Origin: Nocardioides marmorisolisilvae
Lineage (GTDB): Bacteria > Actinomycetota > Actinomycetes > Propionibacteriales > Nocardioidaceae
Reading direction: 5' to 3'
Assembly: GCF_003725775.1 (NCBI RefSeq)
Contig: NZ_RJSG01000003.1
Location: 361,307-425,306, forward strand
DNA: 64,000 nt
The position numbers and the translations under genes were made by a program. This document shows, in pieces, positions 1 to 64,000 of this stretch (position 1 is its first letter; each line of letters begins with the position of its first letter). The notes below the pieces were generated by a model. It was not told the origin of the DNA. It worked only from the letters and a program-made list of their open reading frames with translations, and made no database searches.

Positions 1-91
1 CCGCGCCGAGAACGAGCGGCTCGACTCCAAGCGCCTCAAGCACAAGCGCCGGGTCGAGCGGCTGCGCGCGGAGCTCACCGCGATCGACTGA
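1..91 (+). CDS. C-terminal end of an unidentified protein (partial)
   Basis: Only the last 29 codons are present; the reading frame is fixed by the TGA at 89-91. The tail is very rich in Arg, Lys, Glu and Leu (RAENERLDSKRLKHKRR, then a LRAEL segment), which looks like a charged helix or coiled-coil end. The family cannot be named from so little. About 150 bases separate it from the next gene. Confidence 0.5.
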   Translation, partial: RAENERLDSKRLKHKRRVERLRAELTAID

Positions 92-179
92 CGGACAAAC
101 CGTCACGAACCGGGCCGGACTTGGCCTTGGTCACACCTGCGCCCGATCCGCTTGCATCGCCGTCCCCTGCGAGTGATAC

Positions 180-217
180 TTGTTGTTACTGGCCGGTAGC
201 ACTTCCGGTTACAACAA
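180..217. promoter_or_regulatory. Imperfect inverted repeat upstream of fadE5 (candidate operator)
   Basis: TTGTTGTTAC at 180-189 and GTTACAACAA at 208-217 are inverted repeats matching at 9 of 10 positions, separated by 18 bases. They end 25 bases before the fadE5 GTG. The size and placement would suit a TetR-type fatty-acid regulator, but no regulator is encoded nearby, so this is inference. Confidence 0.35.
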
Positions 218-242
218 TCCCCTGAGTTGAAAAGGGTGGGCT

Positions 243-2117
243 GTGAGCCACTACAAGAGCAACATGCGCGACATCGAGTTCAACCTCTTCGAGGTGCTGA
301 ACCGGGACGAGATCCTGGGCACCGGCCCCTTCGAGGCGATCGACTCCGACACGGCGCGCACGATCCTGGGCGAGATGGACCGGATGGCGCGCGAGGACCT
401 CGCCGCGTCGTACGAGGACTCCGACCGCAACCCGCCGGTCTTCGACCCGGCCACGAACCAGGCTCCGCTCCCCGAGTCCTTCAAGAAGAGCTACGAGGCC
501 TACATGGGCTCGGAGTTCTGGCGCCTGCAGATCAACGAGGACCTCGGCGGCACCCCCGCCCCGTCCTCGATCAACTGGGCGATGGGTGAGCTCGTGCTGG
601 GCTCCAACGCCCCGATCTGGATGTACGCCGCCGGCCCGTCCTTCGCGGGCGTCGTCTACAACAACGGCACCGACCGCGACAAGCAGATCGCGCGCATCAT
701 GGTCGAGAAGCAGTGGGGCGCCACCATGGTCCTCACCGAGCCGGACGCCGGCTCCGACGTGGGCGCGGGTCGCTCCAAGGCCACCCTCAACGAGGACGGC
801 TCCTGGAACATCACCGGCGTGAAGCGGTTCATCACCTCCGCGACCAACGACATGGCCGAGAACGTGATCCACCTCGTGCTGGCCCGTCCGGTCGGCATCG
901 ACGGCGTGGGCGGCCCGGGCACCAAGGGTCTGAGCATGTTCATCGTGCCGGAGAAGCACTTCGACCACGAGACCGGCGAGCTGACCGGTGCCCGCAACGG
1001 CGCCTACGTCACCAACGTCGAGCACAAGATGGGCATCAAGGTCTCCAACACCTGCGAGGTCACCTTCGGCGACCCGCAGATCGGTGGCGGCGAGCCGGCC
1101 CAGGGTTGGCTCGTGGGCGAGGTCCACAACGGCATCGCGCAGATGTTCGACGTCATCGAGAACGCCCGCATGATGGTCGGCACCAAGGCCATCGCGACGC
1201 TGTCGACCGGCTACCTGAACGCGCTGGAGTACGCGAAGTCGCGTGTCCAGGGCGGCGATCTGACCAACCAGGCCAAGGACGCCCCGCGGGTCACCATCAC
1301 CCACCACCCGGACGTGCGTCGTTCGCTGATGACCCAGAAGGCCTTCGCCGAGGCGATGCGCGCGCTGGTGCTCTACACCGCGTCGTACCAGGACCGGATC
1401 CAGATCGCCGAGCACAACGGCGAGCACGACGAGCTGGCGATGAAGGTCAACGACCTGCTGCTGCCGATCGTCAAGGGCTACGGCTCCGAGCGCTCTTGGG
1501 TGCTCCTCGGTACCGAGTCGCTGCAGACCCTCGGTGGTTCCGGCTTCCTGCAGGAGTACCCGATCGAGCAGTACGTGCGCGACGCGAAGATCGACACCCT
1601 GTACGAGGGCACCACGGCCATCCAGGGCCAGGACTTCTTCTTCCGGAAGATCGTCAAGGACCAGGCCAAGGCGCTGACCCACATCAACAACGAGATCGAC
1701 GCCTTCATCAAGAGCGAGGCCGGCAACGGTCGCCTCAAGGTCGAGCGCGAGCTGCTCGCCAAGGCCCTCGAGGACGCCGGCGCACTGGTCGGCCAGATGA
1801 TCAACACCCTCATGAGCGCGGACGAGTCCGCCGAGGGCGGCGACATCAAGAACATCTACAAGGTCGGCCTGAACACCAGCCGCCTGCTGATGGTCCTCGG
1901 TGACGTGGTCTGCGCCTGGCTGCTGCTCCGCGGCGCCGAGGTGGCGCTGCAGAAGCTCGGTGGCGAGGTCTCCGCTGCGGACAAGGCCTTCTACGAGGGC
2001 AAGGTCGCGGCGGCGCAGTTCTTCGCGCGCCAGCAGCTGCCGAAGCTCACCGCCGAGGTCGCGATCGCCGAGGCGACCGACCTGTCGATCATGGAGCTCG
2101 ACGAGGCTGCGTTCTGA
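243..2117 (+). CDS. fadE5: FadE5-type acyl-CoA dehydrogenase
   Basis: FAD-dependent acyl-CoA dehydrogenase catalysing the first step of beta-oxidation in the cytoplasm. The 624-residue protein matches the long FadE5 subfamily of mycobacteria end to end as I remember it: N-terminus SHYKSNMRD, the flavin-binding stretch [62 protein letters not shown] and C-terminus IMELDEAAF. The catalytic base is expected to be Glu455 in [12 protein letters not shown] start at 243 follows a purine-rich stretch and gives the conserved SHYKSN N-terminus. Mycobacterial FadE5 accepts a broad range of chain lengths; whether this one does is inference. Its TGA abuts the stop of the convergent SGNH gene. An imperfect inverted repeat lies just upstream. 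Confidence 0.95.
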
Positions 2118-2912
2118 TCAGTCGCTAGAGACACGGTCGTCGGCCGCCAGCACCCGGACCAGCTCCGGGCGCTTGGCGGCCGCGGTCGTTCCCGGACCCT
2201 TGCCGCGCAGCTGCCGGTAGAGGAACGGCACCAGGAACGTCGCCAGCCAGGTCGCCTCGCGCGCGACCACCCGCAGCGGGGAGCGCGACGGTGCCTCGCC
2301 CACGGCCCAGCCGTGGTTGCTGCCGGGCAGGCCCATCAGCTCCGCCATGCCGGCCGCGATGCGCTCGTGCCCCACCGGACTGCCGTGGATCCGGTCGTGG
2401 CTCCACATCGCCGGATCGGCCGAGAGGTCGAGGGAGAAGAGGTCGAGCACGTCCACGCCGTGACGACCCGCAGCCTCGACCAGCCGGGCGTTGAGCAGCT
2501 CCTCGCGGGGCCGCAGCCAGCCCATCACCGGGAGCATCAGCGCCACGTCCGGGAAGCTCGTCGTGAGCACCCGGCAGCCGGTCGCCCGCAACGCGATGAA
2601 GGTCTGCTCGACAGCATCGACGACCGCGTCCAGGTCGTAGTCGTGGCGCAGCAGGTCGTTCATCCCGACGCAGACCGCCGCCAGGTCGGGCTGCAGCGCC
2701 AGCGCGGCCGGCAGCTGCACGTCCAGGACGTGCTGGGCGCGGCAGCCGCGCAGCGCGAGGTTGGCGTACTCCAGGTCCGGGCTGGTCGTGCGGGCGAGCT
2801 CGGTCGCGAACCGGTCGGCCCAGCCGCCGAAGCCGTTGATCTCGTCGCCGTCGTTGAGTCCCTCGGTCTGGGAGTCCCCGAGGGCGACGAAGCGGTGGTA
2901 CTGCTCTGCCAT
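2118..2912 (-). CDS. SGNH/GDSL-family hydrolase
   Basis: Esterase/lipase-like SGNH hydrolase of 264 residues. Block I is FVALGDSQTEG with nucleophile Ser14; block III is GMNDLL (the G-x-N-D oxyanion element); block V is DRIHGSPVGHERIA with the catalytic Asp and His. There is no signal peptide, so it is probably cytoplasmic. I chose ATG 2912 over longer in-frame starts because the GDS block then sits at the usual distance from the N-terminus and a TATTTT box lies exactly 6 bases upstream, as at other leaderless genes here. It diverges from the MDMPI gene across 91 bases and converges tail-to-tail with fadE5 with no spacer. Substrate unknown. Confidence 0.85.
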   Translation of the reverse strand: MAEQYHRFVALGDSQTEGLNDGDEINGFGGWADRFATELARTTSPDLEYANLALRGCRAQHVLDVQLPAALALQPDLAAVCVGMNDLLRHDYDLDAVVDAVEQTFIALRATGCRVLTTSFPDVALMLPVMGWLRPREELLNARLVEAAGRHGVDVLDLFSLDLSADPAMWSHDRIHGSPVGHERIAAGMAELMGLPGSNHGWAVGEAPSRSPLRVVAREATWLATFLVPFLYRQLRGKGPGTTAAAKRPELVRVLAADDRVSSD

Positions 2913-2924
2913 GGAGCGAAAATA
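2913..2924 (-). promoter_or_regulatory. Leaderless promoter of the SGNH hydrolase
   Basis: On the minus strand a TATTTT -10-like box (2924-2919) is followed by 6 bases and then the ATG at 2912, so transcription would start at or next to the A of the start codon. No Shine-Dalgarno sequence is visible. Confidence 0.5.
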
Positions 2925-2991
2925 ACCCGGAGCACCCCGCTGCGCACGCGGGTTCCTTCCCTGGTCGGATGAGCCGGTCACCGGGACGCCC

Positions 2992-3003
2992 TAGGGTGTC
3001 GGC
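2992..3003 (+). promoter_or_regulatory. Leaderless promoter of the MDMPI-SDR-GNAT operon
   Basis: TAGGGT at 2992-2997, then 6 bases, then ATG at 3004. There is no ribosome binding site, so the transcript is predicted to begin at the start codon. Confidence 0.5.
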
Positions 3004-3819
3004 ATGAGTGATGCCCCGCAGCTGGCCGGCCTCGTCGAGGTCTGGCGCACCGCTGTCGCCGACTTCGTGACGCTCGCCCGCGAGATCCCCGAGGACCAGT
3101 GGGACGTGCCCACCGACCTCGAGGGCTGGAGCGTGAAGGACAACGTCGCGCACACCGCCCACCTGGAGAGCGTGCTCGCCGGCGGACCCGAAGAAACCAT
3201 CCCGGTCGCCGAGGCGCCGCACATCCGCGACCTCTCCGGCTTCTACACCGAGCAGGGCGTGCTGGCCCGTCGCGATCGCGACATGGCGTCGCTGGCCGAC
3301 GAGATCGAGCAGGCGGCTGCGGCCCGGATCGCCGAGCTCGAGGCGAACCCGCCGACCGACGGCGCCGCGGCCCCGCCGCGCACGCCCGGTGGCGTGCCCT
3401 GGAACACCGTGACCCTGCTCTCGAACCGGCCGCTGGACGTCTGGATGCACTCCCAGGACATCCGTCGCGCCATCGGCCGTCCCGGCGGTTACGACGGCAC
3501 CCCGGCCGCACACGTGATCTCCAAGTTCGGGGGCGCGCTGGCGATGGTGCTCGGCAAGCGGGTGGCCCCGCCGGTCGGCACCAGCGTCCGGATCGAGGTG
3601 CCCGAGGCAGGTCAGTCGTGGACGGCCCAGATCGGCGAGGACGGCCGCGCTGCTTTCGTCGACGCGGTCCAGGCGCCGACGGTGGCGATCACGCTGAGCC
3701 CCGAGGACTTCGTGGTGCTCTCCGGTGGACGTCGCGGCGTGGACGCCACCACCCCGTCGTACGCCGGTGACGCGGAGCTCGGGCGCGCGGTGCTGTCGAA
3801 CTTCTCGGTGACGCCGTGA
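3004..3819 (+). CDS. Maleylpyruvate isomerase-family mycothiol-dependent enzyme (DinB-like)
   Basis: A 271-residue member of the actinobacterial maleylpyruvate isomerase (MDMPI) family. The N-terminal four-helix DinB-like domain has the typical DLEGWSVKDNVAHTAHLE stretch (about residues 39-56) with the metal-ligand His in NVAHTAH; a C-terminal alpha/beta segment (about 180-271) resembles the MDMPI C-terminal or SCP2-like domain. Family members use mycothiol as cofactor, which fits an actinobacterium; the individual reaction of this paralogue is unknown. It is the first gene of a translationally coupled operon: its TGA overlaps the GTG of the SDR (GTGA at 3816-3819). Confidence 0.8.
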   Translation: MSDAPQLAGLVEVWRTAVADFVTLAREIPEDQWDVPTDLEGWSVKDNVAHTAHLESVLAGGPEETIPVAEAPHIRDLSGFYTEQGVLARRDRDMASLADEIEQAAAARIAELEANPPTDGAAAPPRTPGGVPWNTVTLLSNRPLDVWMHSQDIRRAIGRPGGYDGTPAAHVISKFGGALAMVLGKRVAPPVGTSVRIEVPEAGQSWTAQIGEDGRAAFVDAVQAPTVAITLSPEDFVVLSGGRRGVDATTPSYAGDAELGRAVLSNFSVTP

Positions 3820-4733
3820 GCCGAGGCACCTGGACCCTGGCGGACATGCCGGACCTGAACGGCAAACGCGCCCTGGTGACCGGCCCGACCGCCGGCCTGG
3901 GCACCTCGACCGCTCTGGAGCTGGCCCGTGCCGGCGCAGAGGTCGTGCTCGTGGCCCGGTCCAAGGACAAGCTGGACGCCACCATCGCCCAGTTCCAGGC
4001 CGAGCTCCCGGCCGCGGTGTTCCGGCCGGTGATCGCCGACCTCGCCGACCAGTCCTCGGTACGCCGTGCCGCCAGCGAGATCTCCACCTTCGGACCGATC
4101 GACATCCTCATCAACAACGCCGGCGTGATGGCACTGCCGTACTCCCGGACCGTCGACGGCTTCGAGATGCAGTTCGGCACCAACCACCTCGGGCCGTTCC
4201 TGCTCACCGGGTTGCTGCTGCCGCAAGTGATCGCCTCGGGCCACGGCCGGATCGTCTCGGTCGGCTCGCACGCAGCCCGGTTCGCACGCCGGGCACCGCT
4301 GGACGACCCGCGGACCCAGGAACGGCGCTACTCGAAGTGGAGCAGCTACGGCGAGTCGAAGCTGGCCAACCTGATGTTCGCCTTCGAGCTCGACCAGAGG
4401 CTCACGCACGCCGGCCTCCCGGTCACCTCGATCGCCGCGCACCCCGGCTACACGGCGACCGAGCTGATGGGCAAGACCGGCGGGCTCGGTGGGCGCTTCA
4501 TGCACTCCGTCTCCGTCGTCCTCGGGCAGAAGGCCGAGTTCGGCGCTCTGCCGACCCTGATGGCCGCCACCGCCGAACTGCCGGGTGCGAGCTACATCGG
4601 ACCGGACGGTTTCGGTCAGATGGCCGGGCTTCCGACGATGGTCAAGCCGCGGCGACGCTTCGTGCACGACGCCGAGGCCCGCGAGCGGCTGTGGAAGCTC
4701 AGCGAGGAAGCGACCGGGATCAAGTACCCGTGA
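3816..4733 (+). CDS. Short-chain dehydrogenase/reductase (retinol dehydrogenase-like)
   Basis: NAD(P)-dependent SDR of 305 residues. The Rossmann glycine motif is TGPTAGLG (22-29), the NNAG motif follows at about residue 105, and the catalytic pair is Tyr178/Lys182 in SYGESKLANL. The long C-terminal part and NTNHLGPFLLTG-like segment are typical of the light-dependent protochlorophyllide reductase/retinol dehydrogenase-like SDRs found in actinobacteria. Start GTG 3816 overlaps the previous stop by 4 bases; its own TGA overlaps the GTG of the acetyltransferase. Substrate unknown. Confidence 0.88.
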   Translation: MSRGTWTLADMPDLNGKRALVTGPTAGLGTSTALELARAGAEVVLVARSKDKLDATIAQFQAELPAAVFRPVIADLADQSSVRRAASEISTFGPIDILINNAGVMALPYSRTVDGFEMQFGTNHLGPFLLTGLLLPQVIASGHGRIVSVGSHAARFARRAPLDDPRTQERRYSKWSSYGESKLANLMFAFELDQRLTHAGLPVTSIAAHPGYTATELMGKTGGLGGRFMHSVSVVLGQKAEFGALPTLMAATAELPGASYIGPDGFGQMAGLPTMVKPRRRFVHDAEARERLWKLSEEATGIKYP

Positions 4734-5209
4734 CCACGCTGCGACCGATCGCGCCGGCGGACCACGCGGCGGTGCTGGCCTGGAACGAGGCCAACGTCGA
4801 GCTGCTCGCGCCATTGTCGGCCGAGCGCCTGATCGAGCTCCTCGACCAGGGCGAGGGCATGATCATCGAGGAGGACGGCACCGCCGTCGGTTTCGTGTTC
4901 ACCTTCCTCGCCGGATCGCCGTACAGCTCGCCGAACTACGCCTGGTTCTCCGCCCGCCACGAGGCCTTCCTCTACCTCGACCGGGTCGTCGTCGACTCCT
5001 CGGTACGCCGCACCGGCGTCGGCGGCCGCGTCTACGACCTGATCGAGCAGCGTGCCGCCGAGGTGGGTCCGGTGATGTGTCTCGAGGTGAACCTGGATCC
5101 GCCGAACGAGCCGTCTCTCGCCTTCCACCGCAGCCGCGGTTACGTCGAGGTCGGCCAGCAGGTCTGGAGCGACCACCTGCTGACCATGATGGAGAAGCAG
5201 GTCGGCTGA
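4730..5209 (+). CDS. GNAT-family N-acetyltransferase
   Basis: A 159-residue acetyl-CoA-dependent acyltransferase. The acetyl-CoA-binding motif A is visible as LDRVVVDSSVRRTGVGGRVYD (R-x-x-G-x-G core), followed by EVNLDPPNEPSLAFHRSRGY, the usual motif B region, and a terminal HLLTMMEKQV strand. The start is GTG 4730, overlapping the SDR stop as GTGA (4730-4733); a longer frame upstream is an artefact inside the SDR gene. It is the last gene of the coupled trio and converges with the protease gene 16 bases away. Confidence 0.88.
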   Translation: MTTLRPIAPADHAAVLAWNEANVELLAPLSAERLIELLDQGEGMIIEEDGTAVGFVFTFLAGSPYSSPNYAWFSARHEAFLYLDRVVVDSSVRRTGVGGRVYDLIEQRAAEVGPVMCLEVNLDPPNEPSLAFHRSRGYVEVGQQVWSDHLLTMMEKQVG

Positions 5210-5225
5210 CCGACCTCGACGTGCA

Positions 5226-6038
5226 TCACGGGAGGTCCACGTAGTGCGCGAGGAACGCCCGCGCACCGGGTGTGTCGACGCGCTGCTCCCACGGCCCGCT
5301 CTCGCACTCGCCTCCGGACAGGCTCCACTGCACGGCCGTGAGCCCGAGCACGAGATCCGTCCCGGCCAGGATGCTCGGCGACCCCGAGTCACCGGTGCAG
5401 ATGTCGGCAGAACCGGTCGCGTGAAGGCGGAGGAACCCTGGTGACAGCGAGCTGAAAGCCTCCGTGGCGAGGCGGCGCGTCCCGGCAGAGCCGAAGTCGA
5501 GCCGTCGCTTGCCACCCCCGTTCGGACCTCCCACGTACTGCGAGACGCCGTAACCCGCGATCTCGAACCGAGGCTGCCCGTTGCCTCGCAGCAGCCAGGT
5601 CAGGTCGTCAGCGCCGGGCAGCCTGGCCGGTTGGATCCCGGTGACCGGCTCGTCGAACACGATCACGCCGAGGTCGCCGAAGTCGCCCCGGTTCCCCTTG
5701 CCGCCCGGGTCGTAGCCGGGATTGGTGTGCACGGTGCCCTCGTGCCAGACCGAGCTCGCGGTCACGACCGGGTCGAAGGTGACCCGGGCCCGGGAGACGC
5801 CGGCGGCATCGAAGTGCGCCGTCCCGTGGCCCACCGTCAGGAACACCGTGGGCGAGATCAGGACACCGCTGCCGAACTGAACCGGTCCACCCAGGGGCCG
5901 GCCATCGACGGCGCCGACGTACGGGTGCCGGTTGCCGTCCGCCGTGCCCCCGATGACCGCGGTTGCGGGACCGGTGCTCGCGAACGCAGCGAGCACGGTC
6001 AGCAGGAGGAGCGCGCGCGACGCTGTCGAGAGCCTCAT
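5226..6038 (-). CDS. Secreted trypsin-like serine protease (S1 family)
   Basis: A 270-residue extracellular protease. Residues 1-27 form a signal peptide (MRLSTASRALLLLTVLAAF, then Ala-rich cleavage region). The mature part begins near VIGGTADG, the position of the activated N-terminus in chymotrypsin-fold enzymes. The triad is visible as His71 (TVGHG), Asp122 (GDLGVIVF) and Ser218 (CTGDSGSP). Tiny but real deviations from the consensus: the Cys after the His is replaced by Gly and GDSGGP reads GDSGSP. Its ATG (6036-6038) overlaps the stop of the upstream membrane protein gene (ATGA), so the two are probably translated together. Confidence 0.88.
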   Translation of the reverse strand: MRLSTASRALLLLTVLAAFASTGPATAVIGGTADGNRHPYVGAVDGRPLGGPVQFGSGVLISPTVFLTVGHGTAHFDAAGVSRARVTFDPVVTASSVWHEGTVHTNPGYDPGGKGNRGDFGDLGVIVFDEPVTGIQPARLPGADDLTWLLRGNGQPRFEIAGYGVSQYVGGPNGGGKRRLDFGSAGTRRLATEAFSSLSPGFLRLHATGSADICTGDSGSPSILAGTDLVLGLTAVQWSLSGGECESGPWEQRVDTPGARAFLAHYVDLP

Positions 6039-6739
6039 CGCGGTGACCAGCTCTCGTCGCTCATCCGCAGGATCGCCAGGGAGACCACGGCGAACCCGAC
6101 TGCGTTCAGGCCCCAGGCGACCAGGTCGAGCAGGTGGCTCCCGACGATGACAGCCGCGACGAAGTGCAGCGGCTGGGCGATGATCGTGACCCACGCGGCC
6201 CAGGGCGGGATCGCTCCGGACCGGAGGAGTGCGACGCCGAGCAGGATCGTGCCCAGCACGTGGCCGATCACGAACACCACTCCCGCGACGATCATCGCCG
6301 GATGGGTGCTGGTGTACATGTCGGCGACGACCGGGGTCGGCAGGTCGTGCTTGACCCCGAACAGCGCGGCGGCGTCGCTGCTGACCACCAGCGGGAGCGA
6401 CAGGTACGCCGGCACCAGCAGCAGCAGCGCTGCAGCGGTGAGCCGGGGAGCACGGCGAGCCGTGACCCGACCGACCCAGATCACCGCGGGGACGAGCGTC
6501 AGCGTCGCCACCAGCCCGAGCCACACGACGACGCTGCCGCGGTCCTGGTGGGCGGCGATCCGGTGCACGATCTCGGTGCTGGAGTCCGTGGTCTTGTAGG
6601 GGAGCACGAAGCGCAGCAGCGCGACGGCGGCCGGACCGAGCGGCAGGACGACCGCCGCCAGGATCCGGCTTGCCCGACGCAGGTCGGCAGGCGCGGCCTG
6701 CGCTTGTTCCCTGCTCATGTCCAGGGTGCTTTTCGTCAT
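6035..6739 (-). CDS. Multi-pass membrane protein of unknown function
   Basis: A 234-residue integral membrane protein with about six hydrophobic segments (for example ILAAVVLPLGPAAVALL, VVVWLGLVATLTLVPAVIW, LTAAALLLLVPAYLSLPLV, MIVAGVVFVIGHVLGTILL). I do not recognise the family with confidence; it resembles the loose group of DUF4386-like proteins. ATG 6739 is preceded by GGAGG about 8 bases upstream, which rules out the longer frame beginning at 6847. Translational coupling to the secreted protease suggests a shared envelope role, but no function can be assigned. Confidence 0.75.
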   Translation of the reverse strand: MTKSTLDMSREQAQAAPADLRRASRILAAVVLPLGPAAVALLRFVLPYKTTDSSTEIVHRIAAHQDRGSVVVWLGLVATLTLVPAVIWVGRVTARRAPRLTAAALLLLVPAYLSLPLVVSSDAAALFGVKHDLPTPVVADMYTSTHPAMIVAGVVFVIGHVLGTILLGVALLRSGAIPPWAAWVTIIAQPLHFVAAVIVGSHLLDLVAWGLNAVGFAVVSLAILRMSDESWSPR

Positions 6740-6874
6740 GGGGTGAACCTCCGGTTCCGGGTCCGGAGGATCCGGGCCACCGCCAGGATCGATCCGCCGG
6801 TGGTCGACGCGGCAGCGTGCGCGATCACGCTCGTGCCGGGAAATCACCCTGCTCGCGTAGGTGCGCGCTCCCGA

Positions 6875-8638
6875 TCAGGAGTCCGTGCGGTGACCTACCG
6901 GGATCACGGCTTCGACCAGCCCGCCCTCGGTCGTCGCCACGGCGCGGAACGTCCCGCCCACCTGCTCCGATCGTTCGCGCATCGAGCTGAGCCCGACGCC
7001 CGGCGTCCAGTCCTCCTCGTTCCTGCCGTCGTCACGGACGGTGAGGACGAGGGTGCCGTCGTGGACCTCCACGGAGACGTGCGCGCGCCGTGCGGCTGCG
7101 TGCCGGGCTGCGTTCGTGAGTGCCTCGACCAGGATCCGGTAGGCCGCCACCTCGGTCGCGGCGGAGAGAGCCGGCAGGTCACCGTTCGTCCGCACCGAGA
7201 CCTCGAGCCGTGAGCCGTCCGCGGAGTGCAGGGTGTCGGCGTACTGGCGCACCGACCCGAGCAGCCCGACCTGGTCCAGGGCGGGCGGCCGCAGCCCCTC
7301 GACCAGCCGCCGGATCTCGTGGATCGCGGCGGTGGTGTCGGCGCGCATCGCGGTCAGGAGCTCGGCCGTCCGGTCCGGGTCGGAGTGCACGACGTTGCGC
7401 GCTGCATCGCCGGCGAACGCGACCCCGGTCAGCGTCGGGCCCAGTCCGTCGTGCAGGTCGCGCCGCAACCGGCGACGCTCCTCCTCGACCGCGGTGACCA
7501 CGGCTTCGCGGGACTGCTGGAGATCACGGGACATCGCTTGCGCACGCAGGGTCTGCGCCAGCAGCGGAGCGACGATGCGCAGGACGTCGGCGTCAGCGGT
7601 GGCGAGGGTCAGGTCGCCGGGTCGCAGCCCAACGACGAACTCACCGACCTGGTCCTCACCGAGCCGGAGCGGGAGCGCTCGGGTGTGCGTGACCTCGGTC
7701 CCGGACGACGCCAGCAGGGTGTCACCGATCTTCAGGCACGCGTAGGGCAGCAGCAGAGCCTCGCGGATCGCGTCGAGCGCCAGCGCGGGGTCGTCGCCGA
7801 TCGCGTCGGCGAGGCTGGTGGCGGCCACCAGCGGGTCGGGCCGGTTGCCGAAGAGGAGCTGGTCGACGACCCCGCGCAAGATGACCTGCAGCGGTCGCAC
7901 ACCGAAGGCGAGGATCCCGCACAGGACCACGGTCGCGGTGGTCTCCAGGGCCCGGCCGCGGACGTCCTCGATGACCGCGGTCGTCGCCGAGGCGATCGCG
8001 ATGAACACCGCGAGGACCGACCCCGCCACGACGACCCGGGTGACCAGACCCCGGACGTCGACCGCCTCGGGGCGCAGTGCGCCGACGACCATCGCGGGTG
8101 GTCCCACGCACGCCGCCGCGACACCCACAGCACCGCCGGTCCAGTGCGAGGAGCCGGCCGCCTCGGCCGTGAACGTCGTGAACAGCATCACCAGCGCCGC
8201 GACTCCCCAGGCCAGGGCGGACCAGGCAAGGCCTCGCCGCTGCTCGGCGTCGCCGCGCTCGTAGCTCCACCAGACATGGACCAGCAGGCAGCAACCCGTC
8301 ACGTACGCCATCGGCTCGAAGGACCCGGACCACAGAGCTCCCAGCGCTCCCGCAGCCCCGGTCGTCGCGAGGAGCACGAACGAGAGCGGGTCGCTCCAGC
8401 GCAGGACGGGGAAGGTGACGAATGCGAGCGGAAGCAGGAGGCACCCCGCGAGCCGGAACAGCACGGGCGCCGCCAGGCTCACGTCGACGATCACCGAGCC
8501 GGCACCGAGCAGGACGAGAGCGCCGCCGGCAACGAGCAGGACACCGGCCACCCTCGCCGGACGGTGGTGACCGAGGAACCATCCGGAGATCGACGCCACC
8601 GCACCGAGCACCAGCGCGCAAGCCAGGGTCGCGCTCAC
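6875..8638 (-). CDS. NarL-type sensor histidine kinase
   Basis: A 587-residue membrane histidine kinase. The N-terminal ~250 residues contain eight or so hydrophobic segments; residues 265-365 form a GAF-like or linker region; the HisKA_3 dimerisation domain has the phosphoacceptor His396 in EEERRRLRRDLHDGLGPTL; the HATPase domain follows with an NAARHAAARR N-box, VRDDGR and GVGLSSMRERSEQVGG. The start is GTG 8638, which overlaps the stop of the upstream response regulator (GTGA), so regulator and kinase are co-translated. The stimulus is unknown; the facing membrane/thioredoxin-fold pair at 9.4-10.1 kb is a candidate target. Confidence 0.9.
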   Translation of the reverse strand: MSATLACALVLGAVASISGWFLGHHRPARVAGVLLVAGGALVLLGAGSVIVDVSLAAPVLFRLAGCLLLPLAFVTFPVLRWSDPLSFVLLATTGAAGALGALWSGSFEPMAYVTGCCLLVHVWWSYERGDAEQRRGLAWSALAWGVAALVMLFTTFTAEAAGSSHWTGGAVGVAAACVGPPAMVVGALRPEAVDVRGLVTRVVVAGSVLAVFIAIASATTAVIEDVRGRALETTATVVLCGILAFGVRPLQVILRGVVDQLLFGNRPDPLVAATSLADAIGDDPALALDAIREALLLPYACLKIGDTLLASSGTEVTHTRALPLRLGEDQVGEFVVGLRPGDLTLATADADVLRIVAPLLAQTLRAQAMSRDLQQSREAVVTAVEEERRRLRRDLHDGLGPTLTGVAFAGDAARNVVHSDPDRTAELLTAMRADTTAAIHEIRRLVEGLRPPALDQVGLLGSVRQYADTLHSADGSRLEVSVRTNGDLPALSAATEVAAYRILVEALTNAARHAAARRAHVSVEVHDGTLVLTVRDDGRNEEDWTPGVGLSSMRERSEQVGGTFRAVATTEGGLVEAVIPVGHRTDS

Positions 8639-9288
8639 GATCCGCCGAATCCGCTTTCCCGAGCTCGCACGATGGCGGCCGAGCGGTCGGCGACGGCCAG
8701 CTTCACGAAGATCGAGGAGATGTGATTGGCGACCGTCTTCGGGGAGAGGAACAGCTGCTCGGCGATCGCGTGGTTGCGGTGCCCGGCGGCGACCAGGTCG
8801 AGCACCTCGCGCTCGCGCGCCGTCAGGTCGGGGAACTTCTCGGCCGCCGGCGGCGGCGTCGCGAAGTAGCCCAGCACGCGCTGCGCCACACCCGGGGAGA
8901 AGATCGCCTCACCGGCCACCACGGCACGGATGGCGCGATCGATCTCGTCCTGGGCCGCTCCCTTGAGCAGGTAGCCCTGGGCGCCGGCACGCATCGCCGC
9001 GAACACGGTGTCGTCGTCGTCGAACATCGTCAGGACCAGGACCGCGGTGCCCGGGTTGGCCGCGCGAACCCGGGCGGTCGCCTCCAGCCCGTCGATGCCG
9101 GGCATCCGGATGTCCATGAGCACGACGTCCGGCTCGTGCTCGGCCACGGCGCGGACCGCCTGCTCCCCGTCGGTGGCCTCGCCGACCACGTCGTAGGTAC
9201 CCAGGGACTCCAGAAGTGCGCGCAGCCCGCCCAGCACGACCGGGTGGTCGTCGGCCAGTACGACGCGAATCGGGTCCATGACCACCAT
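8635..9288 (-). CDS. NarL/FixJ-family response regulator
   Basis: A 217-residue two-component regulator paired with the adjacent kinase. Receiver domain: acidic pair Asp13/Asp14 (VLADDHPVV), phosphoacceptor Asp59 (VVLMDIRMPG), and Lys in YLLKG. C-terminal LuxR-type helix-turn-helix: LTAREREVLDLVAAG, then LFLSPKTVANHISSIF. ATG 9288 is preceded by GGAGGG 6 bases upstream and is preferred over the longer frame starting at 9327. It lies first in the operon, ahead of the kinase, and diverges from the gene at 9434 across 145 bases. Confidence 0.92.
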   Translation of the reverse strand: MVVMDPIRVVLADDHPVVLGGLRALLESLGTYDVVGEATDGEQAVRAVAEHEPDVVLMDIRMPGIDGLEATARVRAANPGTAVLVLTMFDDDDTVFAAMRAGAQGYLLKGAAQDEIDRAIRAVVAGEAIFSPGVAQRVLGYFATPPPAAEKFPDLTAREREVLDLVAAGHRNHAIAEQLFLSPKTVANHISSIFVKLAVADRSAAIVRARESGFGGS

Positions 9289-9433
9289 GGTGGGCCCTCC
9301 GCGGGCTCTTGACCCGGGATCCTGCACCTATCCGAGCCGGGAAATCTCCGAGCAGAATGAGGAAGGCGCCCCGATGCCGTGGGGCGGTCTCGTAGCCGAC
9401 GGTGGATCCATGACCAACACCCGAGGAGATGCC

Positions 9434-9826
9434 ATGACCAACCTGACCACGTCGTCCGCGGCGACGACCTGGACCACGAAGAACAGGATCGGCATCGCCC
9501 TCGCCGTCCTCTACGCCGTGGCCAACATCCCGACCGTCCTGATCCCGGCGGGCAACGACGACGGTCCGCCGTTCGCTGTCGGACTGATCTGCACGATCCT
9601 CGCCGTGGTCGCCACCGCGGCCGGCGTCGTCGCCTGGCGCCAGGGAAGTCGCTCGGCGGCTCGCCTGGCCGCTGCGAGCCTGATCGTCATCACCTTGTCG
9701 GCCCTGCCCGCGTTCTTCCTGGACGTCCCGGCCGCGGTCAAGGTCCTCGCAGCCGTCGGCGTCCTGCTCATGGTCGCCATCGTCACCCTGGTCTTCTCCG
9801 GGGCACCCGGGGAGGCACGCGCATGA
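9434..9826 (+). CDS. Small four-helix membrane protein
   Basis: A 130-residue protein with four predicted membrane helices (IGIALAVLYAVANIPTVL, VGLICTILAVVATAAGVVAW, AASLIVITLSALPAFFL, VLAAVGVLLMVAIVTLVF). ATG 9434 has GAGGAG 5 bases upstream; a second in-frame ATG at 9410 lacks such a site. Its TGA overlaps the ATG of the thioredoxin-fold gene (ATGA at 9823-9826). Family not recognised. Its head-to-head arrangement with the response regulator suggests it may be controlled by that system. Confidence 0.75.
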   Translation: MTNLTTSSAATTWTTKNRIGIALAVLYAVANIPTVLIPAGNDDGPPFAVGLICTILAVVATAAGVVAWRQGSRSAARLAAASLIVITLSALPAFFLDVPAAVKVLAAVGVLLMVAIVTLVFSGAPGEARA

Positions 9827-10101
9827 GGCTCTACATCTGCTGGGGCACCGGCGGTAGTGACCACCACGACTGCCACAAGGCGCACCAGGCCCTGGTCGAC
9901 GCCGGTTACGACCCCGAGATCGTGAAGGCGCGCGGCCAGGAGCACCTGCCGAGGTTCCTTCAGTTCAAGACTCGCCGCGAGGTCCACGCCCTCACCGGCT
10001 CGTTCTTCGTCCCGGTGGTCGTGCTCGACGACGGCACCGCGATGAACCGACCGGACGAGATCGTGGCCTGGGCGCAGGCCCATCCCGCCGAGGTCGGGTG
10101 A
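9823..10101 (+). CDS. Thioredoxin-fold protein (glutaredoxin/GST N-terminal-like)
   Basis: A 92-residue protein: LYICWGTGG at the position of the redox loop after beta-1, HDCHKAHQAL at the start of helix 1, a FVPVVVLDDGT strand with the cis-proline Pro expected in thioredoxin folds, and a C-terminal DEIVAWAQAH helix. This is the pattern of single-domain GST N-terminal-like or glutaredoxin-like proteins, but no classical CxxC is present; the two Cys (YICW and HDCH) are 11 residues apart. ATG 9823 is coupled to the membrane protein stop. Substrate unknown. Confidence 0.7.
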   Translation: MRLYICWGTGGSDHHDCHKAHQALVDAGYDPEIVKARGQEHLPRFLQFKTRREVHALTGSFFVPVVVLDDGTAMNRPDEIVAWAQAHPAEVG

Positions 10102-10105
10102 CGCG

Positions 10106-10933
10106 TCACTCCGCGGCGACGAGCCTCGACGCGATCGGTTCCAGCAGCACCATCAGGGCGTCGAGCTCCGCGGGCTCGAGCGCCAGGTAGGGCGCTGCGG
10201 CCAGCTGGTCGGTGAGTGCCTCGACCCGGTCCTTCGTCGCCCGACCTGCGTCGGTGAACCGTCCGGCGTCGTCGACGAGGCCGCGTCGGCGCAGCCCGTC
10301 CATCAGCTCAGCCAGCTGGGACGCCGGGAGGTGGTGGATCCGCCCGAAGGACTCGGCGGGATAGATCTCCGCGTCGAGCGACGCGAGCACGTGGGACTCG
10401 AGCCCGCTGATCTCCTCGGAGACCAGCGCGACGATGTGGCCGTCGCCGCGGTACTCGCGCAGCATGTTGGCCGCGAACCAGAGGCGGGCCACCGGCTCCT
10501 CGGGCATCGGAAGGGCGCGCAGGCCGGCGTACATCACGCGACCGTTGGTCGGCGCGCTCACCGACGCCTGCGCGAGCAGGTCGGCCGCCCGCGCCAGGTC
10601 GGCAGTGCCGACGAGGTCACCGAGCAACCGGCGCAGCGCCGCCACGCATCCGCGTTCGCGCGCGGCGTGCGCCTCCTCGGGGGTGGTCGTGTCCCACACC
10701 TTCGGGAGGTGCCGGGCGACCTCGCCGTCGGCGAAGTTGTAGAACGCCGCGTGCACGACCTCGGCCGGGACCCGGCCCAGCGGCGCCGAACGCCCCGCGA
10801 AGTACCCGTCCCAGTAGCCGCGGAAGCCGAGCTGCTCCATCGCCTCGTTCGGTTCGTCGGCGGTGAAGTTGACGAGTCCGATCGGCTCGATCAGCTCGAA
10901 CATCCGGCGGGCGAGGCTCGCGTGCTGCTGCAT
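10106..10933 (-). CDS. SCO6745-family protein
   Basis: A 275-residue protein of the actinobacterial SCO6745 family: ARRMFELIEPIGLVNF near the N-terminus, FRGYWDGYFAGRSAPLG, PAEVVHAAFYNF and the C-terminal winged-helix-like ELMDGLRRRGLVDDAGRFT are typical. The C-terminal third looks like a helix-turn-helix with a MarR-like wing, so a regulatory role is possible, but the function is not established to my knowledge. ATG 10933 follows an AGGAGA-type ribosome binding site; an upstream extension to 11056 is not supported. It faces the small gene at 11228 across a region holding a perfect 14-bp inverted repeat. Confidence 0.8.
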   Translation of the reverse strand: MQQHASLARRMFELIEPIGLVNFTADEPNEAMEQLGFRGYWDGYFAGRSAPLGRVPAEVVHAAFYNFADGEVARHLPKVWDTTTPEEAHAARERGCVAALRRLLGDLVGTADLARAADLLAQASVSAPTNGRVMYAGLRALPMPEEPVARLWFAANMLREYRGDGHIVALVSEEISGLESHVLASLDAEIYPAESFGRIHHLPASQLAELMDGLRRRGLVDDAGRFTDAGRATKDRVEALTDQLAAAPYLALEPAELDALMVLLEPIASRLVAAE

Positions 10934-11054
10934 GGGGAGATCTCCTGTACTCGTGGCGCCTTCAGGGGCTGTTCTACCCACACGACGAACAGGCTGACCC
11001 CGATACGACACCGACCGGAGACGCATCCTTCCGCCGAGACTGACGCTCCTCGCC

Positions 11055-11109
11055 ATTTGCTACACCAGCGCTGTCACAAGGCCTTCGCGAGAGCCCTGGT
11101 GTAGCAAAT
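11055..11109. repeat. Perfect 14-bp inverted repeat in the 10934-11227 intergenic region
   Basis: ATTTGCTACACCAG at 11055-11068 is exactly reverse-complemented at 11096-11109, with a 27-base loop. It lies between two divergent genes, about 120 bases upstream of each, so it is neither at a gene end nor beside a start. There is no T-run. It may be a structured RNA, an operator pair, or the ends of a vanished element. Nothing else is recognised in this 294-base gap. Confidence 0.7.
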
Positions 11110-11215
11110 CAACTCCAGCGCGCGTCACTCCGCCGTGACAGCCGGCGCACTAGTGGCCCGCAAGCCCGGCTATGACGTCCGTTCGAGTCGGAGGGAGGTG
11201 GAGGAGCCATCTGGG

Positions 11216-11227
11216 TACGGTCACGCA
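11216..11227 (+). promoter_or_regulatory. Leaderless promoter of the small membrane protein gene
   Basis: TACGGT at 11216-11221, 6 bases, then ATG at 11228. This spacing decides the start of the gene; the purine-rich run at 11190-11206 is too far away to serve it. Confidence 0.45.
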
Positions 11228-11539
11228 ATGACCACACCCACGAGCGCTCCGCGGCGCAGCAATCCCACCTCGGCTTCCTGGTGGTTTCGATCAGCGGACG
11301 GCCGACTGACGGTCTGGCAGTTCCCGAACCCGGCACTCGCGGTCTGGTTCGTCGCACTCGTGGTCGGTCTGTTGCCGCTGGCACCGTCGCACGCAGCCAC
11401 CGTGGAGGGACTGCGGCGCGGAGCCCTCGTGGTCTGGGCGCTCGACGAGCTGGTGCGGGGTTCGAGTCCGTTCCGCCGGGTGCTCGGTGCCGTCGTTCTC
11501 GTTGGACAACTGGCGTCCCTGGCGATGGACTGGGGATGA
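11228..11539 (+). CDS. Small membrane protein of unknown function
   Basis: A 103-residue protein with two or three hydrophobic segments (ALAVWFVALVVGLLPL, RGALVVWALDELV, VLGAVVLVGQLASLAM) after a polar SWWFRSADGRLTVWQFPNP lead-in. The WQFPNPALAVW and ALDELVRGSSPFRR motifs look conserved in actinobacterial small membrane proteins that I cannot name. The start is supported by the leaderless promoter. It is followed after 61 bases by the peptidase E gene. Confidence 0.65.
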   Translation: MTTPTSAPRRSNPTSASWWFRSADGRLTVWQFPNPALAVWFVALVVGLLPLAPSHAATVEGLRRGALVVWALDELVRGSSPFRRVLGAVVLVGQLASLAMDWG

Positions 11540-11600
11540 GCCAGACGCAGAGCCTGGTGTCGAGGCAGGACTGCGTGCGAACCGATGATCTGGAGGACCC

Positions 11601-12269
11601 GTGAAGCTGCTTCTCACGTCCGGCGGCGTCACCAACCCGAGCATCCGCGAGGCGCTGGTCGACATGCTGGGCAAGCCGATCTCTGAGGCCAGCGCGCTCT
11701 GCATCCCGACCGCGATGTACGGCCATCCGTCGGTCGGTCCCGGCGAGCGGGTGTGGCGCTTCATCAGCGGGCACTCGGAGAACCCTATGGTCGACCTTGG
11801 CTGGAAGTCGATGGGAGTGCTCGAGCTCACCGCGCTGCCCAGCCTCGACGAGGCCGCCTGGGTCCCGCTCGTGAGGGAGGCAGATGCCCTGGTCGTGGCC
11901 GGCGGCGACGTCCTCTACCTGTGCCACTGGATGCGGGAGTCCGGTCTTGCCGACCTCCTCGCAACCCTCGGGGACACCGTCTGGGTGGGACTGAGCGCCG
12001 GGAGCATGGTGATGACGCCCGAGGTCGGGGACGAGTTCATCCAGTGGAGGCCGCCGAACGGCGACGACCGTGCGCTGGGCGTCGTGGACTTCTCGATCTT
12101 TCCGCACCTGGCCCCGGACGGGCAGCCGGGCAACTCGATGGCTGAGGCGGAGCAGTGGGTGACCGCGATCTCCGGCCCCGCCTACGCGCTCGACGACCAG
12201 ACGGCGATCACCGTGGTCGACGGCAACGTGGAGGTCGTCTCGGAAGGGAACTGGAAACTTCTGAGCTGA
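11601..12269 (+). CDS. Peptidase E / class I glutamine amidotransferase-like protein
   Basis: A 222-residue protein of the S51 peptidase E family. It has the N-terminal KLLLTSGGV strand, a DALVVAGGDVLYLCHWM segment and the nucleophile elbow VGLSAGSMVM with Ser in place of the Cys of true glutamine amidotransferases. Family members hydrolyse Asp-X dipeptides. GTG 11601 has GGAGGA 5 bases upstream. It converges with the acetyltransferase gene at 12281. Confidence 0.82.
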   Translation: MKLLLTSGGVTNPSIREALVDMLGKPISEASALCIPTAMYGHPSVGPGERVWRFISGHSENPMVDLGWKSMGVLELTALPSLDEAAWVPLVREADALVVAGGDVLYLCHWMRESGLADLLATLGDTVWVGLSAGSMVMTPEVGDEFIQWRPPNGDDRALGVVDFSIFPHLAPDGQPGNSMAEAEQWVTAISGPAYALDDQTAITVVDGNVEVVSEGNWKLLS

Positions 12270-12280
12270 GCGTGAGTCGG

Positions 12281-13147
12281 TCAGTCAGGGCGGCGGAAGT
12301 CGGTCGCGTCCGGCAACCGCTCGAAACCGGCCGCGGCGTAGGCAGCGACCCCGCCGGTGTTGGCCGCAGGGGTGCACACGGTTGCCATCGACGAGCCTAG
12401 CTCCCGGAGGGCAACCGCCGCAGCCCGCGTGATCGAGACACCGTGCCCGTGACCCCGGTGCTCGTGGTGGACGCCGAGCGGCTCGATCAGACCGGGCCGA
12501 CCGGGTCCGGCCGACCAGACCGTCGTCGTCGCGACCGCGTTGCCGCGCTCGTCGTACCCGAGCAGGCAGCGCGCGCGGCGATAGGGCGCCGCCGCGGCCA
12601 TAGCGTGCCACCGCTCCGGCGAGAACGTGGAGGTGGGGAACGCCGCCCGCTGGACCGCGGCACGTTCCTCGACGTCGTCCGGGCCGGCGATCTCGATGCG
12701 GAGTCCGTGCTCGGGAACCGGTTCGCCGAGATCGAGCACCAGCGGTGCCCACGGCTCGTCGTCGGTCCACCCGGTACGCCGCAGCAGGTCACGGAACGCC
12801 GGACCGTAGCGGGCCTCGACACTGCTCACGCCTCCCGGCAGCACCCCGGCGTCCGCGACGAGGTCGTCGTGCAGGCGCTGCGCGAACTCCTCGTCCTCGC
12901 CCACGGCCTCGGAGAGCGACATCCGGATGAGCCGCGACTCGTCGTCGACCATCCCCGCCGCGACGATCTCGCCGTCACGCCGCCAGAAGCGGACGTCCTG
13001 GGCGAGGCGGTCAGCGCCGAAGCTCCAGTTCCAGCCGAGGTCGCCGGGGTGCACCTGGACCCCGCCGCCGTCGTGCTGCCAGAGCGCCACCGCCTCGACG
13101 ACCTCGTCCAACGAGCCGGGCGTCGCGGTCTCCAGGGTGATCGCCAT
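12281..13147 (-). CDS. GNAT-family N-acetyltransferase (two-domain)
   Basis: A 288-residue acetyltransferase-like protein, long enough for two GNAT folds. The C-terminal half carries the clear acetyl-CoA site: IEPLGVHHEHRGHGHGVSITRAA (R-G-H-G-x-G core), then CTPAANTGGVAAYAAAGFERL. The N-terminal half (EIVAAGMVDDESRLIRMSL) is a degenerate GNAT-like domain. ATG 13147 is chosen; an extension to 13183 has no support. Substrate unknown; it lies downstream of and in the same direction as another GNAT gene 46 bases away. Confidence 0.8.
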   Translation of the reverse strand: MAITLETATPGSLDEVVEAVALWQHDGGGVQVHPGDLGWNWSFGADRLAQDVRFWRRDGEIVAAGMVDDESRLIRMSLSEAVGEDEEFAQRLHDDLVADAGVLPGGVSSVEARYGPAFRDLLRRTGWTDDEPWAPLVLDLGEPVPEHGLRIEIAGPDDVEERAAVQRAAFPTSTFSPERWHAMAAAAPYRRARCLLGYDERGNAVATTTVWSAGPGRPGLIEPLGVHHEHRGHGHGVSITRAAAVALRELGSSMATVCTPAANTGGVAAYAAAGFERLPDATDFRRPD

Positions 13148-13193
13148 GACTCGATCCAACGTCACGCCTGTCGGAGAGTCCACGGGTTTGTGG

Positions 13194-13649
13194 TCAGAGC
13201 AGCATCGTGAAGTACGCGCTGTGCGGGTCCTCGGTGTAGTCGGCGAACGGTCCGCAGGCGATGAAGCCGTGGGCGGCGTACAGGGTGCGGGCAGGGAGGA
13301 AGTAGTCCTGGGTCCCGGTCTCCAGGCTCAGCCGGGCGTAGCCGCGCGTGCGTCCGGTGTCGATCAGGTGCAGCAGCATCGCCCGGCCCACCCCGGTCCC
13401 GCGCGCGGCGGCGGTCGTGCGCATCGACTTGAGCTCACCGTGCTCCGGGTCGTGCTCCTTCATCGCGCCGCAGCCGAGCAGCACGCCGTCGCGCCGGGCC
13501 GTCCAGAACGTCAGGCCCGGCACCTTAAGGGCACTCACGTCGAGCGCGTGCACGCTCTCCGACGGTGAGGTCGCGTGCATGTCGGCGAGGTGCTCGGCGA
13601 GCAGTGCGGACACGTCAGGCAGGGCCGGGTCGTCGAGATCGATCAGCAC
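13194..13649 (-). CDS. GNAT-family N-acetyltransferase
   Basis: A 151-residue acetyltransferase: GCGAMKEHDPEHGELKSMRT (beta-4/beta-5 region), acetyl-CoA motif ARGTGVGRAMLLHLID, then RLSLETGTQDYFLPARTLYAAHGF and CGPFADYTEDPHSAYFTMLL. The C-terminal pattern is typical of the E. coli YsnE-like branch. The start is GTG 13649, 32 bases from the divergent carboxyltransferase start at 13682. It may be co-transcribed with the second acetyltransferase gene downstream. Confidence 0.85.
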   Translation of the reverse strand: MLIDLDDPALPDVSALLAEHLADMHATSPSESVHALDVSALKVPGLTFWTARRDGVLLGCGAMKEHDPEHGELKSMRTTAAARGTGVGRAMLLHLIDTGRTRGYARLSLETGTQDYFLPARTLYAAHGFIACGPFADYTEDPHSAYFTMLL

Positions 13650-13669
13650 GACGACATTCTCTCCAGCGA

Positions 13670-13681
13670 TACGATCCGGCG
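13670..13681 (+). promoter_or_regulatory. Leaderless promoter of the carboxyltransferase gene
   Basis: TACGAT at 13670-13675, 6 bases, then GTG at 13682. This supports GTG 13682 over the long upstream frame that overlaps the divergent acetyltransferase. Confidence 0.5.
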
Positions 13682-15166
13682 GTGCACCGGCTCAGCGCTC
13701 ACGACCTCATCGACCTCGTCCTCGACGAGGGCTCGTGGTCGGGTTGGGACACCGCACCGACGTACGGCGACATCAGCGACTCCTACGAGGCCGACCTCGC
13801 CGGTGCGCGCGAGAAGTCGGGCGTCGACGAGTCCGTGATCACCGGCGAGGGCACGGCGCGCGGTCGGCGGATCGCCGTCGTCGCGGGCGAGTTCTCGTTC
13901 CTGGCCGGCTCCATCGGACAAGCCGCGGCGACCCGGCTCGTCGCTGCCGTCGAACGCGCGACCGCTGAGGGCCTTCCCCTGGTCGCCGCGCCGGTCAGCG
14001 GCGGCACCCGGATGCAGGAGGGCACACCGGCCTTCGTGCACATGATCCGGATCTCGGCTGCCATCGCGGCCCACAAGTCCGCGGGTCTCCCCTACCTGGT
14101 CTACCTGCGCAACCCGACCACCGGCGGGGTGATGGCGTCGTGGGGCTCGCTCGGGCACGTCACCGTCGCCGAGCCGGGCGCGCTGGTCGGCTTCCTCGGA
14201 CCGCGCGTCTTCGAGGCGCTCTACGGCAAGCCGTTCCCCGAGGACGTGCAGACCTCGGAGAACCTCTACGCCCACGGGATCATCGACGGCGTCGTCGGGT
14301 CCGACGAGCTCGCCTCGATCCTCGACCGCACCCTCGACATCCTGCTCGCGCGACCGCAGGCACCGACCAGCGAGCTGCCGCAGCCGGAGATCCCCGACGT
14401 CGACACCTGGGACGCCGTCGTCCGGTCCCGGCGGCCCGAGCGGCCCGGCGTACGGCGCCTGCTCCGGTACGCCGCGAGCGAGGTGATCCCGTTGAACGGC
14501 ACCGGCCAGGGCGAGGCCGACCCCGGCTTGATGATCGCGCTGGCGAAGTTCGGGTCGGCGCCGTGCGTGTTCCTCGGCCAGGACCGACGCGGGCAGACCA
14601 GCGACCGGCCGATGGGACCGGGAGCGCTGCGCGAGGCACGGCGCGGGATGCGGCTGGCCGTCGAGCTCGGACTCCCGCTTCTCACCGTGATCGACACCCC
14701 CGGCGCGGCGCTGAGCCCCGAGGCCGAGGAGGGCGGGCTGGCCGGCGAGATCGCCAGGAGCCTGGCCGACCTGGTCACGCTCGAGGCTCCGAGCCTGTGC
14801 CTGATGCTGGGTCAGGGAAACGGCGGCGGCGCCCTCGCCCTGCTGCCGGCCGACCGCGTGATCGCCGCCCAGCACGCCTGGCTCTCCCCGCTTCCGCCGG
14901 AGGGTGCGAGCGCGATCGTGCACCGCGACACCGAGCACGCCCCCGAGATGGCACGGGCGCAGAAGGTGCGCGCCCTCGACCTGATGGCAGCCGGCGTGGT
15001 CGACCGGATCGTGCCCGAGCTGCCCGACGCAGCCGACGAGGCCGAGGCGTTCTGCCACCGCCTCGGTGCTGTCCTCGAGCACGAGCTGTCCTGGCTGTTC
15101 CATGCCGATCCGGCCGACCTGGTCCAGACCCGTGCCCTCCGGTTCGCAACCCCGCCACCGAGATAG
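13682..15166 (+). CDS. Fused acyl-CoA carboxyltransferase (AccD-like plus AccA-like)
   Basis: A 494-residue protein carrying both carboxyltransferase halves of a biotin-dependent acyl-CoA carboxylase. The N-terminal half is AccD-like: GEFSFLAGSIGQAAATRL, PVSGGTRMQEGTPAF, LRNPTTGGVMASWGSLGH. The C-terminal half is AccA-like: VIDTPGAALSPEAEEGG, LMLGQGNGGGALALLPADR and the final AAGVVDRIVPE. The usual AccD zinc ribbon is absent. These enzymes transfer CO2 from carboxybiotin to acetyl- or propionyl-CoA. No biotin carboxylase or BCCP gene is in the window, so it must use a partner encoded elsewhere, or have another role. A long hairpin follows the stop. Confidence 0.85.
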   Translation: MHRLSAHDLIDLVLDEGSWSGWDTAPTYGDISDSYEADLAGAREKSGVDESVITGEGTARGRRIAVVAGEFSFLAGSIGQAAATRLVAAVERATAEGLPLVAAPVSGGTRMQEGTPAFVHMIRISAAIAAHKSAGLPYLVYLRNPTTGGVMASWGSLGHVTVAEPGALVGFLGPRVFEALYGKPFPEDVQTSENLYAHGIIDGVVGSDELASILDRTLDILLARPQAPTSELPQPEIPDVDTWDAVVRSRRPERPGVRRLLRYAASEVIPLNGTGQGEADPGLMIALAKFGSAPCVFLGQDRRGQTSDRPMGPGALREARRGMRLAVELGLPLLTVIDTPGAALSPEAEEGGLAGEIARSLADLVTLEAPSLCLMLGQGNGGGALALLPADRVIAAQHAWLSPLPPEGASAIVHRDTEHAPEMARAQKVRALDLMAAGVVDRIVPELPDAADEAEAFCHRLGAVLEHELSWLFHADPADLVQTRALRFATPPPR

Positions 15167-15224
15167 TCCCGAGCGAAACGGTTGGTTTCCGGCCACAGAA
15201 CCGTGCGGATCGCTAGGGACTATC
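15162..15224. terminator. Long two-tier hairpin after the carboxyltransferase gene
   Basis: A 15-base arm (15162-15176) pairs with 15210-15224 with one mismatch, and inside the loop ACGGTT (15178-15183) pairs with AACCGT (15199-15204). The stop codon TAG lies within the left arm. There is no T-tract, as is common for actinobacterial terminators. It would also insulate the following SDR gene. Confidence 0.55.
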
Positions 15225-15230
15225 GACAAA

Positions 15231-15244
15231 TAGAACGTGTTTCA
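15231..15244. promoter_or_regulatory. KstR-like operator upstream of the SDR gene
   Basis: The 14 bases TAGAACGTGTTTCA match TnnAACnnGTTnnA, the published consensus of KstR, the TetR-family repressor of cholesterol catabolism in mycobacteria and relatives. It lies 15 bases before the GTG of an SDR resembling 3-alpha-hydroxysteroid dehydrogenases. No kstR gene is in the window. Confidence 0.5.
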
Positions 15245-15258
15245 GTTCCAATAGCCCG

Positions 15259-16065
15259 GTGAGCACCTACGTCATCACCGGCGCCGGTTCCGGCATCGGA
15301 GCAGCGACCGCGTCCCGTCTCCGTGCCGACGGCCACCAGGTCATCGGCATCGACCTGCGCGGGGCCGACATCGAAGCCGACCTCAGCACCGCTGCGGGTC
15401 GCGCCTCCGCCGTCGACGCGGTGCTCGCCCTGGCACCCGACGGCATCGACGGCCTGGTCCCCTGCGCCGGGATCGCCGGTTACACGGGCACCGACCCGGC
15501 GTTGCTGGTCTCGGTCAACTACTTCGGTGCGATCGCGCTGGTCGAGGGCCTCCACGAGCTGCTCGCCAAGCGCGGCTCGGCCTCGGTCGTGCTGCTCGCC
15601 TCGAACTCGGTGACCTGCCAACCCGGGTGGGAGGCCGACGACGTCCTGGGCGCACTACTCGCGGACGACGAGGAGCAGGCCCGCAAGGCCGCCGCTGCCT
15701 ACGAGGCGGTGATGCTCTACCCGGTCTCCAAGTACGCGCTCGCCACCTGGGCACGGCGCGAGGGCATCAAGCCGGAGTGGGGCGGCAGCGGCATCCGGGT
15801 CAACGCCATCGCGCCCGGACTGATCGCTACCCCGATGACCGACGCGCTGCGCGAGGACCCGGTCTTCGGTCCGTTCGCGGACCTCTACCCCAACGCCATC
15901 GAACGACCCGGCCGGCCCGAGGAGGTCGCCGCGCTGATCGCCTTCCTGCTCTCACCGGAGTCCAGCCTGCTGGTCGGGACGATGATCCTCGTCGACGGCG
16001 GCACCGACGCGATCCTCAACGCAGCGCCCCCACGCAGCAACGAAGCCACCACCTTCCCCTCCTGA
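15259..16065 (+). CDS. SDR oxidoreductase (3-alpha-hydroxysteroid dehydrogenase-like)
   Basis: NAD(P)-dependent SDR of 268 residues. Glycine motif TGAGSGIG (8-15); shortened NAD-binding half with DGLVPCAGIAGY in place of NNAG; catalytic Tyr/Lys in LYPVSKYALATWAR; and NAIAPGLIATPMTD after the active site. The shortened first half and the long insertion rich in acidic residues before the Tyr resemble Comamonas 3-alpha-HSD/carbonyl reductases. The KstR-like operator just upstream points to sterol or steroid metabolism, but that is inference. Confidence 0.85.
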   Translation: MSTYVITGAGSGIGAATASRLRADGHQVIGIDLRGADIEADLSTAAGRASAVDAVLALAPDGIDGLVPCAGIAGYTGTDPALLVSVNYFGAIALVEGLHELLAKRGSASVVLLASNSVTCQPGWEADDVLGALLADDEEQARKAAAAYEAVMLYPVSKYALATWARREGIKPEWGGSGIRVNAIAPGLIATPMTDALREDPVFGPFADLYPNAIERPGRPEEVAALIAFLLSPESSLLVGTMILVDGGTDAILNAAPPRSNEATTFPS

Positions 16066-16066
16066 T

Positions 16067-16096
16067 CTGACAAACACTGTTAATACCCCGTATCTT
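16067..16096 (+). promoter_or_regulatory. Sigma-70-like promoter of the secreted propeller gene
   Basis: CTGACA (16067-16072) and TATCTT (16091-16096) are separated by 18 bases, and the ATG at 16124 follows with a GGAGAT ribosome binding site. The -35 box begins right after the SDR stop. Confidence 0.4.
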
Positions 16097-16123
16097 CGAG
16101 CGACCTCACCCGTTGGAGATTCC

Positions 16124-17629
16124 ATGAACCGCGTTCGCCTCACCGCCGCCGCCCTCCTGGCCTCGGTCGCCGTCCTCGTCCCGGCCGGCACCGGCTCAGC
16201 GCTCGGCGGCTTCCCGATCCCGTCGCTGCCGACCGACTTCCTCACCGAGCCGTTCAGCGGGACCCCGGCGACCGCGAACCCGCTGCCGCACGAGGAGATC
16301 AAGCAGAACCCCTTCCTCTCCCCCAACGGCACCAGCTCGATGCACGACGACGCCTACGCCTCGGACGCCTACGAGGTCAGCGGTCCGCTCGGCAACAACG
16401 TGAAGGTGCGCTCGGCCTGGTACGGCGTCTCCGAGTGCGCGACCGTCGCGTTCGACTCCCAGCACCGCATGGTCGGCCTCTGCGGCGATCTCCAGGGCTT
16501 CAAGATGCGGCTGATCGACCCGACGACGCTGCGCACCATCGGCAACGACCTGCTGACCTCCAAGCGGAACCTGGCCTCGGGCGAGAACCCGTTCACCAGC
16601 ATCTGCGGAGGCACCTACTTCTCCCTCGACTCCCACGACGTCGCCACGGTGGTCACCGTCGCCAAGCAGGTCTGGCGGGTGCGCGTCGACGCAGCGGGCT
16701 TCACCAAGCTCGGCTCGTACGACGTCTCCGCCTACGTGCCGGGTGACGACTGCCTGGTGGCAACCCTGCCCGACTGGTCCGGCAACATCTTCTTCGTCAC
16801 CCAGCAGGGCCGGGTCGGCGTGATCAACCCGACCACCGGCACGATCAAGACGATGCAGTTCCCCGCCGGCGAGGGCATCTACAACTCGATCTCCGGCGAC
16901 GAGACCGGTGCGATCTACATCGTCACCGACCACGCCCTGTACGCCGTCGAGGCCGACGCCTCCGGCCAGCCGCAGGTCCGCTGGTCGCAGGTCTACGACC
17001 GCGGCTCGGTGCAGAAGTCCGGCCAGCTCTCGCAGGGCTCGGGGACGACCCCGACCCTCATCGGTGACGACCTGGTCGCGATCACCGACAACGCCGACCC
17101 GCAGATGCACGTGCAGTTCTACCGTCGCAACGGCGCCAACGGCGACCGGCTCCTGTGCCAGGTCCCCGTCTTCGGGGCCGGAGCCTCCGACACCGAGAAC
17201 AGCCTCATCTACGCCGGCGGAACCCCCGACGGCCCGCGCTCGGTGATCGTGGAGAACAACTACGGGTACGACGGCTTCCAGAGCACCATCCTGGGCAAGA
17301 CCACGTCCGGCGGCGTCGCGAAGGTCTCCATCAACCCGGACAACACCTGCCAGGTCGACTGGACCAACCCGATCGTCTCGCCCACCCCGGTCCCGAAGGT
17401 CTCGCTCGGCAACGGCTTGCTCTACCTCTACGCCAAGCCGAAGTCGAACCCGCTGGACGACAGCTGGTACCTCGCGGCGGTCGACGTGCGCACCGGCGCC
17501 ACGAAGTGGATGCAGCGCACCGGCAACGGGATCCAGTGGAACAACCATTACGCCGCTATCTACCTCGGACCCGACGGAGCGGCCTACATGCCGACCCTGA
17601 CCGGCATGATCCGCTTCAAGGATCAGTGA
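16124..17629 (+). CDS. Secreted beta-propeller protein of unknown function
   Basis: A 501-residue exported protein. Residues 1-27 are a signal peptide (MNRVRLTAAALLASVAVLV, then AGTGSALG). The rest is built from repeated beta-strand units with blade-like phrases such as VTQQGRVGVINPTTGTI, IYIVTDHALYAVEAD, YLAAVDVRTGATKWMQRT and AYMPTLTGMIRF, which resemble PQQ-type propeller blades. No enzymatic residues are recognised. Five or more Cys suggest disulfides outside the cell. ATG 16124 has GGAGAT upstream. It is terminated by a strong hairpin shared with the convergent E2 gene. Confidence 0.75.
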   Translation: MNRVRLTAAALLASVAVLVPAGTGSALGGFPIPSLPTDFLTEPFSGTPATANPLPHEEIKQNPFLSPNGTSSMHDDAYASDAYEVSGPLGNNVKVRSAWYGVSECATVAFDSQHRMVGLCGDLQGFKMRLIDPTTLRTIGNDLLTSKRNLASGENPFTSICGGTYFSLDSHDVATVVTVAKQVWRVRVDAAGFTKLGSYDVSAYVPGDDCLVATLPDWSGNIFFVTQQGRVGVINPTTGTIKTMQFPAGEGIYNSISGDETGAIYIVTDHALYAVEADASGQPQVRWSQVYDRGSVQKSGQLSQGSGTTPTLIGDDLVAITDNADPQMHVQFYRRNGANGDRLLCQVPVFGAGASDTENSLIYAGGTPDGPRSVIVENNYGYDGFQSTILGKTTSGGVAKVSINPDNTCQVDWTNPIVSPTPVPKVSLGNGLLYLYAKPKSNPLDDSWYLAAVDVRTGATKWMQRTGNGIQWNNHYAAIYLGPDGAAYMPTLTGMIRFKDQ

Positions 17630-17730
17630 CAACGCGGAGAAAATCGTCACTTTCGGATTTCCCCGAAAAGCCGTGACCTGCCCCGGACCTCGTTCGTTGA
17701 GAACTCGAAGCCACCTACGGGGGTGACGAG

Positions 17731-17792
17731 TTCGGTCCCCCACGATCAGCACCTGGTTCGGGGGAACAGGGCGCCGTTCGTGGGGGACCGAA
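17731..17792. terminator. Bidirectional hairpin between convergent genes
   Basis: The 15 bases TTCGGTCCCCCACGA (17731-17745) are perfectly reverse-complemented at 17778-17792, with a 32-base loop that can itself fold (GGTTC...GGAAC). It lies midway between the propeller gene stop and the E2 gene stop. A second weaker structure built on two GCTAGC copies lies at about 17800-17830. Confidence 0.6.
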
Positions 17793-17832
17793 TCTCTTTG
17801 CTAGCAAGGGGATTCCTCCTGCTAGCGGGGAG

Positions 17833-19278
17833 CTAGAACAGCAGCGCTGCTGCCGGGTCCTCCATCATCGAGGCCACGTCCGCGAGGAAACGTGAACCTG
17901 ACTCACCATCGACATGGCGGTGGTCGAAGGACAGCGTGAGGGTGCACACGTCGCGGATCTCCAGGCGCTCGTCGCCGTCCTCGACAACGACCCACGGCTG
18001 GCGCTTCGTCGCACCGAAGCAGAGGATCGCGGACTCTCCCGGATTGATGATCGGCGTGCCACCGTCGACGCCGAAGACACCGACGTTGGTGATCGTGAAC
18101 GAGCCTCCGGCCATGTCGGCCGGCTGCGTCTTGCCCGACCGCGCCACCGACGTCAGGTCGCCGAGCGCGCCAGCCAGCTCGAGCAGCGAGAGCGTGTCGG
18201 CGTCCTTGATGTTCGGGACGACCAGACCGCGCGGGGTGGCGGCGGCGATGCCGAGGTTGACCCCGCCCTTGAAGACGATCTCCTGGGCCGCGTCGTCCCA
18301 GTAGGAGTTGATCACCGGGGTCCGACCGATCGCCTTCATGCAGGCGGTCGCCAGGATCAGCAACGGTGAGACCTTCACGTCGGCGAACTCGCGACGACCG
18401 CGCAGGCGCTCGACGAACTCGCTGGTGCGGGTGACGTCGATGGTGACCCACTCGGTCACGTGCGGGGCGGTGAAGGCCGAGGCCACCATCGCCTGGCCCA
18501 TCATCTTCCGGACGCCCTTGATCGGCTCGCGCCGGTCCTCCCGGGTTCCCACCGCAGCTGGACGGGTGGTCACCGCGGTGCCCGAGGAGCCGGCAGCGGC
18601 CTCGACGTCGGCGCGGGTGATCACGCCACCCGGACCGGAGGCTGCACACGTGGTCAGGTCGACCCCGAGGTCCTTGGCCAGCTTGCGCACCGGCGGCTTG
18701 GCCAGCGCGATCGGGTGCGTCGAGCCGGGGTCCGGTGCCGGCACCTCGGCCGGCGGGACGTCGCCGCGCTGCTGCTTCACCCCGCTGGTGACCGAGTGGA
18801 CGAGCCGCTCGACCTCCTCGTGCTGCTGCGGGGCGCCGGCGTTGAACAGGTCCTGCACGTCGGCCTTCGCGTAGTGCACGCCGATCGCCTCGGGCGCCGC
18901 GCGGCGGGCACGACGCACGGCTCCGCGCTCGGCCTTGCTGCGACCGACGAGGCTCTCGCCCTCGCCACCACCACTGGCAGCCGGGTTGGAGAGGTCCATG
19001 TCGGACAGGTCCGGAGCGGTGGCCGCCGGCGTCGGCACAGCGGCGCCGTCGCCGATCCGGATGATCGGCGTACCGACCGCGACCGTCTCGCCCTCGGGCA
19101 CCAGCAGCGCCTCGACGACGCCGGCGTACGGGGAGGGCAGCTCGACGAGCGACTTCGCCGTCTCGATCTCCACGACGATGTCGTTGATCTTGACCTCGTC
19201 GCCGACCTTCACCTTCCAGGTGACGATCTCGGCCTCGACGAGACCTTCGCCGACGTCCGGCAGCAAGAACTCAGACAT
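17833..19278 (-). CDS. bkdC: Dihydrolipoamide acyltransferase (E2) of a 2-oxoacid dehydrogenase
   Basis: E2 core of a 2-oxoacid dehydrogenase complex, 481 residues. N-terminal lipoyl domain with lipoyl-Lys42 (IETAKSLVEL); peripheral subunit-binding domain around residues 185-220 (PPVRKLAKDLGVDL...GPGGVITRADV); catalytic acyltransferase domain at about 250-481 with the active-site DHRHVDG near residue 452. A long Pro/Ala-poor linker at 85-180 with an unusual GVHYAKADVQDLFNAG stretch separates the domains. It follows E1beta with 3 bases between. Mycobacterial homologues serve branched-chain keto acid dehydrogenase, hence the symbol; substrate specificity cannot be read from sequence. Confidence 0.9.
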   Translation of the reverse strand: MSEFLLPDVGEGLVEAEIVTWKVKVGDEVKINDIVVEIETAKSLVELPSPYAGVVEALLVPEGETVAVGTPIIRIGDGAAVPTPAATAPDLSDMDLSNPAASGGGEGESLVGRSKAERGAVRRARRAAPEAIGVHYAKADVQDLFNAGAPQQHEEVERLVHSVTSGVKQQRGDVPPAEVPAPDPGSTHPIALAKPPVRKLAKDLGVDLTTCAASGPGGVITRADVEAAAGSSGTAVTTRPAAVGTREDRREPIKGVRKMMGQAMVASAFTAPHVTEWVTIDVTRTSEFVERLRGRREFADVKVSPLLILATACMKAIGRTPVINSYWDDAAQEIVFKGGVNLGIAAATPRGLVVPNIKDADTLSLLELAGALGDLTSVARSGKTQPADMAGGSFTITNVGVFGVDGGTPIINPGESAILCFGATKRQPWVVVEDGDERLEIRDVCTLTLSFDHRHVDGESGSRFLADVASMMEDPAAALLF

Positions 19279-19281
19279 CGA

Positions 19282-20259
19282 TCAGAACCCCATCGTCCGG
19301 TCGACCGCGTCGAGCACGCGGTCCAGGTCGGGCAGGTACTCCTCCTCGATCCGGGCCGGCGGGTACGGGGTGTCGAACCCGCCCACCCGCAGCACCGGGG
19401 CCTGGAGGGAGTAGAAGCACTGCTCGGTGATCCGGGCCGCGATCTCCGCTCCCATGCCGAGGTTGGTGTGCGCCTCGTGCGCGACCACCGCGCGGCCGGT
19501 CTTGCGCACCGACTCGAAGACCGGGCCCATGTCCAGCGGCGACAGCGTGCGCAGGTCGATCACCTCGAGCGATCGGCCCTCACCGGCAGCCGCCTCGGCG
19601 GCCTTCATCAGCGTCTTCACCATCGGCCCGTACCCGAGCAGCGTCGCGTCACTACCGGTGCGCAGCACCTTCGAGCTGAACAGCGGCGGCGGGGTGGCCT
19701 CCTCGTCGAGATCGGCCTTGTCCGCGTGGTACTGCCGCTTCGGCTCGAGGAACACGACCGGGTCGTCGTGGGCGATGGCCTGCTGGATCATCCAGTAGCC
19801 GTCGACCGGGTTCGAGCAGGAGACCACCTTGAGTCCCGGGGTGTGCGCGAACTGCGCCTCGGGCGACTCCGAGTGGTGCTCGACCGCGCCGATGCCACCG
19901 CCGAACGGGATCCGGATGACCATCGGCATCTTGATCGCGCCCTGGGTGCGGAAGTGCAGCTTGGCGACCTGGCTGACGATCTGGTCGTACGCCGGGTAGA
20001 CGAAGCCGTCGAACTGGATCTCGCAGACGGGGCGGAAGCCGCGCATCGCCAGACCGACCGCGGTGCCGAGGATGCCCGACTCGGCGAGCGGCGAGTCGAT
20101 CACCCGGTCCTCGCCGAAGTCCTTCTGCAGGCCGTCGGTGATCCGGAAGACACCGCCGAGCTTGCCGACGTCCTCACCCATGATCAGGACCTTGGGGTCG
20201 GTCTCCATCGCCTTGCGCAGACCCATGTTCAGGGCCTTGGCCAACGTCACCTTGGTCAT
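19282..20259 (-). CDS. bkdB: 2-oxoacid dehydrogenase E1 component, beta subunit
   Basis: E1beta subunit of 325 residues: MTKVTLAKALNMGLRKAM, IMGEDVGKLGGVFRITDGL, DSPLAESGILGTAVGLA (the ThDP pyrimidine-activating Glu region), MPMVIRIPFGGGIGAVEHHSES and the C-terminal domain with RVGGFDTPYPPARIEEEYLP. The true start is ATG 20259, which overlaps the E1alpha stop by one base (TGATG); the longer frame to 20388 is inside E1alpha. Together with E1alpha it decarboxylates a 2-oxo acid and transfers the acyl group to the E2 lipoyl arm. Confidence 0.92.
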   Translation of the reverse strand: MTKVTLAKALNMGLRKAMETDPKVLIMGEDVGKLGGVFRITDGLQKDFGEDRVIDSPLAESGILGTAVGLAMRGFRPVCEIQFDGFVYPAYDQIVSQVAKLHFRTQGAIKMPMVIRIPFGGGIGAVEHHSESPEAQFAHTPGLKVVSCSNPVDGYWMIQQAIAHDDPVVFLEPKRQYHADKADLDEEATPPPLFSSKVLRTGSDATLLGYGPMVKTLMKAAEAAAGEGRSLEVIDLRTLSPLDMGPVFESVRKTGRAVVAHEAHTNLGMGAEIAARITEQCFYSLQAPVLRVGGFDTPYPPARIEEEYLPDLDRVLDAVDRTMGF

Positions 20260-21389
20260 CAGTGAGCCCCCTCGAACGAGTCGAGGTACGCCGCGAACTC
20301 GTCGCGCTGCGCCTCGAGCTCCGGCGTCTGCTCGGCGTACACCTGGTCGAAGATGCTCAGCGGACTCGGGTCGGGCAGCGCCCGGCACCCGTCGCGGAGC
20401 CTCGCTCCCAGCTCCTCGGCCTCACGCTCGACGTCCTCGAAGAAGTCGTGGTCCGCCAGCCCGTTGCGGGTCAGGTACACCTTCACCCGGGCGATCGGGT
20501 CGCGCAGCTTCCAGTACTCGACCTCGTCGGTGAGCCGGTAGCGGGTCGGGTCGTCGGTGGTCGTGTGCGCACCCATCCGATAGGTGTAGGCCTCGACCAG
20601 GGTCGGACCGTTGCCCTCACGGGCGTACTGGAGCGCCGCCTGGGTGACCGCGTGCACCGCCAGGACGTCGTTGCCGTCGACGCGGACGCCGGGGAAGCCG
20701 AAGCCGCGAGCGCGCTGGTAGAGCGGGATCCGGCTCTGCCGCTCGATCGGCTCGGAGATCGCCCACTGGTTGTTCTGGCAGAAGAACACCACCGGTGCGT
20801 TGTAGGACGCCGCGAAGATGAAGGACTCGTTCACGTCTCCCTGCGACGACGCACCGTCGCCGAAGTAGGCGACGACGGCGGTGTCGCGGTCGGCGTCGCC
20901 GGTGCCGACCGCACCGTCGCGCTGCACGCCCATCGCGTAGCCGGTCGCGTGCAGGGTCTGCGCGCCGATCACGATCGTGTAGTTGGCGAAGTTGTTCACG
21001 TGCGGGTCCCAGGCGCCCTGGTCGACACCGCGGAACAGGCCGAGCAACCGCAGCGGGTCCAGGCCACGGCAGTAGGCGACGCCGTGCTCGCGGTACGTCG
21101 GGAAGACGTAGTCCTGCGGTCGCAGCGCGCGTCCGGAGCCGATCTGCGCCGCTTCCTGGCCGAGCAGCTGGGCCCAGATCCCGAGCTCGCCGTGCCGCTG
21201 GAGAGCGGTCGACTCGGTGTCGATGCGGCGGGTGAGCACCATGTCGCGGTAGAACCCGCGGATCGTGCCGGCCTCGTCCTCACCGCCGTCGAACGCGTAG
21301 TCCGGGTGCTCGACCCGATAGCCCTCGGGGGTGAGCAGCTGGACGTACTGGACGTCGCCCTCGGCTCGTGGGACCAGGTACTCGGTCAT
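20259..21389 (-). CDS. bkdA: 2-oxoacid dehydrogenase E1 component, alpha subunit
   Basis: Thiamine diphosphate-dependent E1alpha subunit, 376 residues. The ThDP/Mg motif runs from GDG at 177-179 to NN at 206-207 (26 residues between), the spacing expected for this superfamily. Other family marks: YVFPTYREHGVAY, NFANYTIVIGAQTLHATGYAMG, AYTYRMGAHTTTDDPTRYR. ATG 21389 has GGAGATC just upstream. First gene of the bkdA-bkdB-bkdC operon. The organisation matches the mycobacterial branched-chain keto acid dehydrogenase; such proteins are often labelled pyruvate dehydrogenase in databases. Confidence 0.92.
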   Translation of the reverse strand: MTEYLVPRAEGDVQYVQLLTPEGYRVEHPDYAFDGGEDEAGTIRGFYRDMVLTRRIDTESTALQRHGELGIWAQLLGQEAAQIGSGRALRPQDYVFPTYREHGVAYCRGLDPLRLLGLFRGVDQGAWDPHVNNFANYTIVIGAQTLHATGYAMGVQRDGAVGTGDADRDTAVVAYFGDGASSQGDVNESFIFAASYNAPVVFFCQNNQWAISEPIERQSRIPLYQRARGFGFPGVRVDGNDVLAVHAVTQAALQYAREGNGPTLVEAYTYRMGAHTTTDDPTRYRLTDEVEYWKLRDPIARVKVYLTRNGLADHDFFEDVEREAEELGARLRDGCRALPDPSPLSIFDQVYAEQTPELEAQRDEFAAYLDSFEGAH

Positions 21390-21412
21390 GCGTGATCTCC
21401 AGATCCATCAAG

Positions 21413-21443
21413 GTACGGGTGGTCGGGGTCGCCGCCCCCGTAC
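21413..21443. promoter_or_regulatory. Hairpin in the bkdA leader
   Basis: GTACGGG at 21413-21419 pairs with CCCGTAC at 21437-21443 around a 17-base loop, 24 bases upstream of the bkdA start. It could be an operator or a leader hairpin. No ligand or regulator can be assigned. Confidence 0.3.
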
Positions 21444-21626
21444 TTGGTCGATCGCGGCCCGCGCGGTTCCGCGGGTTGTGCGGATTTGTGACGCGAGCCA
21501 CTGTCGTTCGACACCGTACCCAGGCAGGCCACCGCTTCGCCAACCAACCCGTGAGTAACCTTCCGCGCCGCCTGCGGATGCTCCTGAGCAGCGCAAATCC
21601 GGATGCGTGCAGGGCCGGTTCTCAGA

Positions 21627-21638
21627 CAGTGTGGGGCG
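21627..21638 (+). promoter_or_regulatory. Possible leaderless promoter of the DMT transporter gene
   Basis: CAGTGT at 21627-21632 (weak -10 match), 6 bases, then GTG at 21639. The spacing agrees with the other leaderless genes in the window; the box itself is poor. Confidence 0.3.
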
Positions 21639-22610
21639 GTGACGACGACCCGCGAACCGGCGCCGGTGATCCGTCCGGCCGCCGCCGCCGGGCTGGTCGC
21701 GATCGCGCTCGTCGTCGTCTACCTGGTCTGGGGTTCGACCTACCTGGCGATCCGCGTCGTGGTGAAGCAGGCGCCGCCGCTGACCGCCTCCGGAGCGCGT
21801 TACATCGTGGCTGCGGCGCTGCTCGGCCTGCTGCTGGCCACCCGGGGCGGCTTCGCCCGGTTGCGGGTGACCCGGCGCGAGCTGCTCGGCTGTGCGATCG
21901 TCGGCCTGTTCCTCCCGGTGCTGGGCAACGGCCTGGTCTCGGTCGGCGAGGACAAGGGCGCCCCCTCAGGAGTGACCGCGCTGCTGATCGCGCTGGCCCC
22001 GCTGATGATCACGATCTTCCGGTTCGCCTCCGGTGACCGGCCGCGACCGGTCGGCGTGCTCGGCGTTCTGCTCGGACTGGTCGGCCTCGGGTACCTGGTG
22101 ATCGCGGGCCGGTCGGGCACCGCCAGCGAGCACGTCCCGCTCGGCGCTGCGCTGATCGTGCTGGTGGCCAGCAGCTTCTGGGCCTTCGGCTCCTGGGTCC
22201 AACCACGGTTGACGTTGCCGAAGGACGCGTTCGTGATGACCGTCCACGAGATGTGGACCGGCGGGGTGATCCTCGTGGTCGCCGGCCTGGCTCGCGGCGA
22301 GCGACCCCACCCGACCGAGTACTCCGCGCACGCCTGGCTGGCCTGGGGCTACCTGGTGGTGTTCGGCTCGATGGTCGCCTTCACGGCGTACGTGTGGCTG
22401 CTGGGGAACGCGCCGATCTCGCTGGTCGCGACCTACGCGTACGTGAACCCTGTGGTCGCGGTGATCCTCGGAGCGTTGATCCTCGACGAGCCGGTCACGC
22501 CGGCGATCGTCATCGGCGGCGCCATCATCGTGGTGGCCGTCGCCGTGGTGATCTCGGTCGAACGCGTCCGCAAACCGACCCCCAGAAATACGGAAACCGT
22601 CGGTTCCTGA
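21639..22610 (+). CDS. EamA/DMT-superfamily transporter (YedA-like)
   Basis: A 323-residue inner-membrane exporter with ten predicted helices in two EamA repeats. Helix 1 contains the typical VVYLVWGSTYLAIRVVV; the second repeat ends with YVNPVVAVILGALILDEPVT, the conserved EamA signature. Members export amino acids or other metabolites; substrate unknown. GTG 21639 is preferred over ATG 21603 because of the promoter spacing, but the alternative adds only 12 residues. Confidence 0.85.
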   Translation: MTTTREPAPVIRPAAAAGLVAIALVVVYLVWGSTYLAIRVVVKQAPPLTASGARYIVAAALLGLLLATRGGFARLRVTRRELLGCAIVGLFLPVLGNGLVSVGEDKGAPSGVTALLIALAPLMITIFRFASGDRPRPVGVLGVLLGLVGLGYLVIAGRSGTASEHVPLGAALIVLVASSFWAFGSWVQPRLTLPKDAFVMTVHEMWTGGVILVVAGLARGERPHPTEYSAHAWLAWGYLVVFGSMVAFTAYVWLLGNAPISLVATYAYVNPVVAVILGALILDEPVTPAIVIGGAIIVVAVAVVISVERVRKPTPRNTETVGS

Positions 22611-22699
22611 CCCATTTGCACCGGTTTCCCCTGTCCGAATGGACATTCTTTGATGTGATCCGTCTTCTTCGCCCCTTTCGGGCTTAGTCTCTGATTGGG

Positions 22700-22724
22700 C
22701 CACCACGCCGGGGGGATGTGGTGG
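22700..22724. promoter_or_regulatory. Hairpin just upstream of the signalling cassette
   Basis: CCACCAC (22700-22706) pairs with GTGGTGG (22718-22724) around an 11-base G-rich loop. It ends 16 bases before the first start codon of the cassette and abuts its purine-rich ribosome binding region, so it could influence translation. Confidence 0.3.
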
Positions 22725-22740
22725 GGGGAAGAGGGATCAC

Positions 22741-23454
22741 GTGATCGCGTTGTCGATCGGTGCGACGTCCGTTGCGCACGGCATTCACTACGCCGTCCTC
22801 GGCGTCGGTCTGGCAGGTCTGCTCGCCCTGCTCGGTCCGCAGCTGGTCGGGGGGCGTCGCGGGACCTCGTTCCGCGACGAGCACTCGCTGCGGGTCCGGG
22901 CACTGTCCGAGCAGATCTCCGACGGCACGCTCGGCCTGCGCATCACCCCGGCCCCCTCCGTGACGCTGACCCGCGAGCCCGTCGATCTGGCCGGCGCCCG
23001 GTACCTGCCGCTGGCCGTCGTGAGCTCAGCAGCGGCGGCCGGGGTGCACGCCGCCGTCGGCCCGGAGCACTTCCGGGAGCAGGTCCTCTTCGGACTGTTC
23101 TTCGCCGGCTCCGCGCTCGCGCAGATCTGCTGGTCGGCGCTGATGGCGCTGCGGCCGTCGCGCGCACTGCTGGTGGCCGCGGTCATCGGCAACAGCGCGG
23201 TGCTGGTGCTCTGGCTGACGACCCGCACCGTCGGGCTGCCCGGACTCCTGCCCAACCCGGAGGCCGTCGGCCCCTGGGACCTCTGCTGCGGCGCGTGGGA
23301 GTTGATCGTGGTGATCACCTCCGCCCGTGCGCTGCGCACGCACGTCGACCTGCGCCTTCCGGCCTGGGCCGACTGGGAGCCGGTCGCCCGCTTCTGGGCG
23401 ATCGGCTCGGTACTGGCACTGCTCGCGTTGACCCTGAGCGGGGCCGGCGCATGA
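22741..23454 (+). CDS. Membrane protein, first gene of a signalling cassette
   Basis: A 237-residue integral membrane protein with about six helices. After helix 1 (HYAVLGVGLAGLLALLG) there is a basic cytoplasmic loop (residues 38-75). Conserved-looking histidines lie in or near membrane helices: VAHGIHYAV, AAAAGVHAAVGPEHF. The phrase HAAVGPEHF...GLFFAGSALAQ recurs, as I remember, in actinobacterial membrane proteins of unknown function. The clustered His could bind heme or metal, which is inference. GTG 22741 follows a GGGGAAGAGGG run. It is 22 bases upstream of the next cassette gene. Confidence 0.7.
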   Translation: MIALSIGATSVAHGIHYAVLGVGLAGLLALLGPQLVGGRRGTSFRDEHSLRVRALSEQISDGTLGLRITPAPSVTLTREPVDLAGARYLPLAVVSSAAAAGVHAAVGPEHFREQVLFGLFFAGSALAQICWSALMALRPSRALLVAAVIGNSAVLVLWLTTRTVGLPGLLPNPEAVGPWDLCCGAWELIVVITSARALRTHVDLRLPAWADWEPVARFWAIGSVLALLALTLSGAGA

Positions 23455-23476
23455 ACCTAGGTGAGGTGGACCCGCG

Positions 23477-24079
23477 ATGGAGTCCTGGCAAGTCGGTCTG
23501 ATCGGCAACGCGGTGATCATGCTCGCGTACCTGCTGATCACCCTCGCGATCGTCGTCCCGCTGGCACGCAGCCACCAGCTGCGCACCAACCCGCTCGGCG
23601 CCGCGACCGGCGCGATCTTCTTCACCTGCTCGGTCCACCACGGCGCACACGCCCTGCACATGCTGTTGCCCTCGCTCGGGTTCACCGACGCGCAGGGCCT
23701 GGCGATGCGGGAAGCGTGGGGCTGGCCCCTGGCCACCTGGGACGTGGTCGGCGCTCTGGTCGCGGTCTACTACTGGACCCTGCGGCGCAACTACTCCTCG
23801 CTGATGCACGGCGCCCAGCTGTTCGAGGACCTGCGCGCCCGCGAGCAGCAGGCGCTCGAGCTCAACGACACCGTCCTGCAGGGTCTGGTCGTCGCGAAGA
23901 TGGCTCTCGACCTCAACCAGCCCGATCGTTCGCAGGAGGCGCTGACCTCCTCGATCTCGGCCGCGAGCCGGATCATCACCGACCTGCTCGGCAACAGCCA
24001 GGAGGGCATCGAGCTGGTCCGCAGCATGCCGGCCGAGATCGAGCGCGAGCCGCAGGACGACCAGAGCGAGGTCACGTGA
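23477..24079 (+). CDS. Membrane kinase remnant lacking the phosphoacceptor histidine and ATPase domain
   Basis: A 200-residue protein with three to four membrane helices (residues 8-100) carrying VHHGAHALHML, a His cluster at the membrane face, followed by a cytoplasmic coiled region resembling the dimerisation helix of NarL-type kinases. Where such kinases have LHD, this protein has LELNDTVLQGLVVAKMALDL: the histidine is Asn130. It ends without any HATPase domain. It cannot be a conventional kinase and may act as a sensor or phosphatase-like partner for the receiver-kinase fusion encoded next, with which it is translationally coupled (GTGA at 24076-24079). ATG 23477 has GAGGTGG upstream. Confidence 0.75.
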   Translation: MESWQVGLIGNAVIMLAYLLITLAIVVPLARSHQLRTNPLGAATGAIFFTCSVHHGAHALHMLLPSLGFTDAQGLAMREAWGWPLATWDVVGALVAVYYWTLRRNYSSLMHGAQLFEDLRAREQQALELNDTVLQGLVVAKMALDLNQPDRSQEALTSSISAASRIITDLLGNSQEGIELVRSMPAEIEREPQDDQSEVT

Positions 24080-25545
24080 GCGCCGAACCCGAGCCCAAGC
24101 CGCTCCGGGTCGTCATCGTCGACGACACCGCGGACCTGCGCGAGCTGCTCCGGCTCGCCCTGGTCCGGGGCGGCATGCGCGTGGTCGGCGAGGCCGGCGA
24201 CGGGCGCGCCGGGATCGAGGCGGTCCGCATCGGCCGACCGGACGTCATCCTGCTCGACCTCTCGATGCCGGTGATGGACGGGCTGGAGGCGCTGCCGCAC
24301 ATCCGGGCCCTCGCACCGCACGCCCGCATCATCGTGCTCTCCGGCTTCGGGGCGACCCAGATGGCCGAGCGCGCCCTCGAGGTCGGCGCCGACGGCTACC
24401 TCCAGAAGGGCGCTTCGCTCGGCCGGATCCTCGACCACATCCGTGACATCGTCGAGGGGCGCTCGATCAATCCGGCTCCCCGGACCGGCAACCGCCCCGA
24501 GGGCTGGGACGAGCAGCAGCACGGCTTCGGCGCGGTCAACCACGTCCCCGGACAGCGCGACCCGATGCCCGAGGAACCGGCGCGGTGGGACGCCCTGGCC
24601 CTCGCGCCGTTCGGGATCATCGAGGTCAGCGCCGAGCGGCCGTACCGGATCGTGCGGCTGAATCCGGCCGCGCAGAAGCTCGTCGAGGTGCACCCGCTCT
24701 ACCCGGGCACGCCGCTCCAGGACGTCGCGCCGGAGCTGGCCACGACGATCGCGGAGAACCGGTTGCGCGGCGACATCGAGTTCGAGGCGACGTCGGGCGC
24801 CGAGCCGGTCCAGGTGACGTTGCGGCACAGCGGGAGCTCGCTCGTCATCTACCTGCGCGCGATCACCGACGAGGTCGGCAAGCTGCGCAGCGCGATCGCG
24901 ACCACGGCGCACGAGATCCGCGGACCGGTCGCGGTGCTCTGCGCCGTCGCCGAGACGTTGACCGATGCCGAGGAGGGCGACCTGGACGCCGCCCAGCAGG
25001 CCCGGTTGATGTCGTCGGTCGCCCGCCAGTCGCGGATGCTCGACTCGATCACCGCGGACCTGCTGACCGCCGCGCAGATCCAGCGCGGCACCCTCCGCGT
25101 CGAGCCGCACAACCTCGACCCGGTGGCGCTGATGGAGACCCTGGTCCAGGACCGCTACCCCGGCAGCGTGACCGTCGACGTCGCGGACTCGCGCCAGGTG
25201 ATCGCCGACCCGCTCCGTCTCGAGCAGATGATCGGCAACCTGCTCAGCAACGCGCACAAGTACGGACGTCCGCCGATCGTGCTGCGGACCCGTCCGTGCG
25301 ACAGCCACCCCGAGCAGCTGTGCATCGACGTCGAGGACGACGGGGTCGGCGTACCCGAGCAGTTCCGGGCGCAGCTGTTCCGCGAGTTCAGCCGGGCCAG
25401 CGGCACGGTCGCGGCCGGCACCGGACTCGGCCTGCACGTGGTCCGGACCCTCGCCGAGGCGCAGGGCGGTTCGGTCTCGTACGCCGACGCGCCCGGCGGC
25501 GGGTCGGTGTTCACGCTGACGCTGCCGGCCGTCACCCGTTCCTGA
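24076..25545 (+). CDS. Receiver-PAS-histidine kinase fusion protein
   Basis: A cytoplasmic 489-residue protein with an N-terminal receiver domain (VIVDDTADLREL; phosphoacceptor Asp61 in VILLDLSMPVMDG; Lys in YLQKG), a PAS-like region (about 170-262: LAPFGIIEVSAERPYRIVRLNPAAQ), a HisKA domain with His279 (ATTAHEIRGPVAVL) and a complete HATPase domain (MIGNLLSNAHKYG, EDDGVGVP, GTGLGLHVVRTL). Having the receiver first and no membrane part suggests it is an intermediate that is itself controlled by phosphorylation. It depends on the two preceding membrane proteins for input, by inference from coupling. Confidence 0.88.
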   Translation: MSAEPEPKPLRVVIVDDTADLRELLRLALVRGGMRVVGEAGDGRAGIEAVRIGRPDVILLDLSMPVMDGLEALPHIRALAPHARIIVLSGFGATQMAERALEVGADGYLQKGASLGRILDHIRDIVEGRSINPAPRTGNRPEGWDEQQHGFGAVNHVPGQRDPMPEEPARWDALALAPFGIIEVSAERPYRIVRLNPAAQKLVEVHPLYPGTPLQDVAPELATTIAENRLRGDIEFEATSGAEPVQVTLRHSGSSLVIYLRAITDEVGKLRSAIATTAHEIRGPVAVLCAVAETLTDAEEGDLDAAQQARLMSSVARQSRMLDSITADLLTAAQIQRGTLRVEPHNLDPVALMETLVQDRYPGSVTVDVADSRQVIADPLRLEQMIGNLLSNAHKYGRPPIVLRTRPCDSHPEQLCIDVEDDGVGVPEQFRAQLFREFSRASGTVAAGTGLGLHVVRTLAEAQGGSVSYADAPGGGSVFTLTLPAVTRS

Positions 25546-25570
25546 CCACCGGCCACCGGGAAGGCACGGC

Positions 25571-25611
25571 GGCGCGTGCCCGGGGGTTCGGGAGCTCCTC
25601 GGGCACGCGCC
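25571..25611 (+). terminator. Hairpin terminator after the signalling cassette
   Basis: GGCGCGTGCCCG (25571-25582) is perfectly complementary to 25600-25611 with a 17-base loop that can extend the stem by G-U and G-C pairs. It begins 26 bases after the stop of the receiver-kinase gene. No T-tract. Confidence 0.6.
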
Positions 25612-25833
25612 TTCCGAAGCCGCCGCTGGCTCAGGTGGTGTCGGCGTCGCACCAGGGGGGGTTGGTACGGGTCGCCCGCGCCAGCGTTCTGGGGGTTGGC
25701 TCCGGCGTTGTGGGATCAATTCGACTCCGCGCGACCGGCCCCGGCAAGCAACGCGGCCGAAGGCCCAGCAGCGGGCTAGTCCGCGCACGGTCCCATCGGT
25801 AACACCGGTATCGGCCAATCGGTCGAAGCGGGA
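25612..25833. other. Unassigned intergenic stretch
   Basis: About 220 bases between the terminator and the aminotransferase stop. It is GC-rich with several short complementary segments (for example CGGT/ACCG around 25798-25810), but I recognise no gene, tRNA, SRP RNA or tmRNA in it. Confidence 0.4.
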
Positions 25834-26952
25834 TCAGGGGGTCGAATCCCCCGACCCGTGTCTTGACGGGTGCAGGGCCGCCGCCACCTTGAGGAGCACG
25901 TCGTTCGCGTCCGGCTCGCCGATCGAGACCCGCACGCCCTCGCCGGCGAACGGGCGCACCACGATGCCGGCCTCCTCGGCTGCGGCGACGAATTCAGCGG
26001 TCCGGTCGCCGAGCTCGAACCAGACGAAGTTGCCCTGGGCCTCGGGCACGGTCCACCCCGCATCGGCGAGGCCGGCGACCACCCGGTCACGCTCCGCGAC
26101 GATCGAGGCGACGCGTTCGAAGAGCTCGACCTCGGCGTCCAGGCTCGCCACGGCTGCTGCCTGCGCCAGCGACGAGACCCCGAAGGGCAGCGAGCACGCC
26201 CGCACCGCTTCGGCGATCGGCGCGGGACCGACGAGGTACCCGACCCGCAGCCCGGCCAGACCGTAGGCCTTGGCGAAGGTCCGCATCACCACCACGTTGC
26301 CCCGGCTCGTGGCCAGGCCGACACCGTCGACCGGGTCGGCGCTCCGCACGAACTCCAGGTACGCCTCGTCGATGACCACCACGACGTCGCTGCGGACCGC
26401 CGCCAGGAACGCCTCCACCTCGCTCCGGGTCAGCGCCGGACCGGTCGGGTTGTTCGGGGTGCAGAGCAGCACCACCCGGGTGCGCTCGGTGACCGCGGCC
26501 GCCATCGCCGGCAGATCGTGCCGGCCGTCGGCGGTCAGCGGCACCTCGACGCCGGTGGCCCCCGCCACCGTGATCGCGATCGGGTACGCCTCGAACGAGC
26601 GCCAGGCGAGCACCACCTCGTCGCCGGGCTCGCAGAACGCCTGGAGCAGGTGGTAGAGGATCGCGACGCTCCCGGTGCCGACAGCGACCTGGTCGAGCTC
26701 GACCCCGAGCTTGGTGGCCAGTGCGGTGCGCAGCTCGACCGAGCCCATGTCGGGGTAGCGGTTCATCACCGCGCAGGCACGTGCGGCGGCCTCGAGCACG
26801 CCGGGGAGCGGCGGGTAGGGGTTCTCGTTCGACGACAGCTTGTAGGTGATCACGTCGTCGCGCGGCACCGGCGGCCGGCCCGGCACGTACGCCGGCATCG
26901 CGGTCACCTCGGCTCGCGGGGTGGGCAGGGACTGCGGCTCCGAGGTGCTCAT
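25834..26952 (-). CDS. Histidinol-phosphate/aromatic aminotransferase (class I/II PLP enzyme)
   Basis: A 372-residue PLP-dependent aminotransferase of the HisC/Pat group. Evidence: the N-terminal YKLSSNENPYPPLP, the PLP-contacting GTGSVAILYHLLQAF, the CTPNNPTGPALT and VVIDEAYLEF blocks, the PLP-lysine motif MRTFAKAYGLAGLRVGY, and the C-terminal GIVVRPFAGEGVRVSIG. The enzyme either makes histidinol phosphate or transaminates aromatic keto acids; actinobacteria usually have both paralogues, and the lack of other his genes here favours the aromatic (Pat) role, as inference. It has a leaderless promoter and is divergent from the EamA gene. Confidence 0.88.
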   Translation of the reverse strand: MSTSEPQSLPTPRAEVTAMPAYVPGRPPVPRDDVITYKLSSNENPYPPLPGVLEAAARACAVMNRYPDMGSVELRTALATKLGVELDQVAVGTGSVAILYHLLQAFCEPGDEVVLAWRSFEAYPIAITVAGATGVEVPLTADGRHDLPAMAAAVTERTRVVLLCTPNNPTGPALTRSEVEAFLAAVRSDVVVVIDEAYLEFVRSADPVDGVGLATSRGNVVVMRTFAKAYGLAGLRVGYLVGPAPIAEAVRACSLPFGVSSLAQAAAVASLDAEVELFERVASIVAERDRVVAGLADAGWTVPEAQGNFVWFELGDRTAEFVAAAEEAGIVVRPFAGEGVRVSIGEPDANDVLLKVAAALHPSRHGSGDSTP

Positions 26953-26978
26953 CCGTTCACCTTACGTAGAGTGCACGG
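26953..26978. promoter_or_regulatory. 26-bp bidirectional leaderless promoter
   Basis: The whole gap between two divergent start codons is 26 bases. Plus strand: TAGAGT (26967-26972), 6 bases, GTG 26979. Minus strand: TAAGGT (26964-26959), 6 bases, ATG 26952. The two -10 boxes are separated by only 2 bases, so polymerases cannot use both at once. Confidence 0.6.
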
Positions 26979-27926
26979 GTGCGTTCCCGCTCCTCGGCCC
27001 TCGGCGTCGGCCTGGTCGTCCTCGGAGCGTCCTGCTTCATCGTGAACGCGGGGGTCTCGCGGGTTGCGCTGCGCCACGGCGTCGACCCGTCGATGCTGAC
27101 CACGATCCGGGTGACGATGACCTTCGCGGTGCTGCTGGTCGTCGCGGCGCTGTTCCGGCGCAGCGCGCTGCGTCCGCCGTCGGGGCGGTTGCTCGGCCTG
27201 GTCGTGGCGCACGGACTGATCGGCGTCGCGGCCCTGCAGTGGACCTACTTCGTCGCGATCGACCGGCTGCCGGTCGGGATGGCGCTGCTGCTGGAGTACC
27301 AGGCCCCGATCCTGGTCGCGCTGTGGGCGCGGTTCGTCCAGAAGGAGCAGGTGAGCTCGCGGCTGTGGTTCGGCCTGGTGCTCGCCGTGGTCGGCCTGGC
27401 AGCCGCGACCGAGGTCTGGAACGGCACCAAGTTCGACGGCCTCGGCGTGGTCGCCGGACTCGCGGCCGCGGTCTGCTTCGCCGGCTACTTCCTCATCGGC
27501 GAGGCGGGGGTCTCCCAGTACGACCCGCTGCGGATGATCCTGTGGTCGTTCCTGGTGGCCGCCGTCGCCCTCAACGCCGTCAACCCGCTGACCGGCTTCG
27601 ACACCGGCCTGCTCGACGACCGGGTCTCGCTGCTCGGCCACCTCTCCGAGCACCGGGTGCCCCTCTGGCTGGTCCTCACCTGGGTGGTGGTGCTGGGCAC
27701 GGTGGTGCCGTTCTTCGCCGAGCTGTTCGCGCTGTCCTTCGTCCGCGCCACCACGGTCACGGTGATCGCGATGATGGAGCCGATCGGCGTCTCCGCCCTC
27801 GGCTGGGCGTGGTTCGGGGAGTCGCTCGGAGTGGTCGCGGTGATCGGCTGCGTCGCCGTGGTGGCAGGCATCCTGCTCGCGCAGGCGGCACGTCTGGATC
27901 ACGACGAACCGCCCCTCATCACCTAG
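26979..27926 (+). CDS. EamA/DMT-superfamily transporter
   Basis: A 315-residue ten-helix exporter. First repeat: LVVLGASCFIVNAGVSRVAL and LPVGMALLLEYQAPILVALW; second repeat: FVRATTVTVIAMMEPIGVSALGW-like helix and GVVAVIGCVAVVAGILLAQ. The LEYQAPILVALW and MMEPIGVSAL phrases are typical of RhtA-like amino-acid/metabolite exporters. GTG 26979 is fixed by the bidirectional leaderless promoter. Its TAG stop shares three bases with the stop of the convergent ddaH gene. Confidence 0.87.
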   Translation: MRSRSSALGVGLVVLGASCFIVNAGVSRVALRHGVDPSMLTTIRVTMTFAVLLVVAALFRRSALRPPSGRLLGLVVAHGLIGVAALQWTYFVAIDRLPVGMALLLEYQAPILVALWARFVQKEQVSSRLWFGLVLAVVGLAAATEVWNGTKFDGLGVVAGLAAAVCFAGYFLIGEAGVSQYDPLRMILWSFLVAAVALNAVNPLTGFDTGLLDDRVSLLGHLSEHRVPLWLVLTWVVVLGTVVPFFAELFALSFVRATTVTVIAMMEPIGVSALGWAWFGESLGVVAVIGCVAVVAGILLAQAARLDHDEPPLIT

Positions 27927-28804
27927 CCGACCAGAACCTGGCCCCGACCGGTGACCAGGTCGCGACCGAGGGTGACGTCCAGCGGGTTGGTCAGGCAGCG
28001 GATCGCGCCGCCACCCTTGACGAACTCCGGCACCGGCACCACGACGACCTCGAAGCCCCAGGCCTCCAGGCGTGCCCGGACCCGGTCCGGGCAGGCCGGC
28101 ATGATCACCGTGCTGCCGACGACGACCGAGTTCGCGCAGAACGTCATCGCCTCGGCCTCGCTGAGCACCAACGGCTCCGGCACGAGGTCGAGCAACCGCG
28201 ACGCCGAGTTCTCGTCGAGCGCCGAGGGGCACACCAGTGCGCGCTCGGAGTCGAGCGGGCAGAAGGCGAGGTCCAGGTGGTACATCCCGGGGTGCACCGT
28301 GTGCAGGCCGTGCACGCGCACATCGAGGTCGATCGCCAGGTGCTTCAGCGCGAGCCGGTCGGTGCGCGGGCCGTAGCCGACGACCAGGTCGCCGCGCCAG
28401 GCGAAGGCGTCGCCGGCCTCGAAGTGCGCACCGACACCCTGGGCGCCGATCCGGCGGACCGTGGCGCCGTGCTCGCCGAACCAGGCCTCGGCCGTCTCGG
28501 TCTCCATCCGGCGCTGCGGGAAGCGCATGTGCGACAGCACGACCTCCGGACCAACGGGTCCCTCCAGCGCGAAGCCGAGGTTCATCGCGTAGACCATGTC
28601 CGGCGCGTCCGCGCGCTGCGGCAGCACCTCGACCTCGCCGCCGGCGGCGGTGATCGCGGCGGCGATCGCGTCCCACTCGGCGCGGGTGGCAGCCGGGTCC
28701 GGCTGGTCGGCCAGGTGCATGAACGGGTTGATCTCGTAGTCGACCCGGAAGTGGTCGGGGGCGACCATCAGGTACCGCTTCCCCCAGTCGAGCGTCTGTC
28801 CCAT
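27923..28804 (-). CDS. ddaH: Dimethylarginine dimethylaminohydrolase / amidinotransferase family
   Basis: A 293-residue enzyme of the amidinotransferase fold. Signature pieces: MVAPDHFRVDYEINPFMH at the N-terminus, DMVYAMNLGFAL, RIGAQGVGAHFEAGDA, HPGMYHLDLAFCPL with the catalytic His, and GGGAIRCLTNPLD with catalytic Cys270. The enzyme hydrolyses methylated arginine (or arginine analogues) to citrulline and an amine; a role in arginine use is likely. A GGGAGGG ribosome binding site precedes ATG 28804. Two operator-like palindromes lie between it and the divergent GntR gene. Confidence 0.85.
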   Translation of the reverse strand: MGQTLDWGKRYLMVAPDHFRVDYEINPFMHLADQPDPAATRAEWDAIAAAITAAGGEVEVLPQRADAPDMVYAMNLGFALEGPVGPEVVLSHMRFPQRRMETETAEAWFGEHGATVRRIGAQGVGAHFEAGDAFAWRGDLVVGYGPRTDRLALKHLAIDLDVRVHGLHTVHPGMYHLDLAFCPLDSERALVCPSALDENSASRLLDLVPEPLVLSEAEAMTFCANSVVVGSTVIMPACPDRVRARLEAWGFEVVVVPVPEFVKGGGAIRCLTNPLDVTLGRDLVTGRGQVLVG

Positions 28805-28825
28805 GCCACCCTCCCCAGATTGACT

Positions 28826-28840
28826 GATTGTCGGACAATC
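28826..28840. promoter_or_regulatory. GntR-type operator, copy 1
   Basis: GATTGTCGGACAATC is a perfect palindrome with a single central base, fitting the TNGTNNNACNA pattern of FadR-subfamily GntR regulators. It sits 22 bases upstream of the ddaH start, overlapping its likely promoter. Confidence 0.6.
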
Positions 28841-28875
28841 TCAGTGTGTGTCACGAACGCGCATTTCGCAAAATT

Positions 28876-28886
28876 TTGTCCGACAA
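28876..28886. promoter_or_regulatory. GntR-type operator, copy 2
   Basis: TTGTCCGACAA is a perfect palindrome of the same motif, 9 bases before the start codon of the gntR gene and overlapping its -10-like CAATCT. Its centre is 48 bases from that of copy 1. Confidence 0.6.
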
Positions 28887-28894
28887 TCTTCGGG

Positions 28895-29569
28895 ATGCCT
28901 GACTCCCCGTCGTTCGAGACGCTCAGCGTCGAACCGGTCAGCACCGTCGACCGGGTCGTCGAGGAGCTGCGCCGCGCCCTGTTCGAGGGCGACCTGGAGC
29001 CCGGGACTCCGCTGCGCGAGGTCGCGCTCGCAGGCTCGCTCGGCGTCTCCCGCTCGACCGTCCGCGAGGCGGTAGGGATGCTGGTCGCCGACGGGCTCGT
29101 CGACCGGATCCCGAACAAGGGCACCTCGGTGCACGCCCTCACCGCGGACGGCATCCGCGACATCTGCCGGGCCCGCCTGGTGCTGGAGACCGCCGGCGTG
29201 GACGGCTGGGCCGACGCGAGCGACGAGGCCCGCGACGTGGTCCGGGCAGCGAACGCCGCCTACGGCCGCCTGGTCCGCACGAAGGCCAGTGCGCAGGAGC
29301 TGACGGCCGCGCACCTCGAGATCCACCGGTCGCTCACCGCCTTGACCGGGTCGCCGAGGCTGATCGCGATGTCGGAAACCCTGTACGCCGAGATCCGGCT
29401 GGCCCTCGCCCACCTCGACCGGGCCCGCGGCAACACCCGGGAGCAGGCGCACGCGCACAGCGACCTGCTCGAGCTCCTCGAGGCCGGCCGGCTCACCGAG
29501 GCCCGCGCGAGCCTGGTCGAGCACCTCGCCGGCGCGGAGCGATCGCTGCTCGAGTCTGTCGACCCGTAG
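28895..29569 (+). CDS. GntR-family transcriptional regulator (FadR subfamily)
   Basis: A 224-residue regulator. N-terminal winged helix: VDRVVEELRRALFEGDLEPGTPLRE, then LGVSRSTVREAVGMLVADGLV (recognition helix) and IPNKGTSVHALT (wing). C-terminal all-helical FCD domain: ICRARLVLETAGVDGWAD, AHLEIHRSLTALTGS and AHAHSDLLELLEAGRLTEAR, with the Asp/His positions expected for metal binding. ATG 28895 lies just after operator copy 2. It is divergent from ddaH and the paired operators suggest it represses both itself and ddaH. Confidence 0.9.
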   Translation: MPDSPSFETLSVEPVSTVDRVVEELRRALFEGDLEPGTPLREVALAGSLGVSRSTVREAVGMLVADGLVDRIPNKGTSVHALTADGIRDICRARLVLETAGVDGWADASDEARDVVRAANAAYGRLVRTKASAQELTAAHLEIHRSLTALTGSPRLIAMSETLYAEIRLALAHLDRARGNTREQAHAHSDLLELLEAGRLTEARASLVEHLAGAERSLLESVDP

Positions 29570-29578
29570 GCTCGCGCC
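29567..29578 (+). promoter_or_regulatory. Leaderless promoter overlapping the gntR stop codon
   Basis: TAGGCT (29567-29572) serves as a -10-like box 6 bases before the ATG at 29579, and its first three bases are the stop codon of gntR. Confidence 0.45.
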
Positions 29579-29959
29579 ATGAGGTTCGTGATCTGGCTCG
29601 CCATCAACGCTCTCGGCGTCGGTGCCGCCGTGTGGTTCTTCGACGACATCTCCCTGGCCGGTGCCGACACCCGCACCGACAAGGTCGTCACGCTGCTGAT
29701 CGTCGGGCTCATCCTCGGCGTCATCAACTCGGTGGTCCGACCGGTGGTGAACCTGCTCTCGCTCCCGCTGATCGTGCTCAGCCTCGGCCTGATGCTGTTC
29801 GTCACCAACGCGCTGATGCTGCTGCTGACCAGCAAGGTGGCCGACACCTTCAACCTGCACTTCCACGTCGCCGGCGGGTTCTGGACCTACGTCTTCGGCA
29901 GCATCGTGATCTCGATCGCGTCGATGATCGCAGCGGCGATCCTGCCCGACCCGAAGTGA
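29579..29959 (+). CDS. Four-helix membrane protein (PF04020, so-called phage holin family)
   Basis: A 126-residue protein with four membrane helices and the typical family pattern: FVIWLAINALGVGAAVWF, VTLLIVGLILGVINSVVRPVVNLLSLPLIVLSLGL, and FVTNALMLLLTSKVAD. The family is annotated as mycobacterial 4-TM holin-like, but is common in chromosomes and does not imply a prophage; none is visible here. Its TGA overlaps the GTG of the phosphatase gene (GTGA at 29956-29959). Confidence 0.85.
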   Translation: MRFVIWLAINALGVGAAVWFFDDISLAGADTRTDKVVTLLIVGLILGVINSVVRPVVNLLSLPLIVLSLGLMLFVTNALMLLLTSKVADTFNLHFHVAGGFWTYVFGSIVISIASMIAAAILPDPK

Positions 29960-30450
29960 GGGTCGCGCTCGTCTGCCTCGGCAACATCTGTCGATCGCCC
30001 ACGGCCGACGTGGTTCTGAACGCCAAGCTCGCCGATGCCGGCCTGGACGACGTCGTCGCCGAGAGCTGCGGGACCGGGACCTGGCACCTCGGCGAGGAGA
30101 TGGACGCGCGCAGCGCTGCGGTGCTGACTGCTGCCGGCTACGACCCGAGTCGGCACCGCGCCCGGCACTTCGACGCCTCGTGGTTCGACCACGACCTGAT
30201 CCTGACCATGGACCGGCACAACCACAGCGAGGTGCTGGCGCAGCTCCCGACCGACCGGCAGGACCGCGTGCTGATGTTCCGCACCTTCGACCCCGAGGTC
30301 GGAGCGGGCGCTGCGGTGCCCGACGTACCGGATCCCTGGTACGGCGGTCCGCAGGGTTTCGACACCGTCCTGGAGATCGTCGAGCGCACCTGCGACGGCA
30401 TCGTCGCGCACCTCACCGGTCCAGACGGACCGGACGCCCGGCGCACCTGA
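29956..30450 (+). CDS. Low-molecular-weight protein-tyrosine phosphatase
   Basis: A 164-residue cysteine phosphatase. The P-loop Cys7-x5-Arg13 (VCLGNICRSPTAD) is at the N-terminus, and the general-acid loop DPWYGGPQGF is at about residue 125. RARHFDASWFDHDLILTMDRHN is also typical. It removes phosphate from tyrosine (or possibly arginine) in cytoplasmic proteins. GTG 29956 is coupled to the upstream membrane gene. Confidence 0.92.
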   Translation: MRVALVCLGNICRSPTADVVLNAKLADAGLDDVVAESCGTGTWHLGEEMDARSAAVLTAAGYDPSRHRARHFDASWFDHDLILTMDRHNHSEVLAQLPTDRQDRVLMFRTFDPEVGAGAAVPDVPDPWYGGPQGFDTVLEIVERTCDGIVAHLTGPDGPDARRT

Positions 30451-30488
30451 CCCTTTCCAGCATCAGGTGCGGAGGAACAGGATGGGGC

Positions 30489-31349
30489 ATGGCCCGGATG
30501 CGCACCCTTGCGGAGCGGGCCGAGCACCTGCTCGGCTCCGCGGTGGTGTCGACCTCCCCGGTCGCCGGGGGTGACACCTGCACCTCGACGCGGCTGCGCC
30601 TGTCCGACGGACGCTCCGCGCTGATCAAGACCCGGTCGCACGCCCCGGACGGGTTCTTCGAGGCCGAGGCGCAGGCCCTGCGCTGGCTCGCCGAACCCGG
30701 AGTCGCCGAGGTGGTCGAGGTGCTCGGCGTCCAGGCCGACTGCCTGGTGCTCGCCTGGGTCGAGCCGTCCCGCCCGAACCCGGAGGCCGCGGCCGAGCTC
30801 GGACGGATGCTGGCCCGGCTGCACGCCAGCGGCGCCCCCGGCTTCGGTGCCGAGAACGACGGCTTCATCGGCGCCCTCCCGCTCCCCAACAAGCCGACGG
30901 AGACCTGGCCCGAGTTCTTCGCCGTACGTCGGGTGCTGCCCTACCTGCGCCTCGGGGTGGACCGCGGTCACATCGAGGCGCAGGACGCCGAGGCCGTGGA
31001 GAACGTGGTCCGGCGCATCGTCGACCTGGCCGGCCCCGCCGAACCCCCTGCCCGGATCCACGGCGACCTCTGGTCCGGCAACCTGGTGTGGAACGCCGAC
31101 CGGTCCGCCGTCCTGGTCGACCCCGCCGCGCACGGCGGGCACCGCGAGACCGATCTGGCCATGCTCACCCTGTTCGGCCTTCCCCAGCTCGGCCGGGTCC
31201 TGGCGGCGTACGCCGAGGAGCACCCGCTGGCCGAGGGCTGGGAGCAGCGCCAGCCGCTGCACCAGCTGTTCCCGCTGCTGGTGCACGCCGCGATGTTCGG
31301 CGGCCGCTACGGAGCGCTCGCCGGCGACGCCGCGCGCAAGCTGCTCTGA
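30489..31349 (+). CDS. Fructosamine kinase-family protein
   Basis: A 286-residue kinase-like protein. It has a N-lobe with [23 protein letters not shown] (ATP-binding Lys), a hinge LVLAWVEPS, the catalytic loop [12 protein letters not shown] and the metal-binding [15 protein letters not shown], all diagnostic of the fructosamine/ketosamine-3-kinase family. Such enzymes phosphorylate glycated amines as a repair step. ATG 30489 is used; an ATG at 30482 in another frame is not. The previous phosphatase gene ends 38 bases upstream. Confidence 0.88.
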
Positions 31350-31358
31350 GGCGGGCGT

Positions 31359-31374
31359 CTCAGCATGCATTCAG
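31359..31374 (+). promoter_or_regulatory. Direct repeats upstream of mprA (candidate MprA site)
   Basis: CTCAG (31359-31363) and TTCAG (31370-31374) are direct repeats 11 bases apart, 22 bases before the mprA start. OmpR-family regulators bind direct repeats about one helical turn apart, and a similar pair precedes pepD. Assignment is inference. Confidence 0.35.
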
Positions 31375-31396
31375 CCCCCGATGGCACTCTTGGACC

Positions 31397-32104
31397 GTGA
31401 GCTCCGAGACCAAGCAGCACATCCTCGTCGTCGACGACGACCGCGCCGTGCGTGAGTCGCTGCGCCGTTCCCTGGAGTTCAACGGCTACGCGGTGTCGCT
31501 GGCCGGCGACGGTGCCGAGGCACTCGCCGGGATCAGCACCATCAATCCGGACGCCGTGGTGATGGACGTGATGATGCCGCGGCTCGACGGGATCGAGACC
31601 ACCCGCGCGCTGCGCTCGGTCGGCAACCACGTCCCGATCCTGGTGCTCACCGCCCGCGACGCCGTCGGTGACCGGGTCGAGGGTCTGGACGCCGGCGCCG
31701 ACGACTACCTGACCAAGCCGTTCGCCCTGGACGAGCTGCTCGCCCGGCTGCGCGCGCTGCTGCGCCGGATCGGGCCGGGTCCGGACGAGGAGCACGACGA
31801 GCGCCTCGAGTTCGCCGACCTGAGCATGGACCTGGCCTCGCGCGAGGTGAAGCGCGGTGATCGCGCGATGACGCTGACCCGCACCGAGTTCAGCCTGCTG
31901 GAGCTGTTCATCCGCCGACCGCGGCGGGTGCTCGAGCGCTCCTTCATCCTCGAGGAGGTGTGGGGCTTCGACTTCCCGACCACCGCGAACAGCCTCGAGG
32001 TCTACGTCGGCTACCTGCGTCGCAAGACCGAGGCCGAGGGCGAGCCGCGCCTGCTGCACACCGTGCGCGGCGTCGGCTACGTGCTGCGGGAAGAGCCCAC
32101 GTGA
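31397..32104 (+). CDS. mprA: MprA-like OmpR-family response regulator
   Basis: A 235-residue regulator. Receiver: [23 protein letters not shown], phosphoacceptor Asp57 ([12 protein letters not shown]), Lys in [24 protein letters not shown]-binding domain: [23 protein letters not shown] and [27 protein letters not shown]. The strong similarity to mycobacterial MprA and the gene order mprA-mprB-pepD support the name. In mycobacteria this system answers cell-envelope stress. The GTG start is at 31397; the stop overlaps the mprB start. Confidence 0.9.
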
Positions 32105-33516
32105 GCAGCCCGTGGGGCGGCTTGCACTACCGCCGCTCCCTGGCCAGCCGGGTCACCCTGCTGACCACGATCGCGGTCGGCTTCGCCGTCAGCGTGGTCG
32201 CCTTCGCGGCGTACGCGACGGTCCGGACCCAGGCCGTCGGATCGCTCGACGAGTCGCTGAAGACCCGCGCCAACCAGGTGGCCAGCACCAACAGCTTGAG
32301 CGCGCTGGTGCAGCAGCAGGTCCCCACCTGGGCCCTCGGTGCGGCGAACGTCAACATCGTCCTCATCAACGCCAACACCTCGCCGCTCTCGTACCTCTCC
32401 TTCAGCCCGGGCGGGAAGTCGGCCATCAACGTCGGCCAGCACGAGGTGGCGGTCGCGCGGGGTACCAAGACCGACTCCGCCCGCACCGTCTACTGGAACG
32501 GTCAGCGCTGGCGCATGGTCGCCGTCCAGGCCGGCGACGGCCAGGCGGTCGTCCTGGCCCAGTCGATGGAGTCGACCGACCGGCTGCTGGACCGGCTCGG
32601 TCTGGTGATGCTGCTCTTCGGCGTCGCGGGGATGATCACGGCCGGCCTCGCCGGGTGGGGCGTGGCCCGCAACGGCCTGCGCCCGGTGCGCCGGCTCACC
32701 TCCGCGGTGGAGGACATCGCCCGGACCCAGCGGCTCGACCCGATCCCGATCGAGGGCAGCGACGAGGTCGCCCGGTTGGCGCAGTCGTTCAACGAGATGC
32801 TGCGCGCCCTGTCCGCCTCCCAGCACCGGCAGCGCCAGCTGGTCGCGGACGCCGGCCACGAGCTGCGGACCCCGCTGACCTCGCTGCGCACCAACCTCGA
32901 CCTGCTCGTCCAGGCCGACGCCAGCACGGGGTTGTCCCCCGAGAGCCGAGCCGAGCTCCTCGACGACGTCCGTGCCCAGATCGGCGAGATGACCACCCTC
33001 ATCGGCGACCTCGTCGAGCTCGCCCGTGACGAGCCGGTCTCGCCCACCGTCGAACCGGTCGAGCTGACCGCGATCCTGGAGCAGGCCATCGCCCGCGTCC
33101 GGCGGCGAGCCGACATCGACTTCGACGTGCGCACCACCCCCTGGTGGGTGACCGGCGATGCCGACTCGCTCGAGCGCGCGATCACCAACCTGCTGGACAA
33201 CGCCGCCAAGTGGAGCCCGGCGGGCGAGACCGTGATCGTGACCCTGAGCCAGGGCACGTTGATGGTCGCCGACCACGGGCCGGGGATCTCGGCCAAGGAC
33301 CTGCCGCACGTCTTCGAGCGGTTCTACCGCTCCGCCGAGTCGCGCAGCATGCCCGGCTCGGGCCTCGGGCTCTCGATCGTCCGCTCGGTGGCCGAGCGGC
33401 ACGGCGGCATCGTCCGAGCCGGCACCGGACCGGGCGGGGGCGCCGGGTTCTGGCTGAGCCTGCCCGGCCAGGCCGCTCCCCCGGAGGCGTCCCAGCAGGT
33501 CTTGGCACGCTCGTAG
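32101..33516 (+). CDS. mprB: MprB-like envelope-stress sensor histidine kinase
   Basis: A 471-residue membrane kinase: short cytoplasmic tail, TM1 ([23 protein letters not shown]), an extracytoplasmic sensor domain (about 45-160), TM2 ([19 protein letters not shown]), HAMP, HisKA with His253 ([15 protein letters not shown]) and HATPase ([32 protein letters not shown]). GTG 32101 overlaps the mprA stop (GTGA), so the pair is co-translated. Partner of MprA. Confidence 0.92.
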
Positions 33517-33533
33517 GCGCCTCAAAGAGAGTT

Positions 33534-33548
33534 CTCAGGAACGCTCGG
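33534..33548 (+). promoter_or_regulatory. Direct repeats upstream of pepD (candidate MprA site)
   Basis: CTCAG (33534-33538) and CTCGG (33544-33548) are direct repeats 10 bases apart, located 14 bases before the pepD start, resembling the pair upstream of mprA. Confidence 0.35.
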
Positions 33549-33561
33549 CACCATCGAAGCC

Positions 33562-34899
<1,338 letters not shown>

Positions 34900-34923
34900 C
34901 CCGGGAGGAAAGGTCTGGGCGGT

Positions 34924-34953
34924 CCGTCCCGTCCCCGCGCATGGGGCGGGCGG
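34924..34953. terminator. Hairpin between pepD and pabB
   Basis: CCGTCCCGTCCCC (34924-34936) pairs with GGGGCGGGCGG (34943-34953) around GCGCAT, with two single-base bulges. It lies between the convergent pepD and pabB stops. Confidence 0.45.
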
Positions 34954-34986
34954 ATCGCTCCGGACGGTCCTCCTAGCGGCTGCTCG

Positions 34987-36186
34987 TCAGAGCACGGCGC
35001 GCAGCCTTGCCGCCTTCCACAACGTCTCGGCCCACTCCTCGCCGACCTTGGACCGGACGGTGATGCCGCCGCCGGTCCCCAGCCACCACGGGCCCTCGCC
35101 CGAGCGGAACAGCGAACGGATCACCACGCCCAGATCGGCGCGACCGTCGCCGGAGATCCAGCCGAACGCCCCGGCATAGACACCACGCGGCTCGGCCTCG
35201 ACCGCGTCGATGATCTGCATGGTCCGCAGCTTGGGAGCGCCGGTCATCGAGCCCGCCGGGAACAGCGCGCGCAACGCGTCGACCGTGCCGACCTCGGGAC
35301 GCAACCGTCCGGTCACCGTGGTCACCAGCTGGTGCACGCTCGCGTAGGACTCGACCTCCATCAGCTGCGGCACCTCGACGCTGCCGGGCTCGCAGACCTG
35401 GGACAGGTCGTTGCGCAGCAGGTCGGTGATCATCAGGTTCTCGGCCCGGAACTTCGGGTCCTCGGCGAGCAGGTCGCGCAGCTCCGCGTCCTCGACCGCG
35501 TCCGCCCCGCGGCGGGTGGTGCCCTTGATCGGACGCGCCTCGAGCTGGCGGTGGCGGTCGACGGTGGCGAAGCGCTCGGGTGAGGCCGAGAGCAACCAGG
35601 TGTCACCGTGGCGCAGCACCCCGGCGTACGGGGCGGGGTTGGTGGACCGCAGGCTGGTGTAGATGTCGAGCGGGTCGCGCCCGGAGGCCTGCTGGTCGCG
35701 GTAGGTCAGGTTCACCTCGTAGGAGTGGCCGGCGCGCAGCTGCTCCTGCACCTGGCCGAACGCCTCGGCGTACCAGCCCGGTACGTCGACCTCGTCGGTC
35801 TCCACCTGGACCCCGACTGCCGTCGTCGGACCCTCGAGCACCTGGACGTCGCGGGCCCGCATCCAGATCGCGTCCGGCACACCCGGCATCGATCGGGCCG
35901 GCAGGTCCGGGCGCGCCGCGTACCCGAAGTAGCCGACCCAGTGCGTGCCGGCGTCGCCGTCGAGCCGGTCCTGGAGCGCGGCGAAGACGTCGGTGCCGAC
36001 GACGCGACCGCTGGGAAGCTCGGTGACGGTTCCCGCCGTGCGGTCGTAGACCAGGGAGACGTCGTCGTCCTCGAGCCGACCCACGATCGAGCGGCTGCCG
36101 GACCAGGACTGCGAGCCCCCGCCGTCGAGCCAGAAGCAGCGCTCGTGCGTGCCGGCGATCCGGACGAACTCCTCGAGCGCGCTCAT
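34987..36186 (-). CDS. pabB: Aminodeoxychorismate synthase component I
   Basis: A 399-residue chorismate-utilising enzyme of the folate pathway. It converts chorismate to 4-amino-4-deoxychorismate with ammonia from PabA. The motif ARPIKGTTRRG has the Lys that separates PabB (PIKGT) from anthranilate synthase (PIAGT); the other family blocks are SYEVNLTYRDQ, FRAENLMITDLLRNDL, FPAGSMTGAPKLRTMQIID and GVYAGAFGWIS. The N-terminal regulatory half is short. Its ATG (36184-36186) overlaps the pabA stop (ATGA), so they are co-translated. Confidence 0.9.
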   Translation of the reverse strand: MSALEEFVRIAGTHERCFWLDGGGSQSWSGSRSIVGRLEDDDVSLVYDRTAGTVTELPSGRVVGTDVFAALQDRLDGDAGTHWVGYFGYAARPDLPARSMPGVPDAIWMRARDVQVLEGPTTAVGVQVETDEVDVPGWYAEAFGQVQEQLRAGHSYEVNLTYRDQQASGRDPLDIYTSLRSTNPAPYAGVLRHGDTWLLSASPERFATVDRHRQLEARPIKGTTRRGADAVEDAELRDLLAEDPKFRAENLMITDLLRNDLSQVCEPGSVEVPQLMEVESYASVHQLVTTVTGRLRPEVGTVDALRALFPAGSMTGAPKLRTMQIIDAVEAEPRGVYAGAFGWISGDGRADLGVVIRSLFRSGEGPWWLGTGGGITVRSKVGEEWAETLWKAARLRAVL

Positions 36187-36740
36187 GCGAGCCCCAGGAA
36201 GTTCGCAACCAGCGGTGCGCCGTACTCGGTGAGGATCGACTCGGGGTGGAACTGCACCCCGTGCAGCGGCAGGGTCCGGTGGGTCACGCCCATGACCACG
36301 CCGTCCGCTGAGGCCGTGACCCGGAGCGCATCGGGCACGACGGTCGCGGCGAGCGAGTGGTAGCGGACCGCCTCGAAGCCCTGCGGAAGGCCGGCGAAGA
36401 CCCCGGTGCCGTCGTGCGCGACCTGGGCGACCTCGCCGTGCGCGGGCGCGACCCGGTCGACCCAGCCTCCGAACATCGCGACCAACGCCTGCATCCCGAG
36501 GCAGACGCCGAGGACGGGGCGCCCGAGCTCGAAGACGTCGCGGCGCAACGAGAAGTCGCGGGCATCGGTCGGGTGACCGGGACCGGGCGAGAGCACCAGG
36601 TGGGTGTAGCGGTGCGCCCGGTCCAGGACGCGCGGCTCGTCGTGCTCGATGACGTCAGGCAGCTCGCCGGTCACGCCGGCGATCAGGTGCACCAGGTTCC
36701 AGGTGTAGGAGTCGTGGTGGTCGACCACGAGCACGCGCAC
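36183..36740 (-). CDS. pabA: Aminodeoxychorismate synthase component II (glutamine amidotransferase)
   Basis: A 185-residue class I glutamine amidotransferase: LVVDHHDSYTWNLVHLI, LVLSPGPGHPTDARD, the nucleophile elbow LGVCLGMQALVA with the catalytic Cys, and the GVQFHPESILTEYG block with the His-x-Glu pair. It supplies ammonia to PabB. It may also serve anthranilate synthase, as the single PabA does in many bacteria. It begins 3 bases after the stop of the upstream PhzE-like gene, so all three lie in one operon. Confidence 0.9.
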   Translation of the reverse strand: MRVLVVDHHDSYTWNLVHLIAGVTGELPDVIEHDEPRVLDRAHRYTHLVLSPGPGHPTDARDFSLRRDVFELGRPVLGVCLGMQALVAMFGGWVDRVAPAHGEVAQVAHDGTGVFAGLPQGFEAVRYHSLAATVVPDALRVTASADGVVMGVTHRTLPLHGVQFHPESILTEYGAPLVANFLGLA

Positions 36741-36743
36741 GCC

Positions 36744-38642
36744 TCAGCCGACCAGGTCCAGCAGGAGTCGCTGCAGCAGCGCAACGCCGTTCTCGGTGAG
36801 GATCGACTCCGCGTGGAACTGCACGCCCCGGAAGTGCGGCCCGGCCACGAGGTGGATGTCGCCGGTGGCCGGGTCGGTCTCGACGCTGACACCGTCGGGC
36901 AGCACGTCGTTCGGGCCGAGCCGACCGACGAACGTGTTGTAGAAACCGACGGCCTCGTCCCGGCCGCCGATGGACACGGTCGACTGCGTCCCCTGGAAGA
37001 CGATGTCCTTGAACGCCAACGGGATGCCGAGCTTTCCGCACAGCACCTGGTGGCCGAGGCAGACCGAGAGGAACGGCTTGCCGGAGGCGAGCAGCTCGTC
37101 GACCGCGCCCTGGAAGGTGCGGATCTTCGCGCTGCTGGTGTCCCGCGGGTCTCCCGGGCCGGGACCGACCACCGCCACGTCGAACGCGTCGAACCCACCG
37201 GCGACGAAGTCCTCGTGCCGGATCACCGACGGCTTCATGCCGAGCACGCTGAAGACGTGGCAGAGCATGTTCGCGAAGTCGTCCTCGCCGTGCAGGATGC
37301 CGACGGTCTTGCCGGTCAGCACCGGAGCGGGCGCAGCGCCGGACTGGTCGGTCAGCCAGAACTTGGAGAGCCGCTGGTTGCGCGAGTTCAGCGCGATCAG
37401 CACGTCCTCGTCGTGCGCGAGGTCCTCGATCTGCGACGGCTCCCCGGTCGCGGCCGGCACGAGCCCGAAGGCGGACAGGATGCCGCCGGCCTTGGCCGCG
37501 GTCTCGGCGACCTCGGAGTGCGGGTCGGAGTCACGGACCAGCGTCGCGCCAGCGGTGACCTTGAGCGCGCCGGTGGCCGACACGTCCGCGGTACGGATCA
37601 GGATCGGAGAGTCGGCGGTCTGCGCACCGGTCTCGTCGCGCCCGATCAGCGCCAGCGCTCCGGCGTAGTAGCCGCGTCCTTCGGCCTCGTACTGCTTGAT
37701 GAGCTTGCAGGCGTTCTCGACCGGCGCACCGGTGACGGTCGCGGCGAACATCGAGTCGCGCAGCACGTCGCGGACGTCCGAGCGGGTCCGACCGGCCAGC
37801 AGGTACTCGGTGTGCACGAGGTGGGTCATCGGCTTGAGGAACGGGCCGAGCACCTGGCCACCCTCGTGGCAGATGTCGCACATCATCTTCAGCTCTTCGT
37901 CGACGACCATGAAGAGCTCGTAGATCTCCTTCTCGTCGGCGAGGAAGTCGAGCAGCTTCGCCTTGCGCTCGCTCGGCTCGAGACCGCGCAGCCGGAAGGT
38001 GCCGGAGATCGGGTTCATCCGGACGTCGCCGCCGTGCACGCTCACGTGCCGCTCGGGTGACGCGCCGATCAGGAACCGCTCCCCGGTCCAGAAGCAGTAG
38101 GTCCAGTAGGCGCCGCGCTCGTTCTCGAGCAGTCGGCGCAGCACCGTCAGGGCCTTGTCCTGGCCCCAGTCCGCGAGCTGCGCGCGGTAGTGGCGGCCGA
38201 TGACGAGGTTGGCGCCCTCGCCGTTGCCGATCTCGTCGTCGATGATGCGCCGGACCGTGCCGGCGTACTCCTCGTCGGAGGTCTCGAAGCCGCCGCGGTC
38301 GGTGAACGCGACCTCCACGTCGGGGAGCGCGGCGACCAGCTCGGCGAGCGGGACCTCGATCTCGGTGCGGATGTCGACGACCGTGAGCGGGGTGCCGTCG
38401 TCGTGCACGTCGAACCCGCGCTCGGCGACCTGGCGGAACGGAACCGCGACCAGGGTGTCGAACCGGCGGCCTGCCTCGGGAAGGCCGTCCCCGACCGGGA
38501 TGTCTGCCAGGCGCTCGGTCGCGACCAGCGGACCTCCGACGAGCGTCACCGTGTCGCTGTCACGCAACCGGATGACCGCCCACGCCTGCTCGCCCGTCAC
38601 CTGCGCAAGGGCATCGGCGGCAGTGAGCTGGCTGGCGTGCAT
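36744..38642 (-). CDS. PhzE-like fused anthranilate/ADIC synthase
   Basis: A 632-residue protein combining a chorismate-binding domain (about residues 1-430) and a class I glutamine amidotransferase (about 440-632: VVGPGPGDPRDTSS, FLSVCLGHQVLCG with catalytic Cys, GVQFHAESILTENG). The chorismate half has NPISGTFRLRG, FLKPMTHLVHTEYLLAGR, FAATVTGAPVENACKLI and AGATLVRDSDPHSEVAETAAKAGG, which resemble PhzE rather than TrpE or PabB as I remember these families. PhzE makes 2-amino-2-desoxyisochorismate; related proteins make anthranilate. No phenazine genes are nearby, so it may be the tryptophan enzyme of this organism. Leaderless ATG at 38642. Confidence 0.8.
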   Translation of the reverse strand: MHASQLTAADALAQVTGEQAWAVIRLRDSDTVTLVGGPLVATERLADIPVGDGLPEAGRRFDTLVAVPFRQVAERGFDVHDDGTPLTVVDIRTEIEVPLAELVAALPDVEVAFTDRGGFETSDEEYAGTVRRIIDDEIGNGEGANLVIGRHYRAQLADWGQDKALTVLRRLLENERGAYWTYCFWTGERFLIGASPERHVSVHGGDVRMNPISGTFRLRGLEPSERKAKLLDFLADEKEIYELFMVVDEELKMMCDICHEGGQVLGPFLKPMTHLVHTEYLLAGRTRSDVRDVLRDSMFAATVTGAPVENACKLIKQYEAEGRGYYAGALALIGRDETGAQTADSPILIRTADVSATGALKVTAGATLVRDSDPHSEVAETAAKAGGILSAFGLVPAATGEPSQIEDLAHDEDVLIALNSRNQRLSKFWLTDQSGAAPAPVLTGKTVGILHGEDDFANMLCHVFSVLGMKPSVIRHEDFVAGGFDAFDVAVVGPGPGDPRDTSSAKIRTFQGAVDELLASGKPFLSVCLGHQVLCGKLGIPLAFKDIVFQGTQSTVSIGGRDEAVGFYNTFVGRLGPNDVLPDGVSVETDPATGDIHLVAGPHFRGVQFHAESILTENGVALLQRLLLDLVG

Positions 38643-38654
38643 GGCATGACGCTA
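38643..38654 (-). promoter_or_regulatory. Leaderless promoter of the PhzE-like gene
   Basis: Minus strand TAGCGT (38654-38649), 6 bases, ATG 38642. A second ATG four bases upstream is out of frame. Confidence 0.5.
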
Positions 38655-38744
38655 CCAACGCCCGAACGGCCCTCCGGAAGGGTTTTCCGCGCGCGAGACG
38701 GGGTCGGCCGGTTCGTTCGGCGCGCCTGTCGAAACCCGGTGGGA

Positions 38745-38756
38745 CAGAATCCAGGG
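38745..38756 (+). promoter_or_regulatory. Leaderless promoter of the PPOX-fold gene
   Basis: CAGAAT (38745-38750), 6 bases, GTG 38757. The box keeps the key A and T positions of a -10 element. Confidence 0.4.
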
Positions 38757-39386
38757 GTGACTGACGACCGCACCCGGATCCGGCGACTCCCGGAGAAAGC
38801 AGCGACGACGCGCGCGGACCTCGACGCCGTCCTCGACGCAGCCAGGGTCGCGCACGTGGCGTTCGTCCACGACGGTGCGCCGGTCAACATCCCGACCGCC
38901 TGCGCGCGCGACGGCGACCGCCTGCTCCTGCACGGGTCGACCGGCAGCCGGATGATGCGCGTGCTCGCGACCGGGGTGCCGGTCTGCGTCACGTTGACCC
39001 TGCTCGACGGCATGGTGCTGGCTCGCTCCGCCTTCGAGTCCTCGATGCACTACCGCTCGGCCGTGATCTGCGGCTCGGCCGCGCCGGTCGCTGACCAGGT
39101 ACCCGCGTTGCGCGCGATGAGCGAGGCCTGGATGCCGGGCCGCTGGGACACCCTGCGACCGCCCACCGCCAAGGAGCTCGCCGCGACGCTGGTGCTCGAG
39201 CTGCCCCTGGAGGAGTGGTCGGTCAAGATCAGCGCCGGCGATCCCGACGACCCGCCCGAGGACCTCGACGAGCCGGTCTGGGCGGGCGTGCTGCCGATCG
39301 CCACGGCGTACGGCGAGCCGATCCCCGCGCCCGACCTGCGCGGGGACCCTCCGCTGCCCGACTACCTCGCCGACTGGAAGCCCTGA
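38757..39386 (+). CDS. Pyridoxamine 5'-phosphate oxidase-family flavin-binding protein
   Basis: A 209-residue split-barrel flavoprotein of the NimA/Pyridox_ox_2 type: ARVAHVAFVHDGAPVNIPTACARDGDRLLLHGSTGSRMMR, CVTLTLLDGMVLARSAFESSMHYRSAVICGSA. These proteins bind FMN or F420/heme through the conserved SMHYRS block. Homologues of this group include nitroimidazole reductase-like proteins; the substrate here is unknown. GTG 38757 is supported by the promoter spacing. Confidence 0.85.
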   Translation: MTDDRTRIRRLPEKAATTRADLDAVLDAARVAHVAFVHDGAPVNIPTACARDGDRLLLHGSTGSRMMRVLATGVPVCVTLTLLDGMVLARSAFESSMHYRSAVICGSAAPVADQVPALRAMSEAWMPGRWDTLRPPTAKELAATLVLELPLEEWSVKISAGDPDDPPEDLDEPVWAGVLPIATAYGEPIPAPDLRGDPPLPDYLADWKP

Positions 39387-39448
39387 CGCTCCGAACCGGT
39401 ACTTCAGGTGGATGCGTCGGGCTCCGCGACGCGGACACGATTCAACAC

Positions 39449-39850
39449 GTGGATGTTGAACGTCGACCCGTCGCGATCGCGCTGCTGATCGCGGGACTCT
39501 GCGCGGCGGCCGCGGTGATCACCGCCGTTCGCGAGCCCGGGCCACTCCTCGCACTCGGCACACGCGACAGCGACCAGGTTCACCTGCGCTGCAGCACTGC
39601 GCAGGTCAGCTTCAGCATTCGGGCGGGTGACCCCACGAGGGGAACACTGCGGATCGAAGACGATCAGGACCGCACCTGGCAGCTGCGGTGGAGCAGGCCC
39701 GATGCCCCGGCGTCGGTCAGCACCCGCGGCGGCGTGGCGGTCCTCGAGGTTCTCTTCACGGACTTGGACGACGGCACGGCAGTCGACGTGCGCCCCGCCT
39801 CCGAGGCGAGCTGGTGCCGGCTGGCGCCCGACCTGTACTCCTCCAGCTGA
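39449..39850 (+). CDS. Small secreted or membrane-anchored protein
   Basis: A 133-residue protein: VERRPVAIALLIAGLCAAAAVITAV forms one hydrophobic N-terminal helix, followed by an extracytoplasmic part with beta-like strands (VHLRCSTAQVSFSIR, TLRIEDDQDRTWQLRW). Two Cys may form a disulfide. Family not recognised. The GTG start at 39449 is uncertain; a 7-bp hairpin (TTCAACA/TGTTGAA, 39441-39460) spans it. It lies between the PPOX and cyclic nucleotide-binding genes in the same direction. Confidence 0.5.
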   Translation: MDVERRPVAIALLIAGLCAAAAVITAVREPGPLLALGTRDSDQVHLRCSTAQVSFSIRAGDPTRGTLRIEDDQDRTWQLRWSRPDAPASVSTRGGVAVLEVLFTDLDDGTAVDVRPASEASWCRLAPDLYSSS

Positions 39851-39938
39851 TGTTCTCGCGTGATCTCGCCGACATCTCCCGGTCATCTACGCGGGGCATG
39901 CTTGAACGGTCACATACCGTGAGTATGGAGGTGTTGTC

Positions 39939-40349
39939 ATGATCGGAATCCACCGTGACCCCAAGCAGGAGCTGCTCCGAACCCTTCCTCTGTTCGAAGC
40001 CTGTTCCTCCGACGAGCTCAAGGACGTCGCCGCGATCGCGGACGAGCTCAGCCTGAAGCCCGGACGGAAGCTGACCACCGAGGGTGCGCAGGGCCAGGAG
40101 TTCGTCGTCCTCGCATCGGGCTCAGCCGACGTCTACAAGCACGGCGAGAAGGTGGCCGAGCTCGGACCGGGCGACTTCGTCGGAGAGATCGCGCTGCTCA
40201 CCGGACGCCCGCGGTCTGCCACCGTCGTGGTGACCTCGGACGCGCTGGTGCTCGTGATCGCCCGACACCGGTTCCTCGAGCTGGTCGACCGGCTGCCCGG
40301 CGTACGGAGTCGGCTCGAAGCCGTGCTGCCGCTGCGCCAGGCGTCCTGA
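39939..40349 (+). CDS. Cyclic nucleotide-binding domain protein
   Basis: A 136-residue single CNB domain without a DNA-binding domain. The phosphate-binding cassette is GDFVGEIALLTGRPRSATVVV, close to the CRP/PKA consensus with the Glu-x-Ala-Leu-Leu and Arg-Ser-Ala pattern that binds cAMP. KLTTEGAQGQEFVVLASGSADVY is also typical. A stand-alone CNB could act as a ligand-dependent switch on another protein. ATG 39939 has GGAGG 8 bases upstream. Its stop lies one base from that of the convergent hydrolase. Confidence 0.88.
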   Translation: MIGIHRDPKQELLRTLPLFEACSSDELKDVAAIADELSLKPGRKLTTEGAQGQEFVVLASGSADVYKHGEKVAELGPGDFVGEIALLTGRPRSATVVVTSDALVLVIARHRFLELVDRLPGVRSRLEAVLPLRQAS

Positions 40350-40350
40350 C

Positions 40351-42723
40351 TCACCCGCCAGCCGGGTAGCTCCGGTTGCTCATCGCCTTGTAGGTCCGGC
40401 ACGGCTCGTTCCGGAGCACTCCGCAGTCGGGGCGAGCCGTCGGGACCGAGAGGCCGGGGACGATCGGCAGCACGAGCCGTGACGGCATCGACGCCGAGTG
40501 CGCGATCGCGACCGTGGCCGGGCTGGTCGGCTGCGCGTTCGCGAACGCCCAGATCGGCTGGTCGCCGTTGACCGCGGAGATCGTCACCCGGATCCGCGAA
40601 CCCGCCCGGTAGGCGTGGCCCTGGAAATACAGCGGGATCGGCAGCTTGGTGAAGTGATCGCTCGGCAGCGGTGAGACGTCGGCGAGCCGCATGCTCAGCA
40701 CCGGCTCGAGCAACGTGCTCGCCTGCTTGAGCACGTTGTTCGTCGACGTCGACAGCGCACGCCCGTTGCCCCGGACGTAGCCGCTCTGCACGTACGTTTC
40801 CTTGCCGTCAGGGCTGACCTCGCTGATCGTCGCCATGAAGTCGACGTTCGGCTTCGACGAGCGCACCCAGGCATAGACCGCACCCGCGCCGAGAACGGTC
40901 GTGTCGGTCTTCAACGGGCTCGTCAGGTACGAGACCTGGGTCCCGTACGTGCGCTGGGTCCAGTTCCAGGCCCACTGCGACTGGTTGCCCCACAGCCCGC
41001 CGGTCCCGGTGCCGCCGGTGTAGTTGGTGCGCGGAGTCGCCTTCGGATCGGCAGTGAACTTCTCGATGGTCGCGCCCCACCCGGGCCCGTCGGTGATCAG
41101 CTTGCCGCCGCCGGTCAGGTACCACGACTTGGCCGTCGTGCCCGCGACCGGGAAGTTCGAGAACGAGTGCTCGTAGCCCGGGTAGGGGTTGCCCGGTTGC
41201 GGGTCGAGCAGTCCGGTGACCGGGGTCTGTCCGGCACCGTTGTCGAAGAGCACCCGCACCCGCGGCAGCTTCTCGAAGGCGGACTTGGCCGAGGCGTAGG
41301 TCGCCTTGAGCTGGATCGGGTCCGGCGGCAGCGTCATCAGGTCGGTCCCCGGCACGCCGAGCGCGGTCTGGTAGATCAACGGCGCGGCCGCCTTGATCAC
41401 CGCACCGCTGACCAGGGGCGACTCGTGGGCGACGTAGATCTCCAGGAAGTCGAACCAGCGGTTGAACGTCTCCGGATCGAGCGAGTCGACGTGCGCGCCG
41501 TTGGTGAAGGTGAACCACTTCTTCGTCGTCCCGGTGAAGTGCCGCACCAGCGCCGGGCAGTGCCCACCGGTCTGCTCGTCCTCGAACTGGCAGGCCAGGA
41601 AGACCGGCACGTTGATCTTGTGCACGAACGTGATCGGGTCCAGCGGGTCGGCGGTCGCCGGGATGTAGTGGCTGTTGGCCTTGATCTTCGCGAGCAGGTC
41701 GACGGCCTGGCCGTGCAGCGCCTGGTTCGCCTTGCAGGTCTGGTCGCCGTCCTGGATCTGCTTGTGGGCCCACGGCTGACCACCGGTCGCACTCGCCGGC
41801 AGTGCGTCGTGGACGCGGTCCTTCGCCCAGGCCAGCGCGAACCCGGTGTTCAGGATGCCGCCGGGGAACAGCGTCGTCGCCACCGAGTCGATGGTCGAAA
41901 GCGGCGCGATCGCGGACAGGTGCGGCGGGCGGGTCTGCGCGGTGAAGAGTTGGCTGATCGCGCCGTAGGAGATGCCCATCATCCCGACGGTGTGCCCCTT
42001 GACCCACGGCTGGCGCGCGATCGTCTCGATCACGTCGTACCCGTCGAGGTTCTGAAGCGGCTCGAAGAAGTCGAAGGCTCCGCCGGAGCAGCCCGTGCCG
42101 CGCATGCTCACGTCGACGACGGCGAAGCCCATCAGGTTGGCCAGCGTCGCGATGCCGTTCTCCGGACCCTTCGGGGTCGCAGTGCCGTAGCCGGAGTACT
42201 CGATCAACGTCGGGTACGGCGGCGTGTACGGGATGCCGGCATTCGGCAGCGGCGTGCCGGCAGGCAGGCCCGGCAGGTCGGCCGGACTCGTCGGCGGGTG
42301 CACCGAGATCGCCAACTGGGTGCCGTCGCGCGTGGTCAGGTACTGGTAGCCGTTGCTCGAGATCGGCTGGTTGTAGAACGAGGTGGTCCACGGCGTCGAG
42401 GCGTCGCTGTGCACGGTGACCTTGTTGGAGAGCTGGCGGTTGTAGATCTTGCGGATCCGGTATCCGCTGGCCGGGGTCACGTCGCGGAACAGAACCCCGC
42501 CCTCGGCGGTGGCGTGCTGGCTCGCGACCGTGTGGCCGGCGGCGTTGACCAGCTGGACCGCGGCGTTGGCCGGCAACCCGGTCGCCCACACCTGATGGGC
42601 GCTGCCGTGCGCCACCAGGGAGCCGGAAGCGTCCGCGCGTGGCACCGCGTCCAGGACGGTGAACGCGAGCAGCGCGGTGAGCAGGACAGCAAGAACACGT
42701 TTCAGGTACCCCACGTCGGGCAC
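40351..42723 (-). CDS. Secreted S15/CocE-family hydrolase (X-Pro dipeptidyl-peptidase-like)
   Basis: A 790-residue exported alpha/beta hydrolase. N-terminal signal peptide (YLKRVLAVLLTALLAFTVLDA), an N-terminal beta domain (about 30-120), the catalytic domain with the nucleophile elbow GMMGISYGAISQLF, the conserved VVDVSMRGTGCSGG oxyanion region and a C-terminal jelly-roll domain (about 560-790). GHTVG and LDPETFNRWFDFLE support the family. It probably cleaves an ester or N-terminal peptide bond outside the cell. GTG 42723 or the GTG at 42714 could start translation. Confidence 0.88.
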   Translation of the reverse strand: MPDVGYLKRVLAVLLTALLAFTVLDAVPRADASGSLVAHGSAHQVWATGLPANAAVQLVNAAGHTVASQHATAEGGVLFRDVTPASGYRIRKIYNRQLSNKVTVHSDASTPWTTSFYNQPISSNGYQYLTTRDGTQLAISVHPPTSPADLPGLPAGTPLPNAGIPYTPPYPTLIEYSGYGTATPKGPENGIATLANLMGFAVVDVSMRGTGCSGGAFDFFEPLQNLDGYDVIETIARQPWVKGHTVGMMGISYGAISQLFTAQTRPPHLSAIAPLSTIDSVATTLFPGGILNTGFALAWAKDRVHDALPASATGGQPWAHKQIQDGDQTCKANQALHGQAVDLLAKIKANSHYIPATADPLDPITFVHKINVPVFLACQFEDEQTGGHCPALVRHFTGTTKKWFTFTNGAHVDSLDPETFNRWFDFLEIYVAHESPLVSGAVIKAAAPLIYQTALGVPGTDLMTLPPDPIQLKATYASAKSAFEKLPRVRVLFDNGAGQTPVTGLLDPQPGNPYPGYEHSFSNFPVAGTTAKSWYLTGGGKLITDGPGWGATIEKFTADPKATPRTNYTGGTGTGGLWGNQSQWAWNWTQRTYGTQVSYLTSPLKTDTTVLGAGAVYAWVRSSKPNVDFMATISEVSPDGKETYVQSGYVRGNGRALSTSTNNVLKQASTLLEPVLSMRLADVSPLPSDHFTKLPIPLYFQGHAYRAGSRIRVTISAVNGDQPIWAFANAQPTSPATVAIAHSASMPSRLVLPIVPGLSVPTARPDCGVLRNEPCRTYKAMSNRSYPAGG

Positions 42724-42860
42724 GTTACGCCGCAGTCTCGTAAGTAGTCACGCATCGCGAGGGCGAGATCTCCACTGGATCTCCTCTTGCCTATCTCCAT
42801 CGCGGCGGAATGACGCACCGGGAAGGGCGCCGGTTCTGACGTCACAATTCGATCGTTCGG

Positions 42861-42872
42861 GACAATGGTCGC
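42861..42872 (+). promoter_or_regulatory. Leaderless promoter of the first islet gene
   Basis: GACAAT (42861-42866), 6 bases, GTG 42873. Same spacing as other leaderless genes in the window. Confidence 0.4.
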
Positions 42873-43295
42873 GTGCCGAGCAACGACGAGCAGATCCAAG
42901 CGATCCTGAGCTACGACGCTTTCCGGTGGGCCGTCGAGAATCTGCCCCCCGGAAAGACGATCGACGACGTCCGGTTTCGTGAGTTGGTCACGATCAGCGA
43001 GGAAGACGTGCTTATCCACGCCAGACGATCTGGTTTCCCCCCAAGCGTTGTTGCAGAAGGCGAGGCCGCACGCTGGGCACACGACAGTATCTGTTTGGTG
43101 GAAGACGGTGATCGATGGTCGATCTTCTACACCGAGCGAGGCGAACGCTCCGACCTGGCCACGGTCGAAAGCCACGCGGCCGCTCAGAGCTGGGTCGTTC
43201 ACCACCTGTTCGAGAACGCCAAGGTGTCGCTCAATCATCGGTGGTGGCACGCACATCCCGATGAGCGGCCAAAACGCATCAGCGACATGGACTAA
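42873..43295 (+). CDS. Hypothetical protein (islet gene 1)
   Basis: A 140-residue soluble protein, no signal or membrane helix, acidic in the first half. It has DAFRWAVENLPPGKTIDDVRF, DRWSIFYTERGERSDLATVES and a C-terminal HHLFENAKVSLNHRWW. The compact fold-sized length and aromatic-rich C-terminus are reminiscent of immunity-type proteins, but I cannot assign a family. It starts the lower-GC islet. The GTG start is supported by the promoter spacing. Confidence 0.65.
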   Translation: MPSNDEQIQAILSYDAFRWAVENLPPGKTIDDVRFRELVTISEEDVLIHARRSGFPPSVVAEGEAARWAHDSICLVEDGDRWSIFYTERGERSDLATVESHAAAQSWVVHHLFENAKVSLNHRWWHAHPDERPKRISDMD

Positions 43296-43337
43296 CTGAC
43301 GGGGCGGAACGACGCAGCGGCCAGGCCGCCGTTGGAG

Positions 43338-43697
43338 TCAGCCAGCGGGATTCCGGATGCTGGCCCAGCAGTGCAAGCAATGCACCCCCTCGGCATCGGC
43401 CTTGATCTTGGACGCGTGCTCGTCTGCCTCGATCAGTGGCTGGATGATCTGGAGATCCACCAGATCGCGCATCACGCAGTCGGCGCCACCTTGGTTAGTC
43501 CGGAACCCGTCGCTGGTTGACGGGTTCCCCGATTCGATGAGGGCATCGACCAGCGGTTGAAGGTGGTCAAAGCTCGGGCTGTACCTCACGTCGGCACAAT
43601 ACAAACCAGAAGCTCCCGTGACCGATAGGCATCCTCGCGGCGGAAGGACACGCCCTCGTTCGGCACCGAACACGCATCGGATGCAACTATCGAGCAT
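43338..43697 (-). CDS. Hypothetical protein (islet gene 2)
   Basis: A possible 119-residue protein with seven Cys, including a C-terminal CLHCW pair that could bind metal, and a soluble helical middle (FDHLQPLVDALIESG, VMRDLVDLQIIQPLIEAD). I recognise no family. ATG 43697 overlaps the divergent ATG 43696 of the next gene by two bases. The composition of the C-terminal two-thirds looks like protein; the first 30 residues are doubtful, so the true start may be later. Confidence 0.45.
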   Translation of the reverse strand: MLDSCIRCVFGAERGRVLPPRGCLSVTGASGLYCADVRYSPSFDHLQPLVDALIESGNPSTSDGFRTNQGGADCVMRDLVDLQIIQPLIEADEHASKIKADAEGVHCLHCWASIRNPAG

Positions 43698-43959
43698 GAG
43701 CTTGTTCGCGGAGTTGCTGTTGCCCGTGGGCCTCGAGGTTGACAGGGACGACGTCGAGGACGGTGTCTCTGAGGAGTTCCAAGACCTAGTCGAGGTCACG
43801 GGATCTGGATCTGGCGTCTACGGCGCCAACCTTGATCTGGAGTTCAGGTCCGCAGACCAGAGTGAGCTCGTCAGTCGCCTGCGTGCAGTCTTGCGGGCTC
43901 TGGCCGTCAAAGGAGCCAAGCTTCGGTTTGAAGGCGCTACTGACTGGATCGACTTGTAG
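43696..43959 (+). CDS. Hypothetical protein (islet gene 3)
   Basis: An 87-residue acidic protein: MSLFAELLLPVGLEVDRDDVEDG, an SGVYGANLDLEFRS strand pair, then SRLRAVLRALAVKGAKLRFEG. The beta-alpha-beta look suggests a small soluble alpha/beta domain. No family recognised. ATG 43696 is the best start; an ATG at 43681 would add five residues. It is followed after 91 bases by islet gene 4. Confidence 0.55.
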   Translation: MSLFAELLLPVGLEVDRDDVEDGVSEEFQDLVEVTGSGSGVYGANLDLEFRSADQSELVSRLRAVLRALAVKGAKLRFEGATDWIDL

Positions 43960-44050
43960 CCGCGACGCGGCAGAGACGCGGCGGAGCCTGCAAGGATGGC
44001 ATCGGCGACTCGCCGATGCGCGTGGGACCTGTAGTCGAGAGGATGGGCAC

Positions 44051-44449
44051 ATGAGCTGGGACATCTTGATCCAAGACCTTCCCAAAGACGTCACTTCTGT
44101 CTCGGAGATCCCAGACAACTTCCAGCCGGCTCCACTTGGTCTGCGGAACGAGCTGATAGAGCGAATTCGCTCGGTCGCGCCCAGCGTTGACTTCACCGAT
44201 CCGTCGTGGGGTCAACTGGCGACACCAGAGTTCAGCATCGAGTTCAACATGGGGCGAGAGGAGATGTGCAGCGGGATCATGCTGCACGTGCGCGGCGGCG
44301 ACGGGGCCTCAGACTTTGTGGCAGGCCTTCTCCACTCCTTAGACGTTCGCGCCTTCGACTGCTCAGCAGGCGACTTCTTCGCCGTCCCCGGAGCATTGGA
44401 AAGCTTCGCTCGCTGGCAGGAGTACCGGGACCGAGTTCTCAAGCCATAG
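44051..44449 (+). CDS. Hypothetical protein (islet gene 4, MSWDI family)
   Basis: A 132-residue soluble protein: MSWDILIQDLPKDVTSVSEIPDNFQPAPLG, then VAPSVDFTDPSWGQLATPEFSIEFNMG, SGIMLHVRGGDGASDFVAGLLHSLDVRAFD and FARWQEYRD. I remember this as a widespread family of unknown function found in many bacteria. The paired LHVRGG strand and amphipathic helices suggest a compact alpha/beta domain. GAGAGG lies 8 bases before the ATG. Confidence 0.75.
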   Translation: MSWDILIQDLPKDVTSVSEIPDNFQPAPLGLRNELIERIRSVAPSVDFTDPSWGQLATPEFSIEFNMGREEMCSGIMLHVRGGDGASDFVAGLLHSLDVRAFDCSAGDFFAVPGALESFARWQEYRDRVLKP

Positions 44450-44550
44450 GAGCCGCCCTCGAATTCCGGTGGACCCCCATCGTTTGCGGCGGAACGACGA
44501 CGCAGTTCATCGCGGCAGTCCTGATACTTCTCCAGCGTCTGCACGCCGGC

Positions 44551-45012
44551 TCAGTCGGGGTGGCTATCAGACTGCGACCGCTTTTCAGGCGGCAGCACCT
44601 TCCGGTAGGGCGCACGAGCGTGGGCGCACAGTCGGCGCACCAGGGCGAGTTCGTCGTTGATCCTCCGTGGGACCGGAAGCTGGTGCGCGACCAAGGTCGC
44701 CACGAACCTTTCGAGGGCAGCGCGCGACTCCTCTCGAGCCTCGAGCACCTGGATCGAGCTACCGGGCTTGCGGCTGTCGAGCAGATGACGCAGCACCTGC
44801 CGCGATCGCTCAATATCCGCGAACAGGCGTTCCAACGGATGGTCAACTGGCCCGACCACCCGGGGCTGGTTGAAGGAGGGGTCGCGCACTGCGACCACCT
44901 TTCCATCGCCGCCGGGCCCGAACGGGACGATGGGGGCGATGTCCTCAGGATAACCCCGAAGGTTTCGGATTCCTTCATGATCGTGAGGATGCTCAGGTGC
45001 CAGAGTTGCCAT
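44551..45012 (-). CDS. Hypothetical protein (islet gene 5)
   Basis: A 153-residue protein: an N-terminal HEGIRNLRGYPEDIAPIVPFG segment, a helical centre (ERLFADIERSRQVLRHLLDSR, VLEAREESRAALERFVATLVAHQLPVPRRINDELALVRRLC) and a basic C-terminus. No family recognised. The consistent helical pattern and Ala/Arg/Glu spacing support a real product. It ends the islet; HelD follows downstream in the same direction after 85 bases beyond its start. Confidence 0.55.
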   Translation of the reverse strand: MATLAPEHPHDHEGIRNLRGYPEDIAPIVPFGPGGDGKVVAVRDPSFNQPRVVGPVDHPLERLFADIERSRQVLRHLLDSRKPGSSIQVLEAREESRAALERFVATLVAHQLPVPRRINDELALVRRLCAHARAPYRKVLPPEKRSQSDSHPD

Positions 45013-45097
45013 GGGCCGAGCACCGCTAGAGGGACGTGCGAATCGCGATTCTGGAGTCTGAGGTCCGGGCGGAAGGCAGCAGAGGGACGCGCCGGGA

Positions 45098-47236
45098 TCA
45101 GCCGCGCGAGAGCGTGACCAGGCGCTGAGTCGCGCGGGTCAGCACGACGTACAGGGTGGCCCGGCCGGTGCTGGACTCCCGCTCGATCTCGTTGGGCTCG
45201 ACGACCGCGATGCCGTCGAACTCCAGACCCTTGGTCTCCAGACCGGTCAGGACGACCACCCGGGCGTCGTCGCCGGCGCTCTGCTCGGCGTACTCGGGCC
45301 AGCTGGCGAGCCAGCGAGAGACCTCGGCGTGCCGGGCGACCGGGACCACGATGCCGACAGTGCCGTCGACCGAGCCGACGAGGTCGGCGAGCGCCGTACG
45401 GGTGCCCTCCTCGAGGTCGGTGACCGTCCGCTCCTCCGGGTCGTTGCCGGTCGAGCGCACCGCGTTCGGCAGGTCGGCGTGCAGGCCCACCCGCTCCGCG
45501 TACGCCGCCGCGAACGCGTAGATCTCAGAGGAGTTGCGGTAGTTGGTGGAGAGGTGGAACTCGTGCAGGTCCTTGGTGCCGAGCGCCTCGGCCCGCGCCT
45601 TGGTCGCCTCGGCCGGGATCGGCCAGGAGGACTGGGCCGGGTCACCGACGATCGTCCAGGTCGCGGAGCGGCCACGCCGGCCGACCATCCGCCACTGCAT
45701 CGGGGTGAGGTCCTGCGCCTCGTCGATGAGCACGTGCGCGTAGCCGTCATCCTCGACGCGGTTCGTCGGCGGAGCCCATGACCGGCGGCCGCCGTACTCG
45801 CGGTCCGAGGCGGTGGTGAGCTCGGCCAGCGAGGAGTCGGCCAGGCCCAGCGGGTCCTCCTCCTCGTCGTCGACCAGCGGCGGGTCACCGAGCAGGTAGC
45901 GCAGCTCGTCGACGAGCGGGATGTCCTCGACCGAGAGCTCCTCGCCCCAGGACTTGGCCAGCAGCCGCACGGCCTCGTCGTCGAGCACGCCCTCGGTGAC
46001 CCGGTGCAGCACGTCGTGGTCACGCAGCCAGCCGAGCACGGTGGCGGCGTCGAGCACCGGCCACCAGCTCGCGGCGAAGTCGAGGAACGCGTCGCTGGTG
46101 CGCATCTCGTCGGCGAAGTCCTCCTTGGTGCGCTCGCGCGCCCGCTCGGACTTCACCTGGCGCCACAGGTGGTCGATCAACGTGCTGGCGACCTTGTTGG
46201 TCGACCGGTTCCGCGGACCCATCGAGAGCAGCTGGCGGCGGACCTGCCCGAGCTCGCGGGAGCCGAGCAGGAGCACGTCGTCGCGGTAGAAGGTGCGGAA
46301 CTCGCGCGGGGCGCCGGGGACCGACTGCCGGGCCGTGCGCCGCAGCACCTCCGCCATCTCGGCCGCACCCTTGACCTCGGCCACCCGCGGGTCGTCACGA
46401 CGCGTCGCGGCGATGCCGTCGACGACGTCACCGAGAGACCGCAGCGCGACCGCGGTCTCGCCGAGCGAGGGCAGCACCCGCTCGATGTAGCGCATGAAGA
46501 CGCCGGAGGGACCGACGACGAGCACGCCACCGGTCTCGTAGCGACGACGGTCGCCGTAGAGCAGGAAGGCCGCGCGGTGCAGCGCCACCACGGTCTTGCC
46601 GGTACCCGGACCACCGGTGATCAGGACGACGCCCTTCTCGGGCGCGCGGATCGCCTGGTCCTGCTCGGCCTGGATGGTCGCGACGATCGAGTGCATCGAG
46701 CGGTCGCGGGCACGGGAGAGCTGCGCCATCAGCGCGCCCTCGCCGACGATCGGGAGCTCCTTGGTGGAGGCCTCGTCGGCCTCGGGGTCGAGCAGGTCGT
46801 CCTCGACGCCGATCACGGTGACGCCCTGGCTGCGCAGGATGCGACGTCGGATCACGCCCTTCGGGTCGGCGTGGGTGGCTTGGTAGAAGACCGCGGCCGC
46901 AGGAGCGCGCCAGTCGATCAGCAGGATGTCGCGGTTGCCGTCGCGCAGGCCGATGCGGCCGACGTAGCGGGGCTCGGGGTCGACGTCCTCGCGCATGTCG
47001 AGGCGACCGAAGACGAGGCCCTCGTGCGCGGCGTCCAGGGTCGCGATCCGCTTCGCGGCCTGGAACAGCATCGCGTCCCGCTCGACGAGTCCACCCTCGT
47101 GGCCGAGCTGTCCACGGGCACGACCCTCGGCAGCGAGCTCCTCCGCAGAACGGGCTGAGTCCTCGAGCTGGCGGTAGACCGTGTCGACGAACTCCTGCTC
47201 GCGAGCGATCTCGCGAGCGGCGACGTCATCGTTCAA
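45098..47236 (-). CDS. HelD-like RNA polymerase-associated helicase
   Basis: A 712-residue UvrD-like superfamily 1 protein of the HelD/HelR group. N-terminal coiled arm (EIAREQEFVDTVYRQLEDSARSAEELAA), Walker A GGPGTGKTVVALHR, Walker B VLIDEAQDLTPMQWRM, later motifs NYRNSSEIYAFA and LTGLETKGLEFDGIAVVEP, and the final TLYVVLTRATQRLV. Such proteins bind RNA polymerase and free it from stalled or DNA-bound states; HelR of Streptomyces also confers rifamycin tolerance. Whether this one does is inference. An 8-bp inverted repeat lies just upstream. Confidence 0.88.
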   Translation of the reverse strand: MNDDVAAREIAREQEFVDTVYRQLEDSARSAEELAAEGRARGQLGHEGGLVERDAMLFQAAKRIATLDAAHEGLVFGRLDMREDVDPEPRYVGRIGLRDGNRDILLIDWRAPAAAVFYQATHADPKGVIRRRILRSQGVTVIGVEDDLLDPEADEASTKELPIVGEGALMAQLSRARDRSMHSIVATIQAEQDQAIRAPEKGVVLITGGPGTGKTVVALHRAAFLLYGDRRRYETGGVLVVGPSGVFMRYIERVLPSLGETAVALRSLGDVVDGIAATRRDDPRVAEVKGAAEMAEVLRRTARQSVPGAPREFRTFYRDDVLLLGSRELGQVRRQLLSMGPRNRSTNKVASTLIDHLWRQVKSERARERTKEDFADEMRTSDAFLDFAASWWPVLDAATVLGWLRDHDVLHRVTEGVLDDEAVRLLAKSWGEELSVEDIPLVDELRYLLGDPPLVDDEEEDPLGLADSSLAELTTASDREYGGRRSWAPPTNRVEDDGYAHVLIDEAQDLTPMQWRMVGRRGRSATWTIVGDPAQSSWPIPAEATKARAEALGTKDLHEFHLSTNYRNSSEIYAFAAAYAERVGLHADLPNAVRSTGNDPEERTVTDLEEGTRTALADLVGSVDGTVGIVVPVARHAEVSRWLASWPEYAEQSAGDDARVVVLTGLETKGLEFDGIAVVEPNEIERESSTGRATLYVVLTRATQRLVTLSRG

Positions 47237-47256
47237 CTTCGCAGTCCTTGTCGAGC

Positions 47257-47303
47257 GGAAATCGGGAACCGTTAACTCTAGCGCTGGCTGTCGAGCGATT
47301 TCC
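47257..47303. repeat. Inverted and direct repeat upstream of the helicase gene
   Basis: GGAAATCG (47257-47264) and CGATTTCC (47296-47303) are perfect inverted repeats 31 bases apart; each is preceded by the direct repeat TCGAGCG (47251, 47291). It lies between the DyP stop and the helicase start, 20 bases upstream of the latter. Could be operator or terminator. Confidence 0.4.
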
Positions 47304-47317
47304 CGGAAGTCCCGGAA

Positions 47318-48343
47318 TCAGCGATCGGCGTTCATCGAAGCACCTAGACCACGGCTCGCGGAGAAGCCGGGGAGCACCCGGAACACCCCGGACGCGGTCA
47401 CCCGGAGGTAGCGGTTGAGCGCGTCCCCCGCGTCCAGGCGGTACTGCGTCTGGATGAACTCGGCCAGGTCCCGTTGGAACGAGATGAACAGCAGTCCGCT
47501 GCCCTGCTCGCCCGCGAACGAGTACCCCCGGCGCAGCATCAGCGGCCGTCCGGTCGCCAGTGGATGGGCTCGCCGCACGTGCGCGTCGACAGGGATCAGG
47601 TAAGCCCCGGCCGGAGTCTTCGCAGCGAGGTCGAGCGGTGACGTGAGGTGGCCTCCTGAGAGCGGTGCACCGGTGCTCTTGCGGCGGCCGATCACGGCCT
47701 CCTGCTGATCGACGGCCAGGTCGTTGAACCCCTCGACGTCGAGCACGATCCGCCGCACCACCATCACCGTCGAACCGTCGTCTCCCCACACGCCGGCCGA
47801 CAGCTCCTCCCTCCCCCGCGGTTGCACGATGCCGTCGTGGAAGCCGAGCAGGTTGCGGCCGAAGCCGTCCTTGCCGGCAGCGCCGGAGAACCCGAGCTGC
47901 GACCAGCGCACGGCGTGGTCCCGAGTCAGCCGGTCGGACGCGGCCAGCACCGCGACCGGGTCGCTACCGCACACCTGGAGCACCAGGTCGCCACCGCAGT
48001 GCTCGGGCCCGAAGGTGTCGCGAGCGAAGGTCGGCAGCACGAGACCTGGGTCTGCCACCCCCACCGTCACGGTCAGGTCGCCCGGCTCCGGGACGTCCGC
48101 CGCGCGTCCCGACACCAGGCGTTCGATCTCCTCGCCGAGCGCCTCGAGCACCGGCACGATCGGCGCGTGGTGGAGGTCCAGCACCACCAGGTTCCCGAAG
48201 CCCTGCTGGGCCGTGGTGACCCCGGCCTGGTGGACCCCGTACGCCGTCGTGGGCGACCCCTGCTCCGGGCCGCTCGAACAGGCGGACAGCGCGGCCAGTC
48301 CGGCGGCGCCCTGCAGCAGTGCGCGACGAGAAGGGCCGGTCAT
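47318..48343 (-). CDS. Tat-exported DyP-type heme peroxidase
   Basis: A 341-residue peroxidase. N-terminal Tat signal SRRALLQGAAGLAALSACSSG also fits a lipobox-like LSAC, so it may be a lipoprotein. The DyP signature GFHDGIVQPRG holds the distal Asp; the proximal heme His is probably in DAHVRRAHP; RGYSFAGEQGSGLLFISFQRD is the usual C-terminal block. The protein oxidises phenolics, dyes or lignin-like substrates with H2O2. No efeU/efeO genes are present, so it is not part of an iron transporter. ATG 48343 overlaps the stop of the beta-helix gene. Confidence 0.88.
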   Translation of the reverse strand: MTGPSRRALLQGAAGLAALSACSSGPEQGSPTTAYGVHQAGVTTAQQGFGNLVVLDLHHAPIVPVLEALGEEIERLVSGRAADVPEPGDLTVTVGVADPGLVLPTFARDTFGPEHCGGDLVLQVCGSDPVAVLAASDRLTRDHAVRWSQLGFSGAAGKDGFGRNLLGFHDGIVQPRGREELSAGVWGDDGSTVMVVRRIVLDVEGFNDLAVDQQEAVIGRRKSTGAPLSGGHLTSPLDLAAKTPAGAYLIPVDAHVRRAHPLATGRPLMLRRGYSFAGEQGSGLLFISFQRDLAEFIQTQYRLDAGDALNRYLRVTASGVFRVLPGFSASRGLGASMNADR

Positions 48344-49767
48344 CGCGCGGATCGTCGGGCGGCCTCGGCCAGCCAGGTCCGCGGCGGCACCGTCAGGGAT
48401 CCGATGTCGATCGGGTCCGGCGCCTGCGCCCGCCGGTACGGAACGGATGCGGGGTCACCCGGCATCGTCGGCAGCAGCCCGGGCGGGGCGACGTCGAGGA
48501 ACGCGATGCCCGCCGGCCCCGGAACCGTCCGGAACGGTGCGATGTCCTCGGCATCGTTGAGCGGGCCCCTGCCCGACTCACACCCCAGAACCGCCCTCCA
48601 CGGGCGCGGATAGGTCGTCGCGCCAGCCGGCCGCTCGAGGCAGTTCGCCTGCGTCCCGCCCGACTGTGCCGAGGACCAGAACGCCAGGTCGGTGCCGTTG
48701 CCCGCGTAGACGTTGCCCTTCGCCGTGTTGTCCTTCGCCGCCAGGTCCTCGGCCGGACTCACCAGCAGACCCGCGGACCGGTTGCCCTCGATCCGGTTCT
48801 TCAGCACCTCGACGCCGGTGCTGCCACCGAGCCCGATGCCGATGCCGAACCCACCGTCGGCTTGCTCGGGTGTCTGCGCCTCGTTGTTGTCGCTGACGAC
48901 ATTGCCGGCCACGATCGCCTTGCGCTGCGGGGCGAACGCCTCCTGGTAGTCGCTGGACATCGTCAGCCCCACGCGGTTGCGACTGAACCGGTTGCGCACG
49001 ACCGAGACACCGGTGGAGTTGGCGCTCTCGTAGCCGACGGCGTTGTACTCCGCGACGTTGTCGGTGACGACGATGTCGCAGTGCAGGCACTGGCCGACGT
49101 AGAAGCCGGAATCGGCACTGCCGCTGGCATAGCTGTTGGCGATCGTGCCGTGCTGCCGATTGAAGGCGTAGATATCGGTGTACACGCTGCCGGCGCCGAC
49201 GCCGTAGACCGCGTCGCGCTGGTGGGCGCTGATGATCCGCGGGTTGTCCTGGGTGTAGTCCGACGGGTTCCAGAACCCGGTGGTGATGCTGGCCGGCTTC
49301 CCGCCGGAGACGTCGACGAAGTCCACCGACGGCGAGAGCGAGGTCTGGCCGGCGGTCGGCGACGCGGCGGCGAACGCGGGCGAGAACACCGCGGGGTCGG
49401 GGTTGCTGACCGAGACGCGGTACTTCCCGCCGGTCAGGCTCGAGGTCGAGGGGTCCAGGGTCAGCTGACCCTGATCGTCGGTCGGTCCGCTCTGGGTGTG
49501 TCCCTGCGGGTCGGTCACCGTGACGACCGCTCCGGGCAGACCCGGCTCGAGGATCGGAGCGGTGTGGTCCCAGATGCCGTTCGCGTTGATCTCGCGGACG
49601 ACGCGGACGCTCACCGTCCCGTCGTCACCGGCAGCGCCGGCCTGCTGGGCACCCGGGAAGACCAGCATCCCGATCCCGCCCATCGCGATTGCCAGGGTCA
49701 GACGTCCCGCCCTGCTGCCCCGTCGGATGTGAGCCCCACTGCTGCGTACGTGCCTCGCCTTGCTCAT
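48340..49767 (-). CDS. Secreted parallel beta-helix protein
   Basis: A 475-residue exported protein. N-terminal basic segment plus hydrophobic helix (LTLAIAMGGIGMLVFPGAQQAGA) act as signal peptide; then an SdrD B-like domain (about 50-130: VVREINANGIWDHTAPILEPGLPG, VTVTDPQG) and a right-handed beta-helix (about 180-410) built of NNNGS-like coils (for example NVAEYNAVGYESANSTGVSVVRNRFSRNRVGLTM). The family includes lyases and adhesins; no catalytic residues stand out. GAGGGGACGAGGG precedes ATG 49767. Its stop overlaps the DyP start (ATGA), so the two are co-translated. Confidence 0.8.
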   Translation of the reverse strand: MSKARHVRSSGAHIRRGSRAGRLTLAIAMGGIGMLVFPGAQQAGAAGDDGTVSVRVVREINANGIWDHTAPILEPGLPGAVVTVTDPQGHTQSGPTDDQGQLTLDPSTSSLTGGKYRVSVSNPDPAVFSPAFAAASPTAGQTSLSPSVDFVDVSGGKPASITTGFWNPSDYTQDNPRIISAHQRDAVYGVGAGSVYTDIYAFNRQHGTIANSYASGSADSGFYVGQCLHCDIVVTDNVAEYNAVGYESANSTGVSVVRNRFSRNRVGLTMSSDYQEAFAPQRKAIVAGNVVSDNNEAQTPEQADGGFGIGIGLGGSTGVEVLKNRIEGNRSAGLLVSPAEDLAAKDNTAKGNVYAGNGTDLAFWSSAQSGGTQANCLERPAGATTYPRPWRAVLGCESGRGPLNDAEDIAPFRTVPGPAGIAFLDVAPPGLLPTMPGDPASVPYRRAQAPDPIDIGSLTVPPRTWLAEAARRSAR

Positions 49768-50003
49768 CCCTCGTCCCCTCTCGAGCGCGCCGCGGCACCG
49801 TCGGCGACAGTGCCGGGGACCGTGCTCGTGGTGCACCGGGTACGGGTGCGCGACTCGACACGTGTCCAGCGGATATGACCCGATCGCGGGGCCGCCATTA
49901 CGCGTCCACAAGGAGGATTTTTCGAGAGTGACGGTTTCCGACTGGCGATCTACGGGAAGAACCGCGCCCCTTCAGGGCAGTGCTGGGGAGAACTCCCGCA
50001 AGA

Positions 50004-50028
50004 CGTCCGCCCCTGTAACAGACGGACG
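50004..50028. terminator. Weak hairpin after the VWA gene
   Basis: CGTCCG (50004-50009) pairs with CGGACG (50023-50028) around 13 bases, 8 bases beyond the VWA gene stop at 50036. The rest of the 268-base gap up to 49768 shows no gene; promoters for the beta-helix gene must lie there. Confidence 0.3.
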
Positions 50029-50035
50029 CCGGGAA

Positions 50036-51439
50036 TCACGCGAGGTCGTGCACGAAATCGCCGAGCTGCACCAGATTGCGGCACTCGATCATCGGGATCA
50101 GGCGGGCGTAGTCCTGCGCTCCGGAGTCGCCGGTGTTCCAGTGCCGCGGCGACTCGGGGTTGAGCCACCAGGCGTGCCGCGAGTCCTGCACCATCTGCTG
50201 CAGCACCGGCAGCGCTAGGTCGGAGTAGTTGGAACGGGCATCGCCGAGGATCAGCAGGTTCGTCTTCGGTGTGAGCGCGTCCGCGTGCAGCTCGGCGAAC
50301 CGGGTGAAGGCGCGCCCGTAGTTCGTACGCCCCCAGAGACTGGCGTACTGCGCGCTCGCCGCGAGCGAGGCCATCGTGTCCACCGGGTCGGCCCCGGGGT
50401 GGAACCGGTCGGTGACCTCGTGGATCTCGTCGACGAAGGTGAAGGCCCGGACCCGGTTGAACTGCTCGCGCAGCGCGAAGACCAGCATCAGGGTGAAGTT
50501 GGCGAAGTTCGCCACGGATCCGCTGACGTCGCAGAGCACGACCAGGTCGCTCCGGCTCGGCCGACGCGGCCGGTGGTGCGTCTCCAGCGGGACCCCGCCC
50601 GAGGAGACCGAGGCGCGCACCGTACGCCGGAAGTCGAGCGGTCCGCGCTGGCGCGAAGCCTTGTGCCGGTTGACCTTGGTCGCGAGCCGGCGCGCGAGCG
50701 GGCCGATCTCCTTGCGCATCTCCTCGAGGTCGCTCTTGCGGGCTGAGGTGAAGTCGATCTGGTCGATGCTCTTGCGCACGGTGTACTTCGCGACGTGCTC
50801 GGGTCCGCGCACCTCCGCGGCACGACGACGTACCTCGGCGTCGACCATCCGCTCGAAGGCGAGCACCTGCGCCTGCACAAGGCGGCGCATCGTCGGGTCG
50901 TTGTCGAGGTCCGCGAGCAGGCCTTCGAGCACCTTGTCGACGAGCTGCCCGGGTGAGACCCGGTTCATCACGTTGTAGGAGGACCAGCGCTGCTCCCCCG
51001 GACCCCGACCCCGGATCAGGCCGAACCGCTGCACCGCCTCGCGGGCCATCACGTTCAGCGCGTCCTGGTCGCCCATCCCGAGCGCCATCACCAGCTGCTC
51101 GCGGAAGTCGGCCAGGTCCTGCGGGCCGTCGCCGAGCTGCCCACCCTGCGCGTCTTCCGGGGTTTCGACAGGCTCAACCAGCGAGTCCGGGTCGTCCTCA
51201 GCGCGGGTCGGGTCACCGACGAGCGCTGGGAAGTAGAGGTCGAAGACCTGGTCGAAGCCGGCGCGGTGCGGCTGGCGCTTGACCAGGGTCGTCGCGTACG
51301 CCGCGCGGACCAGCTCGCGCTCGGAGAGACCGAGGGCGAGCACGGCGTCAGCCGCGTCGAGCCCCTCGGACAGCGAGACCGGGAGCCCCGCCGCGCGCAG
51401 GGCCTCGACGAATGCGATGTGCCGGTCGAGGAGCGCCAC
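50036..51439 (-). CDS. VWA-domain protein (CoxE-like), MoxR partner
   Basis: A 467-residue cytoplasmic protein. The first 280 residues are helical and characteristic of CoxE-like proteins; a C-terminal von Willebrand A domain (about 310-467) has the metal-binding DxSxS motif in LVVLCDVSGSVANFANFTLM and a later GDARSNYSDLALP. Together with the MoxR ATPase it forms a chaperone pair for metal-cofactor or complex assembly. A 20-base repeat-like segment (51161-51180) encodes LVEPVETP near residue 88 and looks like an inserted element. The GTG start is 3 bases after the MoxR stop. Confidence 0.87.
   Translation of the reverse strand: MALLDRHIAFVEALRAAGLPVSLSEGLDAADAVLALGLSERELVRAAYATTLVKRQPHRAGFDQVFDLYFPALVGDPTRAEDDPDSLVEPVETPEDAQGGQLGDGPQDLADFREQLVMALGMGDQDALNVMAREAVQRFGLIRGRGPGEQRWSSYNVMNRVSPGQLVDKVLEGLLADLDNDPTMRRLVQAQVLAFERMVDAEVRRRAAEVRGPEHVAKYTVRKSIDQIDFTSARKSDLEEMRKEIGPLARRLATKVNRHKASRQRGPLDFRRTVRASVSSGGVPLETHHRPRRPSRSDLVVLCDVSGSVANFANFTLMLVFALREQFNRVRAFTFVDEIHEVTDRFHPGADPVDTMASLAASAQYASLWGRTNYGRAFTRFAELHADALTPKTNLLILGDARSNYSDLALPVLQQMVQDSRHAWWLNPESPRHWNTGDSGAQDYARLIPMIECRNLVQLGDFVHDLA
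51161..51180. repeat. REP-like 20-mer inside the VWA gene
   Basis: GGTTTCGACAGGCTCAACCA begins and ends with complementary GGTT/AACC and reads in frame as LVEPVETP. I remember this 20-mer as a frequent interspersed repeat in Nocardioides-like genomes. Only one copy was noticed here. Confidence 0.5.
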
Positions 51440-51442
51440 GGC

Positions 51443-52312
51443 TCAGGCCTGACGCAGCTTCAGCTCGCGAACCGCGCGGTCCACGTCGCTGCTGTGCTTG
51501 AGCACCACGCCGAGGGTGGCGTCGATGGTCGCCTGGTCGAGCGTCCCGGTGCCGAGCGCGACCAGCGTGCGGGCCCAGTCGACCGACTCCGCGATCGACG
51601 GCGACTTGCGCAGCTCGAGCGCCCGCAACCGGGTGACCGTGTCGACGATCTGGCGCGCGAGCTTGTCCTCGATGCCGGGCACCTGGCCGATGAGGATCGC
51701 GTGCTCGCGGTCCGCGTCCGGGTAGTCGATGTGCAGGTAGAGGCAGCGCCGGCGGACCGCCTCGGACAGCTCGCGGGTCGCGTTCGAGGTGAGCAGCACC
51801 AGCGGTCGGCGTACGGCCGAGACGGTGCCGAGCTCGGGGATGGTGACCTGGAAGTCGGAGAGCACCTCGAGCAGCAGGCCCTCGACCTCGACGTCGGTCT
51901 TGTCGACCTCGTCGATGAGGAGCACGGTCGGGCCTTCCCGACGGATCGCGGTCAGCAGCGGGCGGGTGAGCAGGAACTCCTCGGCGAAGATGTCGTCGTG
52001 GGTCTCCGACCAGCTGCGGTCGTCGCCCTGGGAGGCCTGGATGCGGAGCAGCTGCTTCTTGTAGTTCCACTCGTACAGCGCGCGGGCCTCGTCCAGGCCC
52101 TCGTAGCACTGGAGCCGGATCAGCTCGGCGCCGGTCGCCCGCGCGATCGCCTTCGCCAGCTCGGTCTTGCCGACACCGGCGGGGCCCTCGACGAGCAGCG
52201 GCTTCTCGAGCGCACCGGCCAGGTAGGTGGTGGTCGCGGTCGCGGGGTCGGCCAGGTAGCCGGCTTCGGCGAGACGCTTGCCGGCCTCGTCGGCGGAGTC
52301 GAACCAAGTCAC
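51443..52312 (-). CDS. MoxR-family AAA+ ATPase
   Basis: A 289-residue AAA+ ATPase. Walker A is VEGPAGVGKTELAKA, Walker B is TVLLIDEVDKTDVEVEGLL, sensor 1 is PLVLLTSNATRELSEAVRRRCLYLHIDYP. MoxR proteins act as chaperones that insert metals or assemble enzyme complexes, usually with a VWA partner like the one encoded next. GTG 52312 has CATGAT 6 bases upstream, consistent with a leaderless start. Confidence 0.9.
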   Translation of the reverse strand: MTWFDSADEAGKRLAEAGYLADPATATTTYLAGALEKPLLVEGPAGVGKTELAKAIARATGAELIRLQCYEGLDEARALYEWNYKKQLLRIQASQGDDRSWSETHDDIFAEEFLLTRPLLTAIRREGPTVLLIDEVDKTDVEVEGLLLEVLSDFQVTIPELGTVSAVRRPLVLLTSNATRELSEAVRRRCLYLHIDYPDADREHAILIGQVPGIEDKLARQIVDTVTRLRALELRKSPSIAESVDWARTLVALGTGTLDQATIDATLGVVLKHSSDVDRAVRELKLRQA

Positions 52313-52324
52313 CAGGTCATCATG
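52313..52324 (-). promoter_or_regulatory. Leaderless promoter of the moxR-VWA operon
   Basis: Minus strand CATGAT (52324-52319), 6 bases, GTG 52312. Confidence 0.4.
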
Positions 52325-52367
52325 CCCTGCCGCGCGGACCCGCGGCGCGGGGCGTGGTCCGGATCAC

Positions 52368-53261
52368 TCAGCCGACGTCCTCGGCGCCCGTGGCGACCGT
52401 CTGGGCGAGGTAGTCCGCGAGCAAGCCCTCGATGGTGCGCTCCATCGACTCGGCGAGCGTGGCGGTGACGGTGCTCATCGCCAGCTCGCGGAAGCGGGTC
52501 ATCGTGGCCACCACCTCACCGAGCTCGGCACTGCTCGGCTCGGTCGGCGACGACAAGCGGGCACCGACCTGTTTGACGCCCTCGTTGACCAGGTCGCGGG
52601 AGATCTCGTCCACGCGCGTCGCGACGTCGGTGTGCAGCCGGACCAGCGCCTCGACGGGCATGCCGAAGCCACGCATCTCCGCGAAGGCGCGCAGCAGGTC
52701 GGGACGCTTGACCAGGACGTTGGCGCCCTTGATCTCGACCAGGCCGGCGTCGACGTAGGCGAGCAGCGCCTCCTTGTCACCGGCCAGGTCGCGCACCTCG
52801 GCCAGCGTCATCATCGTCGCCGGGTCCTCGATCCGCGGCGGCACCAGCGCGTTCTCCAGGCCGAGCACGTCTGAGATGTCGAGACCGCCCTCCCAGGCCT
52901 GGAGCATCTCCGTGATGTGCGCGGTCGTGTACCCGCGCTCGAGCATCGAGGTGATGATCTTCAACCGGGACAGGTGGCTGTCGTCGAAGATGGCCACCCG
53001 TCCCTCGCGCCGCGGCGGGTGCAGCAGGTCGCGCTCCTGGTAGGCGCGGATGTTGCGCACGGTCACGCCGCTGACCCGGGCCAGGTCGTCGATCCGGTAG
53101 GTCTTCGCCTCCGGGTGCGCCCGCGCCGGGCCGAGCGAGAGCAGCTGCTTCACGGCCGCCTCGACGGCACCGCGCGGGTTCCGGGCCAGCTCGCGCTGGC
53201 CGCGCTTGAGCGTCTCGAGGACGTTCTCGACGGTGCGGACGTTGATCGGAGGAGTGGCCAA
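52368..53261 (-). CDS. MerR-family transcriptional regulator
   Basis: A 297-residue regulator. A 50-residue N-terminal extension precedes the MerR helix-turn-helix (YRIDDLARVSGVTVRNIRAYQERDLLHPPRREGRVAIFDDSHLSRL), followed by the dimerisation helix (LKIITSMLERGYTTAHITEMLQAWE) and a long C-terminal effector domain (about 120-297) without cysteine clusters, which argues against a metal sensor. The TTG start at 53261 is separated from the BVMO stop by one base. As the last gene of the operon it probably regulates the whole set. Confidence 0.85.
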   Translation of the reverse strand: MATPPINVRTVENVLETLKRGQRELARNPRGAVEAAVKQLLSLGPARAHPEAKTYRIDDLARVSGVTVRNIRAYQERDLLHPPRREGRVAIFDDSHLSRLKIITSMLERGYTTAHITEMLQAWEGGLDISDVLGLENALVPPRIEDPATMMTLAEVRDLAGDKEALLAYVDAGLVEIKGANVLVKRPDLLRAFAEMRGFGMPVEALVRLHTDVATRVDEISRDLVNEGVKQVGARLSSPTEPSSAELGEVVATMTRFRELAMSTVTATLAESMERTIEGLLADYLAQTVATGAEDVG

Positions 53262-53262
53262 C

Positions 53263-54816
53263 TCAGACCGCCGTCAGGGGTGCCTGGGAGGCGTTCCACA
53301 GGCGCGTCGCGCTGTGCGAGGCCACCTCGTAGTCGGCGATCCGGAAGTCCTGCATCTGACGAAGGTACTGGGTGGCGAATCCCGGATACATCGAGGAGTT
53401 CCGGCCGTCGGCCGTGAGGTACCAGCTGGTGCAGCCGGACATCCAGGTCGTGCTGCGCAGCCGCTTCTGGATCTGCACGTTGTACTCGTCCTGCACGTCC
53501 TGCCGCACGTCCAGCCAGCGCAGGTCACGCTCGACGACGGCACGCACCCCGGCCACCGCGTAGGCGATCTGGCCCTGCACGTAGACGAGCAGCGAGTTGT
53601 GACCCGGACCCGAGTTCGGACCGCAGCTGAAGAACAGGTTCGGGTAGCCGTGCACGCTCGCGCTCTTGTAGGCCTGGGCGTAGCCCGACCACTCCTCCTG
53701 GAGCACCGCGCCCTCGGCGCCGGTGATCGGGTACGGCGGGCCACCGAGCTGGACGTCGTACCCGGTGGCGAAGACGATCGCGTCGAGGTGGTGCTCGAGG
53801 CCGTCGCTGGTGCGCAGGCCCTTCTCCGTCAGCGTCGCGATCGGCCAGGTGATCAGCTTGCAGTTGTCCTGCTGGAGCGCCGGGTAGTAGTCGCTGGACA
53901 TCAGCATCCGCTTGCAGCCGGCCCGGAAGTCCGGGGTGAGCTGGCGGCGCAGCCACTTGTCCTTGACCGCCAGCCGCAGGTGCAGCAGACCGGCCTTCTG
54001 GATCAGCGTGGTGACCGGGGTGTCCCAGACCAGGCCCGTCGCGGCGGCCTCGTGCCCGAGGTACAGCGCGGTCCGGGCGGCCTGCTGGGCCAGCGGCAGC
54101 TTCGCGAACACCGCCTTGGCGACGTCCGGTGTCTCCACGTCGACGCGCGGCAGCACCCAGCCGGCAGTGCGCTGGAAGACCTTCACCGAACCGGCCGTCT
54201 TCACCAGCTCGGGGATGATCTGGATGGCGCTGGCACCGGTGCCGATGACGGCGACGTCCTTGCCGGCGAAGTCGAAGTCGTGGTCCCACCGCGCGCTGTG
54301 GATCTTCGCGCCCTGGTAGTCCTCGATGCCGCGCATCTTCGGGAGGCTGGACTCCGAGAGCGGACCGGAGGCGACGACCACGGTGCGCGCCAGGTACGCC
54401 GTCCCGCCGGCGGTCTCGACGGTCCAGCGCCCCTCGGCCTTGTCGAAGGCCATCGAGGTCACCTCGGCCCCGAAGCGGATGTCCTTGGTCAGGTCGAACC
54501 GCTCGGCGAGCTCCTCGATGTGCGCGCAGATCTCCGCGCTCGGGGAGTAGGTGCGCGACCAGTTCGGGTTCTTCGCGAACGAGAACGAGTAGAGCAGCGA
54601 GGGGATGTCGCACGCAGCGCCCGGGTAGGTCGCGTCGCGCCAGGTCCCGCCGACGCGGTCGGCCCGCTCCAGGATCACGAGATCCTCGATCCCGGCCTCG
54701 CGCAGCTTGATCGCGGTGCCCAGCCCGGTGAAGCCGGCGCCGATCACGACCGTCGTGTGCACGTGCGGCGGTTTCTTCGCTGCCCGCTTCCGGGGCTTGT
54801 TCGCCGTGATGGTCAC
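53263..54816 (-). CDS. Baeyer-Villiger-type flavin monooxygenase
   Basis: A 517-residue FAD- and NADPH-dependent monooxygenase. FAD site GAGFTGLG (26-33) with RVGGTWRDATYPGAACDIP; the BVMO fingerprint F-x-G-x-x-x-H-x-x-x-W is present as Tyr167-Gly169-His173-Trp177, with Tyr in place of Phe; NADPH site VIGTGASAIQ; and GPNSGPGHNS near the C-terminus. Such enzymes insert oxygen next to a ketone carbonyl, giving an ester or lactone. GTG 54816 overlaps the stop of the diiron gene; the much longer frame upstream is not coding. Confidence 0.88.
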   Translation of the reverse strand: MTITANKPRKRAAKKPPHVHTTVVIGAGFTGLGTAIKLREAGIEDLVILERADRVGGTWRDATYPGAACDIPSLLYSFSFAKNPNWSRTYSPSAEICAHIEELAERFDLTKDIRFGAEVTSMAFDKAEGRWTVETAGGTAYLARTVVVASGPLSESSLPKMRGIEDYQGAKIHSARWDHDFDFAGKDVAVIGTGASAIQIIPELVKTAGSVKVFQRTAGWVLPRVDVETPDVAKAVFAKLPLAQQAARTALYLGHEAAATGLVWDTPVTTLIQKAGLLHLRLAVKDKWLRRQLTPDFRAGCKRMLMSSDYYPALQQDNCKLITWPIATLTEKGLRTSDGLEHHLDAIVFATGYDVQLGGPPYPITGAEGAVLQEEWSGYAQAYKSASVHGYPNLFFSCGPNSGPGHNSLLVYVQGQIAYAVAGVRAVVERDLRWLDVRQDVQDEYNVQIQKRLRSTTWMSGCTSWYLTADGRNSSMYPGFATQYLRQMQDFRIADYEVASHSATRLWNASQAPLTAV

Positions 54817-55766
54817 GCCGCGTTCATCCCCTTCTTCACGCCCTTGGTGACGGGCTCGTAGGTGAGCTCCTTGAACCAGGTCGGGATCGGACGGAAGAGC
54901 GCCTTCGGGTAGTGCTCGGAGATCGTCACCATCGCGTTGGCGAGCAGGTGGTACGGGTGTTTCGGATTGATCACCATCGAGGCGTGCTGCCGGATCACCT
55001 GGTAGAGCGGGACGCGGTGGGTGAACTCGCCACGCGACCCGAGCTTCTCGAAGCGTGCCATCGCGGTGTACAGCCGCTCCGGGTCCATGCCCATGCCGAC
55101 CAGGTTGTTGCGGGTGCGGTTCAGCAGCGGCACGTACATCAGAGCGCCGATGATCAGCCCGGGCGAGGCGACGTTGCCGACGAAGTCCACCGCGAGCTTG
55201 CGGGCCTTGGCGTGCCCGATCATGTCGAGCACCTCGAAGTCGACCGCGATGTGCCGGGACTCGTCGTTGTTGATCCGCTCGAAGACCTGGTGGCAGACCG
55301 GGTCGTGCACCTCCTCGAGCAGGAACTTCAGCAGGGCGCCGTCGAGGGCCACCTCGAGCATCGGGATCACCGTGCCGAGCACCGAGAGCGGCATCTCGTC
55401 GCCGTAGGTGTCGAGCCACTCGATGGCCATCCGGATGTTCACGCTGGGCTCGGGGATCTCGTCCTCCTCGAGCATCCCCCAGCGCCGCATCAGCGCCAGC
55501 TCGGCGTTCGCGTGGCGCTGCTCCTCGGCGTGGAAGTAGCGGTAGATCTCGGCGATGGTCGGATTCGGCGCCTTGGTCGCCAGCGCCGCGAACCCGCGGG
55601 CACCGACGTTCTCGATCCAGCACAGGTCGGCCATGAAGGCCTTCAGCTTGGGGCGGAACTCTTCCGTGATCGTCTCAGCACCCGGGGCGTCCCAGTCGAT
55701 GTCGGCGAGCGCCCACTGCTTGTCCTTGATCTTCTGGAGTATCAGCTCCATGTCCATGCCGGCCAT
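54813..55766 (-). CDS. Ferritin-like diiron protein
   Basis: A 317-residue helical protein with diiron ligands in the expected places: Glu52 (CWIENVGARG), Glu82-x-x-His85 (HAEEQRHANAE), Glu138 (IPMLEVALDGALL) and Glu169-x-x-His172 (NNDESRHIAVDFEVL). This is the four-helix ferritin/RNR-like carboxylate-bridged diiron fold, and the family may oxygenate a lipid or hydrophobic substrate. No membrane helix is obvious. ATG 55766 is preferred; internal ATGs at 55757 and 55751 are possible. It lies between the SDR and the BVMO genes. Confidence 0.82.
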   Translation of the reverse strand: MAGMDMELILQKIKDKQWALADIDWDAPGAETITEEFRPKLKAFMADLCWIENVGARGFAALATKAPNPTIAEIYRYFHAEEQRHANAELALMRRWGMLEEDEIPEPSVNIRMAIEWLDTYGDEMPLSVLGTVIPMLEVALDGALLKFLLEEVHDPVCHQVFERINNDESRHIAVDFEVLDMIGHAKARKLAVDFVGNVASPGLIIGALMYVPLLNRTRNNLVGMGMDPERLYTAMARFEKLGSRGEFTHRVPLYQVIRQHASMVINPKHPYHLLANAMVTISEHYPKALFRPIPTWFKELTYEPVTKGVKKGMNAA

Positions 55767-55768
55767 GG

Positions 55769-56644
55769 TCAACGCCCTTCTACTCGGGTGAGGTCGAGAT
55801 CGGTGAGCTCGGGATTGTCGACGTCCTCGTCGCGCAGCGGGCCGAAGCGCTCCAGGAGCCCGGCGGCGCGGGTGTAGAGGCCCGGCACGGTGCGCTTGAT
55901 CTGCCAGCCGACCTTGGCGTCGAGCTGCGGGAGGACGTGCAGGGTGCCGCGGTCGTTGGCGTCCAGGCAGACCCGGGCGACCTTCGCCGGTGACATCCCG
56001 GTCAGGCGCATCAGCCGGTTGGCGGCGGCGGTCGAGCTCGGGTTGATCCGGCCGTTGCTGACGATGTTGGTCTTCACGAAGGTCGGGCAGAGCACGCTGA
56101 CGTGCACCCCGGTCCCGGCCATCTCGGCCGCCAGCGTCTCCGAGAGCGAGAGGACGCCGGCCTTGCTGACGTTGTACGCCGCCATCCGCGGTGCCGCCCC
56201 GAAGCTGGCGGCCGACGCGACGTTGATGATGCCTCCGTAGTCGTGCTCGCGCAGGATCGGCGCGAAGACGTGGCAGCCGTGGATCGGCCCCCACAGGTTG
56301 ATGCCGAGCGTCCAGCGCCAGTCGTCGATCGGCACGTCCCCGACCAGCTGACCGCCTGCACCGACGCCGGCGTTGTTGACCACCAGGGTCGGTTCGGCAC
56401 CGAAGAAGTCCTGGGCGTCGTCGGCGAGCTGGCGGACCTCCTCGAGCACCGAGACGTCGCAGCGCAGCGCCACGGCCTTGCCGCCCTGGTCGGTGATCGC
56501 GTCGACGGTCCGCTGGGCGCCGACCATGTCGACGTCGCTGACCACGACGCTGCCGCCGCGGCGACCGAGCTCGACCGCGAAGGCCTGGCCGATGCCGCTG
56601 CCGGCTCCGGTGACGACGGCTCGTGAGTCCCGACTGCGCTTCAT
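55769..56644 (-). CDS. Short-chain dehydrogenase/reductase
   Basis: A 291-residue classical SDR. TGAGSGIG is the cofactor motif (residues 13-20), NNAGVGAGG follows at about residue 90, and the catalytic Tyr/Lys are in AYNVSKAGVLSLSETLAAE. The C-terminal 70 residues are longer than a minimal SDR. It could oxidise an alcohol to the ketone used by the BVMO. ATG 56644 overlaps the hydrolase stop (ATGA). Its stop is 2 bases before the diiron gene start. Confidence 0.88.
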   Translation of the reverse strand: MKRSRDSRAVVTGAGSGIGQAFAVELGRRGGSVVVSDVDMVGAQRTVDAITDQGGKAVALRCDVSVLEEVRQLADDAQDFFGAEPTLVVNNAGVGAGGQLVGDVPIDDWRWTLGINLWGPIHGCHVFAPILREHDYGGIINVASAASFGAAPRMAAYNVSKAGVLSLSETLAAEMAGTGVHVSVLCPTFVKTNIVSNGRINPSSTAAANRLMRLTGMSPAKVARVCLDANDRGTLHVLPQLDAKVGWQIKRTVPGLYTRAAGLLERFGPLRDEDVDNPELTDLDLTRVEGR

Positions 56645-57636
56645 GCGGTCACCTCCGCGCTGCTGCGCTCGGCCCGTCGACGGGCGAGTGCTCCGGTCAT
56701 GAACGTGGTGGCCCGGTCCAGCGCCCGGTGCGCCTCGGGAACGATCCGTGGCTGGGCCTGGAAGACGTGCAGCTGACCGGGCCAGACCTCCAGGGTCACG
56801 TCGGTGCCGACCGCGGCGAGCATGTCGTGGATGTGGTGGGCATCGGCGGCCAGGAACTCGGCACCGCCGGCCTGGATCAGGGTCGGCGGGAGCACCTCGC
56901 CCTCGACGAGCACGTGGGTCAGCCGCGGGTGCTTGGGGTCGGTGTCGCGCAGGTAGTGCGCGAAGAGCCGGCGCACCCCGTCGGCCGAGATCAACGGGTC
57001 GCGGACCAGCTGCTCGCGTTGCTCCATCAGGTCGCAGGACGGATCGGCGAGCGGCGAGAGCATCACCAGGCCGGCCGGGAGCTCGCGGCCGTCGCGGAGC
57101 AGCTCGACGCCCAGGCCGAGGGTCATGTGCCCGCCGGCGGAGTCCCCGGCGATCACGACCTGGTCCGGGCTCCATCCCTGGGCGAGCAGCCAGTCGTAGG
57201 CGCGAGCGACGTCGTCCGGGGCGGCCGGGAACGGGTGCTCGGGGGCGAGGCGGTACTCGGTCGAGAAGACGGTGAGCCCGGACCTCTTCGCGATCTGGGT
57301 GACCAGCGCCCGGTGGGTGCCCACCGAGCACAGGTTGTAGCCGCTGCCGTGGATGTAGAGCACGACCCCGTCTCCGGCGGATCCCTCCGGCAGCGCCCAC
57401 TCACCCTTGATGCGGCCGTGTGCTCGCGTCTGCACGTCGACGGGCTGGACCTCGACCCCCGCGGCTCGCTCGCTGACCAGGGCCATGAAGCCTGCGATGA
57501 CCCGGCGGGTGATCCTGACGCCGAGGGGCCCCGACGGGATCACGTGCTCGAGTGGGCTGACGAACAGCCGGGCACCGGCGTGGGCGATCCGGGCCTGCAC
57601 GGACGGGGCCTGCGGTACGAACATCGTTGTCTGCAC
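56641..57636 (-). CDS. Alpha/beta hydrolase (HSL-type esterase)
   Basis: A 331-residue hydrolase of the hormone-sensitive lipase family. Oxyanion motif HGSG (96-99; usual form HGGG), nucleophile Ser166 in GDSAGGH, and the family block YRLAPEHPFPAAPDDV. The catalytic Asp and His are expected in the C-terminal domain (for example DVTLEVWPGQLHVF). It may hydrolyse the ester made by the BVMO. It is the first gene of the five-gene operon. GTG 57636 coincides with the predicted transcription start; ATG 57624 is an alternative. Confidence 0.88.
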   Translation of the reverse strand: MQTTMFVPQAPSVQARIAHAGARLFVSPLEHVIPSGPLGVRITRRVIAGFMALVSERAAGVEVQPVDVQTRAHGRIKGEWALPEGSAGDGVVLYIHGSGYNLCSVGTHRALVTQIAKRSGLTVFSTEYRLAPEHPFPAAPDDVARAYDWLLAQGWSPDQVVIAGDSAGGHMTLGLGVELLRDGRELPAGLVMLSPLADPSCDLMEQREQLVRDPLISADGVRRLFAHYLRDTDPKHPRLTHVLVEGEVLPPTLIQAGGAEFLAADAHHIHDMLAAVGTDVTLEVWPGQLHVFQAQPRIVPEAHRALDRATTFMTGALARRRAERSSAEVTA

Positions 57637-57674
57637 AGGTCGATGACAGCACCGACTGTGCCATTGGTCAATGG
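57637..57674 (-). promoter_or_regulatory. Promoter and palindrome ahead of the BVMO operon
   Basis: On the minus strand TTGACC (57671-57666) and TGTCAT (57648-57643) are 17 bases apart, and 6 bases further lies the GTG at 57636. The -35 box is inside the perfect palindrome CCATTGGTCAATGG (57661-57674), a natural operator. A second inverted repeat (GTGAC/GTCAC) follows at about 57691-57705. Confidence 0.45.
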
Positions 57675-57712
57675 TTTCGACGGCGTTTCTTGTGACTTCG
57701 TGTCACGGATAC

Positions 57713-59029
57713 TTACGGCTTGCCGGTCAGCAGTGCCGTCGCCGCCGGGCCGAGCTCCCCGGCGTCCGCAGCCGCTCGGATCCTGGCCTGGTGCGCGGGT
57801 GCCAGACCGTCGAACCGGCTGAAGAGCCGCGCTTGGGCCTCGGGGCCGACCTCCTCGAAGGCCTGCTGGGCGGAGTCCCAGTCCTCGCCCTCGGCGATCT
57901 CGCCGAGCAGCGCGTCGACGACCTCGTCCGGGATGTCGTCGATGACGTCGACGAACTTCACCATCTCCGCGACCTGCTTGCGGGCGAAGAGCACCCGGGC
58001 GACCTCGGCGACCGTGGCCGGCGGCACCACGCGCAGGATCGGGCCCATCCGCGACGGGTCCAGGCCGACGGCGAGGTCAGCCATCTCCCCGGGATCGAGC
58101 TCGGCGGCTATCGCCTCGACCTGGCCCTCGGGCAGCTCCTCGATCACGTGGTCGAGGTTGTCGTTCCACTCCAGCAACGGCACCACCGCGAGCAGGTCGT
58201 GCGGGGTTGCCACCTCGAACGCGGCGTGCAGCATCTCGGGGGTCACCACCCCGACGAACCGCGCCATCCCGGCGTACTCGCCGCGCTCGAAGAGCGCCTT
58301 CGCGATCCCGGCGACCACCTCGGCGGGGACCGCTGCGACGATCGGGCCCATCCGGCTGGGGTCGAGCGCCATCGCGAGGTCGGCGAGCTCGACAGGGGTC
58401 AGGGACGTCGCGATCTGGGTGACCTTGTGGTGCGGCAGGTCCGCCACCACCACGTCGAGGTTGTCGTTCCACTCCAGCAGCGGCACCACCGCGAGCAGGT
58501 CGTGCGGGGTGGCCACCTCGAACGCTGCCATCAGCGCATCGGTGGTGACCGTGCCCACGAACTCGGCCATGGCGGCGTACTCCTGGCGCCCGAAGAGCTC
58601 CTTGGCCACCTTGCCGATCGGTTCCGGCGGGAGCTTCTGCACGACCGGCTTCGAACGCACCGGGTCCAGGGCGAGCGCGATCTCGGCGAGGTACGTCACC
58701 GAGACGCGGCCGATCAGGTCGCGCGCCTTGGCCGGATCGAGCATCTCCGAGACACGCGCCGCCATCACCGGCGGGAGGAACTTCTCGGCGAGAACTCCTG
58801 CGAGCGGTCCGGGGATGGTCTTCGACAGGGCGGCGACCCGGGCGAACTGCCGCTGCGCGTCCCCGAACAGCCGTTTGCTGATCTGGTCGTGCAGGGTCCG
58901 CAGGTCTGCGTCCGGGACGCCGTCGAGTCCCGTCACCTCGGAAGGGTCCAGGTGCAGCAGTCGCGCGATCCGGCCGATCTGCGGACTGACCGCGTGGCTC
59001 GGGACCGGCGCTTTCGGGGTCGGGCTCAC
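57713..59029 (-). CDS. Tandem helical-repeat protein of unknown function
   Basis: A 438-residue soluble protein containing three tandem units of about 101 residues. Units 1 and 2 share an identical run around PHDLLAVVPLLEWNDNLD; unit 3 repeats ADLAVGLDPSRMGPI. Each unit has helix pairs reminiscent of MgtE-N or FliG-like scaffolds, so the protein is probably a protein-binding scaffold. No catalytic motif or membrane helix is seen. GTG 59029 overlaps the stop of the small upstream gene (GTGA). The two near-identical DNA segments suggest recent duplication or gene conversion. Confidence 0.75.
   Translation of the reverse strand: MSPTPKAPVPSHAVSPQIGRIARLLHLDPSEVTGLDGVPDADLRTLHDQISKRLFGDAQRQFARVAALSKTIPGPLAGVLAEKFLPPVMAARVSEMLDPAKARDLIGRVSVTYLAEIALALDPVRSKPVVQKLPPEPIGKVAKELFGRQEYAAMAEFVGTVTTDALMAAFEVATPHDLLAVVPLLEWNDNLDVVVADLPHHKVTQIATSLTPVELADLAMALDPSRMGPIVAAVPAEVVAGIAKALFERGEYAGMARFVGVVTPEMLHAAFEVATPHDLLAVVPLLEWNDNLDHVIEELPEGQVEAIAAELDPGEMADLAVGLDPSRMGPILRVVPPATVAEVARVLFARKQVAEMVKFVDVIDDIPDEVVDALLGEIAEGEDWDSAQQAFEEVGPEAQARLFSRFDGLAPAHQARIRAAADAGELGPAATALLTGKP
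58151..58222. repeat. Coding repeat, copy 1
   Basis: A 72-base segment identical to copy 2 (58454-58525) at 70 positions, offset by 303 bases, exactly 101 codons. It encodes the same peptide in units 2 and 1 of the repeat protein, so identity is preserved at silent sites too. Confidence 0.85.
58454..58525. repeat. Coding repeat, copy 2
   Basis: Second copy of the 72-base segment at 58151-58222, differing at two bases. The near identity at third codon positions points to recent duplication or gene conversion. Confidence 0.85.
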
Positions 59030-59238
59030 CCGAGCAGCGCCTTGCGGACGATGCCGCGGACAGCGAACGGGACCCCGTCGATCGCGACCTTGACCGACTT
59101 CTCCAGGTCCGCGTCCTGGCGGGCCTTCGCCGCATCGATCTGCTCGGCCAGCCGGGTCAGGGTCGCGGCGGGCAGCGTGGCGACCGCCTCCGGCGGAGCG
59201 GCCCCCAGCGCTTTCGTGAGCTCGTCCTTGGCAGTCAC
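59026..59238 (-). CDS. Small partner protein of the repeat protein
   Basis: A 70-residue helical, charged protein: VTAKDELTKALG, LPAATLTRLAEQIDAAKARQDADLEKSVKVAIDGVP, then FAVRGIVRKALLG. It has no signal or membrane helix. The GTG at 59238 has AACGCT 7 bases upstream; a TTG at 59274 would add 12 residues. Translational coupling with the repeat protein suggests the two act together. Family not recognised. Confidence 0.6.
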   Translation of the reverse strand: MTAKDELTKALGAAPPEAVATLPAATLTRLAEQIDAAKARQDADLEKSVKVAIDGVPFAVRGIVRKALLG

Positions 59239-59346
59239 GCAGGGCAGCGTTGCCGAGACGACCTCGGACGTCAATCACCCGAACAGCGCCCGGACGTGCG
59301 TGGACCCCCGGACGAGTGGGGGGAGTCCGGGGGTCCACGGGTGCGG

Positions 59347-59859
59347 TCAGTCTGCGTCGAGCGGTCTCAGCTCGTCGGCGTACGAGAGCGAGACCCGACG
59401 CAGGACGCCGGCGTCGTTGACGGCGTACTGACCCATCCGCCACAGGGGCGGCGAGTAGGCGTGCACGGAGACCGACCCCTGCACGGCTCCGTTCAGACGG
59501 TGGATGTGGTCGGGACCGAACGAGAACACCTCACCCGCGCCGTACCGGACCTCGCGAGCACCGTCCTGCAGGGTCAGGTTGCTCTCGACCAGGGCACCCT
59601 CGACGACCACGACCGCGCCGGCGGAGACGTCGTGGTCGTGCCAGCCGGTGTCGTTCTCCGGCGTCCAGCACAGCAGCCAGATGTCCACGTGCGAGTCGCG
59701 GTGCAGCGAGACGTAGACCCGGTCCTCGGAGTCGAACGCGACCAGGTGCTGCCACGACTCGGGGTCCGCCGCGATCGTGCGCACCAGGTCGGCGAGCTCG
59801 CCCAGGTTGAGGTCCCGACCGGGCAGCTGCAGCCCGGTCGGCTCCAGCACGGCGGTCAC
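59347..59859 (-). CDS. Cysteine dioxygenase-family protein
   Basis: A 170-residue cupin of the type I cysteine dioxygenase family. The metal ligands are in TGWHDHDVSAGAVVVVEGAL (H-x-H and Glu) and HIHRLNG (third His). CDO oxidises cysteine to cysteine sulfinate; the Arg/Tyr residues for cysteine binding cannot be checked by eye, so 3-mercaptopropionate is an alternative. GTG 59859 overlaps the amidohydrolase stop (GTGA), so the two genes are coupled. Confidence 0.82.
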   Translation of the reverse strand: MTAVLEPTGLQLPGRDLNLGELADLVRTIAADPESWQHLVAFDSEDRVYVSLHRDSHVDIWLLCWTPENDTGWHDHDVSAGAVVVVEGALVESNLTLQDGAREVRYGAGEVFSFGPDHIHRLNGAVQGSVSVHAYSPPLWRMGQYAVNDAGVLRRVSLSYADELRPLDAD

Positions 59860-60827
59860 GACGCCACTGCCCAGGTCTGGTCGTACGCCGGCGTCGGGGC
59901 CAGCAGCGCCCTCGGATTGCGCACCCGCACGGCGTGCGTGGCCGCCAGTCCCAGGAAGTCCGCGATCGGCTCCCCGTACGGGCGGTCGCTCCCGAGCACC
60001 AGCGCGTCGATCCCGAGCACGCGGACCAGGGCGTCCAGGGCCCGCGGTCCGTAGCAGGAGGTGTCGACGTAGACGTTCGGATCGACCGGACGGTCGGTCC
60101 CGCCGCGGAGCACGTGCCGTTCCTGGTGCACCGGGGCCAGGCCCGCACCGGCTGCGAAGACCAGGCGCAGGTCCGGGAAGAGGTCCCGGCCGCCGAAGGC
60201 CTGCCAGCCCCACCAGGCCGCGCTCATCTGGGCGACGTACCCGACGACCGGGTGCCACCAGCCCGGGACCGCGCCGCGAAGCGGCCGCGCCCGCTCGGCC
60301 CCGGGGTGGACCAGGACCGGCTTGCCGGCGACCTCGGCGGCGACCAGCAGGGCCGAGACCCGCTCCCACGACGCCGGCGACAGCACGCTCGTCGCCGGCA
60401 GCTGGAGGCCGACGAACCGGTCCTGGGCGAGCAGCGCGTGCACGGCCGGGAGGTCCGGCTCCTGGGTCGGGACCGAGGCCCAGGCCCGGAAGTGCTCCGG
60501 GAGCTCGGCGACGCCGCGGTGCCAGGCGTCGATCAGCAGGCTCGCCTGGGGTCGCGGCAGGTCCTCGATGCCCAGCGGGGCGGAGAGGCTGAGGCAGGAC
60601 GCCCCGACCTCTGCTTCGTGGTCAGCGGCGATGCGCCGCTGGACGTCGTGTGCCTGCGGGTCGACCTCGTACGGCGCTTCGGCTGCGGTGTGCAGCGTCC
60701 AGCCGCGGAGGTAGGGGAACTGCGTGCGTGCGCGCAGGCGGTCGACGAACTCCGGCGTCCAGAGGTGCTGGTGGATGTCGATCGCTGCGTGCTTCGGCGC
60801 GGTCTCCTGGGGTGCTTCCTGGGGCAT
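59856..60827 (-). CDS. Amidohydrolase-family protein (TIM barrel)
   Basis: A 323-residue metal-dependent hydrolase of the ACMSD/amidohydrolase 2 type. Metal site starts with His19-x-His21 (IDIHQHLW); further ligands are expected in KPVLVHPGAE and the GSDRPYGEP block near the C-terminus. The reaction cannot be fixed: decarboxylation or C-N hydrolysis are both possible. AGGAGG lies 9 bases before ATG 60827, which makes this the start rather than 60875. The gene precedes the cysteine dioxygenase gene. Confidence 0.82.
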   Translation of the reverse strand: MPQEAPQETAPKHAAIDIHQHLWTPEFVDRLRARTQFPYLRGWTLHTAAEAPYEVDPQAHDVQRRIAADHEAEVGASCLSLSAPLGIEDLPRPQASLLIDAWHRGVAELPEHFRAWASVPTQEPDLPAVHALLAQDRFVGLQLPATSVLSPASWERVSALLVAAEVAGKPVLVHPGAERARPLRGAVPGWWHPVVGYVAQMSAAWWGWQAFGGRDLFPDLRLVFAAGAGLAPVHQERHVLRGGTDRPVDPNVYVDTSCYGPRALDALVRVLGIDALVLGSDRPYGEPIADFLGLAATHAVRVRNPRALLAPTPAYDQTWAVAS

Positions 60828-60851
60828 CTGACTCAACCTCCTCTCATTCTG

Positions 60852-60869
60852 TAGTAAGTCACTAGACTT
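60852..60869. promoter_or_regulatory. Candidate operator ahead of the amidohydrolase-CDO operon
   Basis: TAGT-N5-ACTA (60852-60864) and AAGTC-N4-GACTT (60856-60869) are overlapping inverted repeats, 25 bases upstream of the amidohydrolase start. The gene pair could be controlled by a MarR- or GntR-type regulator. Confidence 0.4.
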
Positions 60870-60891
60870 TATCACAGGAGAGGGAGGCCGA

Positions 60892-61515
60892 TCAGGTGAG
60901 CCCGCTCCGCATCTGCCCCGCCACGACGCCGTCCTCGGGGCTCCCGGTCGAGCCGAGCCCGGCGACGACGCCGCGGCGGTCCTCCTCCGAGCGGTTCTGG
61001 CTCAGCTTCGCCTTGCCCTCGACCTTCTCGACGACCAGCTCCACCCCCACGATGCCCCGCAGCTGACCGTCGATGTACGCCGCGGGGGCGTCGGTGACGT
61101 GCCAGCGCTCGTCGCGTCCGGTCTCGTGGTGGTCGGTCAGCGTGGTCACGGCGCCGCGCAACCACGCGACGTCGTCGTGGATTCGGAGCCGTCCGGTCAG
61201 GTGCACCGAGGAGTAGTTCCAGGTCGGCACGACCCGGCCGTGCTCGGCCTTCGTCGCGTACCAGGCGGGCGAGACGTAGGCCTGGGCGCCGCTGCAGACC
61301 AGCAGGGCAGGCGCGTCCGGCTCGATCGTCGTCCACTGCGGGTTGGCGCGCGCGAAGTGCGCGATCACCCGGTCGCCCTCCCAGACCACGGGCAGCAGAG
61401 TGGCCGACGGGTAACCGTCCGGGCCGGTGGTGATCAGCTCACCGGCCCCGAGCTCCGCGACCATCGCGCGGAGCTCGGTCTCGTCCTCGACCGCGTTGAA
61501 CCTGGGTACGTACAC
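60892..61515 (-). CDS. PaiB-family FMN-binding protein
   Basis: A 207-residue split-barrel flavoprotein of the PaiB family: VYVPRFNAVEDE, GYPSATLLPVVWEGDRVIAHFARANPQW, GRVVPTWNYSSVHLTGRLR and AKLSQNRSEEDRRGVVAGL are family marks. Bacillus PaiB is a repressor of protease and sporulation genes; many homologues have unknown roles. GTG 61515 has TAACCT 6 bases upstream, consistent with a leaderless start. Confidence 0.9.
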   Translation of the reverse strand: MYVPRFNAVEDETELRAMVAELGAGELITTGPDGYPSATLLPVVWEGDRVIAHFARANPQWTTIEPDAPALLVCSGAQAYVSPAWYATKAEHGRVVPTWNYSSVHLTGRLRIHDDVAWLRGAVTTLTDHHETGRDERWHVTDAPAAYIDGQLRGIVGVELVVEKVEGKAKLSQNRSEEDRRGVVAGLGSTGSPEDGVVAGQMRSGLT

Positions 61516-61527
61516 CGCCCCAGGTTA
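61516..61527 (-). promoter_or_regulatory. Leaderless promoter of the PaiB-like gene
   Basis: Minus strand TAACCT (61527-61522), 6 bases, GTG 61515. It abuts the pntB stop at 61536. Confidence 0.5.
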
Positions 61528-61535
61528 GGGCCAGG

Positions 61536-62957
61536 TCACTGCGGCAGGTGCCGCACGATCTCCTCGACCTTGTCCTTCGCGTCGCCGAACAGCATCTGGC
61601 TGTTCTCCTTGAAGAACAGCGGGTTCTGCACCCCGGCATACCCGGTGGCCATCGAGCGCTTGAAGACGATGACGTCCTTGGCGTTCCAGACCTCGAGGAC
61701 CGGCATGCCCGCGATCGGGCTGCCCGGCTCCTCCAGCGCAGCCGGGTTCACGGTGTCGTTGGCACCGATCACCAGGACCACGTCGGTCTCCGGGAAGTCG
61801 TCGTTGATCTCGTCCATCTCCAGGACGATGTCGTACGGCACCCGCGCCTCGGCGAGCAGCACGTTCATGTGGCCGGGCAGGCGACCCGCGACCGGGTGGA
61901 TGCCGAAGCGGACGTCGACGCCCTTGGCGCGCAGCTTCGAGGTCATGTCGGCGACCGCGTGCTGGGCCTGGGCCGTCGCCATGCCGTAGCCGGGGGTGAT
62001 CACCACCGAGCTGGCGTTGGCCAGCAGGTCTGCGGCCGCATCGGCCTGGATCTCGCGGTGCTCGCCGTAGTCCTTCGCATCGCCGGCGGGCGCCTCGATG
62101 CCGAAACCACCGGCGATCACGGAGATGAACGAGCGGTTCATGGCCTTGCACATGATGTAGGACAGGTACGCACCGGAGGAGCCGACGAGGGCGCCGGTCA
62201 CGATGAGCAGGTCGTTGTTCAGCAGGAAGCCCGACGCCGCTGCGGCCCAGCCGGAGTAGCTGTTGAGCATCGAGACCACGACCGGCATGTCGCCGCCGCC
62301 GATGGAGGCGACCAGGTGCCAGCCGAGCGCCAGCGCAAGCACGGTCAGCACCATCAGCACGACGTCCTGGCCGGTGCCGCCGTCGCCGGAGACGTAGACG
62401 ACGGTGAGGATCGCGAACAGCGCCAGCGAGCCGAGGTTGATGACGTTCTTGCCCGGCAGCATCAGCGGGTCGGACTTCATCCGGGCCGAGAGCTTGAGGT
62501 TCGCCACGATCGAGCCGGTGAAGGTGACCGCACCGATGAAGATGCCGATCGCGACCTCGGCCTCGTGGATGTTGTTCAGGCTGGCGAGGCTGTACTGCGA
62601 GCCCTCCAGGTTCCCGTTCCAGCCGATCAGCACCGCGGCCAGACCGACGAACGAGTGCAGGGCCGCGATGAGCTCGGGCATGCCGGTCATCTCGACGATC
62701 TTCGCCCGCCACAGCCCGATCACCGCACCGATCGCGATGGCGATCAGCATCAGCACGACCGAGGAGGTCTTGCCGTGGTCGATGATCAGCGCGACGGTCG
62801 CGACCAGGGACGCGCCCATGCCGACCATGCCGTAGGTCAGGCCGTTCTTGGCCGACTCGTGCTTGGAGAGGCCGGCCAGGGCGAGGATGAACAGCAGCGA
62901 CGCGACGATGTACGCCGCGGTGCTGATCGAGGCGATGTCGATGCTCAGGACGGTCAT
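61536..62957 (-). CDS. pntB: NAD(P) transhydrogenase, beta subunit
   Basis: A 473-residue membrane subunit of proton-translocating transhydrogenase, which makes NADPH from NADH using the proton gradient. The first 260 residues contain eight to nine helices ([56 protein letters not shown]); the C-terminal NADP-binding domain has [39 protein letters not shown] and [10 protein letters not shown]. It follows pntA with 3 bases between. C-terminal [17 protein letters not shown] is conserved. Confidence 0.95.
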
Positions 62958-62960
62958 GGC

Positions 62961-64000
62961 TCAGGCCCCCTTGTTGAACATGCCGAGCATGCGACGGGTG
63001 ACCGCGAAGCCACCGAAGATGTTGATCGACGCGAGCAGGATCGCGATGGTCGCCAGGACCTGGATCTTGGTCTCGTCGCTGTTCACCTGGAGCAGGGCGC
63101 CGACGACCACGACCCCGGAGATCGCGTTGGTCACCGACATCAGCGGCGTGTGCAGCGCGTGCGCCACCTTGCCGATCACGTAGTAGCCGATCACGATCGA
63201 GAGCATCAGCACCGTGAAGTGCGTCCGCAGCTCGTCGGTCGGGGCGGCCGCGTTGATCAGCCCGAACAGCGCGATCGCACCCAGCACGAGGGCGGTCTTG
63301 GCCCGCGCGGTCAGCTGCGGCTTCGGCTCCTTCGGCTCGACCGCAGCAGCGGCCTCCACCTTCGGAGCGGCCGAGACCTGGACCGCCGGTGGCGGCCACA
63401 TCGACTCACCACCCGTGGCGACGGTGATGCCGCGGACGATCACGTCGTCCAGGTCGAGGACGAGCTGGCCGTCCTTCTCCGGCGTCATCAGCTTGAGCAG
63501 GTTGACGATGTTGGTGCCGTAGAGCTGCGAGGTCTGCGCGGGCAGGCGACCGGCCAGGTCGGTGTAACCGATGATCGTCACGCCGTTCTGCGTGGTGATC
63601 ACCTGGTCGGTGCGGGTCAGCTCGGTGTTGCCGCCGTTGGCCGCGGCCATGTCGATGATCACCGAACCGGTGCGCATCCCGGCGATCGTCTCGGCGGTGA
63701 TCAGCTTGGGTGCCGGGCGTCCGGGGATCAGCGCGGTGGTGATGACGATGTCGGCGTTGCGCGCCTCCTCGTCGTACATCACCGCGGTGGCGGCCTCCTG
63801 CTCGGCGGTCATCTCCTTGGCGTACCCGTCGGACGACACCTCGGACTCCATGTCCACGGTGACGAACTGCGCGCCCATCGACTCGACCTGCTCGGCGACC
63901 TCGGGCCGCACGTCGAAGGCGCGGACGACCGCACCCATCGAGCCCGCAGCGCCCAGGGCGGCCAGACCGGCGACACCCGCACCGACCACGAAGACCTTGG
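62961..64000 (-). CDS. pntA: NAD(P) transhydrogenase, alpha subunit (partial)
   Basis: The 3' part of pntA; the 5' end lies beyond the right edge. Visible are the end of the NAD-binding Rossmann domain ([71 protein letters not shown]), an Ala/Pro/Glu linker and the C-terminal membrane part with about four helices ([60 protein letters not shown]). The fused alpha1-alpha2 arrangement is the E. coli type. Confidence 0.92.

Follow-up and report, generated by a model that had tools for sequence, protein, structure and literature searches.

What can a membrane sensor with the remains of a histidine kinase contribute to a soluble kinase that carries its own receiver domain? This question is raised by three genes in the window, i.e., the whole stretch of 64,000 nucleotides that was analysed, from a Nocardioidaceae genome of 3.8 Mb. 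The genes are co-directional, tightly packed open reading frames on the plus strand, and gene 3, which starts with GTG, shares its first 4 nt with the end of gene 2 (Table 1). A consensus scan for a cassette promoter gave no sigma-70-like match. The first-pass annotation had described two membrane proteins followed by a protein with an L-N-D motif of the NarL type. The motif was read correctly, but it lies in the second membrane protein itself and is of the NarX/HisKA_3 type, i.e., that of the kinase. The best explanation of the whole, held with about as much belief as doubt, is a two-component module with the opposite enzymatic halves on separate proteins.

Table 1. Features of the three-gene cassette (positions in the window).
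Feature	Position	Strand	Description
Gene 1	22741..23454	+	237 aa, polytopic membrane protein; Nocardioidaceae partner of the cassette
Gene 2	23477..24079	+	200 aa, ETR1_N-like membrane sensor with kinase-dead HisKA_3-type stub
Gene 2, ETR1_N-like three-helix membrane domain	23492..23790	+	N11, Y18, I21, C51 and H55 aligned with ETR1 D25, Y32, I35, C65 and H69
Gene 2, putative metal ligands Cys51...His55 (C-x-x-x-H), equivalent to ETR1 Cys65/His69	23627..23641	+	
Gene 2, residues 112–186 (stub): DHp hairpin of the HisKA_3 type, lacking an ATPase	23810..24034	+	
Gene 2, Asn130 at the phospho-histidine position	23864..23866	+	
Gene 2, D131-x-x-x-Q135, phosphatase motif of HisKA_3 sensors	23867..23881	+	
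Gene 3: receiver, PAS-like linker, HisKA, HATPase_c	24076..25545	+	489 aa
Gene 3, receiver domain with D16, D17, D61, S89, K111	24109..24441	+	
Gene 3, Asp61, phospho-acceptor of the receiver	24256..24258	+	
Gene 3, HisKA H-box H279-E-I-R-G283; Gly at the HisKA phosphatase position (Thr/Asn)	24910..24924	+	
Gene 3, HATPase_c, N-box and G-box intact	25207..25530	+	

The C-terminal part of gene 2 is very likely a kinase-dead HisKA_3 derivative that is matched to the receiver. Its motif reads E-L-N-D-T-V-L-Q, with N130, D131 and Q135. The asparagine in place of the histidine and the missing ATPase domain, both claimed before, were confirmed by sequence and Pfam scans; no HATPase match was present in gene 2 or in the relatives scanned. 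The Pfam family HisKA_3 aligned with the window stub at 16.1 bits (cut-off 24). It matched 19 of 26 stubs at E-values up to 1, the best at 1.9e-6, and the stub protein L125 passed the cut-off. A profile built from 26 stubs scored above 40 bits in 19 of 326 Actinomycetota genomes, followed by a drop to less than 34 bits. All 11 loci just below this gap encode true HisKA_3 kinases, with the His and about 150–175 aa after the match.

The AF2 model of gene 2 (pLDDT 73, moderate confidence) has a long helix of residues 83–145 and a second helix of residues 149–171. Membrane helix 3 continues as one helix to residue 145, where a turn follows. The closest solved structures to residues 112–176 were DesK (Z 8.9) and the DesK-DesR phosphatase complex (Z 8.6) in VIA-align, modest values within the range that helical hairpins reach by chance. 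The DesK alignment is shifted by roughly one heptad, and the stub hairpin looks shorter. Given this offset and the moderate pLDDT, the DesK match supports the fold, not the register. Foldseek searches of both structure models against the PDB gave no significant match, and the stub profile matched only designed and unrelated helical proteins among the PDB sequences. The CheZ family was without a match in the Pfam scans of gene 2 and the stubs.

The cassette is conserved. A full gene 2 was found in 22 of 150 Nocardioidaceae genomes surveyed, the host included. In the other 21 genomes, gene 2 shares 55–86% identity and D131 and Q135 are invariant, which shows that the observation is not due to chance. 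Gene 2 is followed directly by a receiver gene in 22/22 genomes, with a kinase domain attached in 21, and gene 1 is located 5′ of gene 2 in 21/22. A separation of the three genes elsewhere, named in the first-pass annotation as a refutation, was thus not observed in these genomes. In genome G079, the third gene codes for a receiver alone (L147). An exception is G105, which lacks gene 2 and in which genes 1 and 3 overlap. The pdhAB and EamA neighbours differ beyond the closest relatives and the flanks have changed in most genomes, so the three genes are kept as a unit. Relatives of gene 2 were not present on any PLSDB plasmid.

The order of the three genes had been considered as novel. The newness lies less in this order and more in a stub–receiver module that recurs with many sensors. 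Sensors with PAS, MASE1, ETR1-like or unassigned input regions end in the stub. At most loci, a receiver gene lies within about 65 nt downstream or stub and receiver share one chain; about a dozen stub proteins lack an adjoining receiver. Stub–receiver fusions are present in the host genome (L099) and in L108, L109, L131 and L134. L102 is a single protein composed of MASE1, PAS, stub, receiver, HisKA and ATPase domains. ETR1-like stubs paired with receiver-kinases were also found in other Actinomycetota families (L097, L110 and L116). Many partners are receivers alone, without a kinase nearby. A DNA-binding effector is absent from the cassette and from the receiver-only pairs examined.

The partner receivers are catalytically complete: the set of two acidic residues, phospho-Asp, Ser/Thr and Lys is kept in 48/48. 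In the phylogenetic analysis, a single branch (SH-aLRT 89) separated 46 distinct partner receivers, drawn from many families, from 28 other receivers, all of the latter from the host genome; shuffling gave an expectation of 22.7 changes for this split. It therefore seems that stub and receiver are inherited together. Judged from the gene arrangements, the kinase looks like an optional addition to it. A PDB sequence search for the receiver type yielded CheY-like proteins and was uninformative. The elements have precedents, namely pseudo-histidine kinases, sensor phosphatases and ETR1-like domains. The stub–receiver pairing that recurs across Actinomycetota appears undescribed: in the open-licence papers searched, neither a family of CA-less stubs nor its pairing with a receiver clade was found described. 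A little short of even confidence is placed in a family reading, in which Actinomycetota combine varied input domains with a kinase-dead, ATPase-free HisKA_3 stub and a paired receiver clade, and the stub would be a signal-controlled receiver phosphatase.

The conservation within the stub points to its function. The phospho-histidine position is occupied by Asn in 49, His in 11 and Gln in one of 61 distinct stubs, and Asp131 is kept in 61/61 and Gln135 in 60/61. The homologues are mostly Asn proteins without an ATPase domain, and not kinases with both His and ATPase domain, a possibility raised before. The conserved kinase-dead state also supports the earlier statement that a phosphorelay cannot start at gene 2. 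On the stub tree, which has few columns and many open forks, Asn and His were exchanged about seven times. The true HisKA_3 kinases of the host genome with a visible H-box have His in 14/14, and the residue four positions after Asp is Gln in 6/14. The D-x-x-x-Q motif of NarX/DesK-type sensors and of CheZ hydrolyses the phospho-receiver (PMC5231405, PMC3510030, PMC12632262). For the phosphatase activity of NarX, the histidine is dispensable and the glutamine is the key residue (PMC5231405; PMC3510030). Invariant D131 and Q135 beside an exchangeable His/Asn130 favour a receiver phosphatase over a scaffold. The chances seem evenly balanced that the stub acts mainly as a phosphatase.

The first-pass annotation had proposed a scaffold for the receiver-kinase. 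The gene 3 receiver is indeed the natural partner of the stub, and scaffolding is one option beside the favoured phosphatase. In such a binding-only pseudokinase, similar to DivL, the stub would grip the gene 3 receiver depending on signal or phosphorylation, and would tether and allosterically gate the kinase without phosphate hydrolysis. We consider this as a serious alternative with perhaps one chance in three. Linkage, receiver clade and fusions fit it equally. A pseudokinase of this kind can reportedly act by binding, as seen in work on DivL. ChrS, a HisKA_3 kinase, provides a further example, and a laboratory form of it truncated in the ATPase domain has apparently lost the phosphatase activity although the DHp is intact (PMC9491836); by this result, the chief doubt about the phosphatase reading, a bare stub may only bind. 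Binding alone leaves unexplained why D131 and Q135 are invariant on the docking face where His and Asn130 are exchanged. Many partners are also receivers that have no kinase to scaffold.

The phosphatase reading bears on a general question, whether dead histidine kinases can serve as phosphatases. A 2025 perspective, in whose Pfam census only 0.3% of HisKA_3 domains lacked the His, argued that pseudokinases do not, as a general rule, persist as phosphatases (PMC12632262). The stubs score mostly below the Pfam HisKA_3 cut-off and would therefore largely be missed by that census. For a test of this question, the stub family is natural, recurrent and small: it has retained the required residues, the kinase parts are gone and the receiver adjoins. 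It shares with NarX, DesK and ChrS the DHp hairpin, the sequence profile, mostly below the cut-off, the D-x-x-x-Q motif and a receiver partner, but mostly lacks the phospho-histidine, lacks the ATPase and has a partner that is not a DNA-binding response regulator. Among the dedicated receiver phosphatases CheZ and CheX, CheZ likewise uses D-x-x-x-Q on a phospho-receiver (PMC3510030), whereas both are unrelated to the stub proteins and are not membrane sensors. DivL and other pseudo-histidine kinases have the phospho-histidine replaced as well and act via a receiver protein and another kinase; the stub differs in being ATPase-free, HisKA_3-derived and recurrent. DivL itself is of the HisKA type and retains its ATPase domain. 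For the stub, a part in a two-component network is suggested by the linkage, the fusions and the shared receiver clade.

Gene 3 appears to supply the other activity. As claimed in the first-pass annotation, the receiver comes first and the complete kinase last, with Asp61 in place: Response_reg (12–122), HisKA (271–338) and HATPase_c (378–485) were all above the Pfam cut-offs, and the catalytic residues are present. The PAS-like region is at the position described, with a weak Pfam match (E 0.17). In the H-box, H279-E-I-R-G283-P, Gly283 occupies the position at which HisKA kinases carry their phosphatase residue, Thr or Asn. An Asn-to-Ala exchange at this position turned CrdS into a kinase-plus, phosphatase-minus enzyme. 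The 21 distinct block kinases have Gly (15), Asn (5) or Thr (1), and the 20 other HisKA kinases of the host genome have Thr (13), Ser (5), Ala (1) or Asn (1) and never Gly. With Gly at this site, the opposite activities look divided in the core of the family, with gene 3 as putative kinase and gene 2 as putative phosphatase. Receiver-first kinases with the order REC-PAS-HisKA-HATPase are known; gene 3 differs in that a second protein, the kinase-dead sensor in the membrane, would control it.

Known relatives exist for the membrane domain of gene 2, in the form of the N-terminal domain of the ethylene receptor ETR1. Three membrane helices bear C51, H54, H55, H58 and H61. The Pfam family ETR1_N aligned with residues 6–68 without net gaps at 25.3 bits (cut-off 27), and four relatives of gene 2 from other Nocardioidaceae exceeded the cut-off. 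An ETR1_N-like profile match was found in 0/14 control genomes. In the ungapped register, N11, C51 and H55 of gene 2 correspond to D25, C65 and H69 of ETR1. Y18 and I21 correspond to Y32 and I35, presumably positions covered by mutagenesis of ETR1. All 24 block proteins retain C51 and H55. In ETR1, Cys65 and His69 hold Cu(I) (PMC12744750). Other genomes have this membrane domain joined to GGDEF or to ordinary HisKA kinases, which fits a role as sensor. These residues suggest that the gene 2 sensor probably binds a metal. Of the heme or metal site proposed before, the metal gained support from the conserved copper ligands of ETR1 and the heme found no specific support. The heme reading was put low; among known domains, the Cu(I)-binding one of ethylene receptors is the nearest.

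A bona fide actinobacterial ethylene receptor that signals via gene 3 is improbable, despite the ETR1_N similarity, the four relatives above the cut-off and Cys/His ligands in exact register. Ethylene receptors do occur in bacteria, and the gene of AzoEtr1 adjoins a receiver-only gene (PMC11819568). However, Asp25 is needed for ethylene binding and AtETR1 mutants in Asp25 do not bind (PMC11819568). This position is Asn11 in gene 2 and Asn in all block members, which makes ethylene binding doubtful. The equivalents of what are presumably Pro36 and Ile62 of ETR1 differ, too. With the ligands kept and Asp25 replaced by Asn, a metal site is likely and a strict ethylene-receptor identity is not established. 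Gene 2 thus resembles ETR1, SynEtr1 and AzoEtr1 in the three-helix membrane domain and the register of the copper ligands, and differs by the Asn and by a kinase core reduced to a stub. Some plant ethylene receptors also carry degenerate kinases. With the cassette, a copper domain like that of ethylene receptors is coupled to an unusual output in actinobacteria.

A stub with residual phosphotransfer would be HPt-like, phosphorylated in trans by the gene 3 ATPase and passing the phosphate to the receiver, and the Asn versions would be losses. The stubs that still have His, one of them a block member (L005), fit such a role. We regard it as quite unlikely: the predominant Asn cannot serve as a phospho-histidine, the tree implies several exchanges between His and Asn, and many stub loci are without a nearby kinase. 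That gene 2 is a decaying pseudogene, a broken kinase retained by linkage only after the loss of His and ATPase, is hardly credible with the identity noted above maintained across family-level distances, tens of invariant residues, a 3′ end that overlaps the gene 3 start and reuse of the same stub with unrelated sensors.

For the favoured module with divided activities, signal transfer may proceed as follows. Gene 2 would be an ETR1-like membrane receptor with a probably Cu(I)-binding three-helix sensor, and its third helix is predicted to lead straight into the DHp hairpin that keeps D-x-x-x-Q. The state of a ligand in the membrane, possibly a metal or a metal-bound gas, would rotate or bend this helix. 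The movement would switch the grip of the stub on the gene 3 receiver and the removal of phosphate from it. Gene 3 would be a soluble kinase with its own receiver domain, and the state of this receiver would gate the attached kinase, with control presumably running from the membrane to the kinase. If true, a copper-receptor-like domain runs the phosphatase half, and the kinase half is without a phosphatase residue of its own.

Gene 1 may have an accessory role at the membrane, perhaps in supplying metal or as a co-sensor. It matched no Pfam or NCBIfam family. Conserved histidines are His13, His16, His103 and His110. The domain is widespread on its own in Actinomycetota. Some copies adjoin metal genes (multicopper oxidase, DUF305 and CbtA), an anecdotal observation.

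Parts resembling genes 2 and 3 are joined in L102, a locus of genome G189 that encodes MASE1-PAS-stub-receiver-HisKA-HATPase as one polypeptide, the stub being a kinase-dead HisKA_3-type hairpin without ATPase domain. Besides gene 2, the own genome encodes a second stub protein (L099), a single PAS-PAS-stub-receiver chain with the stub motif ND..Q. The natural fusion of stub and receiver makes it ideally suited to structure work. In gene 2, the hairpin is followed by a conserved tail, of which Arg182 and Ala186 are invariant in the gene 1-2-3 block; other stubs have a conserved tail at the corresponding place.

Features located in the analysis
Feature	Location	Strand	Detail
Conserved tail 3' of stub hairpin, gene 2	window 24002-24034		PGDLVR..PA
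L099, stub protein	G000:C4:1245684-1246304 (own genome)		626-aa ORF
L102	G189:C15		1121 aa
tRNA-Gly call	window 26084-26179	-	ARAGORN

No receiver gene was found in the vicinity of stub proteins L098, L104-L107, L117, L118, L121, L128, L133 and L135, several of which have PAS or MASE1 sensors. Their receivers, if any, are situated elsewhere.

Genome G105 (L190:3192-5302) lacks gene 2, and the overlap between its genes 1 and 3 is 4 nt; this reflects either a clean deletion or sequences joined during assembly. A relative of gene 1 and a GGDEF-EAL gene overlap at L188:1448-3927, and the GGDEF-EAL product is a possible further signalling partner of the unnamed gene 1 membrane family. The ETR1-like membrane domain also occurs in fusion with GGDEF and with ordinary HisKA kinases (L030, L031, L041, L048), and some copies lack the Cys/His ligands through loss. 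Downstream of the cassette, the tRNA-Gly call falls within a hisC-like aminotransferase gene (25834-26952, minus strand) and is probably a false positive.
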